NCBI GenBank assembly: GCA_944389075.1
Contig: CALXLA010000054.1
Location: 1 to 51,821 of the forward strand
Length of the DNA stretch: 51,821 nucleotides
Direction: 5' to 3'
From: an uncultured Spirochaetaceae bacterium
GTDB lineage: Bacteria; Spirochaetota; Spirochaetia; Sphaerochaetales; Sphaerochaetaceae
Shown here: positions 1 through 51,821 of the stretch, piece after piece
Layout of the letters: each line of letters starts with the position of its first letter
Numbering within the stretch: the first letter of the stretch is position 1
The notes under the pieces: generated by a model
Databases searched by the model: none
Told to the model about the DNA's origin: nothing
Seen by the model: the letters and a program-made list of their open reading frames with translations, nothing else
Translations under genes and position numbers: made by a program

Positions 1-1054
1 TCGATGGGAAGAAGCGGTCTATGACGACGACATGAGGATCAAGCATCAGCTTCCTCTTCAGCGTCCCTAGTGCACTGTTCTGCACCTGCTTCCCGAAGAG
101 CCCCTTATGCCATCCTCTGATGTTCTCGTCCTGCATGACGATGAGCTTTCTTCCTTTCGTGATGTCATGGTATACCTGATTGGCTTTTGCCCTGCGTTTA
201 TTGGCTAGCTTCTCGTACTCCCTTCTGATGAGATGCCTCGTGTCATACCAGCCCCTGGAACCCTTTATTTGGCGGGCAAGCTTTTTCTGCAGTCCCTTGA
301 GGCGTTCCGATTCTCGGACCGATATGTCGTACTTCTCTTCTTCAGAGGTCGTTATCGTCGTCTTGATGCCGAAGTCAAGGCCGATGTCAGGCTTGTTCCC
401 AGGCTTCGCATTTCTCCCATGCTTCGGGACGTAGCATGTGAGCATGAGATATATGCCTGACGGTTTTTTTATGAGTTTTGCATTGGCAAACTCCGCCTCC
501 TTCGGTATCTGGTCCATCCCGAATACTCTTATGGGTCTTTTGATACCTGCTATATGAACGGTATTTCTGTACTTCCCGTTCCTGTTTCCGCCATCGCCAT
601 AGCAGATCCAATGTGTGTTTCCGTACTGATTGAGGTCAATGGAATCATAGCTTGACCTGAACTTCAGCTTCCCGTTCTTCTTCCCCGTCTTCCTTCGCTT
701 TGCGGCTAGAGAGGCCATGTCCTGCTTGATGGAGGAATATACAGACTGGGTGAACTTCGCAGGCATGTCGAGATGCCTTTCAACCTTGTTCTTCTCCTTG
801 TCATAAGACCATATGTCTCTCGTACGGGTATCGAAAGAGCGGAATTCATCATCGCCCATTGAGATCAGGTAGTTGCAAAGCCATCTGCATTCTGTGAAAT
901 AGCGAAAAATCGTCTCCCTTTCAGCCTTATTCAGGCACTTCAGGTCAAGCTTCAGCTCTACGCAGAGCGGGCGCATCGAACCATGACGGGCACGGGTTTC
1001 CCTGCCGCGTTCTTTGATCACCATGTTCTTTCCGATGCGCGCTGATTCATTCAT
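1..1054 (-). CDS. tnpB: TnpB-family RNA-guided nuclease (IS200/IS605-type), partial at window edge
   Basis: Reading the minus strand from an ATG at 1054 gives about 351 residues with no stop before the window edge, so the 3' end lies outside. TnpB is the transposon-encoded, RNA-guided ancestor of Cas12. The RuvC-I motif IGLDFGIKT is at residues 224-232 (catalytic D227), and the RuvC-II region reads VMQDENIRGWHKG near residue 300 with its glutamate. The visible end, VVVIDRFFPS, is where the zinc-finger cysteines normally follow. The zinc finger, third catalytic Asp and any guide RNA would be beyond the left edge. No tnpA is visible on this side. No clear Shine-Dalgarno precedes the start, so the exact start is less certain than the family. 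Confidence 0.88.
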   Translation of the reverse strand, partial: MNESARIGKNMVIKERGRETRARHGSMRPLCVELKLDLKCLNKAERETIFRYFTECRWLCNYLISMGDDEFRSFDTRTRDIWSYDKEKNKVERHLDMPAKFTQSVYSSIKQDMASLAAKRRKTGKKNGKLKFRSSYDSIDLNQYGNTHWICYGDGGNRNGKYRNTVHIAGIKRPIRVFGMDQIPKEAEFANAKLIKKPSGIYLMLTCYVPKHGRNAKPGNKPDIGLDFGIKTTITTSEEEKYDISVRESERLKGLQKKLARQIKGSRGWYDTRHLIRREYEKLANKRRAKANQVYHDITKGRKLIVMQDENIRGWHKGLFGKQVQNSALGTLKRKLMLDPHVVVIDRFFPS

Positions 1055-1292
1055 AATTTATTGTATCATATTAATATCAGCAATACATCATGCGCACTAG
1101 GCAATTCATATCCACTCTGTAGAGAATGGGGTCTTCTTGTCGATTTTGGGATAAAGAAAATCGAGATGCTTGTGATAATGACAATCCGCATTTGCCAGCC
1201 AGACGTTGCCCATAGCACGGCTTATGATTATCTTTCTTTCTGCTTGAAAGCTTTAATCAAGTTCAATAAAGTCATAAAAACCAGAGGTGTAA
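1055..1292. other. Intergenic region between tnpB and lon, with weak lon promoter
   Basis: These 238 bases separate the divergent tnpB and lon starts and contain no convincing ORF. TTGAAA at 1244-1249 and TAAAGT at 1267-1272 are 17 bases apart and could be the lon promoter, which would put transcription start only about 15 bases before the lon ATG. AGAGGTG just before 1293 is a usable ribosome site. The transposon end should also lie here, but I see no obvious inverted repeat, as expected for IS200/IS605 elements. Confidence 0.35.
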
Positions 1293-3740
1293 ATGGATAA
1301 TAAGATAGATGCGTTCAGTTTGGAGACCCTTCCTACGGAAGCCATAGTGCTCCCGCTTTATGAAAGGCCTCTCTTCCCGGGGACATTCACGACACTCATG
1401 GTCGGCAGGCCTGAGGATGTTTCCGTAATCACGCAAGTCATAGAGGGCAGCAGCTTCTTCGTTGCGGCTCTGTTTGTAAATGATAAACCTGAAAGAATCG
1501 CGACACTGGCAAGAGTCACGAAGTTCATCAGGCTTCCGAATAACTGCCTGCATGTATTCATCTCCACAATCGAGAGGGTTGCTGTAAGCGAATACCAGCA
1601 GATTGATGGAATCTACCATGCGAAGGCATTCACAAGCCTGCCAGACACACCAGTAAGGGCGAAGTCCCTTCTCTCATATGTAAGAGTGCTCAGGGATACT
1701 GTCATGTCCATGAGCCAGACGACGAATCTCTTCGCATTCGCATCTGAGATCAATGTATCGAATATTGATGATCCGTCGATACTCTCCTTCTATGTCGCAT
1801 CGAGCATCACGGCAAAGCCTGAATTCCTGCAGAGCCTGCTGAATACAACGAATCCCAAGACAAGAATCGAGATGCTCCTTTCCCATATAGCGCTTGAGAA
1901 GGAAATCATAGATAAGGAGAACGAGGTCAAGCAGGATATCTATGACAGGATCAAGACGCGCAATAAGGAGCAGATCCTCAGGGAGCAGATAAAGGCCCTC
2001 AATCAGGAACTGAACCAGCTTACCGGAAGACCTGCCGGGAAAGGCAAAGGAGGCGATGCCTCAGATCTCTATGCAAGAGCGGAGAATACAAGACTTCCTG
2101 AAGTATTCCGTCAGGCTGTCGACAAGGAGCTCGATAAGCTTTCAGGACTTGAGACTATGAATCCTGAGTATGCGATGACCAAACTCTATATAGAGACGAT
2201 ACTCTCTCTGCCCTTCTCTTTCGAAGAAAAGGTACCAAGCTACACGATACAGAAGGTCAAGAAGGTCCTTGAGCATGACCACTATGGTATGAAGGAAGTC
2301 AAGGAACGCATCCTTGAGTTCCTCGCATCTCGCCTTAAGGCAAAGAACGGAAAAGGCGCGATCATCTGCCTTGCAGGTCCTCCGGGAGTCGGAAAGACAT
2401 CAGTCGGCTATTCAATCGCGAGCGCACTTGGCAAGAAGTTCTTCCGCTTCTCTGTAGGAGGAATGCGCGATGAGGCTGAGATCAAAGGTCACAGAAGGAC
2501 ATATGTCGGAGCAATGCCGGGCAAGATCATCCAGGCAATGAAGACTGTCGGGGTTCCTGATCCTGTGATCCTCATCGATGAGATAGACAAGATGGGCGAA
2601 TCATATCAGGGGGATCCGGCTTCTGCGCTTCTGGAGGTTCTCGATCCTGAGCAGAACTCAAGCTTCCAGGACTTCTATATCGATCTGCCATACGATCTTT
2701 CGAATGTGCTCTTCATCGTCACTGCAAACGATGTCTCAAGAATTCCTGAGCCTCTTCTCGACAGAATGGAGATCATAGAACTTTCAGGCTACACGCCGAA
2801 TGAGAAGCTGAATATAGGCAAAGGATACCTTGTCCCAAGGCTTCTGAAGAAGAACGGGCTGACATCGAAGGAAATCAGATTCGACAGCCGTGCCCTTGTG
2901 CTTATCGCTGAAGAGTATGCAAGAGAGGCCGGAGTCAGAAGCTATGAGAAGCTTCTCGATAAGGTGATGAGGAAGGTCGCGCTTGAGATCCTTGAGGATC
3001 CTGAGAGAAAGCTTCCAATATCGATCACGCCGAAGAACATCGAGAAGTATCTCGGAAAGCCTGTCTTCCCTGCTGATGATATCGTGAAGGCTGAGAAGCC
3101 GGGAACCGCCATAGGCCTTGCATGGACAAGCATGGGCGGAGATGTCCTTCTGATTGAAGCCGAATCAATCCCGATGAAGGGAGAGATGAAGGTCACAGGA
3201 CAGCTTGGCTCAGTGATGCAGGAATCTGTATCCATAGCATGGTCTTCCGTGAAGAACGAGGCATACCTCAGAGGCCTTGATCTCGATTTCTTCGATGAGA
3301 ACACTGTCCATATCCACATACCAGAGGGAGCTGTTCCTAAGGATGGCCCATCTGCAGGCATAACACTGTTCACGGCGCTGTGGTCGATGTTCAGGAAGGA
3401 AACTATAAAGCCTTGTCTTGCGATGACTGGAGAACTCACGCTTACAGGTCAGGTGATGCCTATCGGCGGACTGAAGGAGAAGGTCCTTGCCGCAAGAAGG
3501 AACGGAATCAGGGAAATCATCATACCGGAGAAGAACAGGAGAGATCTTGAGAAGCTCGATGATGAGGTGAAAGGCGATGTCGTTTTCCATCCGGTATCAG
3601 ATATTACCGAGGTGATTGATATCGCATTCCCTGAAGATAATACGAAGAGACTTGATGATACTGTCCTTTCTGAGCTTCTTGAGCAGAGACACAAGAAGAT
3701 GCAGGAAGAGAAAGCGAGGATGGCATACCAGTGGCAATAG
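1293..3740 (+). CDS. lon: ATP-dependent Lon protease (endopeptidase La)
   Basis: Lon degrades misfolded and short-lived regulatory proteins in the cytoplasm. The 815-residue protein has the whole family layout: an N-terminal substrate-binding domain (about 15-210), a coiled region (210-250), and an AAA+ module with Walker A GPPGVGKT at 362-369 and Walker B VILIDEID at 425-432. The C-terminal protease domain has Ser687 in PKDGPSAG and Lys730 in GGLKEK, which correspond to the catalytic dyad S679/K722 of E. coli by motif and spacing. The length is normal. The stop overlaps the next gene by ten bases, so the two are co-transcribed. Start chosen at the ATG preceded by AGAGGTG. Confidence 0.97.
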   Translation: MDNKIDAFSLETLPTEAIVLPLYERPLFPGTFTTLMVGRPEDVSVITQVIEGSSFFVAALFVNDKPERIATLARVTKFIRLPNNCLHVFISTIERVAVSEYQQIDGIYHAKAFTSLPDTPVRAKSLLSYVRVLRDTVMSMSQTTNLFAFASEINVSNIDDPSILSFYVASSITAKPEFLQSLLNTTNPKTRIEMLLSHIALEKEIIDKENEVKQDIYDRIKTRNKEQILREQIKALNQELNQLTGRPAGKGKGGDASDLYARAENTRLPEVFRQAVDKELDKLSGLETMNPEYAMTKLYIETILSLPFSFEEKVPSYTIQKVKKVLEHDHYGMKEVKERILEFLASRLKAKNGKGAIICLAGPPGVGKTSVGYSIASALGKKFFRFSVGGMRDEAEIKGHRRTYVGAMPGKIIQAMKTVGVPDPVILIDEIDKMGESYQGDPASALLEVLDPEQNSSFQDFYIDLPYDLSNVLFIVTANDVSRIPEPLLDRMEIIELSGYTPNEKLNIGKGYLVPRLLKKNGLTSKEIRFDSRALVLIAEEYAREAGVRSYEKLLDKVMRKVALEILEDPERKLPISITPKNIEKYLGKPVFPADDIVKAEKPGTAIGLAWTSMGGDVLLIEAESIPMKGEMKVTGQLGSVMQESVSIAWSSVKNEAYLRGLDLDFFDENTVHIHIPEGAVPKDGPSAGITLFTALWSMFRKETIKPCLAMTGELTLTGQVMPIGGLKEKVLAARRNGIREIIIPEKNRRDLEKLDDEVKGDVVFHPVSDITEVIDIAFPEDNTKRLDDTVLSELLEQRHKKMQEEKARMAYQWQ

Positions 3741-4957
3741 AGCTGTTATCACCGGCAGGAAACATAGAGAAGCTTGAGACAGCATTCGCATATGGCGCGG
3801 ATGCTGCCTATATGGGCCTTACCCAGTTCTCTCTCAGGAAGAACGCAGGCAACTTCTCGGATGCAGATCTTGAGCGCGTCAGGCTCCTCAAGGAGAAGAC
3901 AGGCAAGAAGATCTACGTGACGATGAATATCCTGTTCAAGGAAAGGCAGATGGAAGAGCTTCATCAGATGAAGGATGAGATCTCCAGATGGCCTTTCGAT
4001 GCGTTCATCGTATCGGACATAGGTACTGTTCCTTTCCTGAAGGAGAATTTCCCGGAACGCGAGCTTCATCTCTCGACGCAGGCATCATGCATCAACTCGG
4101 AAAGCGCGAAGATGTACCACAGCATGGGATTCGACAGAGTGATACTCGGACGGGAGGCCTCCCTTGATGATATCAGGCGTATCAAGGACAAGGTGCCGGA
4201 GCTTGAGCTTGAGGCATTTGTCCATGGAGCCATGTGCATGGCTTATTCAGGACGCTGTCTTCTCTCTGCCCATCTTGCAGGCAGAAGCGGAAACCAGGGT
4301 GACTGTGCGCATACATGCAGATGGAACTACCGCCTTGCGCTTGAGGAGGAAGAACGTCCCGGACAGTACTTCCCGATTGAGGAATATGGCGATTACACGA
4401 CGATACTCTCATCAAAAGACCTCTGCATGATCGACCATATCAGGGAGCTTGAGGGTGCAGGGCTTTCATCGCTGAAGATCGAAGGAAGGATGAAATCCGT
4501 ATACTACGTCGCAGTCGTCACAAGGGCATACAGGAAGGCAATCGACCGCGATAAGGATATGGATATCTACAAGCGCGATCTCTTCGATGTATCGCACAGG
4601 GAATACACTACAGGTTTCTTCTTCTCATCGAATGCGATCGATACCCCGTCAGATGTATCGAGGCCTACCAGCTACGGTTATGAGAGGAATTACATATTCC
4701 TCGGAAGCGTGCTGGAGAAGACAGGCGAGAATACATATCGCCTCGATGTGCGCAACCAGATAAAGAAAGGAGAGGTCATCGAGTTCATAGGACCTGATGT
4801 TCCTACTCTTTCAGATGACGCAATCATCCTGATAGATGGCGATGGCAATGAAGCTGAGCAGCTCGATCATGGAAAGCCTGGCTTCATAAGGACATCTCTT
4901 CCATTGAAGGAGGGATATATAATGAGGAAGCTTTCCGATACACAATATGTGAAGTGA
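3731..4957 (+). CDS. U32-family peptidase-like protein (TrhP/YegQ-type tRNA hydroxylation)
   Basis: This 408-residue protein starts at a GTG inside the last codons of lon. It carries the U32 signature EAFVHGAMCMAYSGRCLLS at 161-179, and four cysteines (C169, C176, C192, C196) arranged as in TrhP/RlhA, where they are thought to hold an iron-sulfur cluster. TrhP-type members hydroxylate uridine 34 of some tRNAs using prephenate rather than acting as peptidases. The N-terminal half (ELLSPAGNIEKLETAFAYGA) is the usual barrel start. Whether this copy acts on tRNA (TrhP) or 23S rRNA (RlhA) cannot be decided here. A terminator-like hairpin follows at once. Confidence 0.88.
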   Translation: MAIELLSPAGNIEKLETAFAYGADAAYMGLTQFSLRKNAGNFSDADLERVRLLKEKTGKKIYVTMNILFKERQMEELHQMKDEISRWPFDAFIVSDIGTVPFLKENFPERELHLSTQASCINSESAKMYHSMGFDRVILGREASLDDIRRIKDKVPELELEAFVHGAMCMAYSGRCLLSAHLAGRSGNQGDCAHTCRWNYRLALEEEERPGQYFPIEEYGDYTTILSSKDLCMIDHIRELEGAGLSSLKIEGRMKSVYYVAVVTRAYRKAIDRDKDMDIYKRDLFDVSHREYTTGFFFSSNAIDTPSDVSRPTSYGYERNYIFLGSVLEKTGENTYRLDVRNQIKKGEVIEFIGPDVPTLSDDAIILIDGDGNEAEQLDHGKPGFIRTSLPLKEGYIMRKLSDTQYVK

Positions 4958-4963
4958 TGACAG

Positions 4964-4992
4964 ACGGCGGCGGTGAGTCGCCGTTCTTTTTT
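4964..4992 (+). terminator. Rho-independent terminator after lon-U32 operon
   Basis: ACGGCG (4964-4969) pairs with CGCCGT (4979-4984) around a nine-base loop and is followed by TCTTTTTT. It sits seven bases after the U32 stop codon. Confidence 0.75.
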
Positions 4993-5045
4993 ATATGAAA
5001 TCCTTTGTATGTGTCTTATAATCGTATAAATAACCGGGAGGAATA

Positions 5046-5231
5046 ATGAGCACACACGAAGATCTCATCGCAGCAATCAGGACTTATGAGGAAGAGAACA
5101 GCCGCTTCGAGAAGCATGGCTACAATACAGCGGCCATAAAGGCAAGGAAGGCTCTTTCCGAGATAGCAAGGCTTGCGAAAGAAAGAAGAAAGGAAATCCA
5201 GGACACACGCGCAGAAAGCAGCGAAGAATAA
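5046..5231 (+). CDS. Small histone H1-like (Hc1-type) protein
   Basis: A 61-residue ORF with a strong ribosome site (GGGAGGA, six bases before the ATG). The protein is highly charged and helical: acidic at the N-terminus, then a basic stretch KARKALSEIARLAKERRKE, which resembles the conserved core of small bacterial histone H1/Hc1-like proteins and suggests DNA or nucleoid binding. The acidic tail (ESSEE) differs from the lysine-rich tails of chlamydial Hc1. It has no cysteines or membrane segment. It sits between a terminator and the leader of dat and looks monocistronic. The family assignment rests on the short basic motif only. Confidence 0.6.
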   Translation: MSTHEDLIAAIRTYEEENSRFEKHGYNTAAIKARKALSEIARLAKERRKEIQDTRAESSEE

Positions 5232-5249
5232 TCCAGGCTGATTCATAAG

Positions 5250-5410
5250 CATTCTTCTTTGGAACAGATATCGAAATTCCGCAATTCAGGACTAGCCAAG
5301 ATGGGTAGTCGCTGTTACTATTGTCCCGCAATCCGGCGTTGCCGGAACAAGACTTAGAAAACAAGGGCCGGTAGAACCGGAAAGATATTATGGAATAAGG
5401 AAGAGAAGAA
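5250..5410 (+). ncRNA. Candidate structured leader RNA (riboswitch-like, possibly the DABA-DC-AT motif)
   Basis: The 179 bases before dat hold no ORF but fold well. GGAA/TTCC flank an A-rich loop near 5271-5289. GACTA and TAGTC pair around 5290-5311 with CC/GG below the loop. CCGGC-GTT-GCCGG (about 5334-5346) and CCGGT-AGA-ACCGG (about 5375-5387) are perfect triloop hairpins. The ribosome site AAGGAAG lies after the last hairpin. An RNA motif named DABA-DC-AT has been described upstream of diaminobutyrate decarboxylase/aminotransferase genes; the position here fits, but I could not compare it with the covariance model. Confidence 0.5.
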
Positions 5411-6745
5411 ATGCATACGAACAAGTACTTCACCGATCGTCAGAATGACTTTGAGTCTTCTGCCAGGAGCTACCCGAGGAAATTTCCTGTCGCACTGACA
5501 AAAGCCAAGGGAAGCTGGGTTGAGGATGCTGAGGGAAAAAAGTACCTCGATTTCCTGTGTGGTGCCGGAACGCTGGCACTTGGTCACAATGATGATGAAG
5601 TGAATGAGGCGATGATAGATCTTCTGAAATCATCAGCCCCGCTTCATACCCTTGATTTAACGACACCGGTTAAGGACAAATTCGTGGAGACAGTCTTCTC
5701 TACCCTTCCAGAGGGCCTTAAGGGAAATGCGAAGGTGCAGTTCTGCTCACCTTCAGGAACAGATGCCACCGATGCTGCGATAAAACTCTGCAAGACAGCA
5801 ACAGGGAGAGGCACAGTGATTGCCTTCTCCGGAGGCTATCATGGCATGGGTCATGGAGCACTCGCGCTTACAGGGAACCATAATGCAAAGAACAAGGTGC
5901 AGAACCTGATGCCTGGCGTGCAGTTCATGCCATATCCATACTCATATCGCTGTCCTTTCGGACTCGGAGGGGAAGCTGGCGAGAAAGCATGCTCCGCATA
6001 TTTCGAGAGAATGCTCAAGGATCCTGAAAGCGGCGTCACGAAGCCTGCTGCCGTAATTCTTGAGGCAATACAGGGAGAAGGCGGCGTCATTCCGGCTCCT
6101 CGCTCATTCCTCCAGACAGTAAGGCGCGTGACGAAAGAGCTTGGCATTCCTCTCATCCTCGATGAGATTCAGGCTGGTATGGGACGCTCCGGGGATATCT
6201 GGGCATTCGAGGATTCAGGAATCACTCCTGATGTCATGCTCATAAGCAAGGCAGTCGGAGGCAGCCAGCCTATGTCGATTGTCGTATATGACAAGAGCCT
6301 GGATGCATGGCAGGCAGGTGCGCATGCAGGTACATTCAGAGGCAACCAGCTTGCGATGGCTGCAGGCACTGTTGTCCTGAACAGGATAAAGAACCCTGAG
6401 TTCCTCGCAGCTGTGAAGAAGAAAGGCGAAAGAATCCTGAATGGCATAAGAGAAATCCAGAAAGAGACATCAATCATCGCAGATATAAGAGGCCGCGGAC
6501 TGATGCTCGGCGTTGAGTTCGCAGATCCAGATGGCGAGAAGGATATCATGGGACATCCGGTACCATCCGGTGAGCTCGCAGCAGCTGTACAGCGGCTCTG
6601 TTTCGAGAAGGGCCTGATCATGGAGAAAGGCGGAAGAAACGGAAGTACGATGCGCTGTCTCTGCGCGCTCACTGTGACGGAAGATGAGATAGACACGATG
6701 CTCTCTATCTTCAGGGAAGCTGTCAAAGAGGCAGAGAATGGCTGA
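5411..6745 (+). CDS. dat: Diaminobutyrate-2-oxoglutarate aminotransferase
   Basis: A 444-residue class-III, PLP-dependent aminotransferase. It would move an amino group from glutamate to L-aspartate 4-semialdehyde, giving L-2,4-diaminobutyrate. Visible marks are SPSGTDATDAAIKL (113-126, phosphate contact), the aspartate motif LDEIQAGMGRSG (250-261), and the PLP lysine K280 in ISKAVGGS. The stop overlaps the decarboxylase start by eight bases, which supports diaminobutyrate as product rather than ornithine or acetylornithine. The leader RNA just upstream probably controls the pair. AAGGAAG precedes the ATG. Close relatives include EctB, but no ectA or ectC is present, so ectoine synthesis is unlikely. 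Confidence 0.87.
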   Translation: MHTNKYFTDRQNDFESSARSYPRKFPVALTKAKGSWVEDAEGKKYLDFLCGAGTLALGHNDDEVNEAMIDLLKSSAPLHTLDLTTPVKDKFVETVFSTLPEGLKGNAKVQFCSPSGTDATDAAIKLCKTATGRGTVIAFSGGYHGMGHGALALTGNHNAKNKVQNLMPGVQFMPYPYSYRCPFGLGGEAGEKACSAYFERMLKDPESGVTKPAAVILEAIQGEGGVIPAPRSFLQTVRRVTKELGIPLILDEIQAGMGRSGDIWAFEDSGITPDVMLISKAVGGSQPMSIVVYDKSLDAWQAGAHAGTFRGNQLAMAAGTVVLNRIKNPEFLAAVKKKGERILNGIREIQKETSIIADIRGRGLMLGVEFADPDGEKDIMGHPVPSGELAAAVQRLCFEKGLIMEKGGRNGSTMRCLCALTVTEDEIDTMLSIFREAVKEAENG

Positions 6746-8171
6746 TTTCACAGTCCTGTCCTCTTCTGACACCTCGGTCTCCGCATATCTTTCGACAACT
6801 GATGATATACGAAGGATTGTGGCTGAGGCATGCAGTAACAAAAGCGCATTCTCTGGTATCGATCCATATAAGCTTCGCGAGGATATCGCGAGGCTGGGCT
6901 TTCTGCCAGAAGAAGGCATCGGCTGGGAGAAGACAGCAGAGACTATTGAGAAGACAATAGCGCCTCACATGCTTAGAACATGGTCGACTGACTACATGCC
7001 TCATCTTCACTCCCCTGCGCTTATCGAGACAATAGCAGCAGAACTCTTCATCGCATCGTTCAACTCTTCGATGGACAGCTGGGATCAGGGACCTGCAGCG
7101 ACTGAGCTTGAATGTTCGATGATCAAAGGGCTTCTCGGTCTCTATGGCTATACGGAAGATGGCGATGGCGTATTCACATCAGGAGGAAGCCAGTCAAACT
7201 TCTCAGCCATCGCATGCCATCTGAACACATTCCTGAAAAAGCGCTATGGCCACGATGCAAAAAAGCATGGACTTCCTGATTTCTACAGGAAACTGAGACT
7301 CTATACATCTGAGATATCGCACTTCTCTATGGAGAAAAGCGCTCATATGCTCGGGCTTGGCTATGATGCGGTTGTCCATCTTCCGATTGATGATCTCTGC
7401 AGGATAGATATCACAGAAGCTGAGAGAATCATAATGCATGACATTGAATCAGGCCTGATTCCTTTCTGCATCAATGCGACAATCGGTACGACTGATTTTG
7501 GCTCAATCGATGATATAGAAGCACTGAGAGCAATTGCAGATAAAGCAGGCTGCATGCTTCATGCCGATGCGGCTTATGGCTCTGGGGCTGTGATGAGCAG
7601 CAGATATGGAAACCGTTTGGGAAACCTGTCGCTTGCGGATTCTATCACTGTGGATTTCCATAAGATGTTCCTCATGCCGATCTCATGCTCTGCGCTCCTT
7701 GTGAAGGATAAGGAAAGCTTCGATGCATTCATGCTTCATGCTGACTACCTCAACAGGGAGGAAGATGAGGAAGATGGCTATATAAACCTTGTCGGGAAAT
7801 CACTGCAGACCACAAGGCGCTTCGATGCGCTCAAGGTCTTCACATCATTCTCGATGAGAGGAAGGAAAGGCTTTGATGAGATTATCAGCAAGGTCATCGG
7901 CAATGCTGAATACTTCTATTCGCTGATTGAGAAAGATCCTGATTTCATAATATCGTGCCCTCCCCAGCTCAGTTCTGTCGTCTTCGCACTCAGAGGCGGT
8001 GATGAGCTCAATAAGAAAGTCCGCCGCCAGCTTCTCTCTGAAGGCATAGTCATAGGACAGACTGCCTATCAGGGAAAAACGATGCTGAAGTTCACGCTGC
8101 TGAACCCCGCCCTGGATGAAAGCAGGATCAATGAGCTCTATTCGAAGCTGAAAGATTTTACAGAACGCTGA
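6738..8171 (+). CDS. ddc: L-2,4-diaminobutyrate decarboxylase (PLP-dependent group II)
   Basis: A 477-residue group II decarboxylase. It should convert L-2,4-diaminobutyrate to 1,3-diaminopropane, a precursor of norspermidine-type polyamines. HADAAYG (275-281) supplies the Asp that contacts the PLP nitrogen, and K309 in DFHKMF is the Schiff-base lysine. FTSGGSQSN (147-155) and HFSMEKSAHMLG (195-206) are other family blocks. It is translationally coupled to dat. No carboxynorspermidine genes are visible, so diaminopropane may be the end product. Aspartate, glutamate or tyrosine decarboxylase activity is possible from the fold alone; the neighbour decides the call. Confidence 0.85.
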   Translation: MADFTVLSSSDTSVSAYLSTTDDIRRIVAEACSNKSAFSGIDPYKLREDIARLGFLPEEGIGWEKTAETIEKTIAPHMLRTWSTDYMPHLHSPALIETIAAELFIASFNSSMDSWDQGPAATELECSMIKGLLGLYGYTEDGDGVFTSGGSQSNFSAIACHLNTFLKKRYGHDAKKHGLPDFYRKLRLYTSEISHFSMEKSAHMLGLGYDAVVHLPIDDLCRIDITEAERIIMHDIESGLIPFCINATIGTTDFGSIDDIEALRAIADKAGCMLHADAAYGSGAVMSSRYGNRLGNLSLADSITVDFHKMFLMPISCSALLVKDKESFDAFMLHADYLNREEDEEDGYINLVGKSLQTTRRFDALKVFTSFSMRGRKGFDEIISKVIGNAEYFYSLIEKDPDFIISCPPQLSSVVFALRGGDELNKKVRRQLLSEGIVIGQTAYQGKTMLKFTLLNPALDESRINELYSKLKDFTER

Positions 8172-8180
8172 AAACTATGA

Positions 8181-8219
8181 AGGAGCTGTTGTAAAAGTCT
8201 GACTTTTGAAGCAGCTCCT
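8181..8219 (+). terminator. Long hairpin terminator of dat-ddc (repeat element A)
   Basis: AGGAGCTGTTGTAAAAGTC (8181-8199), one base, then its near-perfect inverted copy to 8219, followed by TGCTTTACTC. It lies ten bases after the ddc stop. Nearly the same hairpin, in the same orientation relative to its gene, follows valS at 10988-11026. Confidence 0.6.
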
Positions 8220-8293
8220 GCTTTACTCAAAGATAAGAATTACATAGGGATCCAATACATATAGGAATCGAACTCTCTGAATGCCATGATAGA

Positions 8294-8428
8294 ATGATGT
8301 TTGAGGACACATCTACCATGGAAGAGTTTAGCACTAAACAGGGGCTTCTGTTCTATTCATTCCTCATGCACAGGGAAGAGAAGGAGAAAATCAACGGATT
8401 CCTGTCATTATTGGATCGTTCCGGGTAG
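8294..8428 (+). pseudogene. Short ORF or gene remnant, possibly transposase C-terminus
   Basis: A 44-codon ORF starting with two Met codons and containing MEEFSTKQGLLFYSFLMH. There is no ribosome site. The pattern (acidic turn, then Gly-Leu-Leu-Phe-x-x-Phe-Leu) recalls the C-terminal helix of IS4/IS1634-type transposases, but this is only a resemblance. The region 8220-8504 around it holds nothing else I recognise. Confidence 0.25.
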
Positions 8429-8504
8429 GCGCTAAGAGTATAACCTATATACAATACCAAGATATTCAGCCTTATTGAATCCAGTCAGATTCTCTATAGT
8501 TTTT

Positions 8505-8798
8505 CTACGCCCTTGCTACATATGGATAGCTATTCTCGTACATTGATTCAGGGGAAATATCCAATTCCCCATCAAGCCATGTGACCACACCATGATCAAG
8601 CTCAGGACGAGAGAATACTTCCTTATCCTTCAATGGCTGGAACACTGGATATTTAAGAAGCTGGCTAGCATCATATAACCTCTGCTCTCCTGAGCTGAAT
8701 GTCAGAAGAAGCATCATATTATCCAAAGGCTTTACTTTAGTGATCTTCATCAACTCGGTTGGAGTACCTCCATAAACGAAACCATTTGAAAAGTACAT
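8505..8798 (-). CDS. DUF2442 domain protein
   Basis: 97 residues. MKITKVKPLDNMMLLLTFSSGE (from residue 17) and VVTWLDGELDISPESMYENS are the two blocks of DUF2442. The ATG at 8798 was chosen because AAGGAG sits five bases before it; starting at MKITK would leave a worse site. The gene begins 12 bases after the DUF4160 gene, so they form a two-gene operon. DUF2442/DUF4160 pairs are common in mobile or accessory DNA and are suspected, but to my knowledge not firmly shown, to be toxin-antitoxin modules. Confidence 0.82.
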   Translation of the reverse strand: MYFSNGFVYGGTPTELMKITKVKPLDNMMLLLTFSSGEQRLYDASQLLKYPVFQPLKDKEVFSRPELDHGVVTWLDGELDISPESMYENSYPYVARA

Positions 8799-8810
8799 AT
8801 CCTCTCCTTT

Positions 8811-9077
8811 TCAGTTCAATGGCGCTATTCTGGAAAGCTGCTTCATCTGAACAGCATTGTTCCATGCCTCATAAAGCTCATCTTCATGCAATGTCAGCCA
8901 AGCAGCAACTAGTTTATATTGCTTCTCTGGCAATACACCACCTAAAACCTCGCCATCAATACCAACAGACGCCTCATACTCCCCATATTCAACATGAACA
9001 TGGGGCTTATTGTGCTTGCCTCCAGCCTCATATAGCATCTTTATGACTATACCATAGAATCTGCTTATCTCTGGCAT
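8811..9077 (-). CDS. DUF4160 domain protein
   Basis: 88 residues with the DUF4160 core: PEISRFYGIVIKMLYEAGGKHNKPHVHVEYGEYEA. The conserved HxxPHxHVEY block could bind metal or nucleic acid. The ribosome site AGGAGG is six bases before the ATG. It is first in the operon with the DUF2442 gene. A perfect TATAAT on the minus strand at 9173-9178 might be its -10 box, though the -35 is poor. Function is unknown; a role as one half of a toxin-antitoxin-like pair is inferred from gene pairing only. Confidence 0.82.
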   Translation of the reverse strand: MPEISRFYGIVIKMLYEAGGKHNKPHVHVEYGEYEASVGIDGEVLGGVLPEKQYKLVAAWLTLHEDELYEAWNNAVQMKQLSRIAPLN

Positions 9078-9480
9078 CTTTGCCTCCTGAATAAGAATAA
9101 CATGAAAGAAGACAGTTACATAATCCCAGTATATGGATTAAAAAACATGTCGATTAGCAAAGCAAATGCAACATTATAGAAGCGGATTGCATTACTCTTT
9201 TCCATATGATGATTTTTGTTGACAAGATAAAAAAGCTATAAGAACATACTCCCTTGGAGGCTGATATGCATTATCTCAATAATACATGTGCACAGATGAA
9301 TTCATGGCAGAGTATTAAGACTTCTGCATCTAGTGCAATCACAGCATATCAGTCACTATCAAGACAATCACACTGATTCACCAGAAAATCCTAGCAGTCA
9401 ATTAATCGTAAAGACGATAATTCCGTCTTTCTATCACAAGTCATCGATACCGGGATACCGGTCTAATTCCAGGAGGTGGG
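9078..9480. other. 403-base intergenic region upstream of rtcB
   Basis: It holds a consensus -35 box TTGACA at 9219-9224 (its -10 is unclear), a small ORF at 9266-9376, and two short hairpins between that ORF and rtcB: AAAGACG/CGTCTTT (9410-9430) and ACCGG/CCGGT (9449-9462), the second 10 bases before the rtcB ribosome site. The rest, 9078-9210, is AT-rich promoter-like DNA for the divergent DUF4160 gene. Confidence 0.4.
9266..9376 (+). CDS. Possible 36-residue small protein or leader peptide before rtcB
   Basis: ATG at 9266 is preceded by TTGGAGG with six bases of spacing, a good ribosome site, and lies about 40 bases after a consensus TTGACA. The peptide (MHYLNNTCAQMNSWQSIKTS and onward) is rich in Ser, Gln and Asn and matches nothing I know. 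Two hairpins separate it from rtcB, so a leader peptide that controls rtcB is possible. The evidence is only the ribosome site and position. Confidence 0.35.
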   Translation: MHYLNNTCAQMNSWQSIKTSASSAITAYQSLSRQSH

Positions 9481-9483
9481 TTG

Positions 9484-10731
9484 ATGGAACCCAGAATAAT
9501 CAATGGCAGATATGCTTCTGCTGTCGTCTATGTAGTGAATCTCGATCCTATGAGCGAAAAGCAGATTCAGACATTATGTGATGCTCCCTTCGTTGAAGGA
9601 GAGGATATCCGCATCATGCCTGATGCTCATGCAGGGAAAGGCTGCGTCATTGGTTATACACAGACAATACGTTCAGGGAAGGTCTGCCCTAGCCTTGTCG
9701 GTGTCGATATATCCTGTGGAATGCTCTGCATAAAGCTTGGCAATGTCGATATCAATCTCAAACGATTTGATGATATCGTACATGCGACAATCCCTACAGG
9801 AACTGATATCCACGAAACCAAGATAGCAAGCTTTGAAAGGCTCCAGGAGCTGAAGTGCTATAACCATCTCAAGTACACTGGTCGTCTTGAAAAGGGCCTT
9901 GGCACACTTGGCGGCGGGAACCACTTCATCGAGCTTGATAAGGATGATGAAGATAACATATATCTAGTCATCCATACCGGCAGCCGCAATCTTGGATCGC
10001 AGATTGCTGAATATTATCAGAACCTTGCCGATGAGGTCGTGAACAGAGGTATGACTCTTTCTGAACGGAAAACAGAGATTATCAGGACGTACAAGGCTGA
10101 AGGAAGAGAGAAGGAAATACAGAAAGCACTGAAGAATGCAGAGAAGGAGTATAAAAATGAGGATAACAGGATTATCGACAAAAGCCTCGCCTATCTTGAG
10201 GGTAGCCATTACGATGACTATCTCCATGATTCCCGGATAGCTGGAGGGTATGCAACACTCAACCGCTATATTATCGGTAATGTGATAATCAAAGCCTATT
10301 TCGGAATAAAAGAAAGCATAGATAACTATGAATACTTTGAGACCGTGCATAACTACATCGATACTGATGATATGCTCATCAGGAAGGGAGCTATAAGCGC
10401 CCATGAAGGAGAAATAGTCCTTATCCCGATATCTATGAAGGATGGTGCGTTTATCTGCAAAGGTAAAGGCAATGTTGACTATAACATGTCTGCACCTCAT
10501 GGAGCTGGCAGGAGGCTTTCCAGAAAGACAGCCTACAAGGTTCTCTCGATGGATTAGTTCAGAAAGGAAATGGAAGGTATCTACTCCACCTGTGTCGTTG
10601 AATCGACAATAGATGAGAGTCCGATGGCCTACAAATCCCTTGATGATATCCTGCCTATGCTTGAAGGAACCTGTGAGGTGCTGAAGCATATCAGGCCGAT
10701 ATACAGCTTCAAGGCGACGATGCCGGAATGA
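9484..10731 (+). pseudogene. rtcB: RNA ligase RtcB, interrupted by an in-frame TAG
   Basis: RtcB joins 2',3'-cyclic phosphate ends to 5'-OH ends in RNA repair and tRNA splicing, using GTP and Mn. The first 357 codons contain MPDAHAGKGCVIGYT, GVDISCGM, GGGNHFIEL, VIHTGSRNLG and APHGAGR, whose His takes the GMP. A TAG at 10555-10557 stops this frame, but the same frame then continues for 57 codons with the conserved end GIYSTCV, DESPMAYK and IRPIYSFKA before a TGA at 10729. The normal length is about 400, so the amber codon removes a conserved C-terminus. The codon replaced would usually be Glu or Gln. It is either a recent pseudogene or read through. ATG 9484 follows AGGAGG by seven bases. Confidence 0.85.
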
Positions 10732-10743
10732 AAGGATTGAAAG

Positions 10744-11012
10744 ATGACATACACTGAAGAAAAGGAACAACTCAAAGAACTCAGATTATCCGATAAGATG
10801 ATTGAATCATTGTTACAATGTTCTGTGCACAGAAGCAGCAGCGGACTTGAATTCCATCAAAGGTAAACAGGAATGCACTTCCTCTTTGAAAAAGTAACAA
10901 GCAGATGCACCACGCTATCTTTCGATTACTCTGACAACTGAATGCAATCTCCGCTGTCCTTTCTGTTATGTTGAGAAAAACAAAGAAGAGGCTGCTTCAA
11001 AAGCCTAGACTT
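10744..11012 (+). pseudogene. Radical-SAM protein remnant
   Basis: A 40-codon ORF (10744-10866, MTYTEEKEQLKELRLSDKMI and onward) starts 13 bases after the rtcB frame ends. In another frame, from about 10898, comes APRYLSITLTTECNLRCPFC followed by YVEKN. This is the start of a radical-SAM domain, with the CxxxCxxC cysteines that hold the 4Fe-4S cluster. That frame ends at a TAG at 11010-11012, inside the valS terminator hairpin. The rest of the domain is missing. Together these look like a frameshifted and truncated radical-SAM gene, perhaps once in an operon with rtcB. Confidence 0.7.
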
Positions 11013-11026
11013 TTGCAACAGTCCCT
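10988..11026 (-). terminator. Long hairpin terminator of valS (repeat element B)
   Basis: Read on the minus strand: GGGACTGTTGCAAAAGTC, two or three bases, then an inverted copy ending GCAGCCTC, followed by T-rich DNA (TTCTTTGTTTTTC). It begins 11 bases after the valS stop. It closely matches element A at 8181-8219. Confidence 0.7.
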
Positions 11027-11036
11027 TCTGCTTTGC

Positions 11037-13685
11037 TTAGAATGATCTCAGAAGAGCTATATGCTCCTTTGCCTTGGAAATCTTCTCCTCGAACTCAGCT
11101 TTCTTTGCCCTTTCCTTCTCAACAGCCTCTGGCTTTGCATGGCTGATGAAGTTCTCATTGGAAAGCTTCTTCTCAGAAGCGGCAAGCAATGCCTCATTCT
11201 TCTCTATCTCAGCACTGAGACGCTTTGTCTCTGCCTCGATATCAATTGCATCGCGGACGAAGAGGAACGCCTCGAAACCTACTGAAGTCACAGGGAATGC
11301 GCCCTGTACATCCTCTGATGATGCTGTATCGATGATCACATCAGATGCAGAGAGGAATGCCTTGAGGAGATTCTTCTCTTCAGAAAGGAAGTCCGCTTCC
11401 TTGCCTTCTGCAAGTCTGATGACGACCTTGAGCTTCTTTTCTGGAGCAATCTGCAGATTGGCTCTTGCAGCTCTGATAGCGCGGGATGCTTCCTGCATCA
11501 TGCCGACGAGGCGGTCTGCCTCAGCATCATCGTTCTCAGCATTGTATTCAGGATATGATGCTGAGATCACATCACCCTTATGATTAGGCAGTTTCTGATA
11601 TATTTCCTCAGTGACGAACGAGAGGAACGGATGCATAAGCCTCATGGACTTCTCAAGAATATCCATCAGGACAGAGACCGCAAGATTCTTCTCGTCATCC
11701 GTACCATTGAGCATTCTCGGCTTCGATGCCTCGATATACCAGTCACAGTAATCATTCCAGAAGAATGAGTAGATAGTCTGGGCAGCTTCATTGAACCTGT
11801 AGTTCTCCATCGCACTGCGGATTGAAGCTGATGCGGCATTGAGTCTTGAGTAGATCCAGCGGTCCATGATCGAGAGCTTTGATCTGTCAATTCCGACAAG
11901 CTCGCGTCCCTCAAGATTGAGAAGGAGGTAGCGGGTCGCATTCCAGATCTTGTTCGCGAATCTTGAGCCAAGGCGGAATGAATCCATATCGATCATTACA
12001 TCCTGTCCCTGTGCCGCAAGATAGCAGAGTGTGAACTTCATGGCATCTGCGCCATACTTATCAATGACTTCAATCGGATCGATTCCATTGCCAAGGGATT
12101 TCGACATCTTCCTGCCCTGGATATCCCTTACAAGTCCTGTTATGACAATATCCCTGAAAGGAGCCTTGCCTATGAACTCCTCAGAAGCCATGATCATCCT
12201 GGAAATCCAGAAGAAGATGATGTCGTAAGCAGAGACAAGGGTATTCGTCGGGAAGAACTGACCGAAATCAGGAGTCTTGTCTGGCCAGCCAAGCGTGGAG
12301 AATGGCCAGAGCCATGATGAGAACCATGTATCGAGAACATCGCTGTCCTGCACGAGATTATGGCTGTGGCAGTCCGGGCACTCATCTACATCAGTGCGGG
12401 AGACAATCATCTTCCCGCAGTCCTGACAGTACCATACAGGAATCCTGTGTCCCCACCAGAGCTGACGGGAGATGCACCAGTCCTTGATGTTCTCCATCCA
12501 GTGCGTATATGTGTTCTCCCATCTTCTCGGATAGAAGACGATATCACCGTCTTTCCATGCCTTAAGGGCCTTGTCAGCAAGGGACTTCATGGAGACGAAC
12601 CACTGCTCTGAGAGATACGGCTCGACTGTCGTGTGACAGCGATAGCAGTGGCCGACATCATGGGCATGGTCCGTGATCTTCACAAGGTATCCACCCTTCT
12701 CAAGATCATCGACGACAAGTTTTCTTGCCTCTTCAGCCTTCATGCCCCTGTATTTCTCTGGAACATTCTCATTCAGAGTGCCATCAGGATTGAGGAGGTT
12801 GATCTGCTCAAGATTATGTCTCTTGCCACATTCAAAGTCATTCGGGTCATGAGCTGGCGTGATCTTCACCATACCTGTACCGAATTCCTTATCGACGAAT
12901 CTGTCTGTGATTATAGGAATCTGCCTGTCTGTAAGAGGAAGAAGGAGCATCTTGCCTACGACATCTGTATAGCGCTCATCATCAGGATTCACGGCGACAG
13001 CTGTATCGCCGAACATAGTTTCCGGACGTGTTGTCGCTACTGTTATATATCCAGAACCATCTGCGTATGGATATCTGACATCATAGAGCTTACCGGGAAC
13101 ATTCTCATATTCGACTTCATCATCAGCAAGTGCAGTACCGCACTTCGGACAGTAATTGACGAGATACTTTCCCTTATAGATAAGTCCTCTCTCATACAGA
13201 GTGACGAAGGCTTCCCTCACAGCCCTTGAGAGCCCCTCGTCCATGGTGAATCTCTCATGGTCCCAGTCACAGGAGCATCCCATCTTCTCAAGCTGTGACT
13301 TTATGATATCGTGATGCTTCTCCTTGACAGCCCATGTACGCTCAAGGAACTTCTCACGACCGAGATCCTGGCGTCTCAGGCCTTCCTTCTGAAGCTGACG
13401 CTCGACAACGTTCTGAGTCGCGATACCTGCATGATCTGTTCCCGGAACCCAGAGAACCGGCTTGCCGAGCATTCTCTGATAACGGACGATAATATCCTGA
13501 AGGACATTGTTGAGAGCATGTCCCATATGGAGAATTCCTGTTACATTCGGTGGTGGCATGACTATGGAGAAATGTTCCTTCTCCGACTTGCGGGGCCTGA
13601 ATTCCCCTGCTTCCTTCCACTTGCAGTAGATACGCTGCTCGAAATCCTTTGGATTATATGCTTTCTCTAGCTCAACAGCCTTCAT
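11037..13685 (-). CDS. valS: Valyl-tRNA synthetase
   Basis: An 882-residue class I aminoacyl-tRNA synthetase that charges tRNA-Val. The HIGH-type motif is HMGH at 53-56 in PPPNVTGILHMGHALN, and KMSKS is at 526-530. The CP1 editing domain (about 190-350) has VATTRPETMFGDTAV. A zinc-like cluster C-x2-C...C-x2-C is visible at 420-440. The last 70 residues form the tRNA-binding coiled coil (KRLSAEIEKNEALLAASEKK). The length is standard. AGGAG lies about ten bases before the ATG. The gene stands alone, ending in a long hairpin terminator. Confidence 0.97.
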   Translation of the reverse strand: MKAVELEKAYNPKDFEQRIYCKWKEAGEFRPRKSEKEHFSIVMPPPNVTGILHMGHALNNVLQDIIVRYQRMLGKPVLWVPGTDHAGIATQNVVERQLQKEGLRRQDLGREKFLERTWAVKEKHHDIIKSQLEKMGCSCDWDHERFTMDEGLSRAVREAFVTLYERGLIYKGKYLVNYCPKCGTALADDEVEYENVPGKLYDVRYPYADGSGYITVATTRPETMFGDTAVAVNPDDERYTDVVGKMLLLPLTDRQIPIITDRFVDKEFGTGMVKITPAHDPNDFECGKRHNLEQINLLNPDGTLNENVPEKYRGMKAEEARKLVVDDLEKGGYLVKITDHAHDVGHCYRCHTTVEPYLSEQWFVSMKSLADKALKAWKDGDIVFYPRRWENTYTHWMENIKDWCISRQLWWGHRIPVWYCQDCGKMIVSRTDVDECPDCHSHNLVQDSDVLDTWFSSWLWPFSTLGWPDKTPDFGQFFPTNTLVSAYDIIFFWISRMIMASEEFIGKAPFRDIVITGLVRDIQGRKMSKSLGNGIDPIEVIDKYGADAMKFTLCYLAAQGQDVMIDMDSFRLGSRFANKIWNATRYLLLNLEGRELVGIDRSKLSIMDRWIYSRLNAASASIRSAMENYRFNEAAQTIYSFFWNDYCDWYIEASKPRMLNGTDDEKNLAVSVLMDILEKSMRLMHPFLSFVTEEIYQKLPNHKGDVISASYPEYNAENDDAEADRLVGMMQEASRAIRAARANLQIAPEKKLKVVIRLAEGKEADFLSEEKNLLKAFLSASDVIIDTASSEDVQGAFPVTSVGFEAFLFVRDAIDIEAETKRLSAEIEKNEALLAASEKKLSNENFISHAKPEAVEKERAKKAEFEEKISKAKEHIALLRSF

Positions 13686-13723
13686 AAGAGCTCTGCTCCT
13701 CCCTCCATGTGATTCTACTCAAA

Positions 13724-14416
13724 TCATCGACAAGGCTCAACTGAGGGCACATCATCAATGCTGCTTGCATATCCATCAATCCAGAGCTTGGCTTTTTCCG
13801 TCCGGAATCTCAGCAGGCAGTAGTTCTCATCATCCGGACCAGAGGGAAAATAGCGTCTGAAAGGCTCCTGCCAGAACATGTGAAGTACTTCCCTGTCTTT
13901 TATGACATCGCATATTCCGGTAAGCGAAACGCTGTCGGCCTCATGTACAAACGATAAACCGGCCTTATTATCCAGAAGCAGATGCCTAACCTTCTCTGAT
14001 GAATATGAGGTAGTCATCCAAATCTCGTTTATCCCTGTATGGTGAATGACATCAATGGCGACAGGCCGTGGAAAGCCATCTTCTGAAACAGTTGCAAGCA
14101 TTACATATCCACATCTGTCGAGAATCCATGATGCCTGTTCAAGCCGGGGCATCCATCTCTTGAGACCTGGAAGATAGGATGCAAGGACATTTCTGGCTTC
14201 TGCTTCGGAAATATCCTGACCTGTGGACTTATTGTAATCAGCAAGTCCTTCGGGAGAAGTATTGACTGCAATCTGCTCATCGAGTGAATGAGTGCTGAAG
14301 AATCCATCCTTATAACAATGTATGCAGAAATCATGATTCGGATGGCCATCTCCATGTGTTCCATAGAGACTGCTGTCGCTTATGATCATTCCACAGCTCT
14401 GGCAGATATCATTCAT
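13724..14416 (-). CDS. Zinc-ribbon plus pyridoxamine 5'-phosphate oxidase-like FMN-binding protein
   Basis: 230 residues in two parts. Residues 1-40 form a small zinc ribbon with CQSCGM (5-10) and FCIHCYKDG (31-39). Residues about 100-220 form a split-barrel PNPOx-like domain: YVMLATVSEDGFPRPVAIDV and EIWMTTSYSSEKVRHLL are typical of FMN- or F420-binding pyridoxamine-oxidase-like proteins. Substrate unknown; no sign it makes PLP itself. Its start overlaps the end of the DUF3788 gene by eight bases, so both are on one transcript. Confidence 0.78.
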   Translation of the reverse strand: MNDICQSCGMIISDSSLYGTHGDGHPNHDFCIHCYKDGFFSTHSLDEQIAVNTSPEGLADYNKSTGQDISEAEARNVLASYLPGLKRWMPRLEQASWILDRCGYVMLATVSEDGFPRPVAIDVIHHTGINEIWMTTSYSSEKVRHLLLDNKAGLSFVHEADSVSLTGICDVIKDREVLHMFWQEPFRRYFPSGPDDENYCLLRFRTEKAKLWIDGYASSIDDVPSVEPCR

Positions 14417-14837
14417 TGCCGGTTTCCTTTCTATTGGGTTTCCGCTTCAGCGACAGCAATCTGATATAATCACCGAACTCAGACTCATCGGCTGGCCTGA
14501 ACATCACCCATTTGCCATCATGGTATATCTCTGCCTCATCATACTGCCTGCAGACAGACTCTGAGAGCGTACCTCTGATCTCATTCACCTTCAGCCTCTC
14601 GTCTTTGCCAAAGACTATCATGAAACCAAGGCATCCTTTTCCTGCGAAAAGCGAGCAGAGCGTCCTACCGCCTCTTCTCCATTTATACTCATAGCTCCAG
14701 TTCCTGCCGCCACTGCTCCAGATATGCTCCATTTCCCATCTCGCATCTATAGCTGATGCAAGACTTTTCCAGACATCGTAAAGATTCTTGCCAAGCAGCT
14801 CTTCAAGAATTTCATCAGATGACATCGGAACCTCCAT
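14409..14837 (-). CDS. DUF3788 family protein
   Basis: 142 residues. W-S-Y-E-Y-K-W-R-R-G-G-R-T-L-C, the hydrophobic block CLGFMIVFGKDE and YHDGKWVMFRPADESEFGDY fit the DUF3788 family of small cytoplasmic proteins with no assigned function. It is first in an operon with the PNPOx-like gene. Family members are often scattered among detoxification and small-molecule-binding genes, as here. The start at 14837 gives MEVPMSSDEILEELLGKNLY; the internal Met at residue 5 is an alternative. Confidence 0.7.
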   Translation of the reverse strand: MEVPMSSDEILEELLGKNLYDVWKSLASAIDARWEMEHIWSSGGRNWSYEYKWRRGGRTLCSLFAGKGCLGFMIVFGKDERLKVNEIRGTLSESVCRQYDEAEIYHDGKWVMFRPADESEFGDYIRLLSLKRKPNRKETGNE

Positions 14838-14884
14838 ACAGATATTTTAGGTAGTATAATGCAGGAATAAGGAAATCCGAAGAT

Positions 14885-15235
14885 ATGAGAAAATGGCTGG
14901 ATGAGGAATTTGAGTTTGAGATAGAAGTCATGGGATACCTGAGGGGAAATCAGGCAAAAGGATTCTGTCGCAACGGAGAGGAAATCGGTGACAGGTACAC
15001 ATGCACTTATGGCTGTCCTGTGAATTCCGATGGATATGGAATCTGCTCAAAGACCATGATGATGCTCTATCCCATCATGGAAGCCGTGCGGAGCGGTGGA
15101 GACCTCAGGAAGATCGGAGGAACAGATGAATATGAGAAGGATATCGTATGCCCTGATGGATGTGTCCTGTTCCATCTGAAAGCAAGGAAACGTGAAGATG
15201 GCAAAAACCCGTTTACCGAGAATCTGTTCGGATGA
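14885..15235 (+). CDS. TIGR04076 family protein
   Basis: 116 residues. A C-rich pattern fits TIGR04076: C-x-Y-G-C-P near residue 39, GICSKTMMMLYPIMEAVRSG in the middle, and VCPDGCVLFHLKARK near the end. The function of the family is unknown. TATAAT at 14855-14860 and AAGGA before the ATG make a plausible promoter and ribosome site. The stop codon TGA overlaps the next ATG (ATGA), so this is the first gene of the run to 16386. Confidence 0.7.
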   Translation: MRKWLDEEFEFEIEVMGYLRGNQAKGFCRNGEEIGDRYTCTYGCPVNSDGYGICSKTMMMLYPIMEAVRSGGDLRKIGGTDEYEKDIVCPDGCVLFHLKARKREDGKNPFTENLFG

Positions 15236-15643
15236 CAAAAATGGCTGAATCGGTATTGAAAGACATCATCCCTGCTGATATCCACGCTGTATGGTCCATA
15301 CTCAGGGATATAAATTCCTACCATGAATGGCGTAGCGATATCGCAAAAGCGGAAAAGATAGACAATTCAGGATTAATTGAATATGGAAAGAATGGTTTCC
15401 GTACATACTTCTCAATAACATGCGAGGAAAGCCCATATCGCTGGGAGTTCGATATCGATAATGAGAACATGCATGGGCATTGGGCCGGGATACTGCATGA
15501 AACAAAATGGGACTGAAACGGAATTCACTGAAGTCATATCTGTGAAAAAGCTCATATTCAGGCCATTTGTGAAAGCCTATCTGAAAAAACAGCAATCCCG
15601 TTTTGTGAAAGACCTGAAAAGTCACTGTACAATGGAAGAATAA
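15232..15643 (+). pseudogene. SRPBCC (START-like) family protein, frameshifted
   Basis: The first frame gives 94 residues (MAESVLKDIIPADIHAVWSI, later WAGILHETKWD) and stops at 15516. The +1 frame from about 15500 continues with NGTETEFTEVISVKKL and ends at 15643. Removing one A from the AAAA run at 15504-15507 joins them into one 136-residue SRPBCC-fold protein reading LHETNGTETEFTEV across the junction. These proteins bind small hydrophobic ligands (polyketide cyclase/dehydrase type). It could be a real pseudogene, a phase-variable homopolymer or a sequencing error. Its last TAA shares an A with the next gene's ATG. Confidence 0.75.
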
Positions 15644-16386
15644 TGAAATTCACAGAATATGGCAAAAAAGATGATGAAACGATAATACTCCTACATGGAG
15701 AAGGTCTCTCCTGGTGGAATTATAGGAGAGAGGCAGAGCTTCTTGCCAGCAGGTTCCATATTATATTACCTATTCTTGATGGACACGAAGGCAGCGATAG
15801 GCCTTTCACTTCCATAAAATCAGCAGCTCAGGAGATTATAGATTTCATTGATACTTGCTGCGGCGGTTCAGTACTTGCTATCGGAGGTCTATCGCTAGGT
15901 GGTCAGATTCTTCTTGAGATTGCGGCAAGGAGAAACAGGATATCCAGATTCTTCATCTTTGAAAGTACGCTGGCGATTCCCATGAGAGTCTCTGCAACGT
16001 TAGTCTATCCTTCTGTATGTTTCAGCTATCCTCTCATAAAGCATAGATGGTTCTCAAAGCTTCAGGCAAAAACGCTTGGGATACCTGCAGATTTGTTCGA
16101 GGAGTATTATGGCACAGCAATCCAAATGAGCAAAGAAAGCCTTTCAAGGATGCTGAGGGAGAATGCGGTCTTCGTACCCGATCCAGCCATAAAGGATATC
16201 AATGCCCTTGTGATAGTAGGTTCTGAAGAAAGAAGGATAATGCTGCATTCTGCAAGAAAACTCAATGAAATGATAGAAGGAAGCAATATCAGAATACTTA
16301 ACGGGTACAGACATGGCGAGCTGAGTCTCAGACATCCAGAGGAATATGTTGCTTTTCTGATGAAAGTGATTTACAGAACGCTCTGA
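15643..16386 (+). CDS. Alpha/beta hydrolase
   Basis: 247 residues with the alpha/beta hydrolase layout: oxyanion segment LLHGEGLSWWNYR (16-28), nucleophile elbow GGLSLGG (Ser about 94), an acidic residue likely in VGSEERR near 210, and catalytic His in GYRHGELSLRHPEEY near 230. It has no signal peptide, so it is cytoplasmic. Substrate unknown. It overlaps the stop of the SRPBCC gene by one base. It is the only intact enzyme in a run of otherwise damaged small genes. Confidence 0.85.
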   Translation: MKFTEYGKKDDETIILLHGEGLSWWNYRREAELLASRFHIILPILDGHEGSDRPFTSIKSAAQEIIDFIDTCCGGSVLAIGGLSLGGQILLEIAARRNRISRFFIFESTLAIPMRVSATLVYPSVCFSYPLIKHRWFSKLQAKTLGIPADLFEEYYGTAIQMSKESLSRMLRENAVFVPDPAIKDINALVIVGSEERRIMLHSARKLNEMIEGSNIRILNGYRHGELSLRHPEEYVAFLMKVIYRTL

Positions 16387-16459
16387 GAAAAAGTCATAAA
16401 CAAAAGACGTCAGTTTGATATAGCAGAGAAATAGAAAAGACAATCCCCCATTCTTACAG

Positions 16460-16861
16460 ATGGAGCGGAAGGATTCAGATGAGAAAATTGATTACTCAAG
16501 AAAGGATGATTTCAGCTGGATCTCGATGATACGGATACCTGATTTCGTATCTCCTGACGACGTCGAATGGGCGAAACAGGCAGCATCAAAGAAGAAATGG
16601 CTGGATTACTCAAAAGTGGAATTCATGCCCATATATGAAGGTCTCTGCATTCAGATAATGCACGTCAGTTCCTATGATTCAGAGCCGGAAACTGTGAGGC
16701 TCATGGGTGATTATCTGAAAGAAGAAGGATACGAGAAAGATATAAATGATGAGTGCAGACACCATGAGATATATCTTTCAGATTCACGTAAGACGGATCC
16801 ATCAAAAATGAAAACCATTGTAAGACACCCTATTCGTAAAAGGCGATGTAATCAAGAATGA
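16460..16861 (+). pseudogene. GyrI-like small-molecule-binding domain protein, 5'-truncated
   Basis: 133 residues match the C-terminal two-thirds of the about 200-residue GyrI-like family: WISMIRIPDFVSPDDVEWAK, EGLCIQIMHVSSYDSEPETV, then HHEIYLSDSRKTDPSKMKTI and VRHPI. The usual N-terminal part of some 70-80 residues is missing, and only 73 bases separate it from the hydrolase stop. No ribosome site precedes the ATG. The most likely reading is a truncated gene. A short form is possible, since the ligand-binding blocks are intact. Confidence 0.65.
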
Positions 16862-17264
16862 AGATATCATATGTGATTTCTATGAGCATATAGTTTCCTG
16901 AAATCTTCTTGAACATCTTAAAGACTTCGTATCAGAAGATTATACGGTATTGGCAGATGGCCAATCTAAGAAAGTCGGTATAAATGGCATGAAAGAACAC
17001 CTTGAGGCTGTCAGGAATACTTATCCTGATTACAGAATGAGGATACTCAGGCAGTTCGAGAACAATGGCTTTGTGATATCCGAGTTCATCATGGAAGGGA
17101 CATTTATGAACGAATGGATGGGGATAAAGCCGACTGGAAAGAGGCTGTCGATCTCAGGAATCAATATCGACAGAATTGCCAATGGGAAGATCACGGAACA
17201 TTCAGGATATGCAAACACATTCGAAGCCCTGATGGAGAATAATCTGATCAGGCCGAATAGCTGA
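16838..17264 (+). pseudogene. SnoaL-like ester cyclase with in-frame TGA
   Basis: One frame reads KNEDIICDFYEHIVS, then TGA (16899-16901), then NLLEHLKDFVSEDYTV and on through NEWMGIKPTGKRLSISGINI and DRIANGKITEHSGY to the stop at 17264. The block MGIxPTGKR...GINIxRI..GKI is diagnostic of SnoaL-like ester cyclases (NTF2 fold). The stop replaces one residue in the short N-terminal helix region. No good start codon exists upstream; the longest uninterrupted part begins at a TTG at 16950. This is a decayed gene, or it starts internally. Confidence 0.68.
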
Positions 17265-17351
17265 GATCATGGTTTATCAAGGCGAAATAATTCGCACTTA
17301 GCAGGAAGGTGGGATATAATCATCTTTGGGAGTCCAGGAGGAGGTTAGGAT

Positions 17352-18809
17352 TTGAAGAAGATTCTCTTTGCAGCTTCGGAATGCGTGCCATTCGTCAAGA
17401 CAGGTGGTCTGGCGGATGTGGTCGGGTCGCTTCCGCAGGCATTTGACAAAAACGAATACGACATCAGGGTTATAATCCCTTGCTATCATGCGATACGCCC
17501 GGACTGGAGGGAGAAGATGGAGACCATCTACTACTTCCAGATGGATAACAGGATATATGTAGGCGTAAAGCGCCTTGTACATGATGGAATCACATACTAT
17601 TTCATCGACAACGAGCAGTATTTCTCAGGCATAGTTCCTTACTATGACATGTTCCAGGATCTTGAGAGGTTCGCATATTTCTCGAAGGCTGTGCTGTCTT
17701 CCCTGCCTCTCATCGGTTTCCGTCCGGATATCATCCACTGCCACGACTGGCAGACTTCCCTGATACCTGTGTATCTGAATACTGTATTCCAGGGAGATCC
17801 GTTCTTCAGAGGAATACGTACTGTATTCACCATCCACAACATCAGATTCAAGGGAGAATGGGATGTAGGACACATAAAGTGGGTATCAGGGCTTCCGAAT
17901 GAATGCTTTGAGCCAGGGCTTCTCGTGAGTCCTTATCAGAACAGATCAATTCCACGCGATGACTGGAACTGCACGATGATGAGAGGCGGTCTCGTCTACT
18001 CCGACTACATCACGACTGTCAGCAATACATATGCCTGGGAAATCCAGACTCCGGGATTCGGTGAAGGCCTTGATGATATCCTCAAATGGCGCCATGAGAG
18101 GCTCTGGGGAATAATCAATGGAATTGACTACAAGGTCTGGGATCCGAAGACTGACAAGCGCATCGCCTTCAACTATGGTCTGAACAACTTCACATCGATG
18201 AGGAAGAAGAACAAGAAGGCCCTGCAGAAGGAAATGGGGCTGAAGGAAGATGAGAATGTCCTCACATTCGCAATCGTCTCAAGGCTCACGGACCAGAAGG
18301 GACTCGATCTCGTTGATCAGGTCATGGACAGGCTCTGCTCAATGAACATAAATCTGATAGTCCTGGGAACAGGCAATGAGTACTATGAGAATATGTTCAG
18401 ATACTATCAGGGGAAGTATCCTGATAAAGTCGCTGCCTGCATCGGATATTCTGAGGATCTTGCACACAGGATCTATGCAGGTGCCGATGCGCTGCTTGTA
18501 CCATCCGCATTCGAGCCATGCGGACTGACTCAGCTCATAAGCCTGAGATATGGCGCGATTCCCGTCGTTCATGAGACAGGCGGACTGAAAGACACAGTCA
18601 AGCCATTCAATGAATTCGAGGATAAGGGGACCGGCTTCTCATTCTCGAACTATTCATCCTCTGATCTCATCGACAGGCTGAAGCATGCTGAATGGATCTA
18701 CTACAACAGGAAAGATCTCTGGAAGAATATGCAGAAACGCGGCATGTCGGAAGACTGGTCATGGAACAACTCAATGCAGATCTATAAGGATCTCTATTCA
18801 AGGATGTAG
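17352..18809 (+). CDS. glgA: Glycogen synthase (ADP-glucose type, GT5)
   Basis: 485 residues, the normal size. It extends alpha-1,4-glucan from ADP-glucose. The N-terminus KILFAASECVPFVKTGGLAD carries the KTGGL nucleotide-sugar site (16-20). The C-terminal half has VSRLTDQKGLDL and SAFEPCGLTQLISLRYG with the GT-B catalytic Glu, then VHETGGLKDTV. The start is a TTG at 17352, supported by AGGAGGAGG seven bases upstream and by the conserved first residues. It is a single gene ending in a strong hairpin. No other glg genes are in the window. Confidence 0.96.
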   Translation: MKKILFAASECVPFVKTGGLADVVGSLPQAFDKNEYDIRVIIPCYHAIRPDWREKMETIYYFQMDNRIYVGVKRLVHDGITYYFIDNEQYFSGIVPYYDMFQDLERFAYFSKAVLSSLPLIGFRPDIIHCHDWQTSLIPVYLNTVFQGDPFFRGIRTVFTIHNIRFKGEWDVGHIKWVSGLPNECFEPGLLVSPYQNRSIPRDDWNCTMMRGGLVYSDYITTVSNTYAWEIQTPGFGEGLDDILKWRHERLWGIINGIDYKVWDPKTDKRIAFNYGLNNFTSMRKKNKKALQKEMGLKEDENVLTFAIVSRLTDQKGLDLVDQVMDRLCSMNINLIVLGTGNEYYENMFRYYQGKYPDKVAACIGYSEDLAHRIYAGADALLVPSAFEPCGLTQLISLRYGAIPVVHETGGLKDTVKPFNEFEDKGTGFSFSNYSSSDLIDRLKHAEWIYYNRKDLWKNMQKRGMSEDWSWNNSMQIYKDLYSRM

Positions 18810-18823
18810 CCCATAGGGGAGAG

Positions 18824-18859
18824 AAAGCCAGCCTTGCGATGAATGCAGGCTGGCTTTTT
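18824..18859. terminator. Bidirectional terminator between glgA and the cyclase operon
   Basis: AAAGCCAGCC (18824-18833) pairs perfectly with GGCTGGCTTT (18848-18857), followed by TT; the flanking A and T runs let it work on both strands. It ends the glgA transcript and probably the convergent ABC-cyclase operon. Confidence 0.85.
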
Positions 18860-18876
18860 AACATATGCACAGGTGC

Positions 18877-20394
18877 TTACTTATATTCCTCATAAACAAG
18901 AACTCTGCAAGGTGATGCATTTATCTCAGGAAAAGCCATTGGCGAAACAAATACAATACTTTCAGTTTTTGTAACTCGCCACATTGAATATGCATTCTCC
19001 ACAACTAATGTGCCACAAGCGAATAACTGAGAAAGATGATCTTTACAACCTATCTTGCATTTATTCTTGCTTGATTCGACTGAGGCAAAATCAATTATGA
19101 CCATTTTTGCTTTTTTCTTGATGATCCATTCAATGGCATCATCTGACAATCCTGGTGAATTCTGATGATATGCATCCTGACCGAAATAGTAGTCAGAATA
19201 TGAAGTTCTAATCATCAGAATTGAATCTTCATTAATATACTGGCTATATTTATCAAGCATAGAAGCAGTAACATCCTGACATGGACCAGCTTCCCAGGCA
19301 TCTATAAGAACTGCCTTTCCCCAGAGTCTATTCGTTCGGATCAGCGATAAATCATAGGCTGCTTTAGCAATCCCTCCATTTCCTTGCTCTGAGACAGGTA
19401 TAACAATATGTGTTCCTAAGAAATTGCAGAAACTCTTAAACCCCATAAATCCAGGGCCACCGAAGGAACCTTCGTATTCAGTCTGAGTTATGTGAATGTT
19501 TTCCAAACGAAGTCTATTCATAATAGATTCTCTGTAAGAATACGGTTCCGACCTGATTAGTCCTTCGCAATTTTGTCTAACATGGCAATCAATAGGATAG
19601 AAAAGATCAATCGATTTATCTTTTGATGCATCCAAATCAGAAAGTTTTTCAATAACAAAGACTCTTGCTGGACTATCATCAACTCCCGCCATTTTAAACG
19701 ATATACCAACAGAAGCAAAATACCGAGCCCCAGATTCAAGTATATCAAGATTGTTCATACGGTCTATCATAAGAATGCCATTACGATAGAAAGCCCCCTC
19801 AGATTTGGACCATGTAATAAAATTTCCATTTATCTTATGATCAAAACCACATACTCGGACATTTTTCTCATGCCCAAGCCAATCTGCAACTTCAGGCGGG
19901 ACAACTGTGAAATCACCGGTCTCTTTCCCTTCTTTGACGAACTTTGGATGCCCACTTTTTATAAAAACCATGTCACCATTCTGAACATGCTTAGCTTTCT
20001 CCTTAAAAAAAGATAATGAAATATCTCCATATGGAGCTGCTTCAGAAATATCAACAACTGAAACAGGACCAATAAGTTCATGAGATGGTACCTGTGAAAC
20101 ATCCCTCAATGCCCACTGTTGATTTCTGGGTAGATCTTCAAACATTGTTTTCCAATCATGAAGAAACACATCAACATGTGTATGACCTGTACTATGCCCT
20201 ATCGTGATATTCATCATAAGTTCATTCGGATTACCATCTAATAAAAATGGCTCGGCTTTTACCATCTTCTGCATTTCTACCCTCTTGCGTTCAGGGCCCG
20301 TATTCTCAAAATCTGGCCACATAGGTGGATAATCCCTCTGATAGTCATTCATGGGTTTCATTGTTAACGTCAAATCAATGACACGTCTCAGCAT
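18877..20394 (-). CDS. Two-domain cyclase-family (kynurenine formamidase-like) hydrolase
   Basis: 505 residues, about twice the family size. The N-terminal domain (1-260) has DLTLTM, then HTHVDVFLH, where the family motif is GTHxDxPxH, so His, Asp and His metal ligands remain. The C-terminal domain (about 265-505) has the same order of blocks, but its motif reads GTHIVIPVS: Asp became Val and the last His became Ser, so this copy should not bind metal the usual way. AAGGAGG precedes the start. It is last in the LacI-controlled ABC operon, so it probably acts on the imported compound (an amide, lactone or cyclic ester). No Trp-degradation genes are nearby, so kynurenine is not implied. Confidence 0.8.
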   Translation of the reverse strand: MLRRVIDLTLTMKPMNDYQRDYPPMWPDFENTGPERKRVEMQKMVKAEPFLLDGNPNELMMNITIGHSTGHTHVDVFLHDWKTMFEDLPRNQQWALRDVSQVPSHELIGPVSVVDISEAAPYGDISLSFFKEKAKHVQNGDMVFIKSGHPKFVKEGKETGDFTVVPPEVADWLGHEKNVRVCGFDHKINGNFITWSKSEGAFYRNGILMIDRMNNLDILESGARYFASVGISFKMAGVDDSPARVFVIEKLSDLDASKDKSIDLFYPIDCHVRQNCEGLIRSEPYSYRESIMNRLRLENIHITQTEYEGSFGGPGFMGFKSFCNFLGTHIVIPVSEQGNGGIAKAAYDLSLIRTNRLWGKAVLIDAWEAGPCQDVTASMLDKYSQYINEDSILMIRTSYSDYYFGQDAYHQNSPGLSDDAIEWIIKKKAKMVIIDFASVESSKNKCKIGCKDHLSQLFACGTLVVENAYSMWRVTKTESIVFVSPMAFPEINASPCRVLVYEEYK

Positions 20395-20418
20395 AGTCTA
20401 AACCTCCTTTTGATAGAC

Positions 20419-21273
20419 TTACCCTTTTACAGCACCTAGCGTCAGTCCCTTAGCCAGATGCTTATATGTACAGCAGAAGAAAATAATAGGTGGCAGAAAC
20501 ACAAGCATCGCAGCCGCACTAAGAGGTCCCCACTGTACACCTTCCTCTGTTAGAAATGAACTTACAACAAGAGGCAATGTTCTAGCTTCTCTCTTTGTAA
20601 GGACATTCGCTAATGTGAAATCATTCCAGGAAAGTACGAAAGAAAATATTGATGTAGCCATGAGTCCTGGAGCACTCAAGGGGGCGATAATTGTCCAAAG
20701 CGTCTTGTTATTTCCACATCCATCAATAATTGCAGCTTCATCCAATTCCGTAGGAATTTCATCTAAGAAACCTCTAAGCATCCATGTAGCAAGTGGAATA
20801 TTAAGAGCTGTATAAGCAATTATTAGAGCACTATATGTATCAATAAGATGCAGGCTGTTTATTAGCAGAAAGAATGGAATCATTGTTCCAATAGGCGGGA
20901 GCATTCTTGTAGCAATAATGAACAACGAAAAAGATTTCTTTCCTTTGAATCTGAACCTAGATAATGCATATCCTGCATACATAGAAGCTAGTATTGCAAG
21001 CAATGTACTCCCAAATGCAACTATAATGCTGTTCTTCATATTCTGGAGTATATTGACTCCAAGAGCAAACCTGCTTTCAAATAAAAGATATTTATAATTA
21101 TCCAATGTCGGATTGAATATCCACACTGGAGGTAAATCAAATACCAATTTACCAGATTTGAATGATGTAAGGAAAACCCATACAACAGGGAATATCACTA
21201 CAATGAAAATGGCAACAAGGATAATATTATTAATATTTTTTCTCATCAACTGAAAGACTTTGTGGCTATTCAT
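20419..21273 (-). CDS. Carbohydrate ABC transporter permease (MalG-type)
   Basis: 284 residues with six predicted membrane helices. The EAA loop reads IPTELDEAAIIDGCGNNKTLW (about 172-192), the coupling site for the ATPase. The N-terminal ILVAIFIVVIFPVVWVFLTS is the first helix. It begins three bases after the other permease ends and precedes the cyclase gene. No ATPase gene is in the operon; a shared MsmK/UgpC-type ATPase encoded elsewhere is usual for this family. The substrate is not certain; it need not be a plain sugar given the hydrolase downstream. Confidence 0.9.
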   Translation of the reverse strand: MNSHKVFQLMRKNINNIILVAIFIVVIFPVVWVFLTSFKSGKLVFDLPPVWIFNPTLDNYKYLLFESRFALGVNILQNMKNSIIVAFGSTLLAILASMYAGYALSRFRFKGKKSFSLFIIATRMLPPIGTMIPFFLLINSLHLIDTYSALIIAYTALNIPLATWMLRGFLDEIPTELDEAAIIDGCGNNKTLWTIIAPLSAPGLMATSIFSFVLSWNDFTLANVLTKREARTLPLVVSSFLTEEGVQWGPLSAAAMLVFLPPIIFFCCTYKHLAKGLTLGAVKG

Positions 21274-21276
21274 ATA

Positions 21277-22185
21277 CTATCCTTCCTTTTTCCTTAAAAC
21301 GACGGGAATACTCAGTATTATCGTGATCACAAGCATAATGAAGGAAACGGCAGAAGCTCTTCCAATATCCCATGAGCCACTGAATATCTGATAAAGATAT
21401 ACACCTAGTAGCATTGCGGAATTGCCAGGTCCTCCAGAATTGAATAATGAATATATAATGTCGAATTCCCTAAATGAGAATACAACCCTGAAAAGAATTA
21501 CAATCACAAGCAACTTACTCAGCATAGGAAGGGTGATCCGCCAGAATATCTGTACAGAACTTGCTCCATCAACTTTTGCAGCTTCTATATATTCATCGGA
21601 AATTGACTGAAGTCCTGCAAATATCATAAGAGTTACCCATGGAGTATGAAGCCACGTTGCAACTACAGTCAAAGTGAGCATTGTAAAAGATGGATCACCT
21701 AACCAATCTGGAATCGTATTTAACCCGATTGTCCGCAGATAGTAGTTTACAATCCCCCAATTGCTATGTAAAAGCATTTTCCATACAAGGCCAACCATCG
21801 TTGGAGTAAGCATATATGGCAACAATATTCCAATCATTAATATTCTTCTGGCAAAAAGCCGCCTATTCAGGAGCAAAGCAATAGCCAATCCAAGAACCAC
21901 CTGTGCCATTACAGATAGCAACATGAAAATGATTGAATTACGAAGAGATAATAGAAATTTATCATCCTTGAGAACATCTATATAGTTCTTTAATCCGATA
22001 AATTCTGGAACTGAAGCCGATGTCAATCTCCAGTTGGTCATGCTAGTACAGAAACTCCAGATCCATGGATAAACGACAGAGAAAAGCAATATAAGAAGAG
22101 CTGGAAGAATAAACATGTATTTGCATATATTGTTCTTTGTTCTATAACTTATCTGCATTTTTTGCCCTATGACTTTCTTTTTCAT
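21277..22185 (-). CDS. Sugar ABC transporter permease (MalF-type)
   Basis: 302 residues, six membrane segments. The EAA loop is ISDEYIEAAKVDGASSVQIF (about 201-220), followed by WRITLPML. FILPALLILLFSVVYPWIWS is the first helix. It is the partner of the MalG-type permease in the inner membrane. A hairpin lies between its start and the binding-protein gene, which would lower permease output relative to the binding protein. No Shine-Dalgarno is visible before this ATG. Confidence 0.9.
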   Translation of the reverse strand: MKKKVIGQKMQISYRTKNNICKYMFILPALLILLFSVVYPWIWSFCTSMTNWRLTSASVPEFIGLKNYIDVLKDDKFLLSLRNSIIFMLLSVMAQVVLGLAIALLLNRRLFARRILMIGILLPYMLTPTMVGLVWKMLLHSNWGIVNYYLRTIGLNTIPDWLGDPSFTMLTLTVVATWLHTPWVTLMIFAGLQSISDEYIEAAKVDGASSVQIFWRITLPMLSKLLVIVILFRVVFSFREFDIIYSLFNSGGPGNSAMLLGVYLYQIFSGSWDIGRASAVSFIMLVITIILSIPVVLRKKEG

Positions 22186-22207
22186 AATTCACACTGAACC
22201 CAATTCG

Positions 22208-22238
22208 GGGAGAGAGCTGTTATGCGACAGCTCCCTCT
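22208..22238 (-). terminator. Intra-operon hairpin between binding protein and permease genes
   Basis: GAGCTGT (22214-22220) pairs with ACAGCTC (22227-22233), with further GGGA/CCCTC pairing outside. It has no T-run. Such hairpins protect the upstream message or partly terminate, so more binding protein is made than permease. Confidence 0.5.
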
Positions 22239-22246
22239 TAGAGTAT

Positions 22247-23536
22247 TCAATAACGAGACAGGATATTTTCGAATTTCTCATACATTGCAGGACCCACTTC
22301 CTCCGGAACTATACGTTCAAGGAACAAATCATGCATGGTCTCCTGTATTGCAGTAGCAAGTTCTTCTCTTGCTACAATAGAAATTGGATCTCTTACACCA
22401 AGTACGAAATAATTCTCATAGGCAGCTTTAGCAGCCTTATTCACACTATTGAAAGTCTCATCATCAAGCAGAGAAAGGATACTTGGTCCATTTGACCATT
22501 CATTTGCCATGTATTCCTGAGTTTCATAACTACACATATATTTGATGAATTCCCAAGCAAGATCAGGGTTCTGGCTATTTTTATCAATACTGAGTATCCA
22601 CCATCCTCCTCTCGCTCTTGGTGCATTGCTTCCAGAAGGTTCTGGCTGATAAGAAGCATAACCTAAAAGTCCTCTTGAGCCAGAATCTTCACTTTCAACT
22701 GTAGGAGCACGCATGAAGTCATCAAAGGTCATCGCAAGCCTATCTTCTTGGAAAGCAACAATAGAATCATCATATGTCCAGGACATTGGATTAGGCATTA
22801 AATTTTCTTTATACATTTGAAGAAGTACCGCAAATACTTCAGTTGCCTCTTCTGTAAGCAAATCTTCACACGGAGCAGTCATCTCCTCATTGAGGAAATA
22901 AATTCCCTCTGGATATAAGAGGTCGGCAAGAGCATTAGTACAGAAAAAAGGATCCTGAGCCATAAAGGCAAATCCATAAACATCCCTATTATCTTCTGGC
23001 CCCTTCGTCATAGCCCTTGCAGCTTCAAGAAGTGATTGGATATCATGCGGTACTTCAAGTCCTGCTTCTGCAAGCATGTCTGTCCGATAATACAACACAT
23101 CTGTCCCTGTTCTAACTGGAAGACCGATGACATTTCCATCATAGGTTATGGCATCCATTTGAGCACCGTACAATGCATCAATATCAAGATTATCCCTTCC
23201 TATATACTCATTAAGCGGAAGAAGGAAATTAACCATAGATGCTTGCCATACACTATTAACAGCAATTGCATCATAAAACGCAGTTCCTGAAACAAATTGT
23301 GTCATAAGCTGATCAGGGAGCGATGCTAAAGCTATCATATCGATTGATACATCAACCTTTCCCTCATTTGCTGCTATAAACCTGTTAAGTCCTCCTTCAA
23401 AACTTCGACCACTACCTCCAGCACTACAAATAAACGAAATAGAATTTTCATTCTTCTCTGACTCTTCGGTGCCACTTGCTGCTAACGTAGATACAAGAGC
23501 CAAGCAAATCAGCAAGACTGTCATGAACTTCTTCAT
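22247..23536 (-). CDS. Extracellular solute-binding protein (ABC, family 1)
   Basis: 429 residues. The signal peptide KKFMTVLLICLALVSTLAAS is followed by GTEESEKNE, typical of spirochaete binding proteins; there is no lipobox Cys, so cleavage by signal peptidase I is likely. The mature part has the type-1 family pattern, including FVSGTAFYDAIAVNSVWQAS, NVIGLPVRTGTDVLYYRTDM and a Trp-rich hinge. AAGGAGG is eight bases before the ATG. The operator palindrome for the neighbouring LacI regulator lies about 80 bases upstream. Substrate unknown. Confidence 0.9.
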   Translation of the reverse strand: MKKFMTVLLICLALVSTLAASGTEESEKNENSISFICSAGGSGRSFEGGLNRFIAANEGKVDVSIDMIALASLPDQLMTQFVSGTAFYDAIAVNSVWQASMVNFLLPLNEYIGRDNLDIDALYGAQMDAITYDGNVIGLPVRTGTDVLYYRTDMLAEAGLEVPHDIQSLLEAARAMTKGPEDNRDVYGFAFMAQDPFFCTNALADLLYPEGIYFLNEEMTAPCEDLLTEEATEVFAVLLQMYKENLMPNPMSWTYDDSIVAFQEDRLAMTFDDFMRAPTVESEDSGSRGLLGYASYQPEPSGSNAPRARGGWWILSIDKNSQNPDLAWEFIKYMCSYETQEYMANEWSNGPSILSLLDDETFNSVNKAAKAAYENYFVLGVRDPISIVAREELATAIQETMHDLFLERIVPEEVGPAMYEKFENILSRY

Positions 23537-23615
23537 ATCTTTCTACCTCCTTTTCAATAGACGCACTACCGAATCAATGACCTCCAAATCAGTAATGCAA
23601 ATGAAGAATTAATTT

Positions 23616-23633
23616 ATTTAAAGCGCTTTAAAT
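23616..23633. promoter_or_regulatory. LacI-type operator O1 before the ABC-cyclase operon
   Basis: ATTTAAAGCGCTTTAAAT is a perfect 18-base palindrome with the central CG typical of LacI-family sites. It lies 80 bases upstream of the binding-protein ATG and 20 bases downstream of the lacI stop. Confidence 0.75.
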
Positions 23634-23652
23634 TTTTCTTTAAAATTTATAC

Positions 23653-24663
23653 CTAACTTTCTCTCAATGTAGACTCCCCAACAATAAGTTTGGTCTCTAA
23701 TTCAATATTAGAGACTTCATTGTTATTTATCATATGCATCAGCATATCAACAGATTCTTCGATTATCTTAGCAAGATTTTGCTCAAGGCAGGTCATATGA
23801 ATTATACAGATTCCCCTTTCAATCAGATTATCCATATGAGCAACTCCTACATCTTGCGGTACAGAATAGCCATTATCAACCAAAGCGTTGTAAACTCCAA
23901 ATCCAGTATAGGCATCAGCCGTTATTACAGCATCAAACTTACGTCCTGAAGCAATCAATCCCACAGTTGCTTCATATGCATTATGAAAGTCGGATTGCAC
24001 AAGTTCGACATAGTCCGCATCACAAAACTGCATATCATAATTGAGCAAGCATTCAGAAATTCCTTTTATTTTCATCTGATTACTTACAATATCCCGACAT
24101 CCTCCAATATAAATAAACTGTCGATACCCTTGATAATACATATGAGATGTGAGCTCAATTATTCCCCTATATATATCAGACATACAATGAGGAGCTTCAA
24201 TATCTGGATAATAGCCAGCAAGAAATAAAAGCGGTATACCATTCTTCTTCAAAATATCGAGATAATGGGGATTTTGAATCCTTGCAATTGATGGATACAT
24301 AATTACACCTGCAACCCTGAATGAAACAAACTGTTCTATCATGGATTTTTCGTATTCCTCATTATTTCCCGTCGTCGCAATAATCATGCGATATCCAATT
24401 TTGCGAAATGCTACCTCAATTCCTTGAACAAGAGTTGCATAAACAAGATTCGTGAGATTAGGAACTAAAAGACCAATGAGATTGCTTTCCTTTGTTGTAA
24501 GAGTCCTAGCATTCATACTAGGCTGATAACCATTTTTTTCTGCAATCGAAATCACACGACGACGTGTCTCTTCATTAATCCCTGGCCTATTATTTATAGC
24601 CAGTGATGCTGTTCCGAGAGATACTCCGCATTCTCGTGCAATGTCTTTCAAGGTAACTTTCAT
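23653..24663 (-). CDS. LacI-family transcriptional regulator
   Basis: 336 residues. The helix-turn-helix VTLKDIARECGVSLGTASLA begins at residue 3, followed by hinge helix NARTLTTKESNLIGLLVPNL and a periplasmic-binding-protein-like effector domain. It should repress the ABC-cyclase operon until the imported compound or a product binds. The start is fixed by the DNA-binding domain, although no ribosome site is seen. An operator 4 bases upstream implies autoregulation. Codons here are rich in A/T, like the rest of the island and unlike valS or glgA. Confidence 0.93.
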   Translation of the reverse strand: MKVTLKDIARECGVSLGTASLAINNRPGINEETRRRVISIAEKNGYQPSMNARTLTTKESNLIGLLVPNLTNLVYATLVQGIEVAFRKIGYRMIIATTGNNEEYEKSMIEQFVSFRVAGVIMYPSIARIQNPHYLDILKKNGIPLLFLAGYYPDIEAPHCMSDIYRGIIELTSHMYYQGYRQFIYIGGCRDIVSNQMKIKGISECLLNYDMQFCDADYVELVQSDFHNAYEATVGLIASGRKFDAVITADAYTGFGVYNALVDNGYSVPQDVGVAHMDNLIERGICIIHMTCLEQNLAKIIEESVDMLMHMINNNEVSNIELETKLIVGESTLRES

Positions 24664-24666
24664 AAA

Positions 24667-24684
24667 TTTTAAACCGCTTTAAAT
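24667..24684. promoter_or_regulatory. LacI-type operator O2 at the lacI start
   Basis: TTTAAACCGCTTTAAA differs from the core of O1 by one base. It covers the expected transcription start and the space just before the lacI ATG, so bound repressor would block its own gene. Confidence 0.65.
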
Positions 24685-24686
24685 TT

Positions 24687-24714
24687 AAGTTAACATACAT
24701 CAGATACTTGTCAA
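24687..24714 (-). promoter_or_regulatory. Promoter of the lacI-type gene
   Basis: On the minus strand TTGACA (24714-24709), 16 bases, then TAACTT (24692-24687). The start point falls near 24680, inside operator O2. Confidence 0.5.
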
Positions 24715-24848
24715 TACTTTTCAAAAATATATTAAGAACTTATAAGAAAATGCCATGTAAGATTCCTAAAAGTATCTTATTATTTATTTGTAGAATATAA
24801 TTTTATACAAAAACAATCTTAATAATATTGAGCTTGATAGAAATTCAG

Positions 24849-24870
24849 AAGGGGCCTATCAAAGCCCCTT
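24849..24870 (-). terminator. Hairpin terminator after the sigma/anti-sigma operon
   Basis: AAGGGGC and GCCCCTT form a seven-pair stem with an eight-base loop, 15 bases after the anti-sigma stop. The T-run is poor. The remaining DNA between here and lacI (24870-24660) is AT-rich and otherwise featureless. Confidence 0.5.
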
Positions 24871-24884
24871 GAACTCCCTATATT

Positions 24885-25427
24885 TTATACCTGAGCTTCT
24901 GGTGTCTCAATCGGCTGAAGACCCTTGATTGAGATATCGACATTATATCCTTTGCTATCAAGATAATGGAGGATTTCCTCAAGGGTGAAGTTATCCAGAG
25001 TCGCTTCATTTGAGACATACATCACATTCGAGCTGTCTGCCTGCATGGCAAATGAAGGAAGCACATCATGCGTCTCATCAGGAGATGAACCGAAGAAAGC
25101 AAAACCTCCAATGAAGACAAAGGCTATTGCTGCCGCTGCTGAGAAAACCACAGGCATAGACACCTGCAGCCTCCTGCGGATGAAGCTCACCTTCTTGCCT
25201 TCCTGAAAGTATTTCTTATCAAGAAGCTGGAATATCTGATCTTTCTTGCGCGAAAGCTCCTCTTCGCGATACCCAGCATCGATGATCCTCTCATCAAGTG
25301 CTCTCATATCATCAAGATGCTTGCGGCAGGCTGAACAGTATTCAAGATGCTCTTCGACCTGTGTCCTGTATGGTTCCTTCAGCTCTCCATCGAGATAAGC
25401 TGAAAGCATCTGAGCATCAATACACAT
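24885..25427 (-). CDS. Anti-sigma factor with zinc-finger domain
   Basis: 180 residues from the ATG at 25427, chosen because GGAGG lies six bases before it; the frame is open further upstream but that part lies within the sigma gene. The zinc-binding anti-sigma motif is HLEYCSACRKH (H-x3-C-x2-C) at about 28-38. One membrane helix (VVFSAAAAIAFVFIGGFAFF) near residues 93-112 puts the C-terminal part outside the membrane. It overlaps the sigma factor end by 11 bases. It should hold the sigma factor at the membrane until a signal, perhaps redox or envelope stress, releases it. Confidence 0.85.
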   Translation of the reverse strand: MCIDAQMLSAYLDGELKEPYRTQVEEHLEYCSACRKHLDDMRALDERIIDAGYREEELSRKKDQIFQLLDKKYFQEGKKVSFIRRRLQVSMPVVFSAAAAIAFVFIGGFAFFGSSPDETHDVLPSFAMQADSSNVMYVSNEATLDNFTLEEILHYLDSKGYNVDISIKGLQPIETPEAQV

Positions 25428-25950
25428 CCCTTTCCTCCATCGACAGGGCCTCCTCAAGCTTCTTGCGTGCACGGAAGACCCTTACCTTCACATTCGTCTC
25501 TGAAATCCCAAGCACCTTCGATATCGACTTATAATCAAGCCCGGAGAATTCCTTCAGCTGAATCACGAGTCTGAGATTCTCAGGAAGGGCTGCGATTGCT
25601 CTCCTGACCTCTTCCCTGCTCTCAGCCTCAATGGCCTCTTTCGCTCCATCGCTACTGTTGATAGCAGCAGAAGGCATTCTCTTCACCTTCTCCACCATTT
25701 CAATCTCGCGCTTGTTCCTCCTCAGGTGGTTGAGCGCAAGATTCTTAGCAACATGAAGCAACCAGTATCTTGCGTCATCCTCGCTCGGGAATGTCATGTT
25801 CTTAACATAGAACTTCTCGAACGTCTCCTGCGTAAGATCTTCGGCAATTTCCAGATTGTACACGATGTGCATGACTACCTGGACAAGAAGCCCGTAGTTG
25901 GCATCGTATACACGCTTGAAATCATCGCGGTCTGTGCTCTTAATCTCCAT
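25417..25950 (-). CDS. ECF-type RNA polymerase sigma factor
   Basis: 177 residues with region 2 (YDANYGLLVQVVMHIVYNLE, then IAEDLTQETFEKFY and ARYWLLHVAKNLALNHLRR) and region 4 (IAALPENLRLVIQLKEFSGL, then SISKVLGISETNVKVRVFRA). This is the standard short ECF form, with the anti-sigma gene overlapping its end. A 12-base perfect palindrome ATTGTTAACAAT sits directly before the ATG and no good ribosome site is seen. Only 27 bases separate it from cysS, so it may be read from the cysS promoter. Confidence 0.93.
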   Translation of the reverse strand: MEIKSTDRDDFKRVYDANYGLLVQVVMHIVYNLEIAEDLTQETFEKFYVKNMTFPSEDDARYWLLHVAKNLALNHLRRNKREIEMVEKVKRMPSAAINSSDGAKEAIEAESREEVRRAIAALPENLRLVIQLKEFSGLDYKSISKVLGISETNVKVRVFRARKKLEEALSMEERDVY

Positions 25951-25962
25951 ATTGTTAACAAT
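25951..25962. repeat. Palindrome abutting the sigma-factor start codon
   Basis: ATTGTTAACAAT is a perfect 12-base palindrome directly next to the sigma ATG, where a ribosome site is expected. It could be an operator. It is short enough to be chance. Confidence 0.3.
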
Positions 25963-25977
25963 TACCCTATAAAAAGG

Positions 25978-27378
25978 TTACACCTTTTTTTCAAGAATAG
26001 CACCTTTGGGCGTATCTTTGACGACAAAACCGCGTTCAAGAAGAATCTGCCTTATCTCATCAGCTCTTGCGAAATCCTTCGCTTTCTTGGCAGCTGCACG
26101 CTCATCGACAAGTGCCCAGTCCTCATCAGACCCAAGTCTCTCTTCCTTGAATGGCTCGATCTCATCAAGCTTAAGACCAAGAATTCTGTCCATATGGCTG
26201 ATAGCAGCAAGCTTGTCAGAAGCAGGAAGCTGGCTCTTCAGCATCATATGAAGCTGCGAAAGCGCCTGCGGAGCATTGAGATCCGATTCCATGGCCTGAT
26301 CGAAAGCATCCATATAGCGGACAGCCTCTTCGGAAGGATTCTCAGCTGCTGTTGCCTCCGCTTTCAGCATCGCGACCTTCTCAACAACGGCCTTCCTTGC
26401 AGAGCGCGCATGGTCAAGTGCCTCATATGAGAACTTCAGCTGGCTCCTGTAGTGTCCTGAAAGACAGAAATACCTGTAATCGAGAGGATCATAGCCCTTG
26501 TCCTTAAGTACGGAGAGCGTGAGGAACTCGCCTGAAGACTTGCTCATCTTGCCCTTATCGTTGACAAGGAACTCGCCATGGCACCAGTAATTGACCCACG
26601 TATGGCCGCATGCAGCCTCAGACTGAGCTATCTCATTCGTATGATGGACAGGAATCGCATCAATACCTCCGCAATGGATATCGAAATGATCACCGAGATA
26701 CTTCATCGACATGGCGCTGCACTCTATATGCCAGCCAGGATAGCCCCTTCCCCATGGGGAATCCCACATCATCGCCTGATCCTTGAACTTGGAATTGGTG
26801 AACCAGAGTACGAAGTCCTTCGGGTTCTTCTTGTTAGAATCGACATCGATCCTTGCGCCGCTTCTGAGCTCATCAAGATCGAGCCTTGCAAGCTTTCCAT
26901 AATCATCGATCGAGTCAATCGAGAAATAGACGTTGCCGCCAGCCGTATACGTATGGCCGCCTTCCTCAAGCTTCTTTATGAGATCGATCATCTCCTGTAT
27001 GTGATCAGTGGCACGGCATACGATATCAGGACGGATTATATTCAGGTCCTTCTCATCGCTGAAGAATGCATCTGTATAGAAAGCAGCGATATCCCAGACA
27101 GACTTGCCAGCCTGTCTTGCGCTCTTCTCCATCTTGTCCTCGCCATCATCTCCATCACCTGTCAGATGCCCGACATCCGTGATGTTCATCACATGTCTGA
27201 CCTCATAGCCTGCTGCCGCAAGAGTCCGGTGAAGCAAATCTTCGAAAATGTATGTCCTCAGGTTTCCTATATGTGCGTAATTGTATACAGTCGGGCCGCA
27301 GCAATACATCGACGCATGTCCTTCTTTTATCGGAACGAATTCCTCTATCCTGCGCGACATAGTGTTATAAAGCTTCAT
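25978..27378 (-). CDS. cysS: Cysteinyl-tRNA synthetase
   Basis: 466 residues from the ATG at 27378, which has AGGAGG seven bases upstream; an in-frame extension to 27435 lacks a site. It charges tRNA-Cys. The HIGH motif is HIGN at 36-39 in CGPTVYNYAHIGNLRTY, with a zinc-binding Cys at 26-27 and others at WHIECSAMS and HCGGIDAIPVHHTNE. KMSKS is at 277-281. The length is normal. A good promoter lies at 27410-27439. Sigma and anti-sigma genes follow closely. Confidence 0.96.
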   Translation of the reverse strand: MKLYNTMSRRIEEFVPIKEGHASMYCCGPTVYNYAHIGNLRTYIFEDLLHRTLAAAGYEVRHVMNITDVGHLTGDGDDGEDKMEKSARQAGKSVWDIAAFYTDAFFSDEKDLNIIRPDIVCRATDHIQEMIDLIKKLEEGGHTYTAGGNVYFSIDSIDDYGKLARLDLDELRSGARIDVDSNKKNPKDFVLWFTNSKFKDQAMMWDSPWGRGYPGWHIECSAMSMKYLGDHFDIHCGGIDAIPVHHTNEIAQSEAACGHTWVNYWCHGEFLVNDKGKMSKSSGEFLTLSVLKDKGYDPLDYRYFCLSGHYRSQLKFSYEALDHARSARKAVVEKVAMLKAEATAAENPSEEAVRYMDAFDQAMESDLNAPQALSQLHMMLKSQLPASDKLAAISHMDRILGLKLDEIEPFKEERLGSDEDWALVDERAAAKKAKDFARADEIRQILLERGFVVKDTPKGAILEKKV

Positions 27379-27409
27379 GAAACAGCCTCCTGTGATCATA
27401 GTTTCCGAC

Positions 27410-27439
27410 ATTATAGTTTCTTTGGAACGCATCATTCAA
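27410..27439 (-). promoter_or_regulatory. Promoter of cysS
   Basis: On the minus strand TTGAAT (27439-27434), 18 bases, then a perfect TATAAT (27415-27410). Transcription would start near 27403, leaving a short leader with the AGGAGG site. Confidence 0.65.
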
Positions 27440-27458
27440 CAACAAATCATGCACTTGG

Positions 27459-27477
27459 CATTCCATCACATGGAATG
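27459..27477. repeat. Inverted repeat in the cysS-murB divergent region
   Basis: CATTCCA (27459-27465) and TGGAATG (27471-27477) flank five bases. It could be an operator or a hairpin in the murB leader. It covers the earliest possible murB ATG (27475), which argues for the later start. Confidence 0.4.
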
Positions 27478-27495
27478 ATGCTTTATCATCGGTAT

Positions 27496-28356
27496 ATGCT
27501 TGGTGAACTTCTTATAACAGAGAATTATCCGATGAAACGGCTCAATTCATTCTCAGCAGGCGGTTCCGCAAGATATTATGCACAGCCAAGAAGCATTGCT
27601 GAGCTGATGTCGGTGCTTGAGTTCGCATACAGGAAAGGCATCGCAGTCGAGATAATCGGCGGAGGAACCCACATCCTTGTCCCTGATGAAGGCATAGATG
27701 CGCTTGTGATCTCGACAAAAGACATGCGGGGTATGACCATAAGAGGAGATCTCATAACCGCATCGCCCGGAGAAATGCTCGACAACATCATAAACATAGC
27801 AATAGAGCACAATCTGATCGGGATGGAGGAGCTGGGAGGCATTCCGGGCACTGTGGCAGGAGCGATGACCATAAATGCATCAGCAAACGGCAAATCGCTT
27901 TCCGATGTGTTCTTCTATGGTGATTACCTGACAATCGACGGGAAGATCCACAGAAGGCCATACTACAGTGACAGCTTCAGAAAGCAAGGCTCCGCTTTTG
28001 GCTCTACCGAGATAATCATCGGAGTCGCTCTCCGCCTCCAGCCATCGAAGGCGACAGCCGAAGCAAGGCTGAGGAAGGAGAAATACGTCGAGAAGTTCTT
28101 CATACCGCCATGTCCGAGATACTCTGGGCAGATTTTCAAGGACCCTGAAGGAATGTCTGCTGCGGAGCTTATCTCAAAATGTTATCTGACAGGGGAAAAT
28201 GGAAGCAAGGCTGAATTCTCAGAATATGACAGCAACTGCATATTCACATATCCGGGATGCACCGCAGATGAGATAAAGTCGCTGATTCTCCATACAAGGG
28301 ACTCTGTGCTTGAGAAGACAGGGATAAGGCTAGAGCTCTCGCTCGACATCCTATAA
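27496..28356 (+). CDS. murB: UDP-N-acetylenolpyruvoylglucosamine reductase (MurB) homolog, diverged
   Basis: 286 residues from ATG 27496; 27475 and 27532 are alternatives, and none has a clear ribosome site. MurB reduces the enolpyruvyl group in the second step of peptidoglycan precursor synthesis. FAD-binding blocks are present: FSAGGSARYY, IIGGGTHILVPDEG, and LGGIPGTVAGAMTINASANG. However the block that is AGSFFKNP in other MurBs is SGQIFKDP, so the catalytic Ser is Gln, and the C-terminal Glu block reads GIRLELSLDIL with Ser in place of Glu. The usual YRxS motif is YSDS. It may be an altered or non-MurB FAD enzyme. It overlaps the convergent barrel gene by six bases. Confidence 0.75.
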   Translation: MLGELLITENYPMKRLNSFSAGGSARYYAQPRSIAELMSVLEFAYRKGIAVEIIGGGTHILVPDEGIDALVISTKDMRGMTIRGDLITASPGEMLDNIINIAIEHNLIGMEELGGIPGTVAGAMTINASANGKSLSDVFFYGDYLTIDGKIHRRPYYSDSFRKQGSAFGSTEIIIGVALRLQPSKATAEARLRKEKYVEKFFIPPCPRYSGQIFKDPEGMSAAELISKCYLTGENGSKAEFSEYDSNCIFTYPGCTADEIKSLILHTRDSVLEKTGIRLELSLDIL

Positions 28357-29382
28357 GACCATTGAAACAGCAGTCCTGATATGTCCATCAGATGTCAGCC
28401 TTATCGTGATATCTGCATTATCGGCAATGAAACCAAGCTTTACTTCGATGTAATAGCTCCGGTTCTCTATCCCTATCTCAAAGAGATCATGGCTGTACGA
28501 TGCGACGATGCCACCTGATGAACTGTAGCCTATCCTCAGCCCATCGAAAGATATCGCCGCATAATCGCTCTTGTATGTGCGGCCAGTCCTTGTGAAGCTG
28601 TAACGCATGGCTGAATACAGCCGTGCATTCCCGATCCATAGTTCTGAGCGGAGTTCCGCGGTACGTGGCATGAAGTTGTTTGAGAATACAGGAATCGCGC
28701 CGTATGTCAGCTCAAACTCGGAGCGGAATCCTTCTTCCCCTATGCTTCCTCTGATGCCGAAAAGCCTTGCGTCCCTGCCGCTGTACAGGCTTATCGGATC
28801 ACCTGCCATGACATAAATCGAATAATCCTCATATTCAGCTCCAAGTGCGCCATATAGCGATATGCCTTTCGTATCGGAGAACGAGAATATCCCCATAGCG
28901 CTAAAAATGCTGTAACCTCCGCCGACCGCAGCATAGAGCACATTTCCTTCCTCATTCCGGAAAGGATCCCCAATGATCCTGTCGGACTCTGAGCCGCTGA
29001 ATGCAAAAAGCATCGCAGCTTCCATATATCCGAAATCGCTATAGGCAAATGCGAATGGTCTGTCCGAAAGTGATGTCCCTGCCGCAAGAGGACCAAGCTT
29101 CAGGACAGCACCCGAATGCTTTCCGCTATATGCATAGGGCTTTGCCTGAGGCCTGAGCGTCATCGGAGCTGAATACGGATCTGCGATAGTCCTCACAAGC
29201 CCTGCCCTGTCAATCTGTCCGAATTCGATATGCTCATCAGCCATGTACAGCTGGTGCCCGGAAAACGAGATCCTGAAGCTGTCATCCTCCGCATACCCCG
29301 CTTCTCCATCCCGGACAAGAGACAGAGCAGGAAGGAAAGGAATAGATATTGCCGCAATCAAAATAAGAATCATCCTCTTCAT
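28351..29382 (-). CDS. Secreted or outer-membrane beta-barrel-like protein, unrecognised
   Basis: 343 residues with a signal peptide (MKRMILILIAAISIPFLPAL, cleavage near SLVRDG). The rest alternates polar and aromatic/hydrophobic residues in short strands, for example NARLYSAMRYSFTRTGRTYK and LFEIGIENRSYYIEVKLGFI, as in outer-membrane barrels. There are no cysteines after the signal. I do not recognise a family. It is a single gene, divergent from ackA, and its end overlaps murB by six bases. Confidence 0.65.
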   Translation of the reverse strand: MKRMILILIAAISIPFLPALSLVRDGEAGYAEDDSFRISFSGHQLYMADEHIEFGQIDRAGLVRTIADPYSAPMTLRPQAKPYAYSGKHSGAVLKLGPLAAGTSLSDRPFAFAYSDFGYMEAAMLFAFSGSESDRIIGDPFRNEEGNVLYAAVGGGYSIFSAMGIFSFSDTKGISLYGALGAEYEDYSIYVMAGDPISLYSGRDARLFGIRGSIGEEGFRSEFELTYGAIPVFSNNFMPRTAELRSELWIGNARLYSAMRYSFTRTGRTYKSDYAAISFDGLRIGYSSSGGIVASYSHDLFEIGIENRSYYIEVKLGFIADNADITIRLTSDGHIRTAVSMVL

Positions 29383-29505
29383 ATTCCATATACACGCTCA
29401 GTGTTGATTCCTGACAGCGGCATATGGCCACAGGTGGTAGAATTATTGCCGTCTATCTGCTAAAATCACTCAGTACAATCTGTTACAGGAGAATTTGCAA
29501 AGAAT

Positions 29506-30870
29506 ATGGTCATTCTGACTCTCAACTGCGGCAGCTCATCTGCCAAGTACCAGGTTTTCGACTGGGAAGAAAAGGAAGTCCTCTCCGTAGGAGTCGTCGA
29601 ACGCATCGGCCTTGAATACTCAACAATTGAGCAGAAGTCAAAAGGCAAGCCGGTATATCAGGCAAGGTTTTCTTCACCGACACACAAGGAAGCCATCGAG
29701 CTCGTGCTGAAGATGCTTGTAGATCCTGAATATGGATGCATCGAGTCACTTGATGAAATTGGCGCTGTCGGCCACAGAGTCCTCCATGGCGGAGAGATGT
29801 TCAAGAAGTCGACACTCGTAACAGATGAAGTCGTTGAGAAGCTCAAGACGCTCATTCCGCTCGGACCGCTCCACATGCCAGCGAATATCATGGGAATCGA
29901 GGCTGCGAGGAAACTCATGCCAGGTGTCCCTAATGCAATCGTCATGGATACGGCATTCCATCAGACAATGCCTGAGGAAGCTTTCATGTATGCAGTTCCA
30001 TATGAGTGGTATACAAAGTACAACGTACGCCGCTATGGCTTCCACGGAACAAGCCATCTCTACTGTGCGAAGAGAGCTGCAACGCTCCTTGGCAAGAAAA
30101 ATGAGGATACGAATGTCATCATCCTCCATATCGGAAACGGCGCTTCAGCATCAGCTGTAAAGAATGGCGTCTGCGTAGAGACATCAATGGGTCTCACTCC
30201 GCTTGAAGGCCTCGTGATGGGAACAAGGTCCGGCGATATCGATCCCGCAATCATTCCTTATATCTGCCAGAACACAGGCCTCACAGTCCAGGAGATGGAC
30301 ACATATCTGAACAAGAAGTCAGGTCTTATGGGCCTTTGCGGCAAGTCAGACAGAAGGGATGTCCATGAGGCAGCTCTCGCTGGCGACAAGATGGCACAGC
30401 TCGGTGTCGATATGGAATGCCACAGGCTGAAGAAGTATATCGGCGCATATGCCGCTCTCCTCGGACGTGTGGATGCGATTGTATTCACAGCAGGAGTCGG
30501 AGAGATGGGAGACCATATCCGCAAGGGTGCGCTCGAAGGACTTGAGAATCTCGGAATCATCTATGATGAAGAGAAGAACAAGCTTTCCCACTGCAGGAAT
30601 GCAGAGACATGCATCTCTGCAGACAACAGTCCTGTGAAGATCTTCGTCATTCCTACAGATGAGGAGCTCGTGATCACAGAGGATGCATATGCTCTCATGA
30701 ACGGTACATATGATGTCCATACGAACTTCCACTACACATTCGAATCTCCTGACTATGTCAACAAGGCAAGGGCCGAAGGACTCAAGGAGAATCTCAGGAA
30801 GACACCTGAACTCGAAAGGATCATCGCGCTTCCTCCTGAGAAGACAAGCTGCTCTGTGAAGGGCTGCTGA
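29506..30870 (+). CDS. ackA: Acetate kinase, with extended C-terminus
   Basis: 454 residues. It converts acetyl phosphate and ADP to acetate and ATP, a main energy step in fermenters. Family blocks are ILTLNCGSSSAKYQVFDW (3-20), GHRVLHGGE (about 88-96), DTAFHQTMP, RRYGFHGTSHLY, NTGLTVQEMD and FTAGVGE. The family is usually about 400 residues; here about 50 more follow the usual end, including HTNFHYTFESPDYVNKARAE and a terminal CSVKGC. AGGAG is 14 bases before the ATG, farther than normal. TACAAT at 29474-29479 may be the -10. It ends in a strong terminator. No pta gene is adjacent. Confidence 0.95.
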   Translation: MVILTLNCGSSSAKYQVFDWEEKEVLSVGVVERIGLEYSTIEQKSKGKPVYQARFSSPTHKEAIELVLKMLVDPEYGCIESLDEIGAVGHRVLHGGEMFKKSTLVTDEVVEKLKTLIPLGPLHMPANIMGIEAARKLMPGVPNAIVMDTAFHQTMPEEAFMYAVPYEWYTKYNVRRYGFHGTSHLYCAKRAATLLGKKNEDTNVIILHIGNGASASAVKNGVCVETSMGLTPLEGLVMGTRSGDIDPAIIPYICQNTGLTVQEMDTYLNKKSGLMGLCGKSDRRDVHEAALAGDKMAQLGVDMECHRLKKYIGAYAALLGRVDAIVFTAGVGEMGDHIRKGALEGLENLGIIYDEEKNKLSHCRNAETCISADNSPVKIFVIPTDEELVITEDAYALMNGTYDVHTNFHYTFESPDYVNKARAEGLKENLRKTPELERIIALPPEKTSCSVKGC

Positions 30871-30877
30871 GAATATG

Positions 30878-30903
30878 GCAGGGCTTCGGCTCTGCATTTT
30901 TTT
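30878..30903 (+). terminator. Rho-independent terminator after ackA
   Basis: GCAGGGC (30878-30884), a TTCG loop, GCTCTGC (30889-30895), then A and seven T's. It ends three bases before the ATG of the next gene. Confidence 0.88.
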
Positions 30904-30906
30904 GCT

Positions 30907-31677
30907 ATGGATACAGGAAAAGCGAACAGCAAAGCCTGGGACTGGGAAGCAGATAATCATAGTGCCTGGGCAGAGATAGAGAAAGAAGAGAATATAAGGA
31001 AGGCGGCGAATGGTCATCCATCGCTGAGAGTCACAGTCGAGCGGAATGTGCCTGAAGAGTGGATTCTCCCACTCAAAGGCAGAAGAGTGCTGTGCATGGG
31101 AGGTGCAGGAGGACAACAGACTCCTGTACTTTCGGCATTCGGATGCAAAGTCACTACGATAGATATCAGCAGGAAGATGATAGAGAAAGACAAGGAGGCT
31201 CTTGAGCGCTACGGGCTCGAGGCTGAGCTCATATACGGCGATATGTCAGACATGCATTTCCCTGACAACTCCTTTGATGCCGTAATCTCTCCTGTCTCGA
31301 TGAATTTCATCAGCGATATCTCAAAAGTATATAAATCAGTCCATGACATGCTTGCAGATGACGGCACATTCATTTTCGGAATTGCCAACCCTGCTCTCTA
31401 CATGTTCGATGACAGGCTTCTTTTCAAGGGAAGGATGAAGATAAGGTATACCCTTCCGTTCTCAGATACGAAGAGCCTGTCGGAAAAGGAGCTCATGAAG
31501 CGCATAGCAAAGAACGATACTGTTGAATACTCGCATACCCTTGATGATATCCTCGGCACACTTACGAAACTTGGATTCGCTATGACGGGATTCTTCTCAG
31601 ACACATCGGGCTTCGAGCCGATCGATTCATTCCTTCACGATTGCTATATGGCGATCATGTGCCGGAAGTGTCGATGA
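30907..31677 (+). CDS. SAM-dependent methyltransferase (class I)
   Basis: 256 residues. The SAM-binding motif I is RVLCMGGAGGQQT (about 58-70), followed by VTTIDISRKMIEKD (acidic ribose contact), YGDMSDMHFPDNSFDAVISP (motif II to III). The substrate is unknown; the N-terminus (KAWDWEADNHSAWAE) resembles small-molecule methyltransferases. The ATG comes three bases after the ackA terminator's T-run with no room for a ribosome site, so it depends on readthrough, leaderless translation or a later start. It overlaps the convergent apbE gene by 23 bases. Confidence 0.85.
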   Translation: MDTGKANSKAWDWEADNHSAWAEIEKEENIRKAANGHPSLRVTVERNVPEEWILPLKGRRVLCMGGAGGQQTPVLSAFGCKVTTIDISRKMIEKDKEALERYGLEAELIYGDMSDMHFPDNSFDAVISPVSMNFISDISKVYKSVHDMLADDGTFIFGIANPALYMFDDRLLFKGRMKIRYTLPFSDTKSLSEKELMKRIAKNDTVEYSHTLDDILGTLTKLGFAMTGFFSDTSGFEPIDSFLHDCYMAIMCRKCR

Positions 31678-32614
31678 TGCTCAGATCATCAGTAAGCAGA
31701 ATCGCCCTGATTCCGTATTTTCCGGCAAGCGCAGCTGCCTCATCGCTTCCTGACGCGAACATCGCAGTGGAAAGCATATCAAGGAGAAGCCCATCATCCC
31801 CTATCGCTGTTGCTGAAATCAGATCTGTCTCCGCAGGATACCCTGTAGACGAAGAGAGAATGTGATGATAAGTCTTTCCGTTGCTCACGAAATACCGCTG
31901 ATAGCCTCCTGAAGTGACTATGCTCTCGTCTTCTGCGGACACTCTTTCGAAATATGCACCTGAAGGCTCTCCCGGAGTCTGTATCCCTATCGTCCAGGGC
32001 CTGCCTTCTATCCTTCCCATAGCAACGATATTCCCGCCAAGGTTTATCAAAGCATTCTCGACACCTTCTTCAAGAAGATAATCCCTGACAAGATCTGAAG
32101 CCCATCCCTTGCCGGCACCTCCAAGGTCTAAAGCCATGCCCAGGATATGGAGATATACAGTCATCGCCTCATCATCCAGTGTGATATTCCTCCAGTCCAG
32201 AAGAGGCAGTACAGCCTGGATCTCTTCCTCCGAGGGAAGATGCTGCGACTCCGTGCCAATTCCCCAGAGCGCGGAAAGCGGTCCGATTGCAGGATTGAAG
32301 ATGCCATCCGTGTCCTCTGCAAACTCAAGTGTGCGCTTTATCAGATTGTAGATATCATCAGGTACAGCTACGGGAGATATCCCTGCATTGCTGTTGATCT
32401 TCGCGATATATGAGCCTTCATCATAACGCGAGATCCTGCTGTCGATATCATACAGAAGGGAGAATGCGCCCTGAAGGATCTCATCATCATCCGTACCATG
32501 AAGCTCTATGTAGCAGAGCGTCCCGAGGACAAAGCGTGAATCGCTGATTGTCTTCTCGCTGCATGAGATGAGAAGCAGAAGGACAAGCAATGCAATGACG
32601 AGCAGTTTTCTCAT
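31655..32614 (-). CDS. apbE: FAD:protein FMN transferase (ApbE), lipoprotein
   Basis: 319 residues. ApbE attaches FMN to Thr of exported flavoproteins such as Nqr or Rnf subunits. The lipobox LLISC puts the lipidated Cys at 18, outside the membrane. Motifs: DSRFVLGTLCYIELHG, then SRISRYDEGSYIAKINSNAG, the key LDLGGAGKGWASDLV, NLGGNIVAMG, and TSGGYQRYF with HHILSSSTGYPAE. The length is normal. It is coupled to the MATE gene (ATGA overlap), so the pair is co-expressed. No Nqr or Rnf genes are in the window. Confidence 0.93.
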   Translation of the reverse strand: MRKLLVIALLVLLLLISCSEKTISDSRFVLGTLCYIELHGTDDDEILQGAFSLLYDIDSRISRYDEGSYIAKINSNAGISPVAVPDDIYNLIKRTLEFAEDTDGIFNPAIGPLSALWGIGTESQHLPSEEEIQAVLPLLDWRNITLDDEAMTVYLHILGMALDLGGAGKGWASDLVRDYLLEEGVENALINLGGNIVAMGRIEGRPWTIGIQTPGEPSGAYFERVSAEDESIVTSGGYQRYFVSNGKTYHHILSSSTGYPAETDLISATAIGDDGLLLDMLSTAMFASGSDEAAALAGKYGIRAILLTDDLSIIDTSGT

Positions 32615-33960
32615 GATATCTCCCTGATTTCCAGATACTTCCTCTTATAGAAGAAATAATATGGGACTTCGAAAAGAAGCATCATGGACCATCCTATCGC
32701 ACATGCATATGCGATGGCGTGGATGCCATAATGCGGCACAAGGATAAATGTGCATACAACCCTGACAGAAGTCTGTATGAATGTGGAAAGAAGAGTGACG
32801 CTCATATTCCCCACTCCACGGAAAAAGCCCTGTATGCAATTGGTATAGGCGGGGAATATATAGAAGAATGCCATCAGCGAAAGGTAAGCTTCTCCTTCCC
32901 TTATGACATCCATGGAATCCTCCCCGCTTATGAATAATGGCATTATACAGCTTTTAAGGAGAAGGACAGCGATGCAGATAATGGCAAAGTAAGCAGTCTC
33001 AGCTGCAAGGCCTGCTCTGAATCCCTTGATCATGCGCTCCCTGTTGCCTGCTCCTCTGTTCTGGGCCACGAATGTAGTGACGCCATGGCTAAGCTGCTGC
33101 TCAGGGACGAGCGCGAAATCATCGACTCTCACGGCAGCGCTGTATGCAGCTATCGAAGCGACGCCGAGAGTATTCACGGCCCCCTGTATAAGAAGTTTTC
33201 CAACAGGCTGGCAAGCTTGCTGCAATGCAGTAACGGAACCATATGATAGCGTCTTCCGGAGCAGGATCCTGTCAATCCTGAATTCGCCTGCGCTTATTCT
33301 GAGAACAGGGACTTTACTGCGGATATAGAAAAAGCACAGAGCTGCCGAGATGATCTCAGCGGCGACTGTCGTAATGGCCGAGCACATGATTCCAAAACCA
33401 AGGTATCCTATCAGGAAGAGATCCGCCAGCCCGTTGATAAGTGATGAGATCATAAGGAACTTGAGCGGAGTCTTTGAGTCCCCTACGCTCTTGAGTGCCT
33501 GCGAAAGCGCGTTGTAGAAGTATGTGAAGGGAACTCCTATGAATATTATCCTGATATAAAGCACCGTTATATCAAGTATCTCGGGGGGAACATTCATTAC
33601 CCTCAGGAGAGGATAGGCAGCGGCAAATCCGATTCCGGCAACTGCTGATGAGAAGACTGTCCCGAAAACAAGCAGCGTTGAAAGTGTCTTCTTCAGCTTC
33701 TGAAGATCGCCGCCGCCGAAAAAGGAACTCATCAATACACCTGCGCCGATGCACAGGCCAGAGATTCCGAGTATCAGTATATTCATCACCGGACCCGCCT
33801 GTCCTGTAGCAGCCAGAGCATCCGTACCTATGAAATTGCCTGCAATCATCGAATCGACAGCATTGTATGCGAGCTGGAATAGATTACCCAGGACAAGCGG
33901 CACTGAATATGATATCAGCCGTCTGAATATATTTCCCTCTGTCAGATCCATAATCGGCAT
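32611..33960 (-). CDS. MATE-family efflux transporter
   Basis: 449 residues, 12 predicted membrane helices. The N-terminus MDLTEGNIFRRLISYSVPLV and LGNLFQLAYNAVDSMIAGNF are typical of the NorM/DinF-like MATE group, and the second half repeats the fold (FVAQNRGAGNRERMIKGFRA). It exports cationic drugs or metabolites using Na+ or H+. It lies directly before apbE. The region upstream (33961-34016) is short and shared with the divergent HAD gene. Confidence 0.92.
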   Translation of the reverse strand: MPIMDLTEGNIFRRLISYSVPLVLGNLFQLAYNAVDSMIAGNFIGTDALAATGQAGPVMNILILGISGLCIGAGVLMSSFFGGGDLQKLKKTLSTLLVFGTVFSSAVAGIGFAAAYPLLRVMNVPPEILDITVLYIRIIFIGVPFTYFYNALSQALKSVGDSKTPLKFLMISSLINGLADLFLIGYLGFGIMCSAITTVAAEIISAALCFFYIRSKVPVLRISAGEFRIDRILLRKTLSYGSVTALQQACQPVGKLLIQGAVNTLGVASIAAYSAAVRVDDFALVPEQQLSHGVTTFVAQNRGAGNRERMIKGFRAGLAAETAYFAIICIAVLLLKSCIMPLFISGEDSMDVIREGEAYLSLMAFFYIFPAYTNCIQGFFRGVGNMSVTLLSTFIQTSVRVVCTFILVPHYGIHAIAYACAIGWSMMLLFEVPYYFFYKRKYLEIREIS

Positions 33961-34029
33961 GCGGCAATTGTATCATCTTCGGGAAGCTATGACATCACAT
34001 CATGGATGAAATCTGCTATAGTCTGTATT

Positions 34030-34836
34030 ATGTTCTCAATCATTTTCACAGATATCGATGGAACGCTTCTGACAGATGACCGGAAGATAAGTCCTGATAC
34101 GATAGATGCCCTGAAGAAGGCATCGGACTCTGGAATCATAATCGCCCTTTCCTCCGGTCGCTACCTCGCAAGTCTGGACAGAATCGCATCAGAGCTGCCA
34201 TTTCCGGTAATGAAGATAGCCGTGAATGGCGCGCTTATCGAATACGGAGGGGAGTTCCTTCAGGACATAAGGATATCAGAGGAAGCTTACAGGAAAGGAG
34301 CTGAGTATCTGAAAGGGAAATGCTCATCGCTTATAAGCTTCGCATCCAGAGGCTATGCAATCGATGCGGATGACAGCTGGTTCGGCCTTCAGCGCGATAT
34401 GATGGGAACAGAAGGCGTGAGAATGGACCTGAGGGATCCTCGCGAAGTCACGAAGGCACTTGGGGAAAGACCATGCAAGCTCCTTGCGAAAGACAATGAT
34501 GAAGGGAAGCTTGCTGCTCTCAAAACAGAACTCACTAAGCTGCTTGAAGGCGATGCTGATATCGTATCATCGGGACCGGTCTGCCTGGAGATCCTTCCCC
34601 ATGGCGTAGATAAGGGAAAGGCCATATCATTGGTAAGCCATAAACTTTCAATACCGCTCTCAGAGATGATTGCATTCGGAGACTGGGATAATGATATAGG
34701 GATGCTCAGCACTGTCGGTACAGGCGTGTGCATGTCGAATGGTTCAGATGGAGCCAGGAAAGCAGCGGATTTCATCACCCTTTCGAATAATGATGACGGA
34801 ATTGCCTATGCTCTCAGGAAGCTTGCAGTCATCTGA
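34030..34836 (+). CDS. HAD-superfamily phosphatase (Cof type)
   Basis: 268 residues from ATG 34030, where the protein begins directly with the motif I block MFSIIFTDIDGTLLTDD (nucleophile Asp 8 and general acid Asp 10). Motif II is ALSSGRY, and motifs III/IV are KGKAISLVSHKL with IAFGDWDNDIGMLSTVGTG. The C2-type cap lies between. These enzymes act on sugar phosphates or flavin/nucleotide phosphates. The start has no Shine-Dalgarno, but TATAGT ends eight bases before it, so the message may be leaderless. It overlaps the convergent next gene by eight bases. Confidence 0.9.
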   Translation: MFSIIFTDIDGTLLTDDRKISPDTIDALKKASDSGIIIALSSGRYLASLDRIASELPFPVMKIAVNGALIEYGGEFLQDIRISEEAYRKGAEYLKGKCSSLISFASRGYAIDADDSWFGLQRDMMGTEGVRMDLRDPREVTKALGERPCKLLAKDNDEGKLAALKTELTKLLEGDADIVSSGPVCLEILPHGVDKGKAISLVSHKLSIPLSEMIAFGDWDNDIGMLSTVGTGVCMSNGSDGARKAADFITLSNNDDGIAYALRKLAVI

Positions 34837-35362
34837 TTCCCAGAAATTCCCTGATCTCATTCCCGCATTCCGTCGCAATCACTTCCTTTCCTGAAAGTCT
34901 GAGATCGTCTACTCTCTTCTCCACGGCAGCCTTGTCTGTCAGGAAGATCCCATCGGAAAGATCCACGGCAACTTTCCTCACGGAGGAAATGAAGCTCACA
35001 GCATCAACAACAGCAGGGCCTGATGGATTATGGCAGAGGATCGATGATGAAATTATCGCGGATCCAGCTTCCAGACCACAGGTCTCCGTCCAGCACTCTT
35101 CCGAGGAAATGGAATACGGAGCCGCACTCCTGATGTAAAGATCTCCATCGATAGCCAAAGGAGTCGGGAGATCCGATGAGATGATGGCAGAATCCTTTCC
35201 AAGCATATCCCTGATGCCACATCCAAGCTTATCACGGGAAAGCTTCGCGACATGCCTGAAACCATCCCCAAGCCATCTGAGTCCGCTGCCATGATAGGAA
35301 AAGCTGTAGCTGTCACCATTTCTTCCGAAAACACCCTGGATATCTGAAAAGACTAGAATCAT
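34829..35362 (-). CDS. Conserved-looking protein of unknown function
   Basis: 177 residues, no signal peptide or membrane segment. I do not recognise a family. It begins MILVFSDIQGVFGRNGDSYS and contains a Ser/Ile/Gly-rich middle and SDGIFLTDKAAVEKRVDDLR near the end. The codon pattern matches the neighbours and the frame is clean over 534 bases, so it is probably real. It is divergent from the next gene with only about 48 bases between starts, and overlaps the HAD phosphatase stop. Confidence 0.6.
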   Translation of the reverse strand: MILVFSDIQGVFGRNGDSYSFSYHGSGLRWLGDGFRHVAKLSRDKLGCGIRDMLGKDSAIISSDLPTPLAIDGDLYIRSAAPYSISSEECWTETCGLEAGSAIISSSILCHNPSGPAVVDAVSFISSVRKVAVDLSDGIFLTDKAAVEKRVDDLRLSGKEVIATECGNEIREFLGIR

Positions 35363-35410
35363 GGGATGAGTCTACCATCCTGCTTTTTCCATCGCAATAC
35401 TGCTATAATC

Positions 35411-35830
35411 ATGGACATGAACACAAAAGGCGCCACATGGGTCGGCAAGGCAGAAATACGCAGGATATCGCTCCATACAATCGAATTCACATCAAGGACT
35501 GCGCACAGCGTATTCTTCACACTCGGAGAGGAAGGAAATCTTGAGCTGAAAGCTGAAGGAGACGCGGACCATGCATTCATGCTTCTCCATGCACCTGATA
35601 GCTACATAGTATTCAGAAAAGACAGGACCATCACCTCTTTCAATGGACTCAGGCTTGAAATGGAAACTGGCCCGGGATCCTATCTGAAAGCTGAGAAAAG
35701 CGGAAAGGATATCATATTCACATCTGATAATGGATATATGCTCAAGACATCATTCGATGCTTTCAGCGGTTCTGCATCAATAGGACTGACAACGGAAGGC
35801 GAAGGAAACATGAGGCTGGAGGTCTTCTGA
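35411..35830 (+). CDS. Small protein of unknown function, probably leaderless
   Basis: 139 residues from ATG 35411 (or 137 from 35417). It begins MDMNTKGATWVGKAEIRRIS and is rich in beta-forming residues (FNGLRLEMETGPGSYLKAEK). There is no signal peptide or known motif. The perfect -10 TATAAT at 35404-35409 puts the transcription start at or next to the start codons, leaving no leader. A longer reading from 35366 would put the promoter inside the gene, so I reject that start. A hairpin with AGCAGGG/CCCTGCT follows. Confidence 0.6.
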   Translation: MDMNTKGATWVGKAEIRRISLHTIEFTSRTAHSVFFTLGEEGNLELKAEGDADHAFMLLHAPDSYIVFRKDRTITSFNGLRLEMETGPGSYLKAEKSGKDIIFTSDNGYMLKTSFDAFSGSASIGLTTEGEGNMRLEVF

Positions 35831-35838
35831 AGAGAAGA

Positions 35839-35857
35839 AGCAGGGATATACCCTGCT
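35839..35857. terminator. Hairpin between convergent genes
   Basis: AGCAGGG (35839-35845) and CCCTGCT (35851-35857) flank ATATA. No T-run on either strand, so it is a weak terminator or 3'-end stabiliser for the convergent genes on each side. Confidence 0.45.
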
Positions 35858-35879
35858 CCACCTGATGCCGATTGCAATG

Positions 35880-37574
35880 CTAGCGCTTTGTTCCGGCTTT
35901 CTTTCTGACAAGCTCCTTAACGGATGTATAGACAATCGTTATTCCGAGTATCATCAGAAGCACAGCCACGATAAGCTGAAGCCCCTCCACCATGAACACG
36001 CCAGTTCCGGATGCGAAGGCTCTGACAAGTGCTATGAATCTCTGGACGAGAGCTGAGAATGTCACGATCAGCATGATGACAAATGGCGGGATCAGTGTCC
36101 TCATTTCCCTTCCTGTGACTTTGAGGAATACGCAGAGCGTGATGAGCACAAGTGCGCTCAGGAGCTGGTTCGCGCTTCCGAAAAGCGGCCATATGTTGGA
36201 ATAACCGACTTGTGTGAGAAGGAATCCGAATGCAAGCGTGATAAGCGTCGATACATACTTGTTGCAGAGTATCTTCCTCCAGACAGCGGCATTTTCCATG
36301 TCATCAACGCTGAAGAGCTCCTGGAATGACATGCGTCCGATGCGCGCAACTGAATCAAGTGTCGTAAATGCCAGTGCCGATACACACATCGTCATGAAGC
36401 TCTGTGCGACAAATACGGGGATTCCGAACATCTCAAGGAAGCCAGCGACTCCTGATGAGAAGATCTGGAACGGCGTGCCAACAGCAGGCGTTCCATCAGA
36501 TGCGGCAGCTGCTCCAGCTACGCAGAGTGCTATTATGGCGAGCAAGCTCTCAAGAATCATCGCGCCATAGCCGACCTTGAGCATATCCTTCTCATTCGAG
36601 ATCGTCTTTGACGATGTACCGGATGACACGAGGCTATGGAAACCAGAGACAGCACCGCATGCTACAGTGACGAAGAGTATCGGGAAGAGTGTCCCGAGCT
36701 GTGGATTATCAAAGCCAGTGAATGGCTGGAGATTCATTGCAGGATGAGCAAAAAGAAGTCCAAGCGCAGCTCCGAGGATCATTCCGATGAACATGAACGT
36801 CGACATATAGTCCCTTGGCTGCATCAGAAGCCACATAGGAAGCACTGCTGCGACAAAGATGAATGCAAAAGCGAACAACACCCATGCATCCTTGCCCCAC
36901 ATTATAGGCATATTCATTCCACAGATGAATGAAAGGACCGTGAAAGCAAGACCCAGCACAACCTCTTTCCATCCGGTAAGCTTCGCCTTGTGCTGTATGA
37001 GACCCACGACAACTGCGAAGATTATGAAGAAGATCGATATGCTTCCTGCAGCTCCATTCACTGTCGCTGCCGGCGATAGTTCCCTTGTCCCGTCAATGAC
37101 GACATATGCATCGAATGTGCCTGCGACCATATCGGCAAATGCCGCCATCACAATCAGCGTGAAGAGCCAGCAGAATCCAAGGAAAAGCTTCCGTCCTGTC
37201 TTTCCGATATATTTCTCGATGAGAAGCCCCATAGACTTACCATCATTCTTGACGCTGGCGTACAGCGCGCCAAAGTCAGTCACTGCACCGAAGAAGATAC
37301 CTCCAAGGACAATCCATAGGAATACAGGCACCCATCCGAAGACCGCAGCCTGTATGGCTCCAGTCACGGGACCGGCCCCGGCTATCGATGAGAACTGGTG
37401 GGCAAATACAGTCCAGCCATCAGTCGGGACATAGTCCTGACCATCATTGTGGGCGACCGCCGGTGTTTCCGCCTTCGGGTCGATTCCCCACTTCCTTGCA
37501 AGCCAGCGCCCATAGAAAGCATATGCCGCCACGAGGCACGCTGCTGCAATCAAAACAATGACAAGCGTATTCAT
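35880..37574 (-). CDS. cstA: CstA-family carbon starvation / pyruvate or peptide transporter
   Basis: 564 residues with about 16 membrane helices. Family blocks: YGRWLARKWGIDPKAETPAV, FAHQFSSIAGAGPVTGAIQA, GGIFFGAVTDFGALYASVKN, and ALAFTTLDSVARIGRMSFQE near residue 390. CstA and BtsT import pyruvate (BtsT) or peptides (CstA) in E. coli; this shorter form of about 560 residues is the kind seen in anaerobes. No Shine-Dalgarno is seen before the ATG. It is divergent from glnS across a 278-base gap. No histidine-kinase pair is nearby. Confidence 0.9.
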   Translation of the reverse strand: MNTLVIVLIAAACLVAAYAFYGRWLARKWGIDPKAETPAVAHNDGQDYVPTDGWTVFAHQFSSIAGAGPVTGAIQAAVFGWVPVFLWIVLGGIFFGAVTDFGALYASVKNDGKSMGLLIEKYIGKTGRKLFLGFCWLFTLIVMAAFADMVAGTFDAYVVIDGTRELSPAATVNGAAGSISIFFIIFAVVVGLIQHKAKLTGWKEVVLGLAFTVLSFICGMNMPIMWGKDAWVLFAFAFIFVAAVLPMWLLMQPRDYMSTFMFIGMILGAALGLLFAHPAMNLQPFTGFDNPQLGTLFPILFVTVACGAVSGFHSLVSSGTSSKTISNEKDMLKVGYGAMILESLLAIIALCVAGAAAASDGTPAVGTPFQIFSSGVAGFLEMFGIPVFVAQSFMTMCVSALAFTTLDSVARIGRMSFQELFSVDDMENAAVWRKILCNKYVSTLITLAFGFLLTQVGYSNIWPLFGSANQLLSALVLITLCVFLKVTGREMRTLIPPFVIMLIVTFSALVQRFIALVRAFASGTGVFMVEGLQLIVAVLLMILGITIVYTSVKELVRKKAGTKR

Positions 37575-37852
37575 GATTCAAGAAATTAATGCTTTTCTTG
37601 ATTTATATAAAGTGTTTCATATGGACAAGTTAAAAAGAAAATATATTTTTTCGCCTTTTCTGGCTTTCAGGCAATCCGGTACTGGCTGCCAGAGTCACCG
37701 TTTCCCTGGCAATCAGCGATATCACGACACATTTGAACGCAATTTACCCTTACATGAAAGTTGCCTATTCCGGTAAAATGGCGGTTTGTGATATATATTT
37801 AACATAATATGCCTATAGGCTTTCCCCGTTTCAAGGGATCAAAGGAGTGGAT
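37575..37852. other. 278-base divergent intergenic region, cstA-glnS
   Basis: It contains no ORF of note. Two related stretches in direct orientation share ATnCCGGTA...TGGC (near 37673-37689 and 37767-37783). CTGGCTGCCAG can fold, and GCCTATAGGC at 37811-37820 is a perfect palindrome just after an AT-rich TAATAT. These could be regulator sites or a leader element for either gene. I recognise no known riboswitch. Confidence 0.3.
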
Positions 37853-39544
37853 ATGGAAGAGAATGAAAGCAAGCCTTTGAATTTCATTGAGAAGATCATC
37901 GAAGATGACCTCAAGGCAGGAAGGGTTCCTGATAATACAATCGTCACACGATTTCCTCCTGAGCCAAATGGCTATCTCCATATCGGGCACATCAAATCAA
38001 TATGCCTGAACTTCGGACTGGCTGAGAAATATGGCGGGAGATGCCATCTGAGGCTCGATGACACGAATCCCGCGAAAGAGGATATGGAATACATCGACTC
38101 AATCAAGAGCGATATCCACTGGCTTGGCTTCGACTGGGGAAAGTATGAGTTCTACGCATCTGACTACTATGACCAGCTTTTCGAGATTGCGGTCAATCTG
38201 ATCAAGGAAGGAAAGGCTTATGTCGACTCCCTCACTCCTGAAGAGATGAAGACATACAGGGGAACGCTCACGGAGCCTGGCAAGAACTCTCCGGACAGGG
38301 ACCGATCCATAGAGAAGAATCTCGACCTGTTCATGAGGATGAAGAACGGAGAGTTCCCTGAAGGCAAATATACGCTGCGTGCGAAGATCGATATGGCAAG
38401 CCCGAATATCAACATGAGGGATCCTGCGCTCTACAGGATCAAGTATGCAGAACACCCGAGGACCGGCAAGAAGTGGTGCATCTATCCTATGTATGACTTC
38501 ACCCACCCTATCTCAGATGCAATCGAAGGCATCACCCATTCAATCTGTACCCTTGAGTTCGAGGATCACAGGCCTGCATATGACTGGGCAACAAGCATCG
38601 ATGGTATTGAGCACACTCCCCATCAGTATGAGTTCGCAAGGCTGAATATCGAATACCTGCTGATGAGCAAGAGGAAGCTGCTTTATCTTGTGAACAATGG
38701 CTTCGTAGATGGCTGGGATGATCCCAGAATGCCAACCATCGCGGGAATCAGGCGCCGTGGCTACTCACCAGAGTCGATGAGGGACTTCGTGCAGAGAGTC
38801 GGTGTCGCAAAGGTCGAGTCAGTCGTTGACTATGCCTTGATGGAATTCTGTGTAAGGGAAGACCTCAACAAGAGGGCGAAAAGGCTGATGGCTGTCCTCG
38901 ATCCACTGAAGATAATCATCGACAACTATCCGGAAGGACAGGTGGAGTACTTCGATGCGGAGAACAATCCTGAGGATCCTTCAGCTGGAACACACAAGGT
39001 CGCTTTCACGCGCGAGCTTTACATTGAGAAGGAAGACTTCATGGAAGTTCCTGTAAAAGGCTACCACAGACTGTATCCTGGCAATGAGATAAGACTCAAG
39101 CATGCCTATTATGTGACAGCAGTATCTGTCGACAAGGATGCCGATGGAAATATCACGGCCGTGCACTGCACATATGATCCTGAGTCAAAGGGAGGCACGA
39201 CAGCTGATGGAAGGAAAGTCAGAGGCACGAGCCACTGGGTAAGCGCAGAACATTCCGTCAAAGCTGAGATAAGGCAGTACGACAAGCTCTTCAAGGCTCC
39301 GGATCCAGGCGCTGCGACAGGCAATTACCTTGATGACATCAATCCTGAATCCCTTATCATAATCGATGATGCTCTCGTCGAAGAGGAGGCAAAGTCAGCA
39401 AAGCCTGGCGACTATCTCCAGTTCATCCGCAATGGATACTACATGGCAGACAGCCATGATTCATCAGCTGAGCATCTCGTGTTCAACAGGACTGTCACGC
39501 TCAAGGACTCATGGTCCAAGATGAAGCAGAAGATGGGCCTTTAG
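37853..39544 (+). CDS. glnS: Glutaminyl-tRNA synthetase
   Basis: 563 residues from ATG 37853, which has AAGGAG five bases upstream; a GTG six bases earlier is too close to that site. It charges tRNA-Gln directly. The HIGH motif is at 43-46 in FPPEPNGYLHIGHIKS and KMSKS is MSKRK at 271-275. It is GlnRS and not GluRS because of the PPEPNGYLHIGH start, the CTLEFEDHRPAYDW block and the two-barrel anticodon domain in the C-terminal third (YHRLYPGNEIRLKHAYYV). The stop overlaps the convergent lysoplasmalogenase gene. Confidence 0.95.
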   Translation: MEENESKPLNFIEKIIEDDLKAGRVPDNTIVTRFPPEPNGYLHIGHIKSICLNFGLAEKYGGRCHLRLDDTNPAKEDMEYIDSIKSDIHWLGFDWGKYEFYASDYYDQLFEIAVNLIKEGKAYVDSLTPEEMKTYRGTLTEPGKNSPDRDRSIEKNLDLFMRMKNGEFPEGKYTLRAKIDMASPNINMRDPALYRIKYAEHPRTGKKWCIYPMYDFTHPISDAIEGITHSICTLEFEDHRPAYDWATSIDGIEHTPHQYEFARLNIEYLLMSKRKLLYLVNNGFVDGWDDPRMPTIAGIRRRGYSPESMRDFVQRVGVAKVESVVDYALMEFCVREDLNKRAKRLMAVLDPLKIIIDNYPEGQVEYFDAENNPEDPSAGTHKVAFTRELYIEKEDFMEVPVKGYHRLYPGNEIRLKHAYYVTAVSVDKDADGNITAVHCTYDPESKGGTTADGRKVRGTSHWVSAEHSVKAEIRQYDKLFKAPDPGAATGNYLDDINPESLIIIDDALVEEEAKSAKPGDYLQFIRNGYYMADSHDSSAEHLVFNRTVTLKDSWSKMKQKMGL

Positions 39545-40194
39545 GCATTGAGAAGAAGCACAGAAGCGGCAAGAAAGAGATTTGCGGCAATATATGTCCA
39601 CATGATCTCGAAATCTGAAGTCGCTCTGTGCTTCACAATATTGTAGACAATCCTTGAGTCTGAATAGCCATAGAAGACAACACCGATAAGAGCCACAACA
39701 GAATACAGTGGATATACAGGTGAGAAAGAAGCGGCGACTCCCACGAAGAGGACCGCTATGACACCACCATACACACCAAAAGCCCAGGCAGAATCACGTT
39801 CCTTCCTGAGAACCTTGTGCATATAGGATGCAAAAGGAACAGAAGCTGCGGCAATTCCAATCAGGAAGAAGACAAGCGAGAATGATTCAAGCATGAAATA
39901 AGCCGCAAAGAACATATGTCCGGCTATGAATGACAAGGCCCCTGACATGAAGAAAACTGGCCTGTCCTTCGGTATGAGGAGGATATCGCCAAGGGTGTAG
40001 AGAACAGCCACTACAACGATGACCCATGGATCCTCTATTGCTATACCAAGCCGTCCTGCGACAGCAAACATCGTTGAATAAAGCAACGGCATCAGCAATG
40101 GCTTTGTCATATTGGCAACGCCATCATTGAATGCAAGCTTAGACCAGAGATGCACAGCAACGGCTATGACGGTGGAAATAGCAAGTACTATCAT
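39541..40194 (-). CDS. YhhN-family lysoplasmalogenase
   Basis: 217 residues, eight predicted membrane helices. Family blocks: MTKPLLMPLL (29-38), LYTLGDILLIPKD, GALSFIAGHMFFAAYF and the late YSDSRIVYNIVKH. YhhN/TMEM86 enzymes cleave the vinyl-ether bond of lysoplasmalogens. That fits an anaerobe that makes plasmalogens, as several spirochaetes and clostridia do, but substrate is inferred from the family. It overlaps the convergent glnS stop by four bases and is divergent from the amidohydrolase gene. Confidence 0.85.
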   Translation of the reverse strand: MIVLAISTVIAVAVHLWSKLAFNDGVANMTKPLLMPLLYSTMFAVAGRLGIAIEDPWVIVVVAVLYTLGDILLIPKDRPVFFMSGALSFIAGHMFFAAYFMLESFSLVFFLIGIAAASVPFASYMHKVLRKERDSAWAFGVYGGVIAVLFVGVAASFSPVYPLYSVVALIGVVFYGYSDSRIVYNIVKHRATSDFEIMWTYIAANLFLAASVLLLNA

Positions 40195-40242
40195 GAAATC
40201 ATTATAGCAGACGAAAGAAAAGAATCAGTATATTATTGCCTT

Positions 40243-41499
40243 ATGCAGATATTCGCAGATTGCCATTTCCACGCACTTACATTAGCAGAGCCAGTATTCT
40301 CATCGGTAATATCATCAGTATACGAATCAGGAATGAATGCGATATCCGCAAACGTGACAGACAATTATGTGATCACGAAGGATACGAATATATTCAGGAT
40401 GCTGACGAACGGGCTTCCCCTTTTCGAGCGCCCCATCGGTGATATCTTCCTCACTATGGAACAGGACCTCCAGGGTGCATTCGAATCAAAAAGGAAAGAA
40501 AGCTATGCTCCTATTGTCCCATATATAGATAATGGTAGCTTCCATTTCAGGGGAATGGATTTCGATAAGGTGCTTCTATGCCCGTTGCTGATGGACTTCT
40601 CTCCTGACATCGAATCATACAGCAATACATACTACAAGCCGATTGTGGATGACAGGATCACCCCATACATCGAGGCAACTATCCAGGGGATGAGGGACTA
40701 CTATGCGAAAAGCCCAGACGGGCTCTTTGAATTCTATCCATTTGCTGGAATAAATCCAAAAGTTCATTCCATGTATTTCCTTGAGGATTTCCTATCGAAA
40801 TACATCAATACAAGCCACAGGATGCATGATGATCATCAGATTGATGAGAAGCCATTCTATGGCATCAAGGTATATCCTCCCCTTGGCTTCGAGCCGTGGC
40901 CGGATGATGAGGAGACACGGGAAAAGCACGAACTCCTCTACTCATTCTGCGAGAAGCATGATATCCCGGTAATCACACATGCAGATGACCAGGGAATCAG
41001 GAGCGTGACAGCAGAGAAAGCCTGGCAGTTCACGGATCCTGCATCATGGCGTATCGTCCTTGAGCATCACCCTGGGCTCAAGATCGACTTCGCACATTTC
41101 GGGAAGCAATATGCTATCAGAAACAAAGGACTCTCAAGCATTGCTATGAGACTCATGAGACTACCTGACAGCCCATGGTTCCTGACGATTGCATCTCTTA
41201 TGGAGGATTTTCCCAACGTCTATGCGGATCTCAGCTTCTCGGGTTGTGCCCCGTCTTTCTATAAGGAGCTTTATGATTACATCGATGTGATGGACGAGGA
41301 CCCAAGGGAAAGATTTTTAAGGAGAATACTCTTCGGAAGTGATTTCGCAGTCAATCTGCTGAAAGTGGAATCATATACCGAATACTATTCAATATTCGAA
41401 TCATCGCCATTTGATGATGATACGATACTGTCATTCGCATCATCGAATCCGCTTTCATTCCTTGGCATAAACGAAACAGATGCATTGAAAAAGGCCTGA
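40243..41499 (+). CDS. Amidohydrolase-family protein
   Basis: 418 residues from ATG 40243; the upstream in-frame Met at 40150 lies within the divergent gene and is unlikely. The protein starts MQIFADCHFHALT with the HxH metal pair. GIKVYPPLG (a Lys that may be carbamylated), PVITHADDQG, HHPGLKIDFAHFG and RILFGSDFAV (metal Asp) complete the amidohydrolase-2 pattern. Substrate unknown. No ribosome site is seen, but TATTAT ends six bases before the ATG, so it may be leaderless. Its last codons carry the hairpin that ends the convergent gene. Confidence 0.82.
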   Translation: MQIFADCHFHALTLAEPVFSSVISSVYESGMNAISANVTDNYVITKDTNIFRMLTNGLPLFERPIGDIFLTMEQDLQGAFESKRKESYAPIVPYIDNGSFHFRGMDFDKVLLCPLLMDFSPDIESYSNTYYKPIVDDRITPYIEATIQGMRDYYAKSPDGLFEFYPFAGINPKVHSMYFLEDFLSKYINTSHRMHDDHQIDEKPFYGIKVYPPLGFEPWPDDEETREKHELLYSFCEKHDIPVITHADDQGIRSVTAEKAWQFTDPASWRIVLEHHPGLKIDFAHFGKQYAIRNKGLSSIAMRLMRLPDSPWFLTIASLMEDFPNVYADLSFSGCAPSFYKELYDYIDVMDEDPRERFLRRILFGSDFAVNLLKVESYTEYYSIFESSPFDDDTILSFASSNPLSFLGINETDALKKA

Positions 41500-41514
41500 C
41501 ACGTTGCCAGGCCT
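41487..41514 (-). terminator. Terminator of the 41521-42099 gene, inside the amidohydrolase 3' end
   Basis: On the minus strand AGGCCTG and CAGGCCT form a seven-pair stem with a nine-base loop, followed by TTTTT. The T-run and one stem arm lie within the last codons of the amidohydrolase gene. Confidence 0.7.
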
Positions 41515-41520
41515 GGAATA

Positions 41521-42099
41521 TCAGACGATGTTGAAAAGCACTGAAAGCGAAACCCTCGTCTCTTCCCACTTGGGCATAGGGCTGAGTTTCTCAAAATTGC
41601 CATCCATCGGAAAGAATGCGGTAGCACCTATGCTGACAGAGCCCAGATTGAATGTAAGCGCGAGCCTGTAGTCAAGAGATGCGCCGTAGATCGCCTTCTC
41701 CAACCGCTCCATATCATATCCATTGATGTACCAGGTTTTATTGCCTTGATCATATTCAAAATCCATATGAAGTCCTACACCGACAGCGATATCTAGCCAG
41801 CTTACTGCCGGGATGTTCAGATTCAATGATGGAAGAAGCCCTATCGTATGGATTCCCGGATTCGCATAGCCATATGTCGCAGGGACATCAATAGATACCC
41901 AATTGAATAGATTGAGACGGATATCCGCGCCGAATGTGAAGCTATGAATCGAGAGCTCTCCTTTTTCGGCATCATTGCTTATGTTAATGATCCCATTGTT
42001 GTATGCAATCATTGGACCAATCTGCAGAATCGGTGTGGCAACTGCAGATGATACTGCAATCGCAGCTACGATCAGCAGAACAATTAACTTCTTTCTCAT
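41521..42099 (-). CDS. Small secreted beta-barrel-like protein
   Basis: 192 residues with a signal peptide (KKLIVLLIVAAIAVSSAVAT). The mature part is strand-rich with a repeating GxxxxLxLF pattern (FTFGADIRLNLFNWVSIDVP, LDYRLALTFNLGSVSIGATA) and ends in an aromatic-hydrophobic strand VSLSVLFNIV, as outer-membrane barrels do. No Cys lipobox. Similar in build to the genes at 28351 and 44346, but I see no clear sequence identity. Function unknown. Confidence 0.65.
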   Translation of the reverse strand: MRKKLIVLLIVAAIAVSSAVATPILQIGPMIAYNNGIINISNDAEKGELSIHSFTFGADIRLNLFNWVSIDVPATYGYANPGIHTIGLLPSLNLNIPAVSWLDIAVGVGLHMDFEYDQGNKTWYINGYDMERLEKAIYGASLDYRLALTFNLGSVSIGATAFFPMDGNFEKLSPMPKWEETRVSLSVLFNIV

Positions 42100-42199
42100 A
42101 AAACCTCCAAGAATCGGTTTGGATGAGATTATAGCACAGCACTCTGTTTCATTTGCAAATACTATTTCATTCAGATAGACTCATCGCGGTGGTAATCAT

Positions 42200-43372
42200 A
42201 TGTTCTCACTGCTTATTGTAATCTATATCGCATTCATTTCCCTGGGACTTCCGGATTCGCTCCTTGGTGCCGCATGGCCTATGATGTATCAGGACATGGG
42301 AGTACCTGTCAGCTATGCAGGAATCATAAGCATGACAATCTGCTTCGGAACCGTAATAAGCTCCCTGCTGTATGGGAAGCTGAACAGCAGATTCTCAACG
42401 CAGTTCATAACGGCAGTATCGGCAGGTATGACAGCACTGGCTCTGTTCCTTATTTCGCTATCTCCCTCATTTCCTGTGCTTATATTGATTGCCCTGTTCC
42501 TCGGCCTCGGGGCCGGCTCTGTGGATGCAGGCCTCAACAGCTATGTATCGATACATTTCAAAGCACGTGAGATGAGTTTCCTCCATGCATTCTGGGGCAT
42601 CGGAACGACTGTCGGTCCTTTCCTGCTCTCATGGTGCTTCTCCAATGGATTCTCTTGGAACCGCGGCTACCTGACAGTATCGCTCCTTCAGGCTCTGAAC
42701 TTCGTGATACTTGTCCTTTCCTTCCCTCTCTGGAGGAAAGCCGCTGCAAATGCCAATCACAATGACAGCAATGAGAAGAAGCGTAGCGCATCATTCAGAG
42801 AGCTTGTAAGGAAACGTGCCGCCATTCCTGCAATGATCGGATTCTTCGGCTATTGCGCAGCGGAAAGTACTGCAATCCTGTGGTCATCCACATTCCTTGT
42901 CTCAAAGGGAGCCGGTGAGGCAGCTGCCGCCTCCGCATCAGGACTGCTTTTCTGGGGAATAACAGCAGGAAGGATAGTATCAGGATTCATAAGCAACAGA
43001 ATGGGAGACAGAAGGATGCTGAATCTGGGTGAATGCTGCACATTCATCGCAATTGCCCTCATCATCATACTGCCACAGCAGCTTGCTCCTTTCGCGCTTT
43101 TCTTCCTTGGCTTCGGATTCGGTCCTATCTATCCTTCGATGATCAATCAGACACCGAAATACTTCGGAGTCGAGGATGCGCCAGGCATCATGGGTCTTGA
43201 GATGGCATCAGCCTACATAGGCTCGACATTCATGCCAGCTCTTTTCGGCCTTCTCTCAAGACATCTCTCGCTTGCAGTCTTCCCGATCTGGATACTCATC
43301 CTCTTCATCATCCATACAGCAGGCATTCTCTCAAAGAGAAAGCTGAGATATGGGAGTGAAAAGGAATTCTAA
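42200..43372 (+). CDS. Major facilitator superfamily transporter
   Basis: 390 residues, 12 membrane helices in two halves. Family marks: LGLPDSLLGAAWPMMYQDMG in helix 1, YGKLNSRF loop between helices 2 and 3, GLGAGSVDAGLNSYVSIHFK and the repeat FGPIYPSMINQTPKYFG. The GLPDSLLGAAWP start places it near fucose-permease-like or YfkF-type MFS proteins; the cargo is unknown. GGTGGT six bases before the ATG is a weak ribosome site. The stop overlaps the convergent phosphoesterase stop. Confidence 0.9.
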   Translation: MFSLLIVIYIAFISLGLPDSLLGAAWPMMYQDMGVPVSYAGIISMTICFGTVISSLLYGKLNSRFSTQFITAVSAGMTALALFLISLSPSFPVLILIALFLGLGAGSVDAGLNSYVSIHFKAREMSFLHAFWGIGTTVGPFLLSWCFSNGFSWNRGYLTVSLLQALNFVILVLSFPLWRKAAANANHNDSNEKKRSASFRELVRKRAAIPAMIGFFGYCAAESTAILWSSTFLVSKGAGEAAAASASGLLFWGITAGRIVSGFISNRMGDRRMLNLGECCTFIAIALIIILPQQLAPFALFFLGFGFGPIYPSMINQTPKYFGVEDAPGIMGLEMASAYIGSTFMPALFGLLSRHLSLAVFPIWILILFIIHTAGILSKRKLRYGSEKEF

Positions 43373-44349
43373 TCGTAAAGTACTCCGACCTCATCGCCTG
43401 TTTCCGATGAATATGAGGTTATCTTGATATCACCGGAGACAGTATCGATGGAGAGAAGATAGAAGAAACCATCGCTTTCGAAATCAATTGCGCTTTCCTT
43501 TCTGTGGAATGCAGCAAGATTGACCTCTGTGGACTTATCATTGAATCTGTAAACGATGTTTCCTCTGTGATGGTGTCCTGTCAGCATCAGCTGGACATCA
43601 TTGTCGTACATCAGCTTCATCATATGATGGACTTCCCTCTGATCTGTCATTCCTGTAATCACGACAGACTGGTCAGATGTACGGCTTGTTGCCATGTTCT
43701 CATGAGCTATGACAATCTTATAGGGATTCTTATCTGCAGCCAGTGCCTCTTCAATCCAGTCAAGCTGCTTCCTTCCGAATATGCCAAGGCTGTTGTCCAT
43801 CTTGTATATTGACAAGTCCCCGAAGACATACTTCCCCATTCTCACAGTCTCTCGGCCATGACTGAATGCCCCATAGACTTTATCAAATGCCTCAGTAGTT
43901 TCCCCATGGAGCTCATGATTTCCTATGCATATGATATGGTTGCCATCAGCAAGATTGGCAATTTCCCTGTAGAACCTTATGGCCTCAGATCCTTCATACT
44001 GTCCATCATCAAGAAGGTCTCCAAGGTCTATCACAAATGGATACTCACCATCCTTGAGGAACTTCTTGAATGCATCCTCGAATATATGCACTCCATTTCC
44101 TGTCCTGTCAGCATGAACATCGGTTATGATTGGGATCTTTATAACAGCAGGAACATCAATATCACGTTCTTCAGGTACGACCACAAGACTGCCATCTGAA
44201 CCAAGTTCCCCTACTTGATGAGAGAGCTTTGCAAGATCTATAGGCACAAGGAAGGGATTCTCATCGAAATTGTCGATGTCATACATTGAGACGATGCGGC
44301 AGGACACAGTGGAAAGCAGGATAAGAATGACGATAACAAGTTTCTTCAT
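43369..44349 (-). CDS. Metallophosphoesterase lipoprotein
   Basis: 326 residues from ATG 44349, chosen because it gives a clean lipoprotein signal (KKLVIVILILLSTVSC, Cys 17) and has GGGGGA five bases upstream. The calcineurin-like motifs are TDVHADR (D-x-H), FVIDLGDLLDDGQ (GD), CIGNHELHG (GNHE), VIAHENMAT and LTGHHHRGNI (GHxH). It should be anchored outside the inner membrane. Substrate unknown, perhaps nucleotides or phosphodiesters. It overlaps the gene upstream by four bases. Confidence 0.9.
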   Translation of the reverse strand: MKKLVIVILILLSTVSCRIVSMYDIDNFDENPFLVPIDLAKLSHQVGELGSDGSLVVVPEERDIDVPAVIKIPIITDVHADRTGNGVHIFEDAFKKFLKDGEYPFVIDLGDLLDDGQYEGSEAIRFYREIANLADGNHIICIGNHELHGETTEAFDKVYGAFSHGRETVRMGKYVFGDLSIYKMDNSLGIFGRKQLDWIEEALAADKNPYKIVIAHENMATSRTSDQSVVITGMTDQREVHHMMKLMYDNDVQLMLTGHHHRGNIVYRFNDKSTEVNLAAFHRKESAIDFESDGFFYLLSIDTVSGDIKITSYSSETGDEVGVLYD

Positions 44350-45005
44350 ACAGTCCCCCTGTAGCGATATCCTGCCTTGACTCCCCATCCGGATATCACG
44401 AATGTATGACAGTCCATGATGTTATCAAGCTCAAAGAATCCATCTGCGAATATCATATGGTTTTCATTTATCGTGAACTCTGCTGTGATGCCTGTAGTCG
44501 CTGAAAGCCTGAACTCCATCGCATCAGGATGCACCATTGTCTCATAGATCATGACACATACAGATCCTGTCTCGAAACCGATTCTGAGATCTATAAGAGG
44601 AATGCATGAGAAGAATGGATGGGAATATGGCGAATATGATATGCCTCCCTGAATGCCGATTCCATAGCCTAATCTGAACCAGTCCCATGCAAACTGCTGA
44701 GAGAAAAGATAACCTATCGTTGCGAAGCCGCCTTCGCCTGGAACGTTGTCTGTATGGAATATGAAATTATTATGAATCGTATCTCCGACTTTCAGGTCAT
44801 ATGATGATACGAATGAGAAATCATCATCGCCTATCCCGCTGAAATGAAGCGAGACATCCTCTGAAGTCGCATCAAAACCATAGTAGAACAGATCAGGCGC
44901 AGTAGTGCGGTATCTGGCACCAAATGACCATCCGGCGCTCCATGATACTGCGAACAGCATTCCTGGAATAAGAATACAAGCAAACAGCGAGACTATCCTT
45001 TTCAA
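44346..45005 (-). CDS. Secreted beta-barrel-like protein, unrecognised
   Basis: 219 residues with a signal peptide (MKRIVSLFACILIPGMLFAV). The mature protein is rich in Gly, Phe, Tyr and Trp with alternating strands (SWSAGWSFGARYRTTAPDLF, FATIGYLFSQQFAWDWFRLG) and ends WGVKAGYRYRGTV, as in outer-membrane proteins. It overlaps the lipoprotein phosphoesterase (TGA within ATG region), so both are made together and both go to the envelope. Family not recognised. Confidence 0.65.
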   Translation of the reverse strand: MKRIVSLFACILIPGMLFAVSWSAGWSFGARYRTTAPDLFYYGFDATSEDVSLHFSGIGDDDFSFVSSYDLKVGDTIHNNFIFHTDNVPGEGGFATIGYLFSQQFAWDWFRLGYGIGIQGGISYSPYSHPFFSCIPLIDLRIGFETGSVCVMIYETMVHPDAMEFRLSATTGITAEFTINENHMIFADGFFELDNIMDCHTFVISGWGVKAGYRYRGTV

Positions 45006-45074
45006 AGCAGAACCCTCTCAGTCATTATAGCCTTTTGCCTGCCATTCAGCATATATGCGCTATACTTAACATGA

Positions 45075-45902
45075 ATGCATATACTGATCTATCTGATTAT
45101 TACATTCGCAATACCATGGGCTATCTGGCTGATGGCTGCAGATATGTACGGCTCTATTGCCTATACAATCATCTCGTCAATTATCATGTGGATACCTGCA
45201 GCTGCAGCAGGCATCGTTCATCTGATATACCACACAAAAGCGAATCATTACTCATGGAGACCGCTTATCAGGAAGAACTGGAAAGCCTACCTCATAGCAT
45301 GGTTCTCCCCGATTCCCGTAACATTCATAGGCTGTATTGCCTATTTCCTGATACTCAGGGATGCATTCACATTATCAAATCTTGAAAGCACATCAATGCC
45401 GTTATATCTGTTCCTTCTACTGACAATAGCCTCAGTCATCCCTGCAGGTATCTTCAACATGTTCTTCGCACTCGGAGAGGAAACAGGATGGCGAGGTTTT
45501 CTGTATCCAGAGCTCAAGGCCAGATATGGAAGAACAAAGGCATACATCATGACAGGAATCATATGGGGACTTTGGCACACTCTGGTAAATGCCAGGGGCT
45601 ACAACTATGGAACTGGCTATCCAGGTTTCCCATTCATAGGGATAATCGCAATGTGTCTTTCATGCATAGTCCTGGGAACAATATCCTCATACCTTGCAGA
45701 TAAGACAGGATCGATATGGCCTTCCGCCCTGTTCCATGGTTCTGTAAATGCCATAGGAGCCTTAGGTCTGATCTTCATCTTTCCGGATTCATCCCATCTC
45801 TTAGGACCGGGAATCACAGGAATCATCCCAGCTATCATCACAGGATTGCTTATGATACCATTCCTGTCGAAGTCAAATGAACAATCCGGAAAAACCGGAT
45901 AG
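45075..45902 (+). CDS. CPBP-family intramembrane metalloprotease
   Basis: 275 residues, about eight helices. The CPBP (Abi) motifs are ALGEETGWRGFLYPEL (EExxxR), IWGLWHTLVN (FxxxH-like His) and SALFHGSVNA (HxxxN). Such proteins are Rce1-like proteases; in bacteria some protect against the cell's own bacteriocins. TATACT at 45061-45066 lies nine bases before the ATG and no ribosome site is seen, so it may be leaderless. A double hairpin follows. No bacteriocin gene is nearby. Confidence 0.88.
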   Translation: MHILIYLIITFAIPWAIWLMAADMYGSIAYTIISSIIMWIPAAAAGIVHLIYHTKANHYSWRPLIRKNWKAYLIAWFSPIPVTFIGCIAYFLILRDAFTLSNLESTSMPLYLFLLLTIASVIPAGIFNMFFALGEETGWRGFLYPELKARYGRTKAYIMTGIIWGLWHTLVNARGYNYGTGYPGFPFIGIIAMCLSCIVLGTISSYLADKTGSIWPSALFHGSVNAIGALGLIFIFPDSSHLLGPGITGIIPAIITGLLMIPFLSKSNEQSGKTG

Positions 45903-45917
45903 TTGACACTTCAATAC

Positions 45918-45946
45918 CCAACTATTCGGGAATTCCGAATAGTTGG
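45918..45946. terminator. Perfect 12-pair hairpin between CPBP and RhuM genes
   Basis: CCAACTATTCGG and CCGAATAGTTGG flank GAATT. TGCTTTTC follows on the plus strand. A third segment, CCGGATAGTTG just upstream (about 45895-45905), could pair with the first arm instead, and TCCGG-AAAAA-CCGGA is a further small hairpin. Confidence 0.65.
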
Positions 45947-45966
45947 ATGCTTTTCAATTGATTGTG

Positions 45967-46989
45967 TTATTTTGCATTATTCTGCAATAGTTTTCTGACT
46001 TCTTTATCAAAATCAGAATCGATTTTCTGAGCAGGATTGAAGATGTCGTATTCCGCTTCGGCCTTCGCTTTTGCCTGTGCTGAAGAAACTGAACCTTTGT
46101 CTTTCAGTATGCTGAACTTCCGGAAAGAAAGGAAATCATCCACGCTTTGGGCGAATTCAGCCATGGTGAAAGTGTTTTCGTTCATCACCAGATCCTCGAC
46201 ATAGTCGAAGAACATGGAGACATTCCGCTCAAGCCGTCTGATCTGGTTCTCATCAAGATAGTTCTTGGCGATTGACACATCAGACTTGAGAATCCTGCCG
46301 TCTGGAGAATTCTTCCAGGTTGTCAGCCCCATATGGTCTTTGGTGTGGTCAGCTCTGTGGTATACAATCTCAGCCGCAGTCTCTCCAGTGATGGCATAAT
46401 GAAACTTATTCTGCACCATTGCATAGAAGTCTTTCGTAATCTGGGAATCCTTATCATAATCAATACTGCACTCGGCGAAGATATCTGTAATCTGCTGCCA
46501 GATTCTTCTCTCGCTTGCCCGGATTGACCTGATGCGTTCAAGGAGTTCCCTGAAATAATCTTTGCCGAAGAGCGTTTTCCCTTGCTTCAGGCGTTCATCG
46601 TCCAAGGCAAATCCTTTTGTCATGTATTCTTTGAGGACACCTGTTGCCCAGATACGGAAATGTGTAGCCCGGCGAGAATTGACTCTATAACCAACAGAGA
46701 TGATAGCATCCAGATTATAGAACCTTGTATCATGAGTCTGTGTCAGCCCCTCAATTGCACCATGCTCAGTGGTATGTGCAAATTTTGCACTAACCACTTT
46801 TTCATCTAGCTCACCTTCTTCAAAGATGTTTTTTAGATGTCTGGAAATCGAAGTTCTATCAACATCAAAAAGCTCTGCCATAGCCTTCTGCGTAAGCCAT
46901 ATTGTCTCATCATGAACAATGGCATTAACCGATACATTCTCATCCACGCTGTTATAAATCAGAAAATCAAATCTATCTTTATCAGTCAT
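45967..46989 (-). CDS. RhuM-family protein (virulence RhuM-like)
   Basis: 340 residues. The N-terminal winged-helix-like part reads IVHDETIWLTQKAMAELFDV then DRTSISRHLKNIFEEGELDE, followed by the RhuM core YNLDAIISVGYRVNSRRATH and FRIWATGVLKEYMTKGFALD. The name comes from a Salmonella pathogenicity-island gene; the biochemical role is unknown, and relatives are common in defence or mobile islands. The C-terminal part has a Fic/Doc-like neighbour segment but I do not see an HPFxxGN motif. It lies between a terminator and the CRISPR array. Confidence 0.88.
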   Translation of the reverse strand: MTDKDRFDFLIYNSVDENVSVNAIVHDETIWLTQKAMAELFDVDRTSISRHLKNIFEEGELDEKVVSAKFAHTTEHGAIEGLTQTHDTRFYNLDAIISVGYRVNSRRATHFRIWATGVLKEYMTKGFALDDERLKQGKTLFGKDYFRELLERIRSIRASERRIWQQITDIFAECSIDYDKDSQITKDFYAMVQNKFHYAITGETAAEIVYHRADHTKDHMGLTTWKNSPDGRILKSDVSIAKNYLDENQIRRLERNVSMFFDYVEDLVMNENTFTMAEFAQSVDDFLSFRKFSILKDKGSVSSAQAKAKAEAEYDIFNPAQKIDSDFDKEVRKLLQNNAK

Positions 46990-47169
46990 ATCTACCCCTT
47001 TAACTCTACAATGATTCTGTCTATCCCCTAGTATCTATCTCTCATAGTTCAGCATAGGATTTCATTATACAATCAATGTCTTCTTTCGAAACTCACATAC
47101 CCAAATGAAATAATTCTGATAATTCATTTATCTGAAGCTATACATATAGTGAACTATCCTAAATTCTCA
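46990..47169. other. 180-base gap between RhuM start and the distal CRISPR end
   Basis: AT-rich, with no ORF. It must hold the RhuM promoter (minus strand). I searched it for a segment complementary to the CRISPR repeat that could be a tracrRNA and found none apart from the degenerate last repeat itself. Confidence 0.4.
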
Positions 47170-49054
47170 AATTCTGAATGTAAACAGATAACACAACTCC
47201 CAAGCGGAGGAATCTGCAGAGACGCATCAGCCGCCGCTTGAGTGTATTCAAAGATAACACAACTCCCAAGCTGATTTCCTCTTGCACATCAAGTAGTGCA
47301 AGCTTGAGTGTATTCAAAGATAACACAACTCCCAAGCTGGCAAAGATCGTTGCACACTAAAGCCAATGCTTGAGTGTATTCAAAGATAACACAACTCCCA
47401 AGCTTCAGCTGTGGAACGCCTAGGACGTACAGTGCTTGAGTGTATTCAAAGATAACACAACTCCCAAGCCCTTAAAGGTTTTTATTCGCCGCTTGCTCGG
47501 CTTGAGTGTATTCAAAGATAACACAACTCCCAAGCCGAGGGAACAGTTTGAATACAACAAATCTCGCTTGAGTGTATTCAAAGATAACACAACTCCCAAG
47601 CAAGGCGTTGGCCGTCTTTATGGTCATTATAGCTTGAGTGTATTCAAAGATAACACAACTCCCAAGCCCCGTGAACAGTTTGAATACAATAAAGATCGCT
47701 TGAGTGTATTCAAAGATAACACAACTCCCAAGCTTGACCCATCGGAGGAAAAGGACGCTTTAGGCTTGAGTGTATTCAAAGATAACACAACTCCCAAGCT
47801 ATCACTATAGCCAAGTGACACCACCCGGTAGCTTGAGTGTATTCAAAGATAACACAACTCCCAAGCTAGACTAGGTTTTATAGGCTAGAAAATTCTGCTT
47901 GAGTGTATTCAAAGATAACACAACTCCCAAGCAAGCGTAAAAGTACCATCAGCACGGAGATTGCTTGAGTGTATTCAAAGATAACACAACTCCCAAGCAA
48001 TTTGCTCATCAGTTGAGAGTGCACACCAGCTTGAGTGTATTCAAAGATAACACAACTCCCAAGCCATGTGGCGAATATGGTGATAGATTTCATCGCTTGA
48101 GTGTATTCAAAGATAACACAACTCCCAAGCCGTGAAACTAAATTCGATTCAAGATTTTTTGCTTGAGTGTATTCAAAGATAACACAACTCCCAAGCAGGG
48201 AAACTGCCTTGAATATTCATTTCCTGGCTTGAGTGTATTCAAAGATAACACAACTCCCAAGCTCTGAGAAAGTTATGCGATGATAGGTATCGGCTTGAGT
48301 GTATTCAAAGATAACACAACTCCCAAGCATATACAACCTCCAATTGGCTGACTCTGATGCTTGAGTGTATTCAAAGATAACACAACTCCCAAGCTGTCGT
48401 ATAAATAGACAGTCTGAATTATGTGCTTGAGTGTATTCAAAGATAACACAACTCCCAAGCCTTTCGCCTGACGATTACTATATGCCTGAAGCTTGAGTGT
48501 ATTCAAAGATAACACAACTCCCAAGCTTCTCCAAATAATGGTCAAGGTATTGGATTGCTTGAGTGTATTCAAAGATAACACAACTCCCAAGCGGTTTCAT
48601 CTTCATATTGGCCGTAAATACTGCTTGAGTGTATTCAAAGATAGCACAACTCCCAAGCATGAAATAAGGCTTAACGGATTCTTTTATCGCTTGAGTGTAT
48701 TCAAAGATAACACAACTCCCAAGCTCTATCAATAGCTGCTTTTCTGGAAGAATCGCTTGAGTGTATTCAAAGATAACACAACTCCCAAGCACAGATAATG
48801 AGCCAGATATGCTCAAGGTTGCTTGAGTGTATTCAAAGATAACACAACTCCCAAGCGGTCTTTCTGGTATTCTCGGTCTTTTCTTGGCTTGAGTGTATTC
48901 AAAGATAACACAACTCCCAAGCGTGTCAATCTTTCTCTCGGCATGTTTGGTAGCTTGAGTGTATTCAAAGATAACACAACTCCCAAGCCTTCTCCTTTAC
49001 GGTCTTTTGGTATTCAGAGCTTGAGTGTATTCAAAGATAACACAACTCCCAAGC
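47170..49054 (-). CRISPR. Type II-A CRISPR array, 29 repeats and 28 spacers
   Basis: 36-base repeats whose plus-strand form begins GCTTGAGTGTATTC and ends CTCCCAAGC, so the ends GCTTG/CAAGC pair. The transcribed strand is minus (begins GCTTGGGAGTTGTGT), like the cas genes. Twenty-seven spacers are 30 bases and one (47800-47830) is 31. The repeat at 47170-47205 is degenerate in its outer half, which marks the old, leader-distal end. The repeat at 48623-48658 has one A-to-G change. All others are identical. Spacers at 47536-47565 and 47668-47697 are 24/30 identical to each other. Confidence 0.98.
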
Positions 49055-49183
49055 CTCAAACAATAGGATACTTATAAACATATTTAGAACCATCAAATTC
49101 AAATATACAGGATAAACATATACATTATAAATAATAAATTAGAGATGCAATGTAAGCGATATATTCAATGTGAAAAGTATAAA
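49055..49183 (-). promoter_or_regulatory. CRISPR leader with promoter and leader-anchoring sequence
   Basis: 129 AT-rich bases between csn2 and the first repeat. On the minus strand TTGCAT, 15 bases, then TATAAT (49129-49124) may be the array promoter. The last leader bases before the repeat are GTTTGAG, one base different from the ATTTGAG anchoring sequence that directs spacer insertion in streptococcal type II-A systems. Confidence 0.65.
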
Positions 49184-49864
49184 TCAATAAATTACAGCAC
49201 CATCGCTATCAACAACAATCTTATCAATTCCATTCGGGATCTTCTGATATGAAGAAGCTGAATTACCCTCGATGAATAATATCGAATGCCCATGTCTTGA
49301 TGAATCATCAACAATCATTCCTATTTCATCATAGTTATAAGCAGAAAATCCATTAAGTATTACAAATATCCCCACTCCGCAAATATCATGAAAGACATTC
49401 ATATACTCAAGAATCTGTTCCCTATCATCCTGATAATCATATTCCGGCTGCAATCCCAATAATTTAAGCAATGATGCACTATCAATAGGACTTGGACGCA
49501 TCTGATACTGAAATGAGGAAGCTATTTCCTCTGCATACATCTCAATAGCGCTTATCATATCCTGCGTTTTCTGGAACATATCCTCGGATACATATGCTTT
49601 CAGCATTGTCTGAAGCTTTGACAGAATCCGCTTATCATCAAGATGTATATTGAACAAATCAGCAATGATATTCATATTGCTAGCTATTGATAATTCATTA
49701 TTATCTTCAGACAGTATGAAATCCCCATCATTGCCTTCATGTTGGCTTATAAGCTCTGCTACATAATGGCGATACTCATCTGCCCTATCGAAAAACAGCG
49801 CTGTTGCATTACCATCTGAAAGATCAATCTGAAAATCATAGTCAGGATGAATAAGTTTTTTCAT
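49184..49864 (-). CDS. csn2: CRISPR adaptation protein Csn2
   Basis: 226 residues, the usual Csn2 size. Csn2 forms a ring on DNA ends and helps Cas1-Cas2 with spacer capture in type II-A. FQIDLSDGNATALFFDRADE at the N-terminus, SLLKLLGLQPEYDYQDDREQ in the middle and GVGIFVILNGFSAYNYDEIG fit the family. The presence of this gene is what makes the locus II-A. ATG overlaps the cas2 stop (ATGA). It is last before the leader. Similarity to well-studied Csn2 proteins is low, as is normal in the family. Confidence 0.85.
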   Translation of the reverse strand: MKKLIHPDYDFQIDLSDGNATALFFDRADEYRHYVAELISQHEGNDGDFILSEDNNELSIASNMNIIADLFNIHLDDKRILSKLQTMLKAYVSEDMFQKTQDMISAIEMYAEEIASSFQYQMRPSPIDSASLLKLLGLQPEYDYQDDREQILEYMNVFHDICGVGIFVILNGFSAYNYDEIGMIVDDSSRHGHSILFIEGNSASSYQKIPNGIDKIVVDSDGAVIY

Positions 49865-50166
49865 AAGACAACAAGCCTATCCGTTGTAGTTACATATTCA
49901 GAAGCGAATTTGCCGGTTATGTATTTCATCGAAGCATATTGCTTCTCAGTTACTGTAAGGAGCTGGACAAGTCCTTTCTTCGGTGCATTTACACGAATCA
50001 ATTCCTCAACAGAATCAGACATTGATGCATTGAGGCATAACTTTGTATATATTGATTCCTGTTGCATGACAAATCCTGTCTTTATCAGGAATTTTCTGAA
50101 TTTCCTGTATTCCCTTCTGTCGGATAAAGTCACCACAGGCAAATCAAACATAACCATCATGCGCAT
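49861..50166 (-). CDS. cas2: CRISPR-associated endoribonuclease/integration factor Cas2
   Basis: 101 residues from ATG 50166 (MRMMVMFDLPV), with GAGG nine bases upstream; an ATG at 50181 inside the end of cas1 would add five residues. The ferredoxin-like fold begins with the hallmark MVMFDLPV (Asp 8), followed by REYRKFRKFLIKTGFVMQQE. Cas2 bridges two Cas1 dimers to form the integrase. It overlaps cas1 or abuts it depending on the start, and overlaps csn2 by four bases. Confidence 0.93.
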   Translation of the reverse strand: MRMMVMFDLPVVTLSDRREYRKFRKFLIKTGFVMQQESIYTKLCLNASMSDSVEELIRVNAPKKGLVQLLTVTEKQYASMKYITGKFASEYVTTTDRLVVL

Positions 50167-50170
50167 AAAC

Positions 50171-51055
50171 CTATTCCTCATATTGCCACTGAACCATCTT
50201 TGAAGGATCTGATGAATCAAGTGCATTCAAAATACCGCATACATAGATATCAATTGCATTTATGATTGTCTCAGATCTGCCTCTTATCATTATGCGGTCA
50301 TTAAGCAGATTCACTATTCTATGCTTTGATTCGGAGGTTAATTCCTCCTCGATAGGAAGCGATAATACCTTCTCATCAACAAGCGGCCTGAATGGTTCCA
50401 TTATATCGGAACTCAAATTGAAAGGATTGAAAGTATTATGGTGGAAAATGCCGATCTGTGTTGAATATCCATGGGCCACAACAGATCGATTGACTGCAGA
50501 AAGAATGACAGAATACCCATAATTCAGAGCATCATTGAAAAAAGATGGTTCTCTTCTTGAGAAAGGGCTGCCAAACAATGCATTGAAATAAACCTTTGCG
50601 GCATGCCCTTCTCTGTTAGTAACATCACAGGATTCAATTTCTGAAGCATAATCAAGCAATTTCATCCATACATCTGAATCAACATCATGCTTTTTCAGCA
50701 TCAAAGCCTGTTTGCTTATTTTATCTCTGACTATCTCTGTCCAGACAGCTTCCTTAGCACATTCATCCCAGCATGTCTGGACATATATCCTTGCACTTGA
50801 TTCATAACTTGCCTGAAAAGGAATAATCTGAGCACCGGGATTATGGTGACTATCGCATAATATCACTGCAATCTTCCGTTCCCATAAAGCCTCAAGCAAT
50901 GCGGCAGACATCACACACCCGGTATTCTCAACAAGGAGCACTGAGATATCGTCAAGGAGAATGCGCTTTGTCTCATCAACACCTCTCACGACAAGATATC
51001 CCAGCTTCAGCTCCAGTTTCGATCTTGAGCTGACGACTACCACACGCCAACTCAT
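50171..51055 (-). CDS. cas1: CRISPR-associated integrase Cas1
   Basis: 294 residues. Cas1 cuts and joins new spacers at the leader-proximal repeat. Metal ligands are E149 (NREGHAAK), H205 or H206 (GIFHHN) and E220 (SSDIMEPFRP). The N-terminal beta part has LLVENTGCVMSAALLEALWE, the dimerisation region. The size is typical of type II Cas1. The ATG overlaps the cas9 stop. Gene order cas9-cas1-cas2-csn2-array on one strand is the standard II-A order. Confidence 0.97.
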   Translation of the reverse strand: MSWRVVVVSSRSKLELKLGYLVVRGVDETKRILLDDISVLLVENTGCVMSAALLEALWERKIAVILCDSHHNPGAQIIPFQASYESSARIYVQTCWDECAKEAVWTEIVRDKISKQALMLKKHDVDSDVWMKLLDYASEIESCDVTNREGHAAKVYFNALFGSPFSRREPSFFNDALNYGYSVILSAVNRSVVAHGYSTQIGIFHHNTFNPFNLSSDIMEPFRPLVDEKVLSLPIEEELTSESKHRIVNLLNDRIMIRGRSETIINAIDIYVCGILNALDSSDPSKMVQWQYEE

Positions 51056-51821
51056 ATATCTATTTTTTCCTTCTTACTAAACAATCCGGTAACACTGTGG
51101 TTGTAGATAATCAGGGAATCACCGGATTTCAAAGCCGAAGAGAAAAGTGGCAATCCACTATTTGCACTACCTTTAATAAGTGTCAAATCAGCCTTGCCTG
51201 AATCCATTCCAAAGTAAAGAAGCATATTATGAAGCAATGTACACTGATCCTCGGTCGATAGTTCTATAAATAAATCTCGTCCTTTCTTGAATAATTCTGC
51301 CTGTGATGATGGTCTTCCGCTATAGATAGGTTTGAAAGCCTTGTCCGTAAGGATGTCATACAGCTCTATGTTTCTCTCCTTTGAAATTTCATCATGTTTC
51401 TCATCTACAACAATGGTTTTATCAATTCTTCGTCGTTCAACAAATTTCTCAACTTTCTTCAGTGAATTTGCAACAACATCATCAAGCAGAAGAGGAATTG
51501 CTGATTTTATTATAACTTGACGTCCAGTCTTACCAGCTATTGAACATTTAAATCGATTGATAGACATCATAGTTCCCAACAAAATACGTCCTTTGATAAT
51601 CTCTGGTTCAACAAGCCCAAATTTATTCATGCATAGCTTCAGTAGATCTTCCTTATTCTTTATTCCAAAGGAATCAATAATTGTAATAGGAACGAATGTT
51701 ACGACATGCTTCTTTTTCTTCATGTGACGAACAAGGGCGAAATATGCAATCTTAAGGCTATTGTAGCCACCATACTTTGAAGTCCATTCCGCATAGACAG
51801 CTTCAGGATTATCGCTGTTGG
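51052..51821 (-). CDS. cas9: CRISPR nuclease Cas9, C-terminal part (cut by window edge)
   Basis: About 256 residues are visible; the frame is open to the right edge, so the reading from the Met at 51723 is not the true start. The edge sequence EAVYAEWTSKYGGYNSLKIA leads into the C-terminal PAM-interacting domain: the KYGG(Y/F) block, VVTFVPITIIDSFG, INRFKCSIAGKTGRQVIIKS and AELFKKGRDLFIELSTEDQC are in the order seen in II-A Cas9 proteins. RuvC, HNH and most of the recognition lobe lie outside the window, as must the tracrRNA if it is upstream of cas9. Confidence 0.92.
   Translation of the reverse strand, partial: NSDNPEAVYAEWTSKYGGYNSLKIAYFALVRHMKKKKHVVTFVPITIIDSFGIKNKEDLLKLCMNKFGLVEPEIIKGRILLGTMMSINRFKCSIAGKTGRQVIIKSAIPLLLDDVVANSLKKVEKFVERRRIDKTIVVDEKHDEISKERNIELYDILTDKAFKPIYSGRPSSQAELFKKGRDLFIELSTEDQCTLLHNMLLYFGMDSGKADLTLIKGSANSGLPLFSSALKSGDSLIIYNHSVTGLFSKKEKIDI

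Follow-up and report, generated by a model that had tools for sequence, protein, structure and literature searches.

Why should a CRISPR array hold two nearly identical spacers with a single spacer between them? The question arises from an array in the 51,821-nt contig analyzed here (the window), assigned to an uncultured Spirochaetaceae bacterium. A sequence-only reading had interpreted the pair, hereafter siblings, as two separate captures of the same gene from related phages, or as a counter-response to phage escape. The array is part of a type II-A CRISPR-Cas locus on the minus strand, in the order cas9 C-terminal part, cas1, cas2, csn2, a 129-base stretch and the array:

47170..49054, minus strand: CRISPR array, 29 repeats of 36 nt and 28 spacers
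49055..49183, minus strand: presumed leader between the array and csn2, named from its position only
49184..49864, minus strand: csn2 (PF09711; PADLOC Csn2)
49861..50226, minus strand: cas2
50171..51055, minus strand: cas1 (type II)
51052..51821, minus strand: cas9, C-terminal part (PF16595 on 223 aa of 51052-51723), cut by the contig end at 51821

Type II-A assignment follows from csn2, cas1 and cas2 adjoining the array. Gene order, presence of csn2, 36-nt repeats, 30-nt spacers and placement of the array beyond csn2 are all as in known type II-A arrays (cas9-cas1-cas2-csn2), from which we saw no difference; here cas9 is represented on the contig by its PAM-interacting C-terminal part alone. 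Spacers are 30 nt long in 27 of 28 cases and 31 nt in one. Twenty-seven repeats are identical, one at 48623 carries a single mismatch, and the repeat at 47170-47205 is degenerate with 10 mismatches. Based on this degenerate repeat and gene order, the old end of the array was placed at low coordinates; the strand of array transcription was likewise deduced from gene order. An Rfam scan of 44000-51821 at gathering thresholds gave no match, and no tracrRNA was seen on a contig that stops inside cas9. At up to 3 mismatches, the repeat is absent elsewhere in the host assembly and from the other 47 congeners. Arrays with repeats related to the host repeat occur in two congeners (L326/L327 of G035 and L325 of G011). 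Also recorded were a RhuM-family gene beside the old end of the array (window 45967-46989; PADLOC candidate PDC-S05) and the tmRNA tag, AKKEDEFVSDEAFALAA, which was not recognized. No 16S gene was found.

The siblings and the spacer that separates them lie near the presumed old end:

47536..47565, minus strand: sibling spacer 1, sixth from the presumed old end; plus strand codes R-E-Q-F-E-Y-N-K-S, guide antisense
47602..47631, minus strand: the single spacer between the siblings, unrelated to them; no source found
47668..47697, minus strand: sibling spacer 2, eighth from the presumed old end; plus strand codes R-E-Q-F-E-Y-N-K-D

Without any shift, the siblings are equal at 24 of 30 bases and have the stretch GAACAGTTTGAATACAA in common. 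Among 2000 shuffled spacer sets, the best same-register, same-strand pair (351 equal-length pairs) had 19 matches at most, which makes chance similarity of the siblings vanishingly improbable. Frame +2 holds five base differences in nine codons and one residue difference (REQFEYNKS versus REQFEYNKD); the differences include an AGG/CGT arginine switch, a synonymous asparagine change and a two-base Ser/Asp change. The other five frames show 2 to 4 residue differences, and one of them contains stops. Thus, the similarity, its exact coordinates, the lone intervening spacer and the shared peptide with synonymous Arg and Asn changes before Ser or Asp all stand as the sequence-only reading had described them.

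Duplication of a spacer-repeat unit within the array, followed by mutation, would also place two related spacers one spacer apart. The spacer between them is unrelated, however, 27 of the 28 non-terminal repeats are identical, and the differences between siblings are coding-biased. When six random substitutions were simulated, one residue change or none resulted in frame +2 in 0.3-0.4% of trials (144 of 40,000 with spacer 1 as the start, 109 of 40,000 with spacer 2); allowing the best open frame, the counts were 1659 and 1533 of 40,000 (about 4%). By itself the coding reading of the siblings is good but not overwhelming. Because random substitution so seldom spares the peptide, homologous coding sequences are favored over in-array duplication and drift, and we consider duplication very unlikely. 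As a separate observation, both siblings (47547-47556 and 47679-47688) contain the 10 bases TTTGAATACA, which are also present on the repeat's opposite strand, and 9 of 4000 shuffled spacers had at least 10 bases in common with that strand. Folding pairs guide with repeat in both siblings, with a stability little above that of shuffles, of which 15 of 200 and 35 of 200, respectively, fold as well.

Searches of phage and metagenome databases with both spacers and their peptide had been proposed as the direct check. Among IMG/VR, phage and plasmid records, family genomes and GTDB contigs, the searches made returned no protospacer for either sibling, and none turned up in unrelated non-coding loci. 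A self origin was rejected: within the host assembly, the core GAACAGTTTGAATACAAYAAA is confined to the array, and, among 48 genomes counting the host, no congener carries the search pattern even with 3 mismatches allowed. Codons for EQFEYNK were found once among 139 family genomes, in the host's own array. Codons for REQFEYNK gave two matches in GTDB contigs, titled Arenicellales and Euryarchaeota MAGs, with about two expected by chance by our estimate. As one query against phages, the two siblings matched 167 records; the best 40 of 167 were at E 8, 38 of these 40 were enterobacterial phages, and the matches listed were mostly annotated as dCMP hydroxymethylase or thymidylate synthase. No sibling match to phage records, among those listed, was better than E 2. 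The whole array gave two matches at E 6 among plasmid records.

IMG/VR contains EQFEYNK codons in 8 contigs, with 6 to 14 mismatches to either spacer, and 17 exact matches to the 17-mer core, each with at least 6 mismatches to either spacer. No contig had EQFEYNK followed by a GLNP-like codon string. FEY...AGxNP was found in 73 contigs, with FEY and AGxNP in frame in 20 (some across stops), and no pilot protein was recognized among them. Such matches raise the alternative that one homologous gene was captured twice, with tailed phages, or other phages encoding a REQFEYNK protein, as the source. None of the 8 contigs with exact EQFEYNK reads as VP2. In three of them (L015-L017, 6-9 mismatches to the spacers) the peptide is GEQFEYNKG of a 414-aa protein, which we take to be minor head-like, and this or another coil protein could be the source; the others are L011, L012, L013, L014 and L018. 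L015 is 6 of 30 bases off spacer 2, as few as separate the siblings, and L033 (KEQFEYNM) is 6 bases off spacer 1. In addition, 47536 has gapped 86-88% matches (E 2-8) to a ligase gene in four Salmonella phage records and one Klebsiella phage record. Against this, the IMG/VR contigs were selected for the core, their number is near a chance estimate of about 3, and they match poorly outside the core. L015-L017 also have Asp-Gly before EQF, as is typical of the minor head-like family, whereas the siblings have Arg after a codon ending in CG or CC. Considering also that the array matches microviruses elsewhere, we view a source in tailed or other phages as possible but unlikely.

Beyond the siblings, two spacers point to microviruses and a third does so more weakly:

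47800..47830, minus strand: shares 25 of 31 bases with microvirus PQ006413, 21 of them contiguous
48065..48094, minus strand: plus strand codes CGEYGDRFH, a conserved motif of VP4, the replication initiator of microviruses; MG945798 and MT135350 each share 26 of 30 bases
48395..48424, minus strand: reads CRINRQSELC, resembling more weakly the VP4 consensus CRINRAREWA; 14.5 bits, shuffle p 0.010

The phage records searched numbered 50,697, with at least 3,948 microviruses making up an estimated 0.8% or so of bases. As one query, the whole array matched 17 of these records, of which 6 were microviruses, matched through three array places (E 0.5 to 7). Spacer 48065 alone matched 137 records: at least 60 were microviruses by name and held the best E-values among the matches listed (0.01), and 47 were Pseudomonas phages, at E 2 among the matches listed. 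IMG/VR contained no CGEYGDRFH codons and no close relative of the L070 VP4. A nucleotide comparison of the 28 spacers with 160 microvirus contigs put 48065 (26/30) and 47800 (25/30), and no others, above the shuffles tried. We also scanned the 28 spacers, in all frames, with MCP, VP4 and VP2 profiles built from 172 microvirus genomes or contigs, 7 of which (L238-L244) entered via a non-natural query. The top score belonged to 48065 (VP4, 27.1 bits, reached by 0 of 1680 shuffles). Judging by these matches, the array appears to target microviruses elsewhere, through 48065 in VP4 and through 47800.

In the same three-family scan, 47668 scored 13.2 bits on VP2 (p 0.031), 47536 12.6 (p 0.046) and 48857 12.1 (p 0.064), these p values being per spacer and uncorrected, and both siblings were placed on VP2 column 30 in frame +2. 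Thirty-six control spacers from two congeners (26 and 10) gave a best score of 12.6, equalled by 45 of 1080 shuffles. Because this control score is the same as that of 47536, the scan distinguishes 48065, and 48395 less clearly, but not the siblings. Other candidate microviral spacers were considered and dropped. Spacer 48461, as a capsid spacer, reached 12.6 bits (shuffle p 0.046). Frame +2 of 48593-48622 (FHLHIGRKY) resembles IHWHMGRKF of a microvirus ORF in L146 and was unsupported in the three-family scan. The newest spacer, 48989-49018, codes SEYQKTVKEK on the minus strand and has 21 of 30 bases in the L324 VP2; it was unsupported in either profile scan, scoring in another frame on the 35-row VP2 profile described below.

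The link between siblings and VP2 comes from a motif of the gokushovirus DNA pilot protein. In natural gokushovirus VP2s, a coil of the form [KR]E-x-x-x-Y-[QN]-K precedes RED-x-x-x-QRR by eight residues, as in KEQYEYQKQ (L320), KEMFEYQKG (L322), KEQFAYQKE (L190) and RETLDYQKS (L323), and REQFEYNK fits this coil. A pilot protein for DNA ejection was among the PHROGs matches of 4 of 4 natural VP2 proteins. At the nucleotide level, the site is in none of 14 aligned VP2s, where siblings and VP2s differ at 12 or more of 30 bases, so no exact or near-exact VP2 protospacer was among them, and exact EQFEYNK is in none of the VP2s seen.

The spacers were also scored on a 35-row VP2 profile with rows picked by the downstream anchor alone and not for resemblance to the siblings. 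The top three of the 28 spacers, on a common column, were 47668 (12.7; 4 of 4200 shuffles as high), 48857 (11.1; 9 of 4200) and 47536 (9.6; 29 of 4200), placing the siblings at ranks 1 and 3. Their best VP2 frame was +2, the frame also picked by the synonymous changes. Shuffled spacers thus match the VP2 coil motif less well than the sibling peptide does. Among 228,065 9-mers of other phage proteins, recounted without junctions, 73, 207 and 669 scored as high as the 47668, 48857 and 47536 peptides, respectively, and residue permutations reached the sibling scores in 26 of 5000 (47668) and 150 of 5000 (47536) trials. Basic, aromatic and lysine positions are all present in 11 of 30 RED-type rows. 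On a 14-row profile of the Y-x-K class the siblings scored about 22 bits, reached by no shuffle or phage 9-mer; this score is optimistic because an expression similar to the query was used to select the rows.

Two results temper the specificity of the 35-row profile. GEQFEYNKG of the 414-aa non-VP2 protein scored 10.8, and the profile therefore does not separate such proteins from VP2. Among congener spacers, one from G011 (QNQKKNQKY) scored 13.3, above the siblings, and the other 35 of 36 scored at most 6.6. This spacer, ACCAGAATCAGAAGAAGAATCAAAAATACG in L325 (G011:C2), may derive from a microvirus VP2 or may be a false positive. A BLOSUM62 peptide scan, in which the siblings did not stand out, was too noisy and was set aside.

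Collectively, shared register, coding-type differences and motif fit make VP2 a probable source of the siblings. Our preferred explanation, which we hold with some confidence, is that the two spacers were independently captured from a homologous 30-base VP2 site in two related gokushovirus-like microviruses. To this extent the evidence supports the earlier proposal that related phages each contributed one capture of the same gene; the phages themselves are inferred.

PAM-side flanks, whose comparison had also been proposed, could be compared for the siblings in homologues alone, where they tend to be A-rich across few independent sites. At the four VP4 matches of one spacer in four related phages, the flank is CAAAAT or CGAAAT; at the weaker 47800 match it is TCAAGT. 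The array repeats are presumably similar to those of the Treponema denticola Cas9 system. The flanks at the VP4 matches resemble NAAAAN, the PAM given for T. denticola Cas9 in a table of PMC5569134. At the homologous VP2 site, the full NAAAA form is on the PAM side in 1 of 14 rows. If VP2 is the source, the A-rich PAM may come from a Phe or Leu codon that lies upstream of the motif by two codons, and the site may have been chosen for this.

A self-targeting spacer was also encountered in the array. Spacer 48263-48292 matches L074 5495-5524 (G000:C25:23494-23523) at 30 of 30 bases, near the start of a host TraB/PrgY/gumN gene, with a flank (TGGCTC) that lacks an A-rich PAM. Congeners G020 and G022 match this spacer at 87%, and a HipA-like gene with an HTH partner is near the self-targeted gene (L074 2950-4920).

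If the siblings are independent VP2 captures, 47536 was presumably taken first, since it is nearer the degenerate end. Differences between the guides fall at PAM-proximal positions 2, 3 and 5 and at positions 23, 27 and 28. With PAM-proximal differences in a Cas9 seed, a first guide would not protect well against the second phage. The second capture was thus probably not redundant, and may have given immunity to a phage poorly cut by the first guide. The counter-response reading holds that one phage lineage mutated the site and was then recaptured by the host. Three differences in the PAM-proximal seed and the nearness of the siblings, one spacer apart, agree with this. Selected escape needs just a single change, however, and the pair has three more differences outside the seed and synonymous changes at arginine and asparagine. 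Six differences are more in keeping with homologues that have diverged than with escape in one step, and we think escape improbable.

Recapture of one site in related microviruses need not be surprising. Counting both strands, seven microvirus records contain 61 to 163 NAAAA sites, whereas NNAAA occurs 207 to 420 times. Assuming 6-8 microviral spacers, the expected number of same-site pairs is 0.10-0.46 with 61-150 sites and 0.04-0.07 with 400 sites. Given so few PAM sites per microvirus genome, a special mechanism is not required, and neither priming nor escape, though possible, has to be invoked. Type II-A primed acquisition as described in PMC10415147 likewise involves repeated acquisition against one phage group; there, additional phage sequences are acquired after Cas9 cleavage, whereas here the same site in a homologue would be acquired.

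The profile scans also brought up a spacer in which the VP2 coil may read from the other strand:

48857..48886, minus strand: possible third sibling, oppositely oriented, with RKDREYQKD coded on the minus strand; 18 of 30 bases in the register of 47668

By itself, 18 of 30 is near chance, as 52 of 2000 shuffled sets had a same-strand pair with at least 18. Across the 14 rows of the motif class, the PAM side proper to 48857 at the homologous VP2 site has NNAA in 2 of 14, versus 10 of 14 on the siblings' side. Because its own side is poor in NNAA, 48857 may be an inverted insertion. That it represents a third capture of the sibling site is a tentative proposal, to which we give slightly less than even weight. 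A bolder and rather improbable extension is that one VP2 codon window is a recurrent capture site, accounting for 47536, 47668 and an inverted 48857 among the 28 spacers and perhaps for the G011 spacer, with recurrence perhaps arising from weak guides. The 10-base pairing of guide with repeat could weaken the sibling guides, allowing phages to persist and the site to be captured again.

Twin spacers are ordinary, known CRISPR biology, and our literature search found no title on this sibling pair, which is not proof of absence. What the analysis adds is a suggested phage group and target gene for two spacers that lack a database match, obtained by comparing spacer peptides with family profiles. 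It also offers a simple null model in which, for a 4-5 kb genome, same-site recapture demands no special mechanism. Treponema is listed among predicted microvirus hosts in PMC11281440, and PMC9239249 discounts its Spirochaetes case because it consists of one contig in metagenome bins that are fragmented. Microvirus-directed spacers make the bacterium studied here a likely microvirus host. If that host is a spirochaete, the array would bear on the doubtful link between spirochaetes and microviruses.
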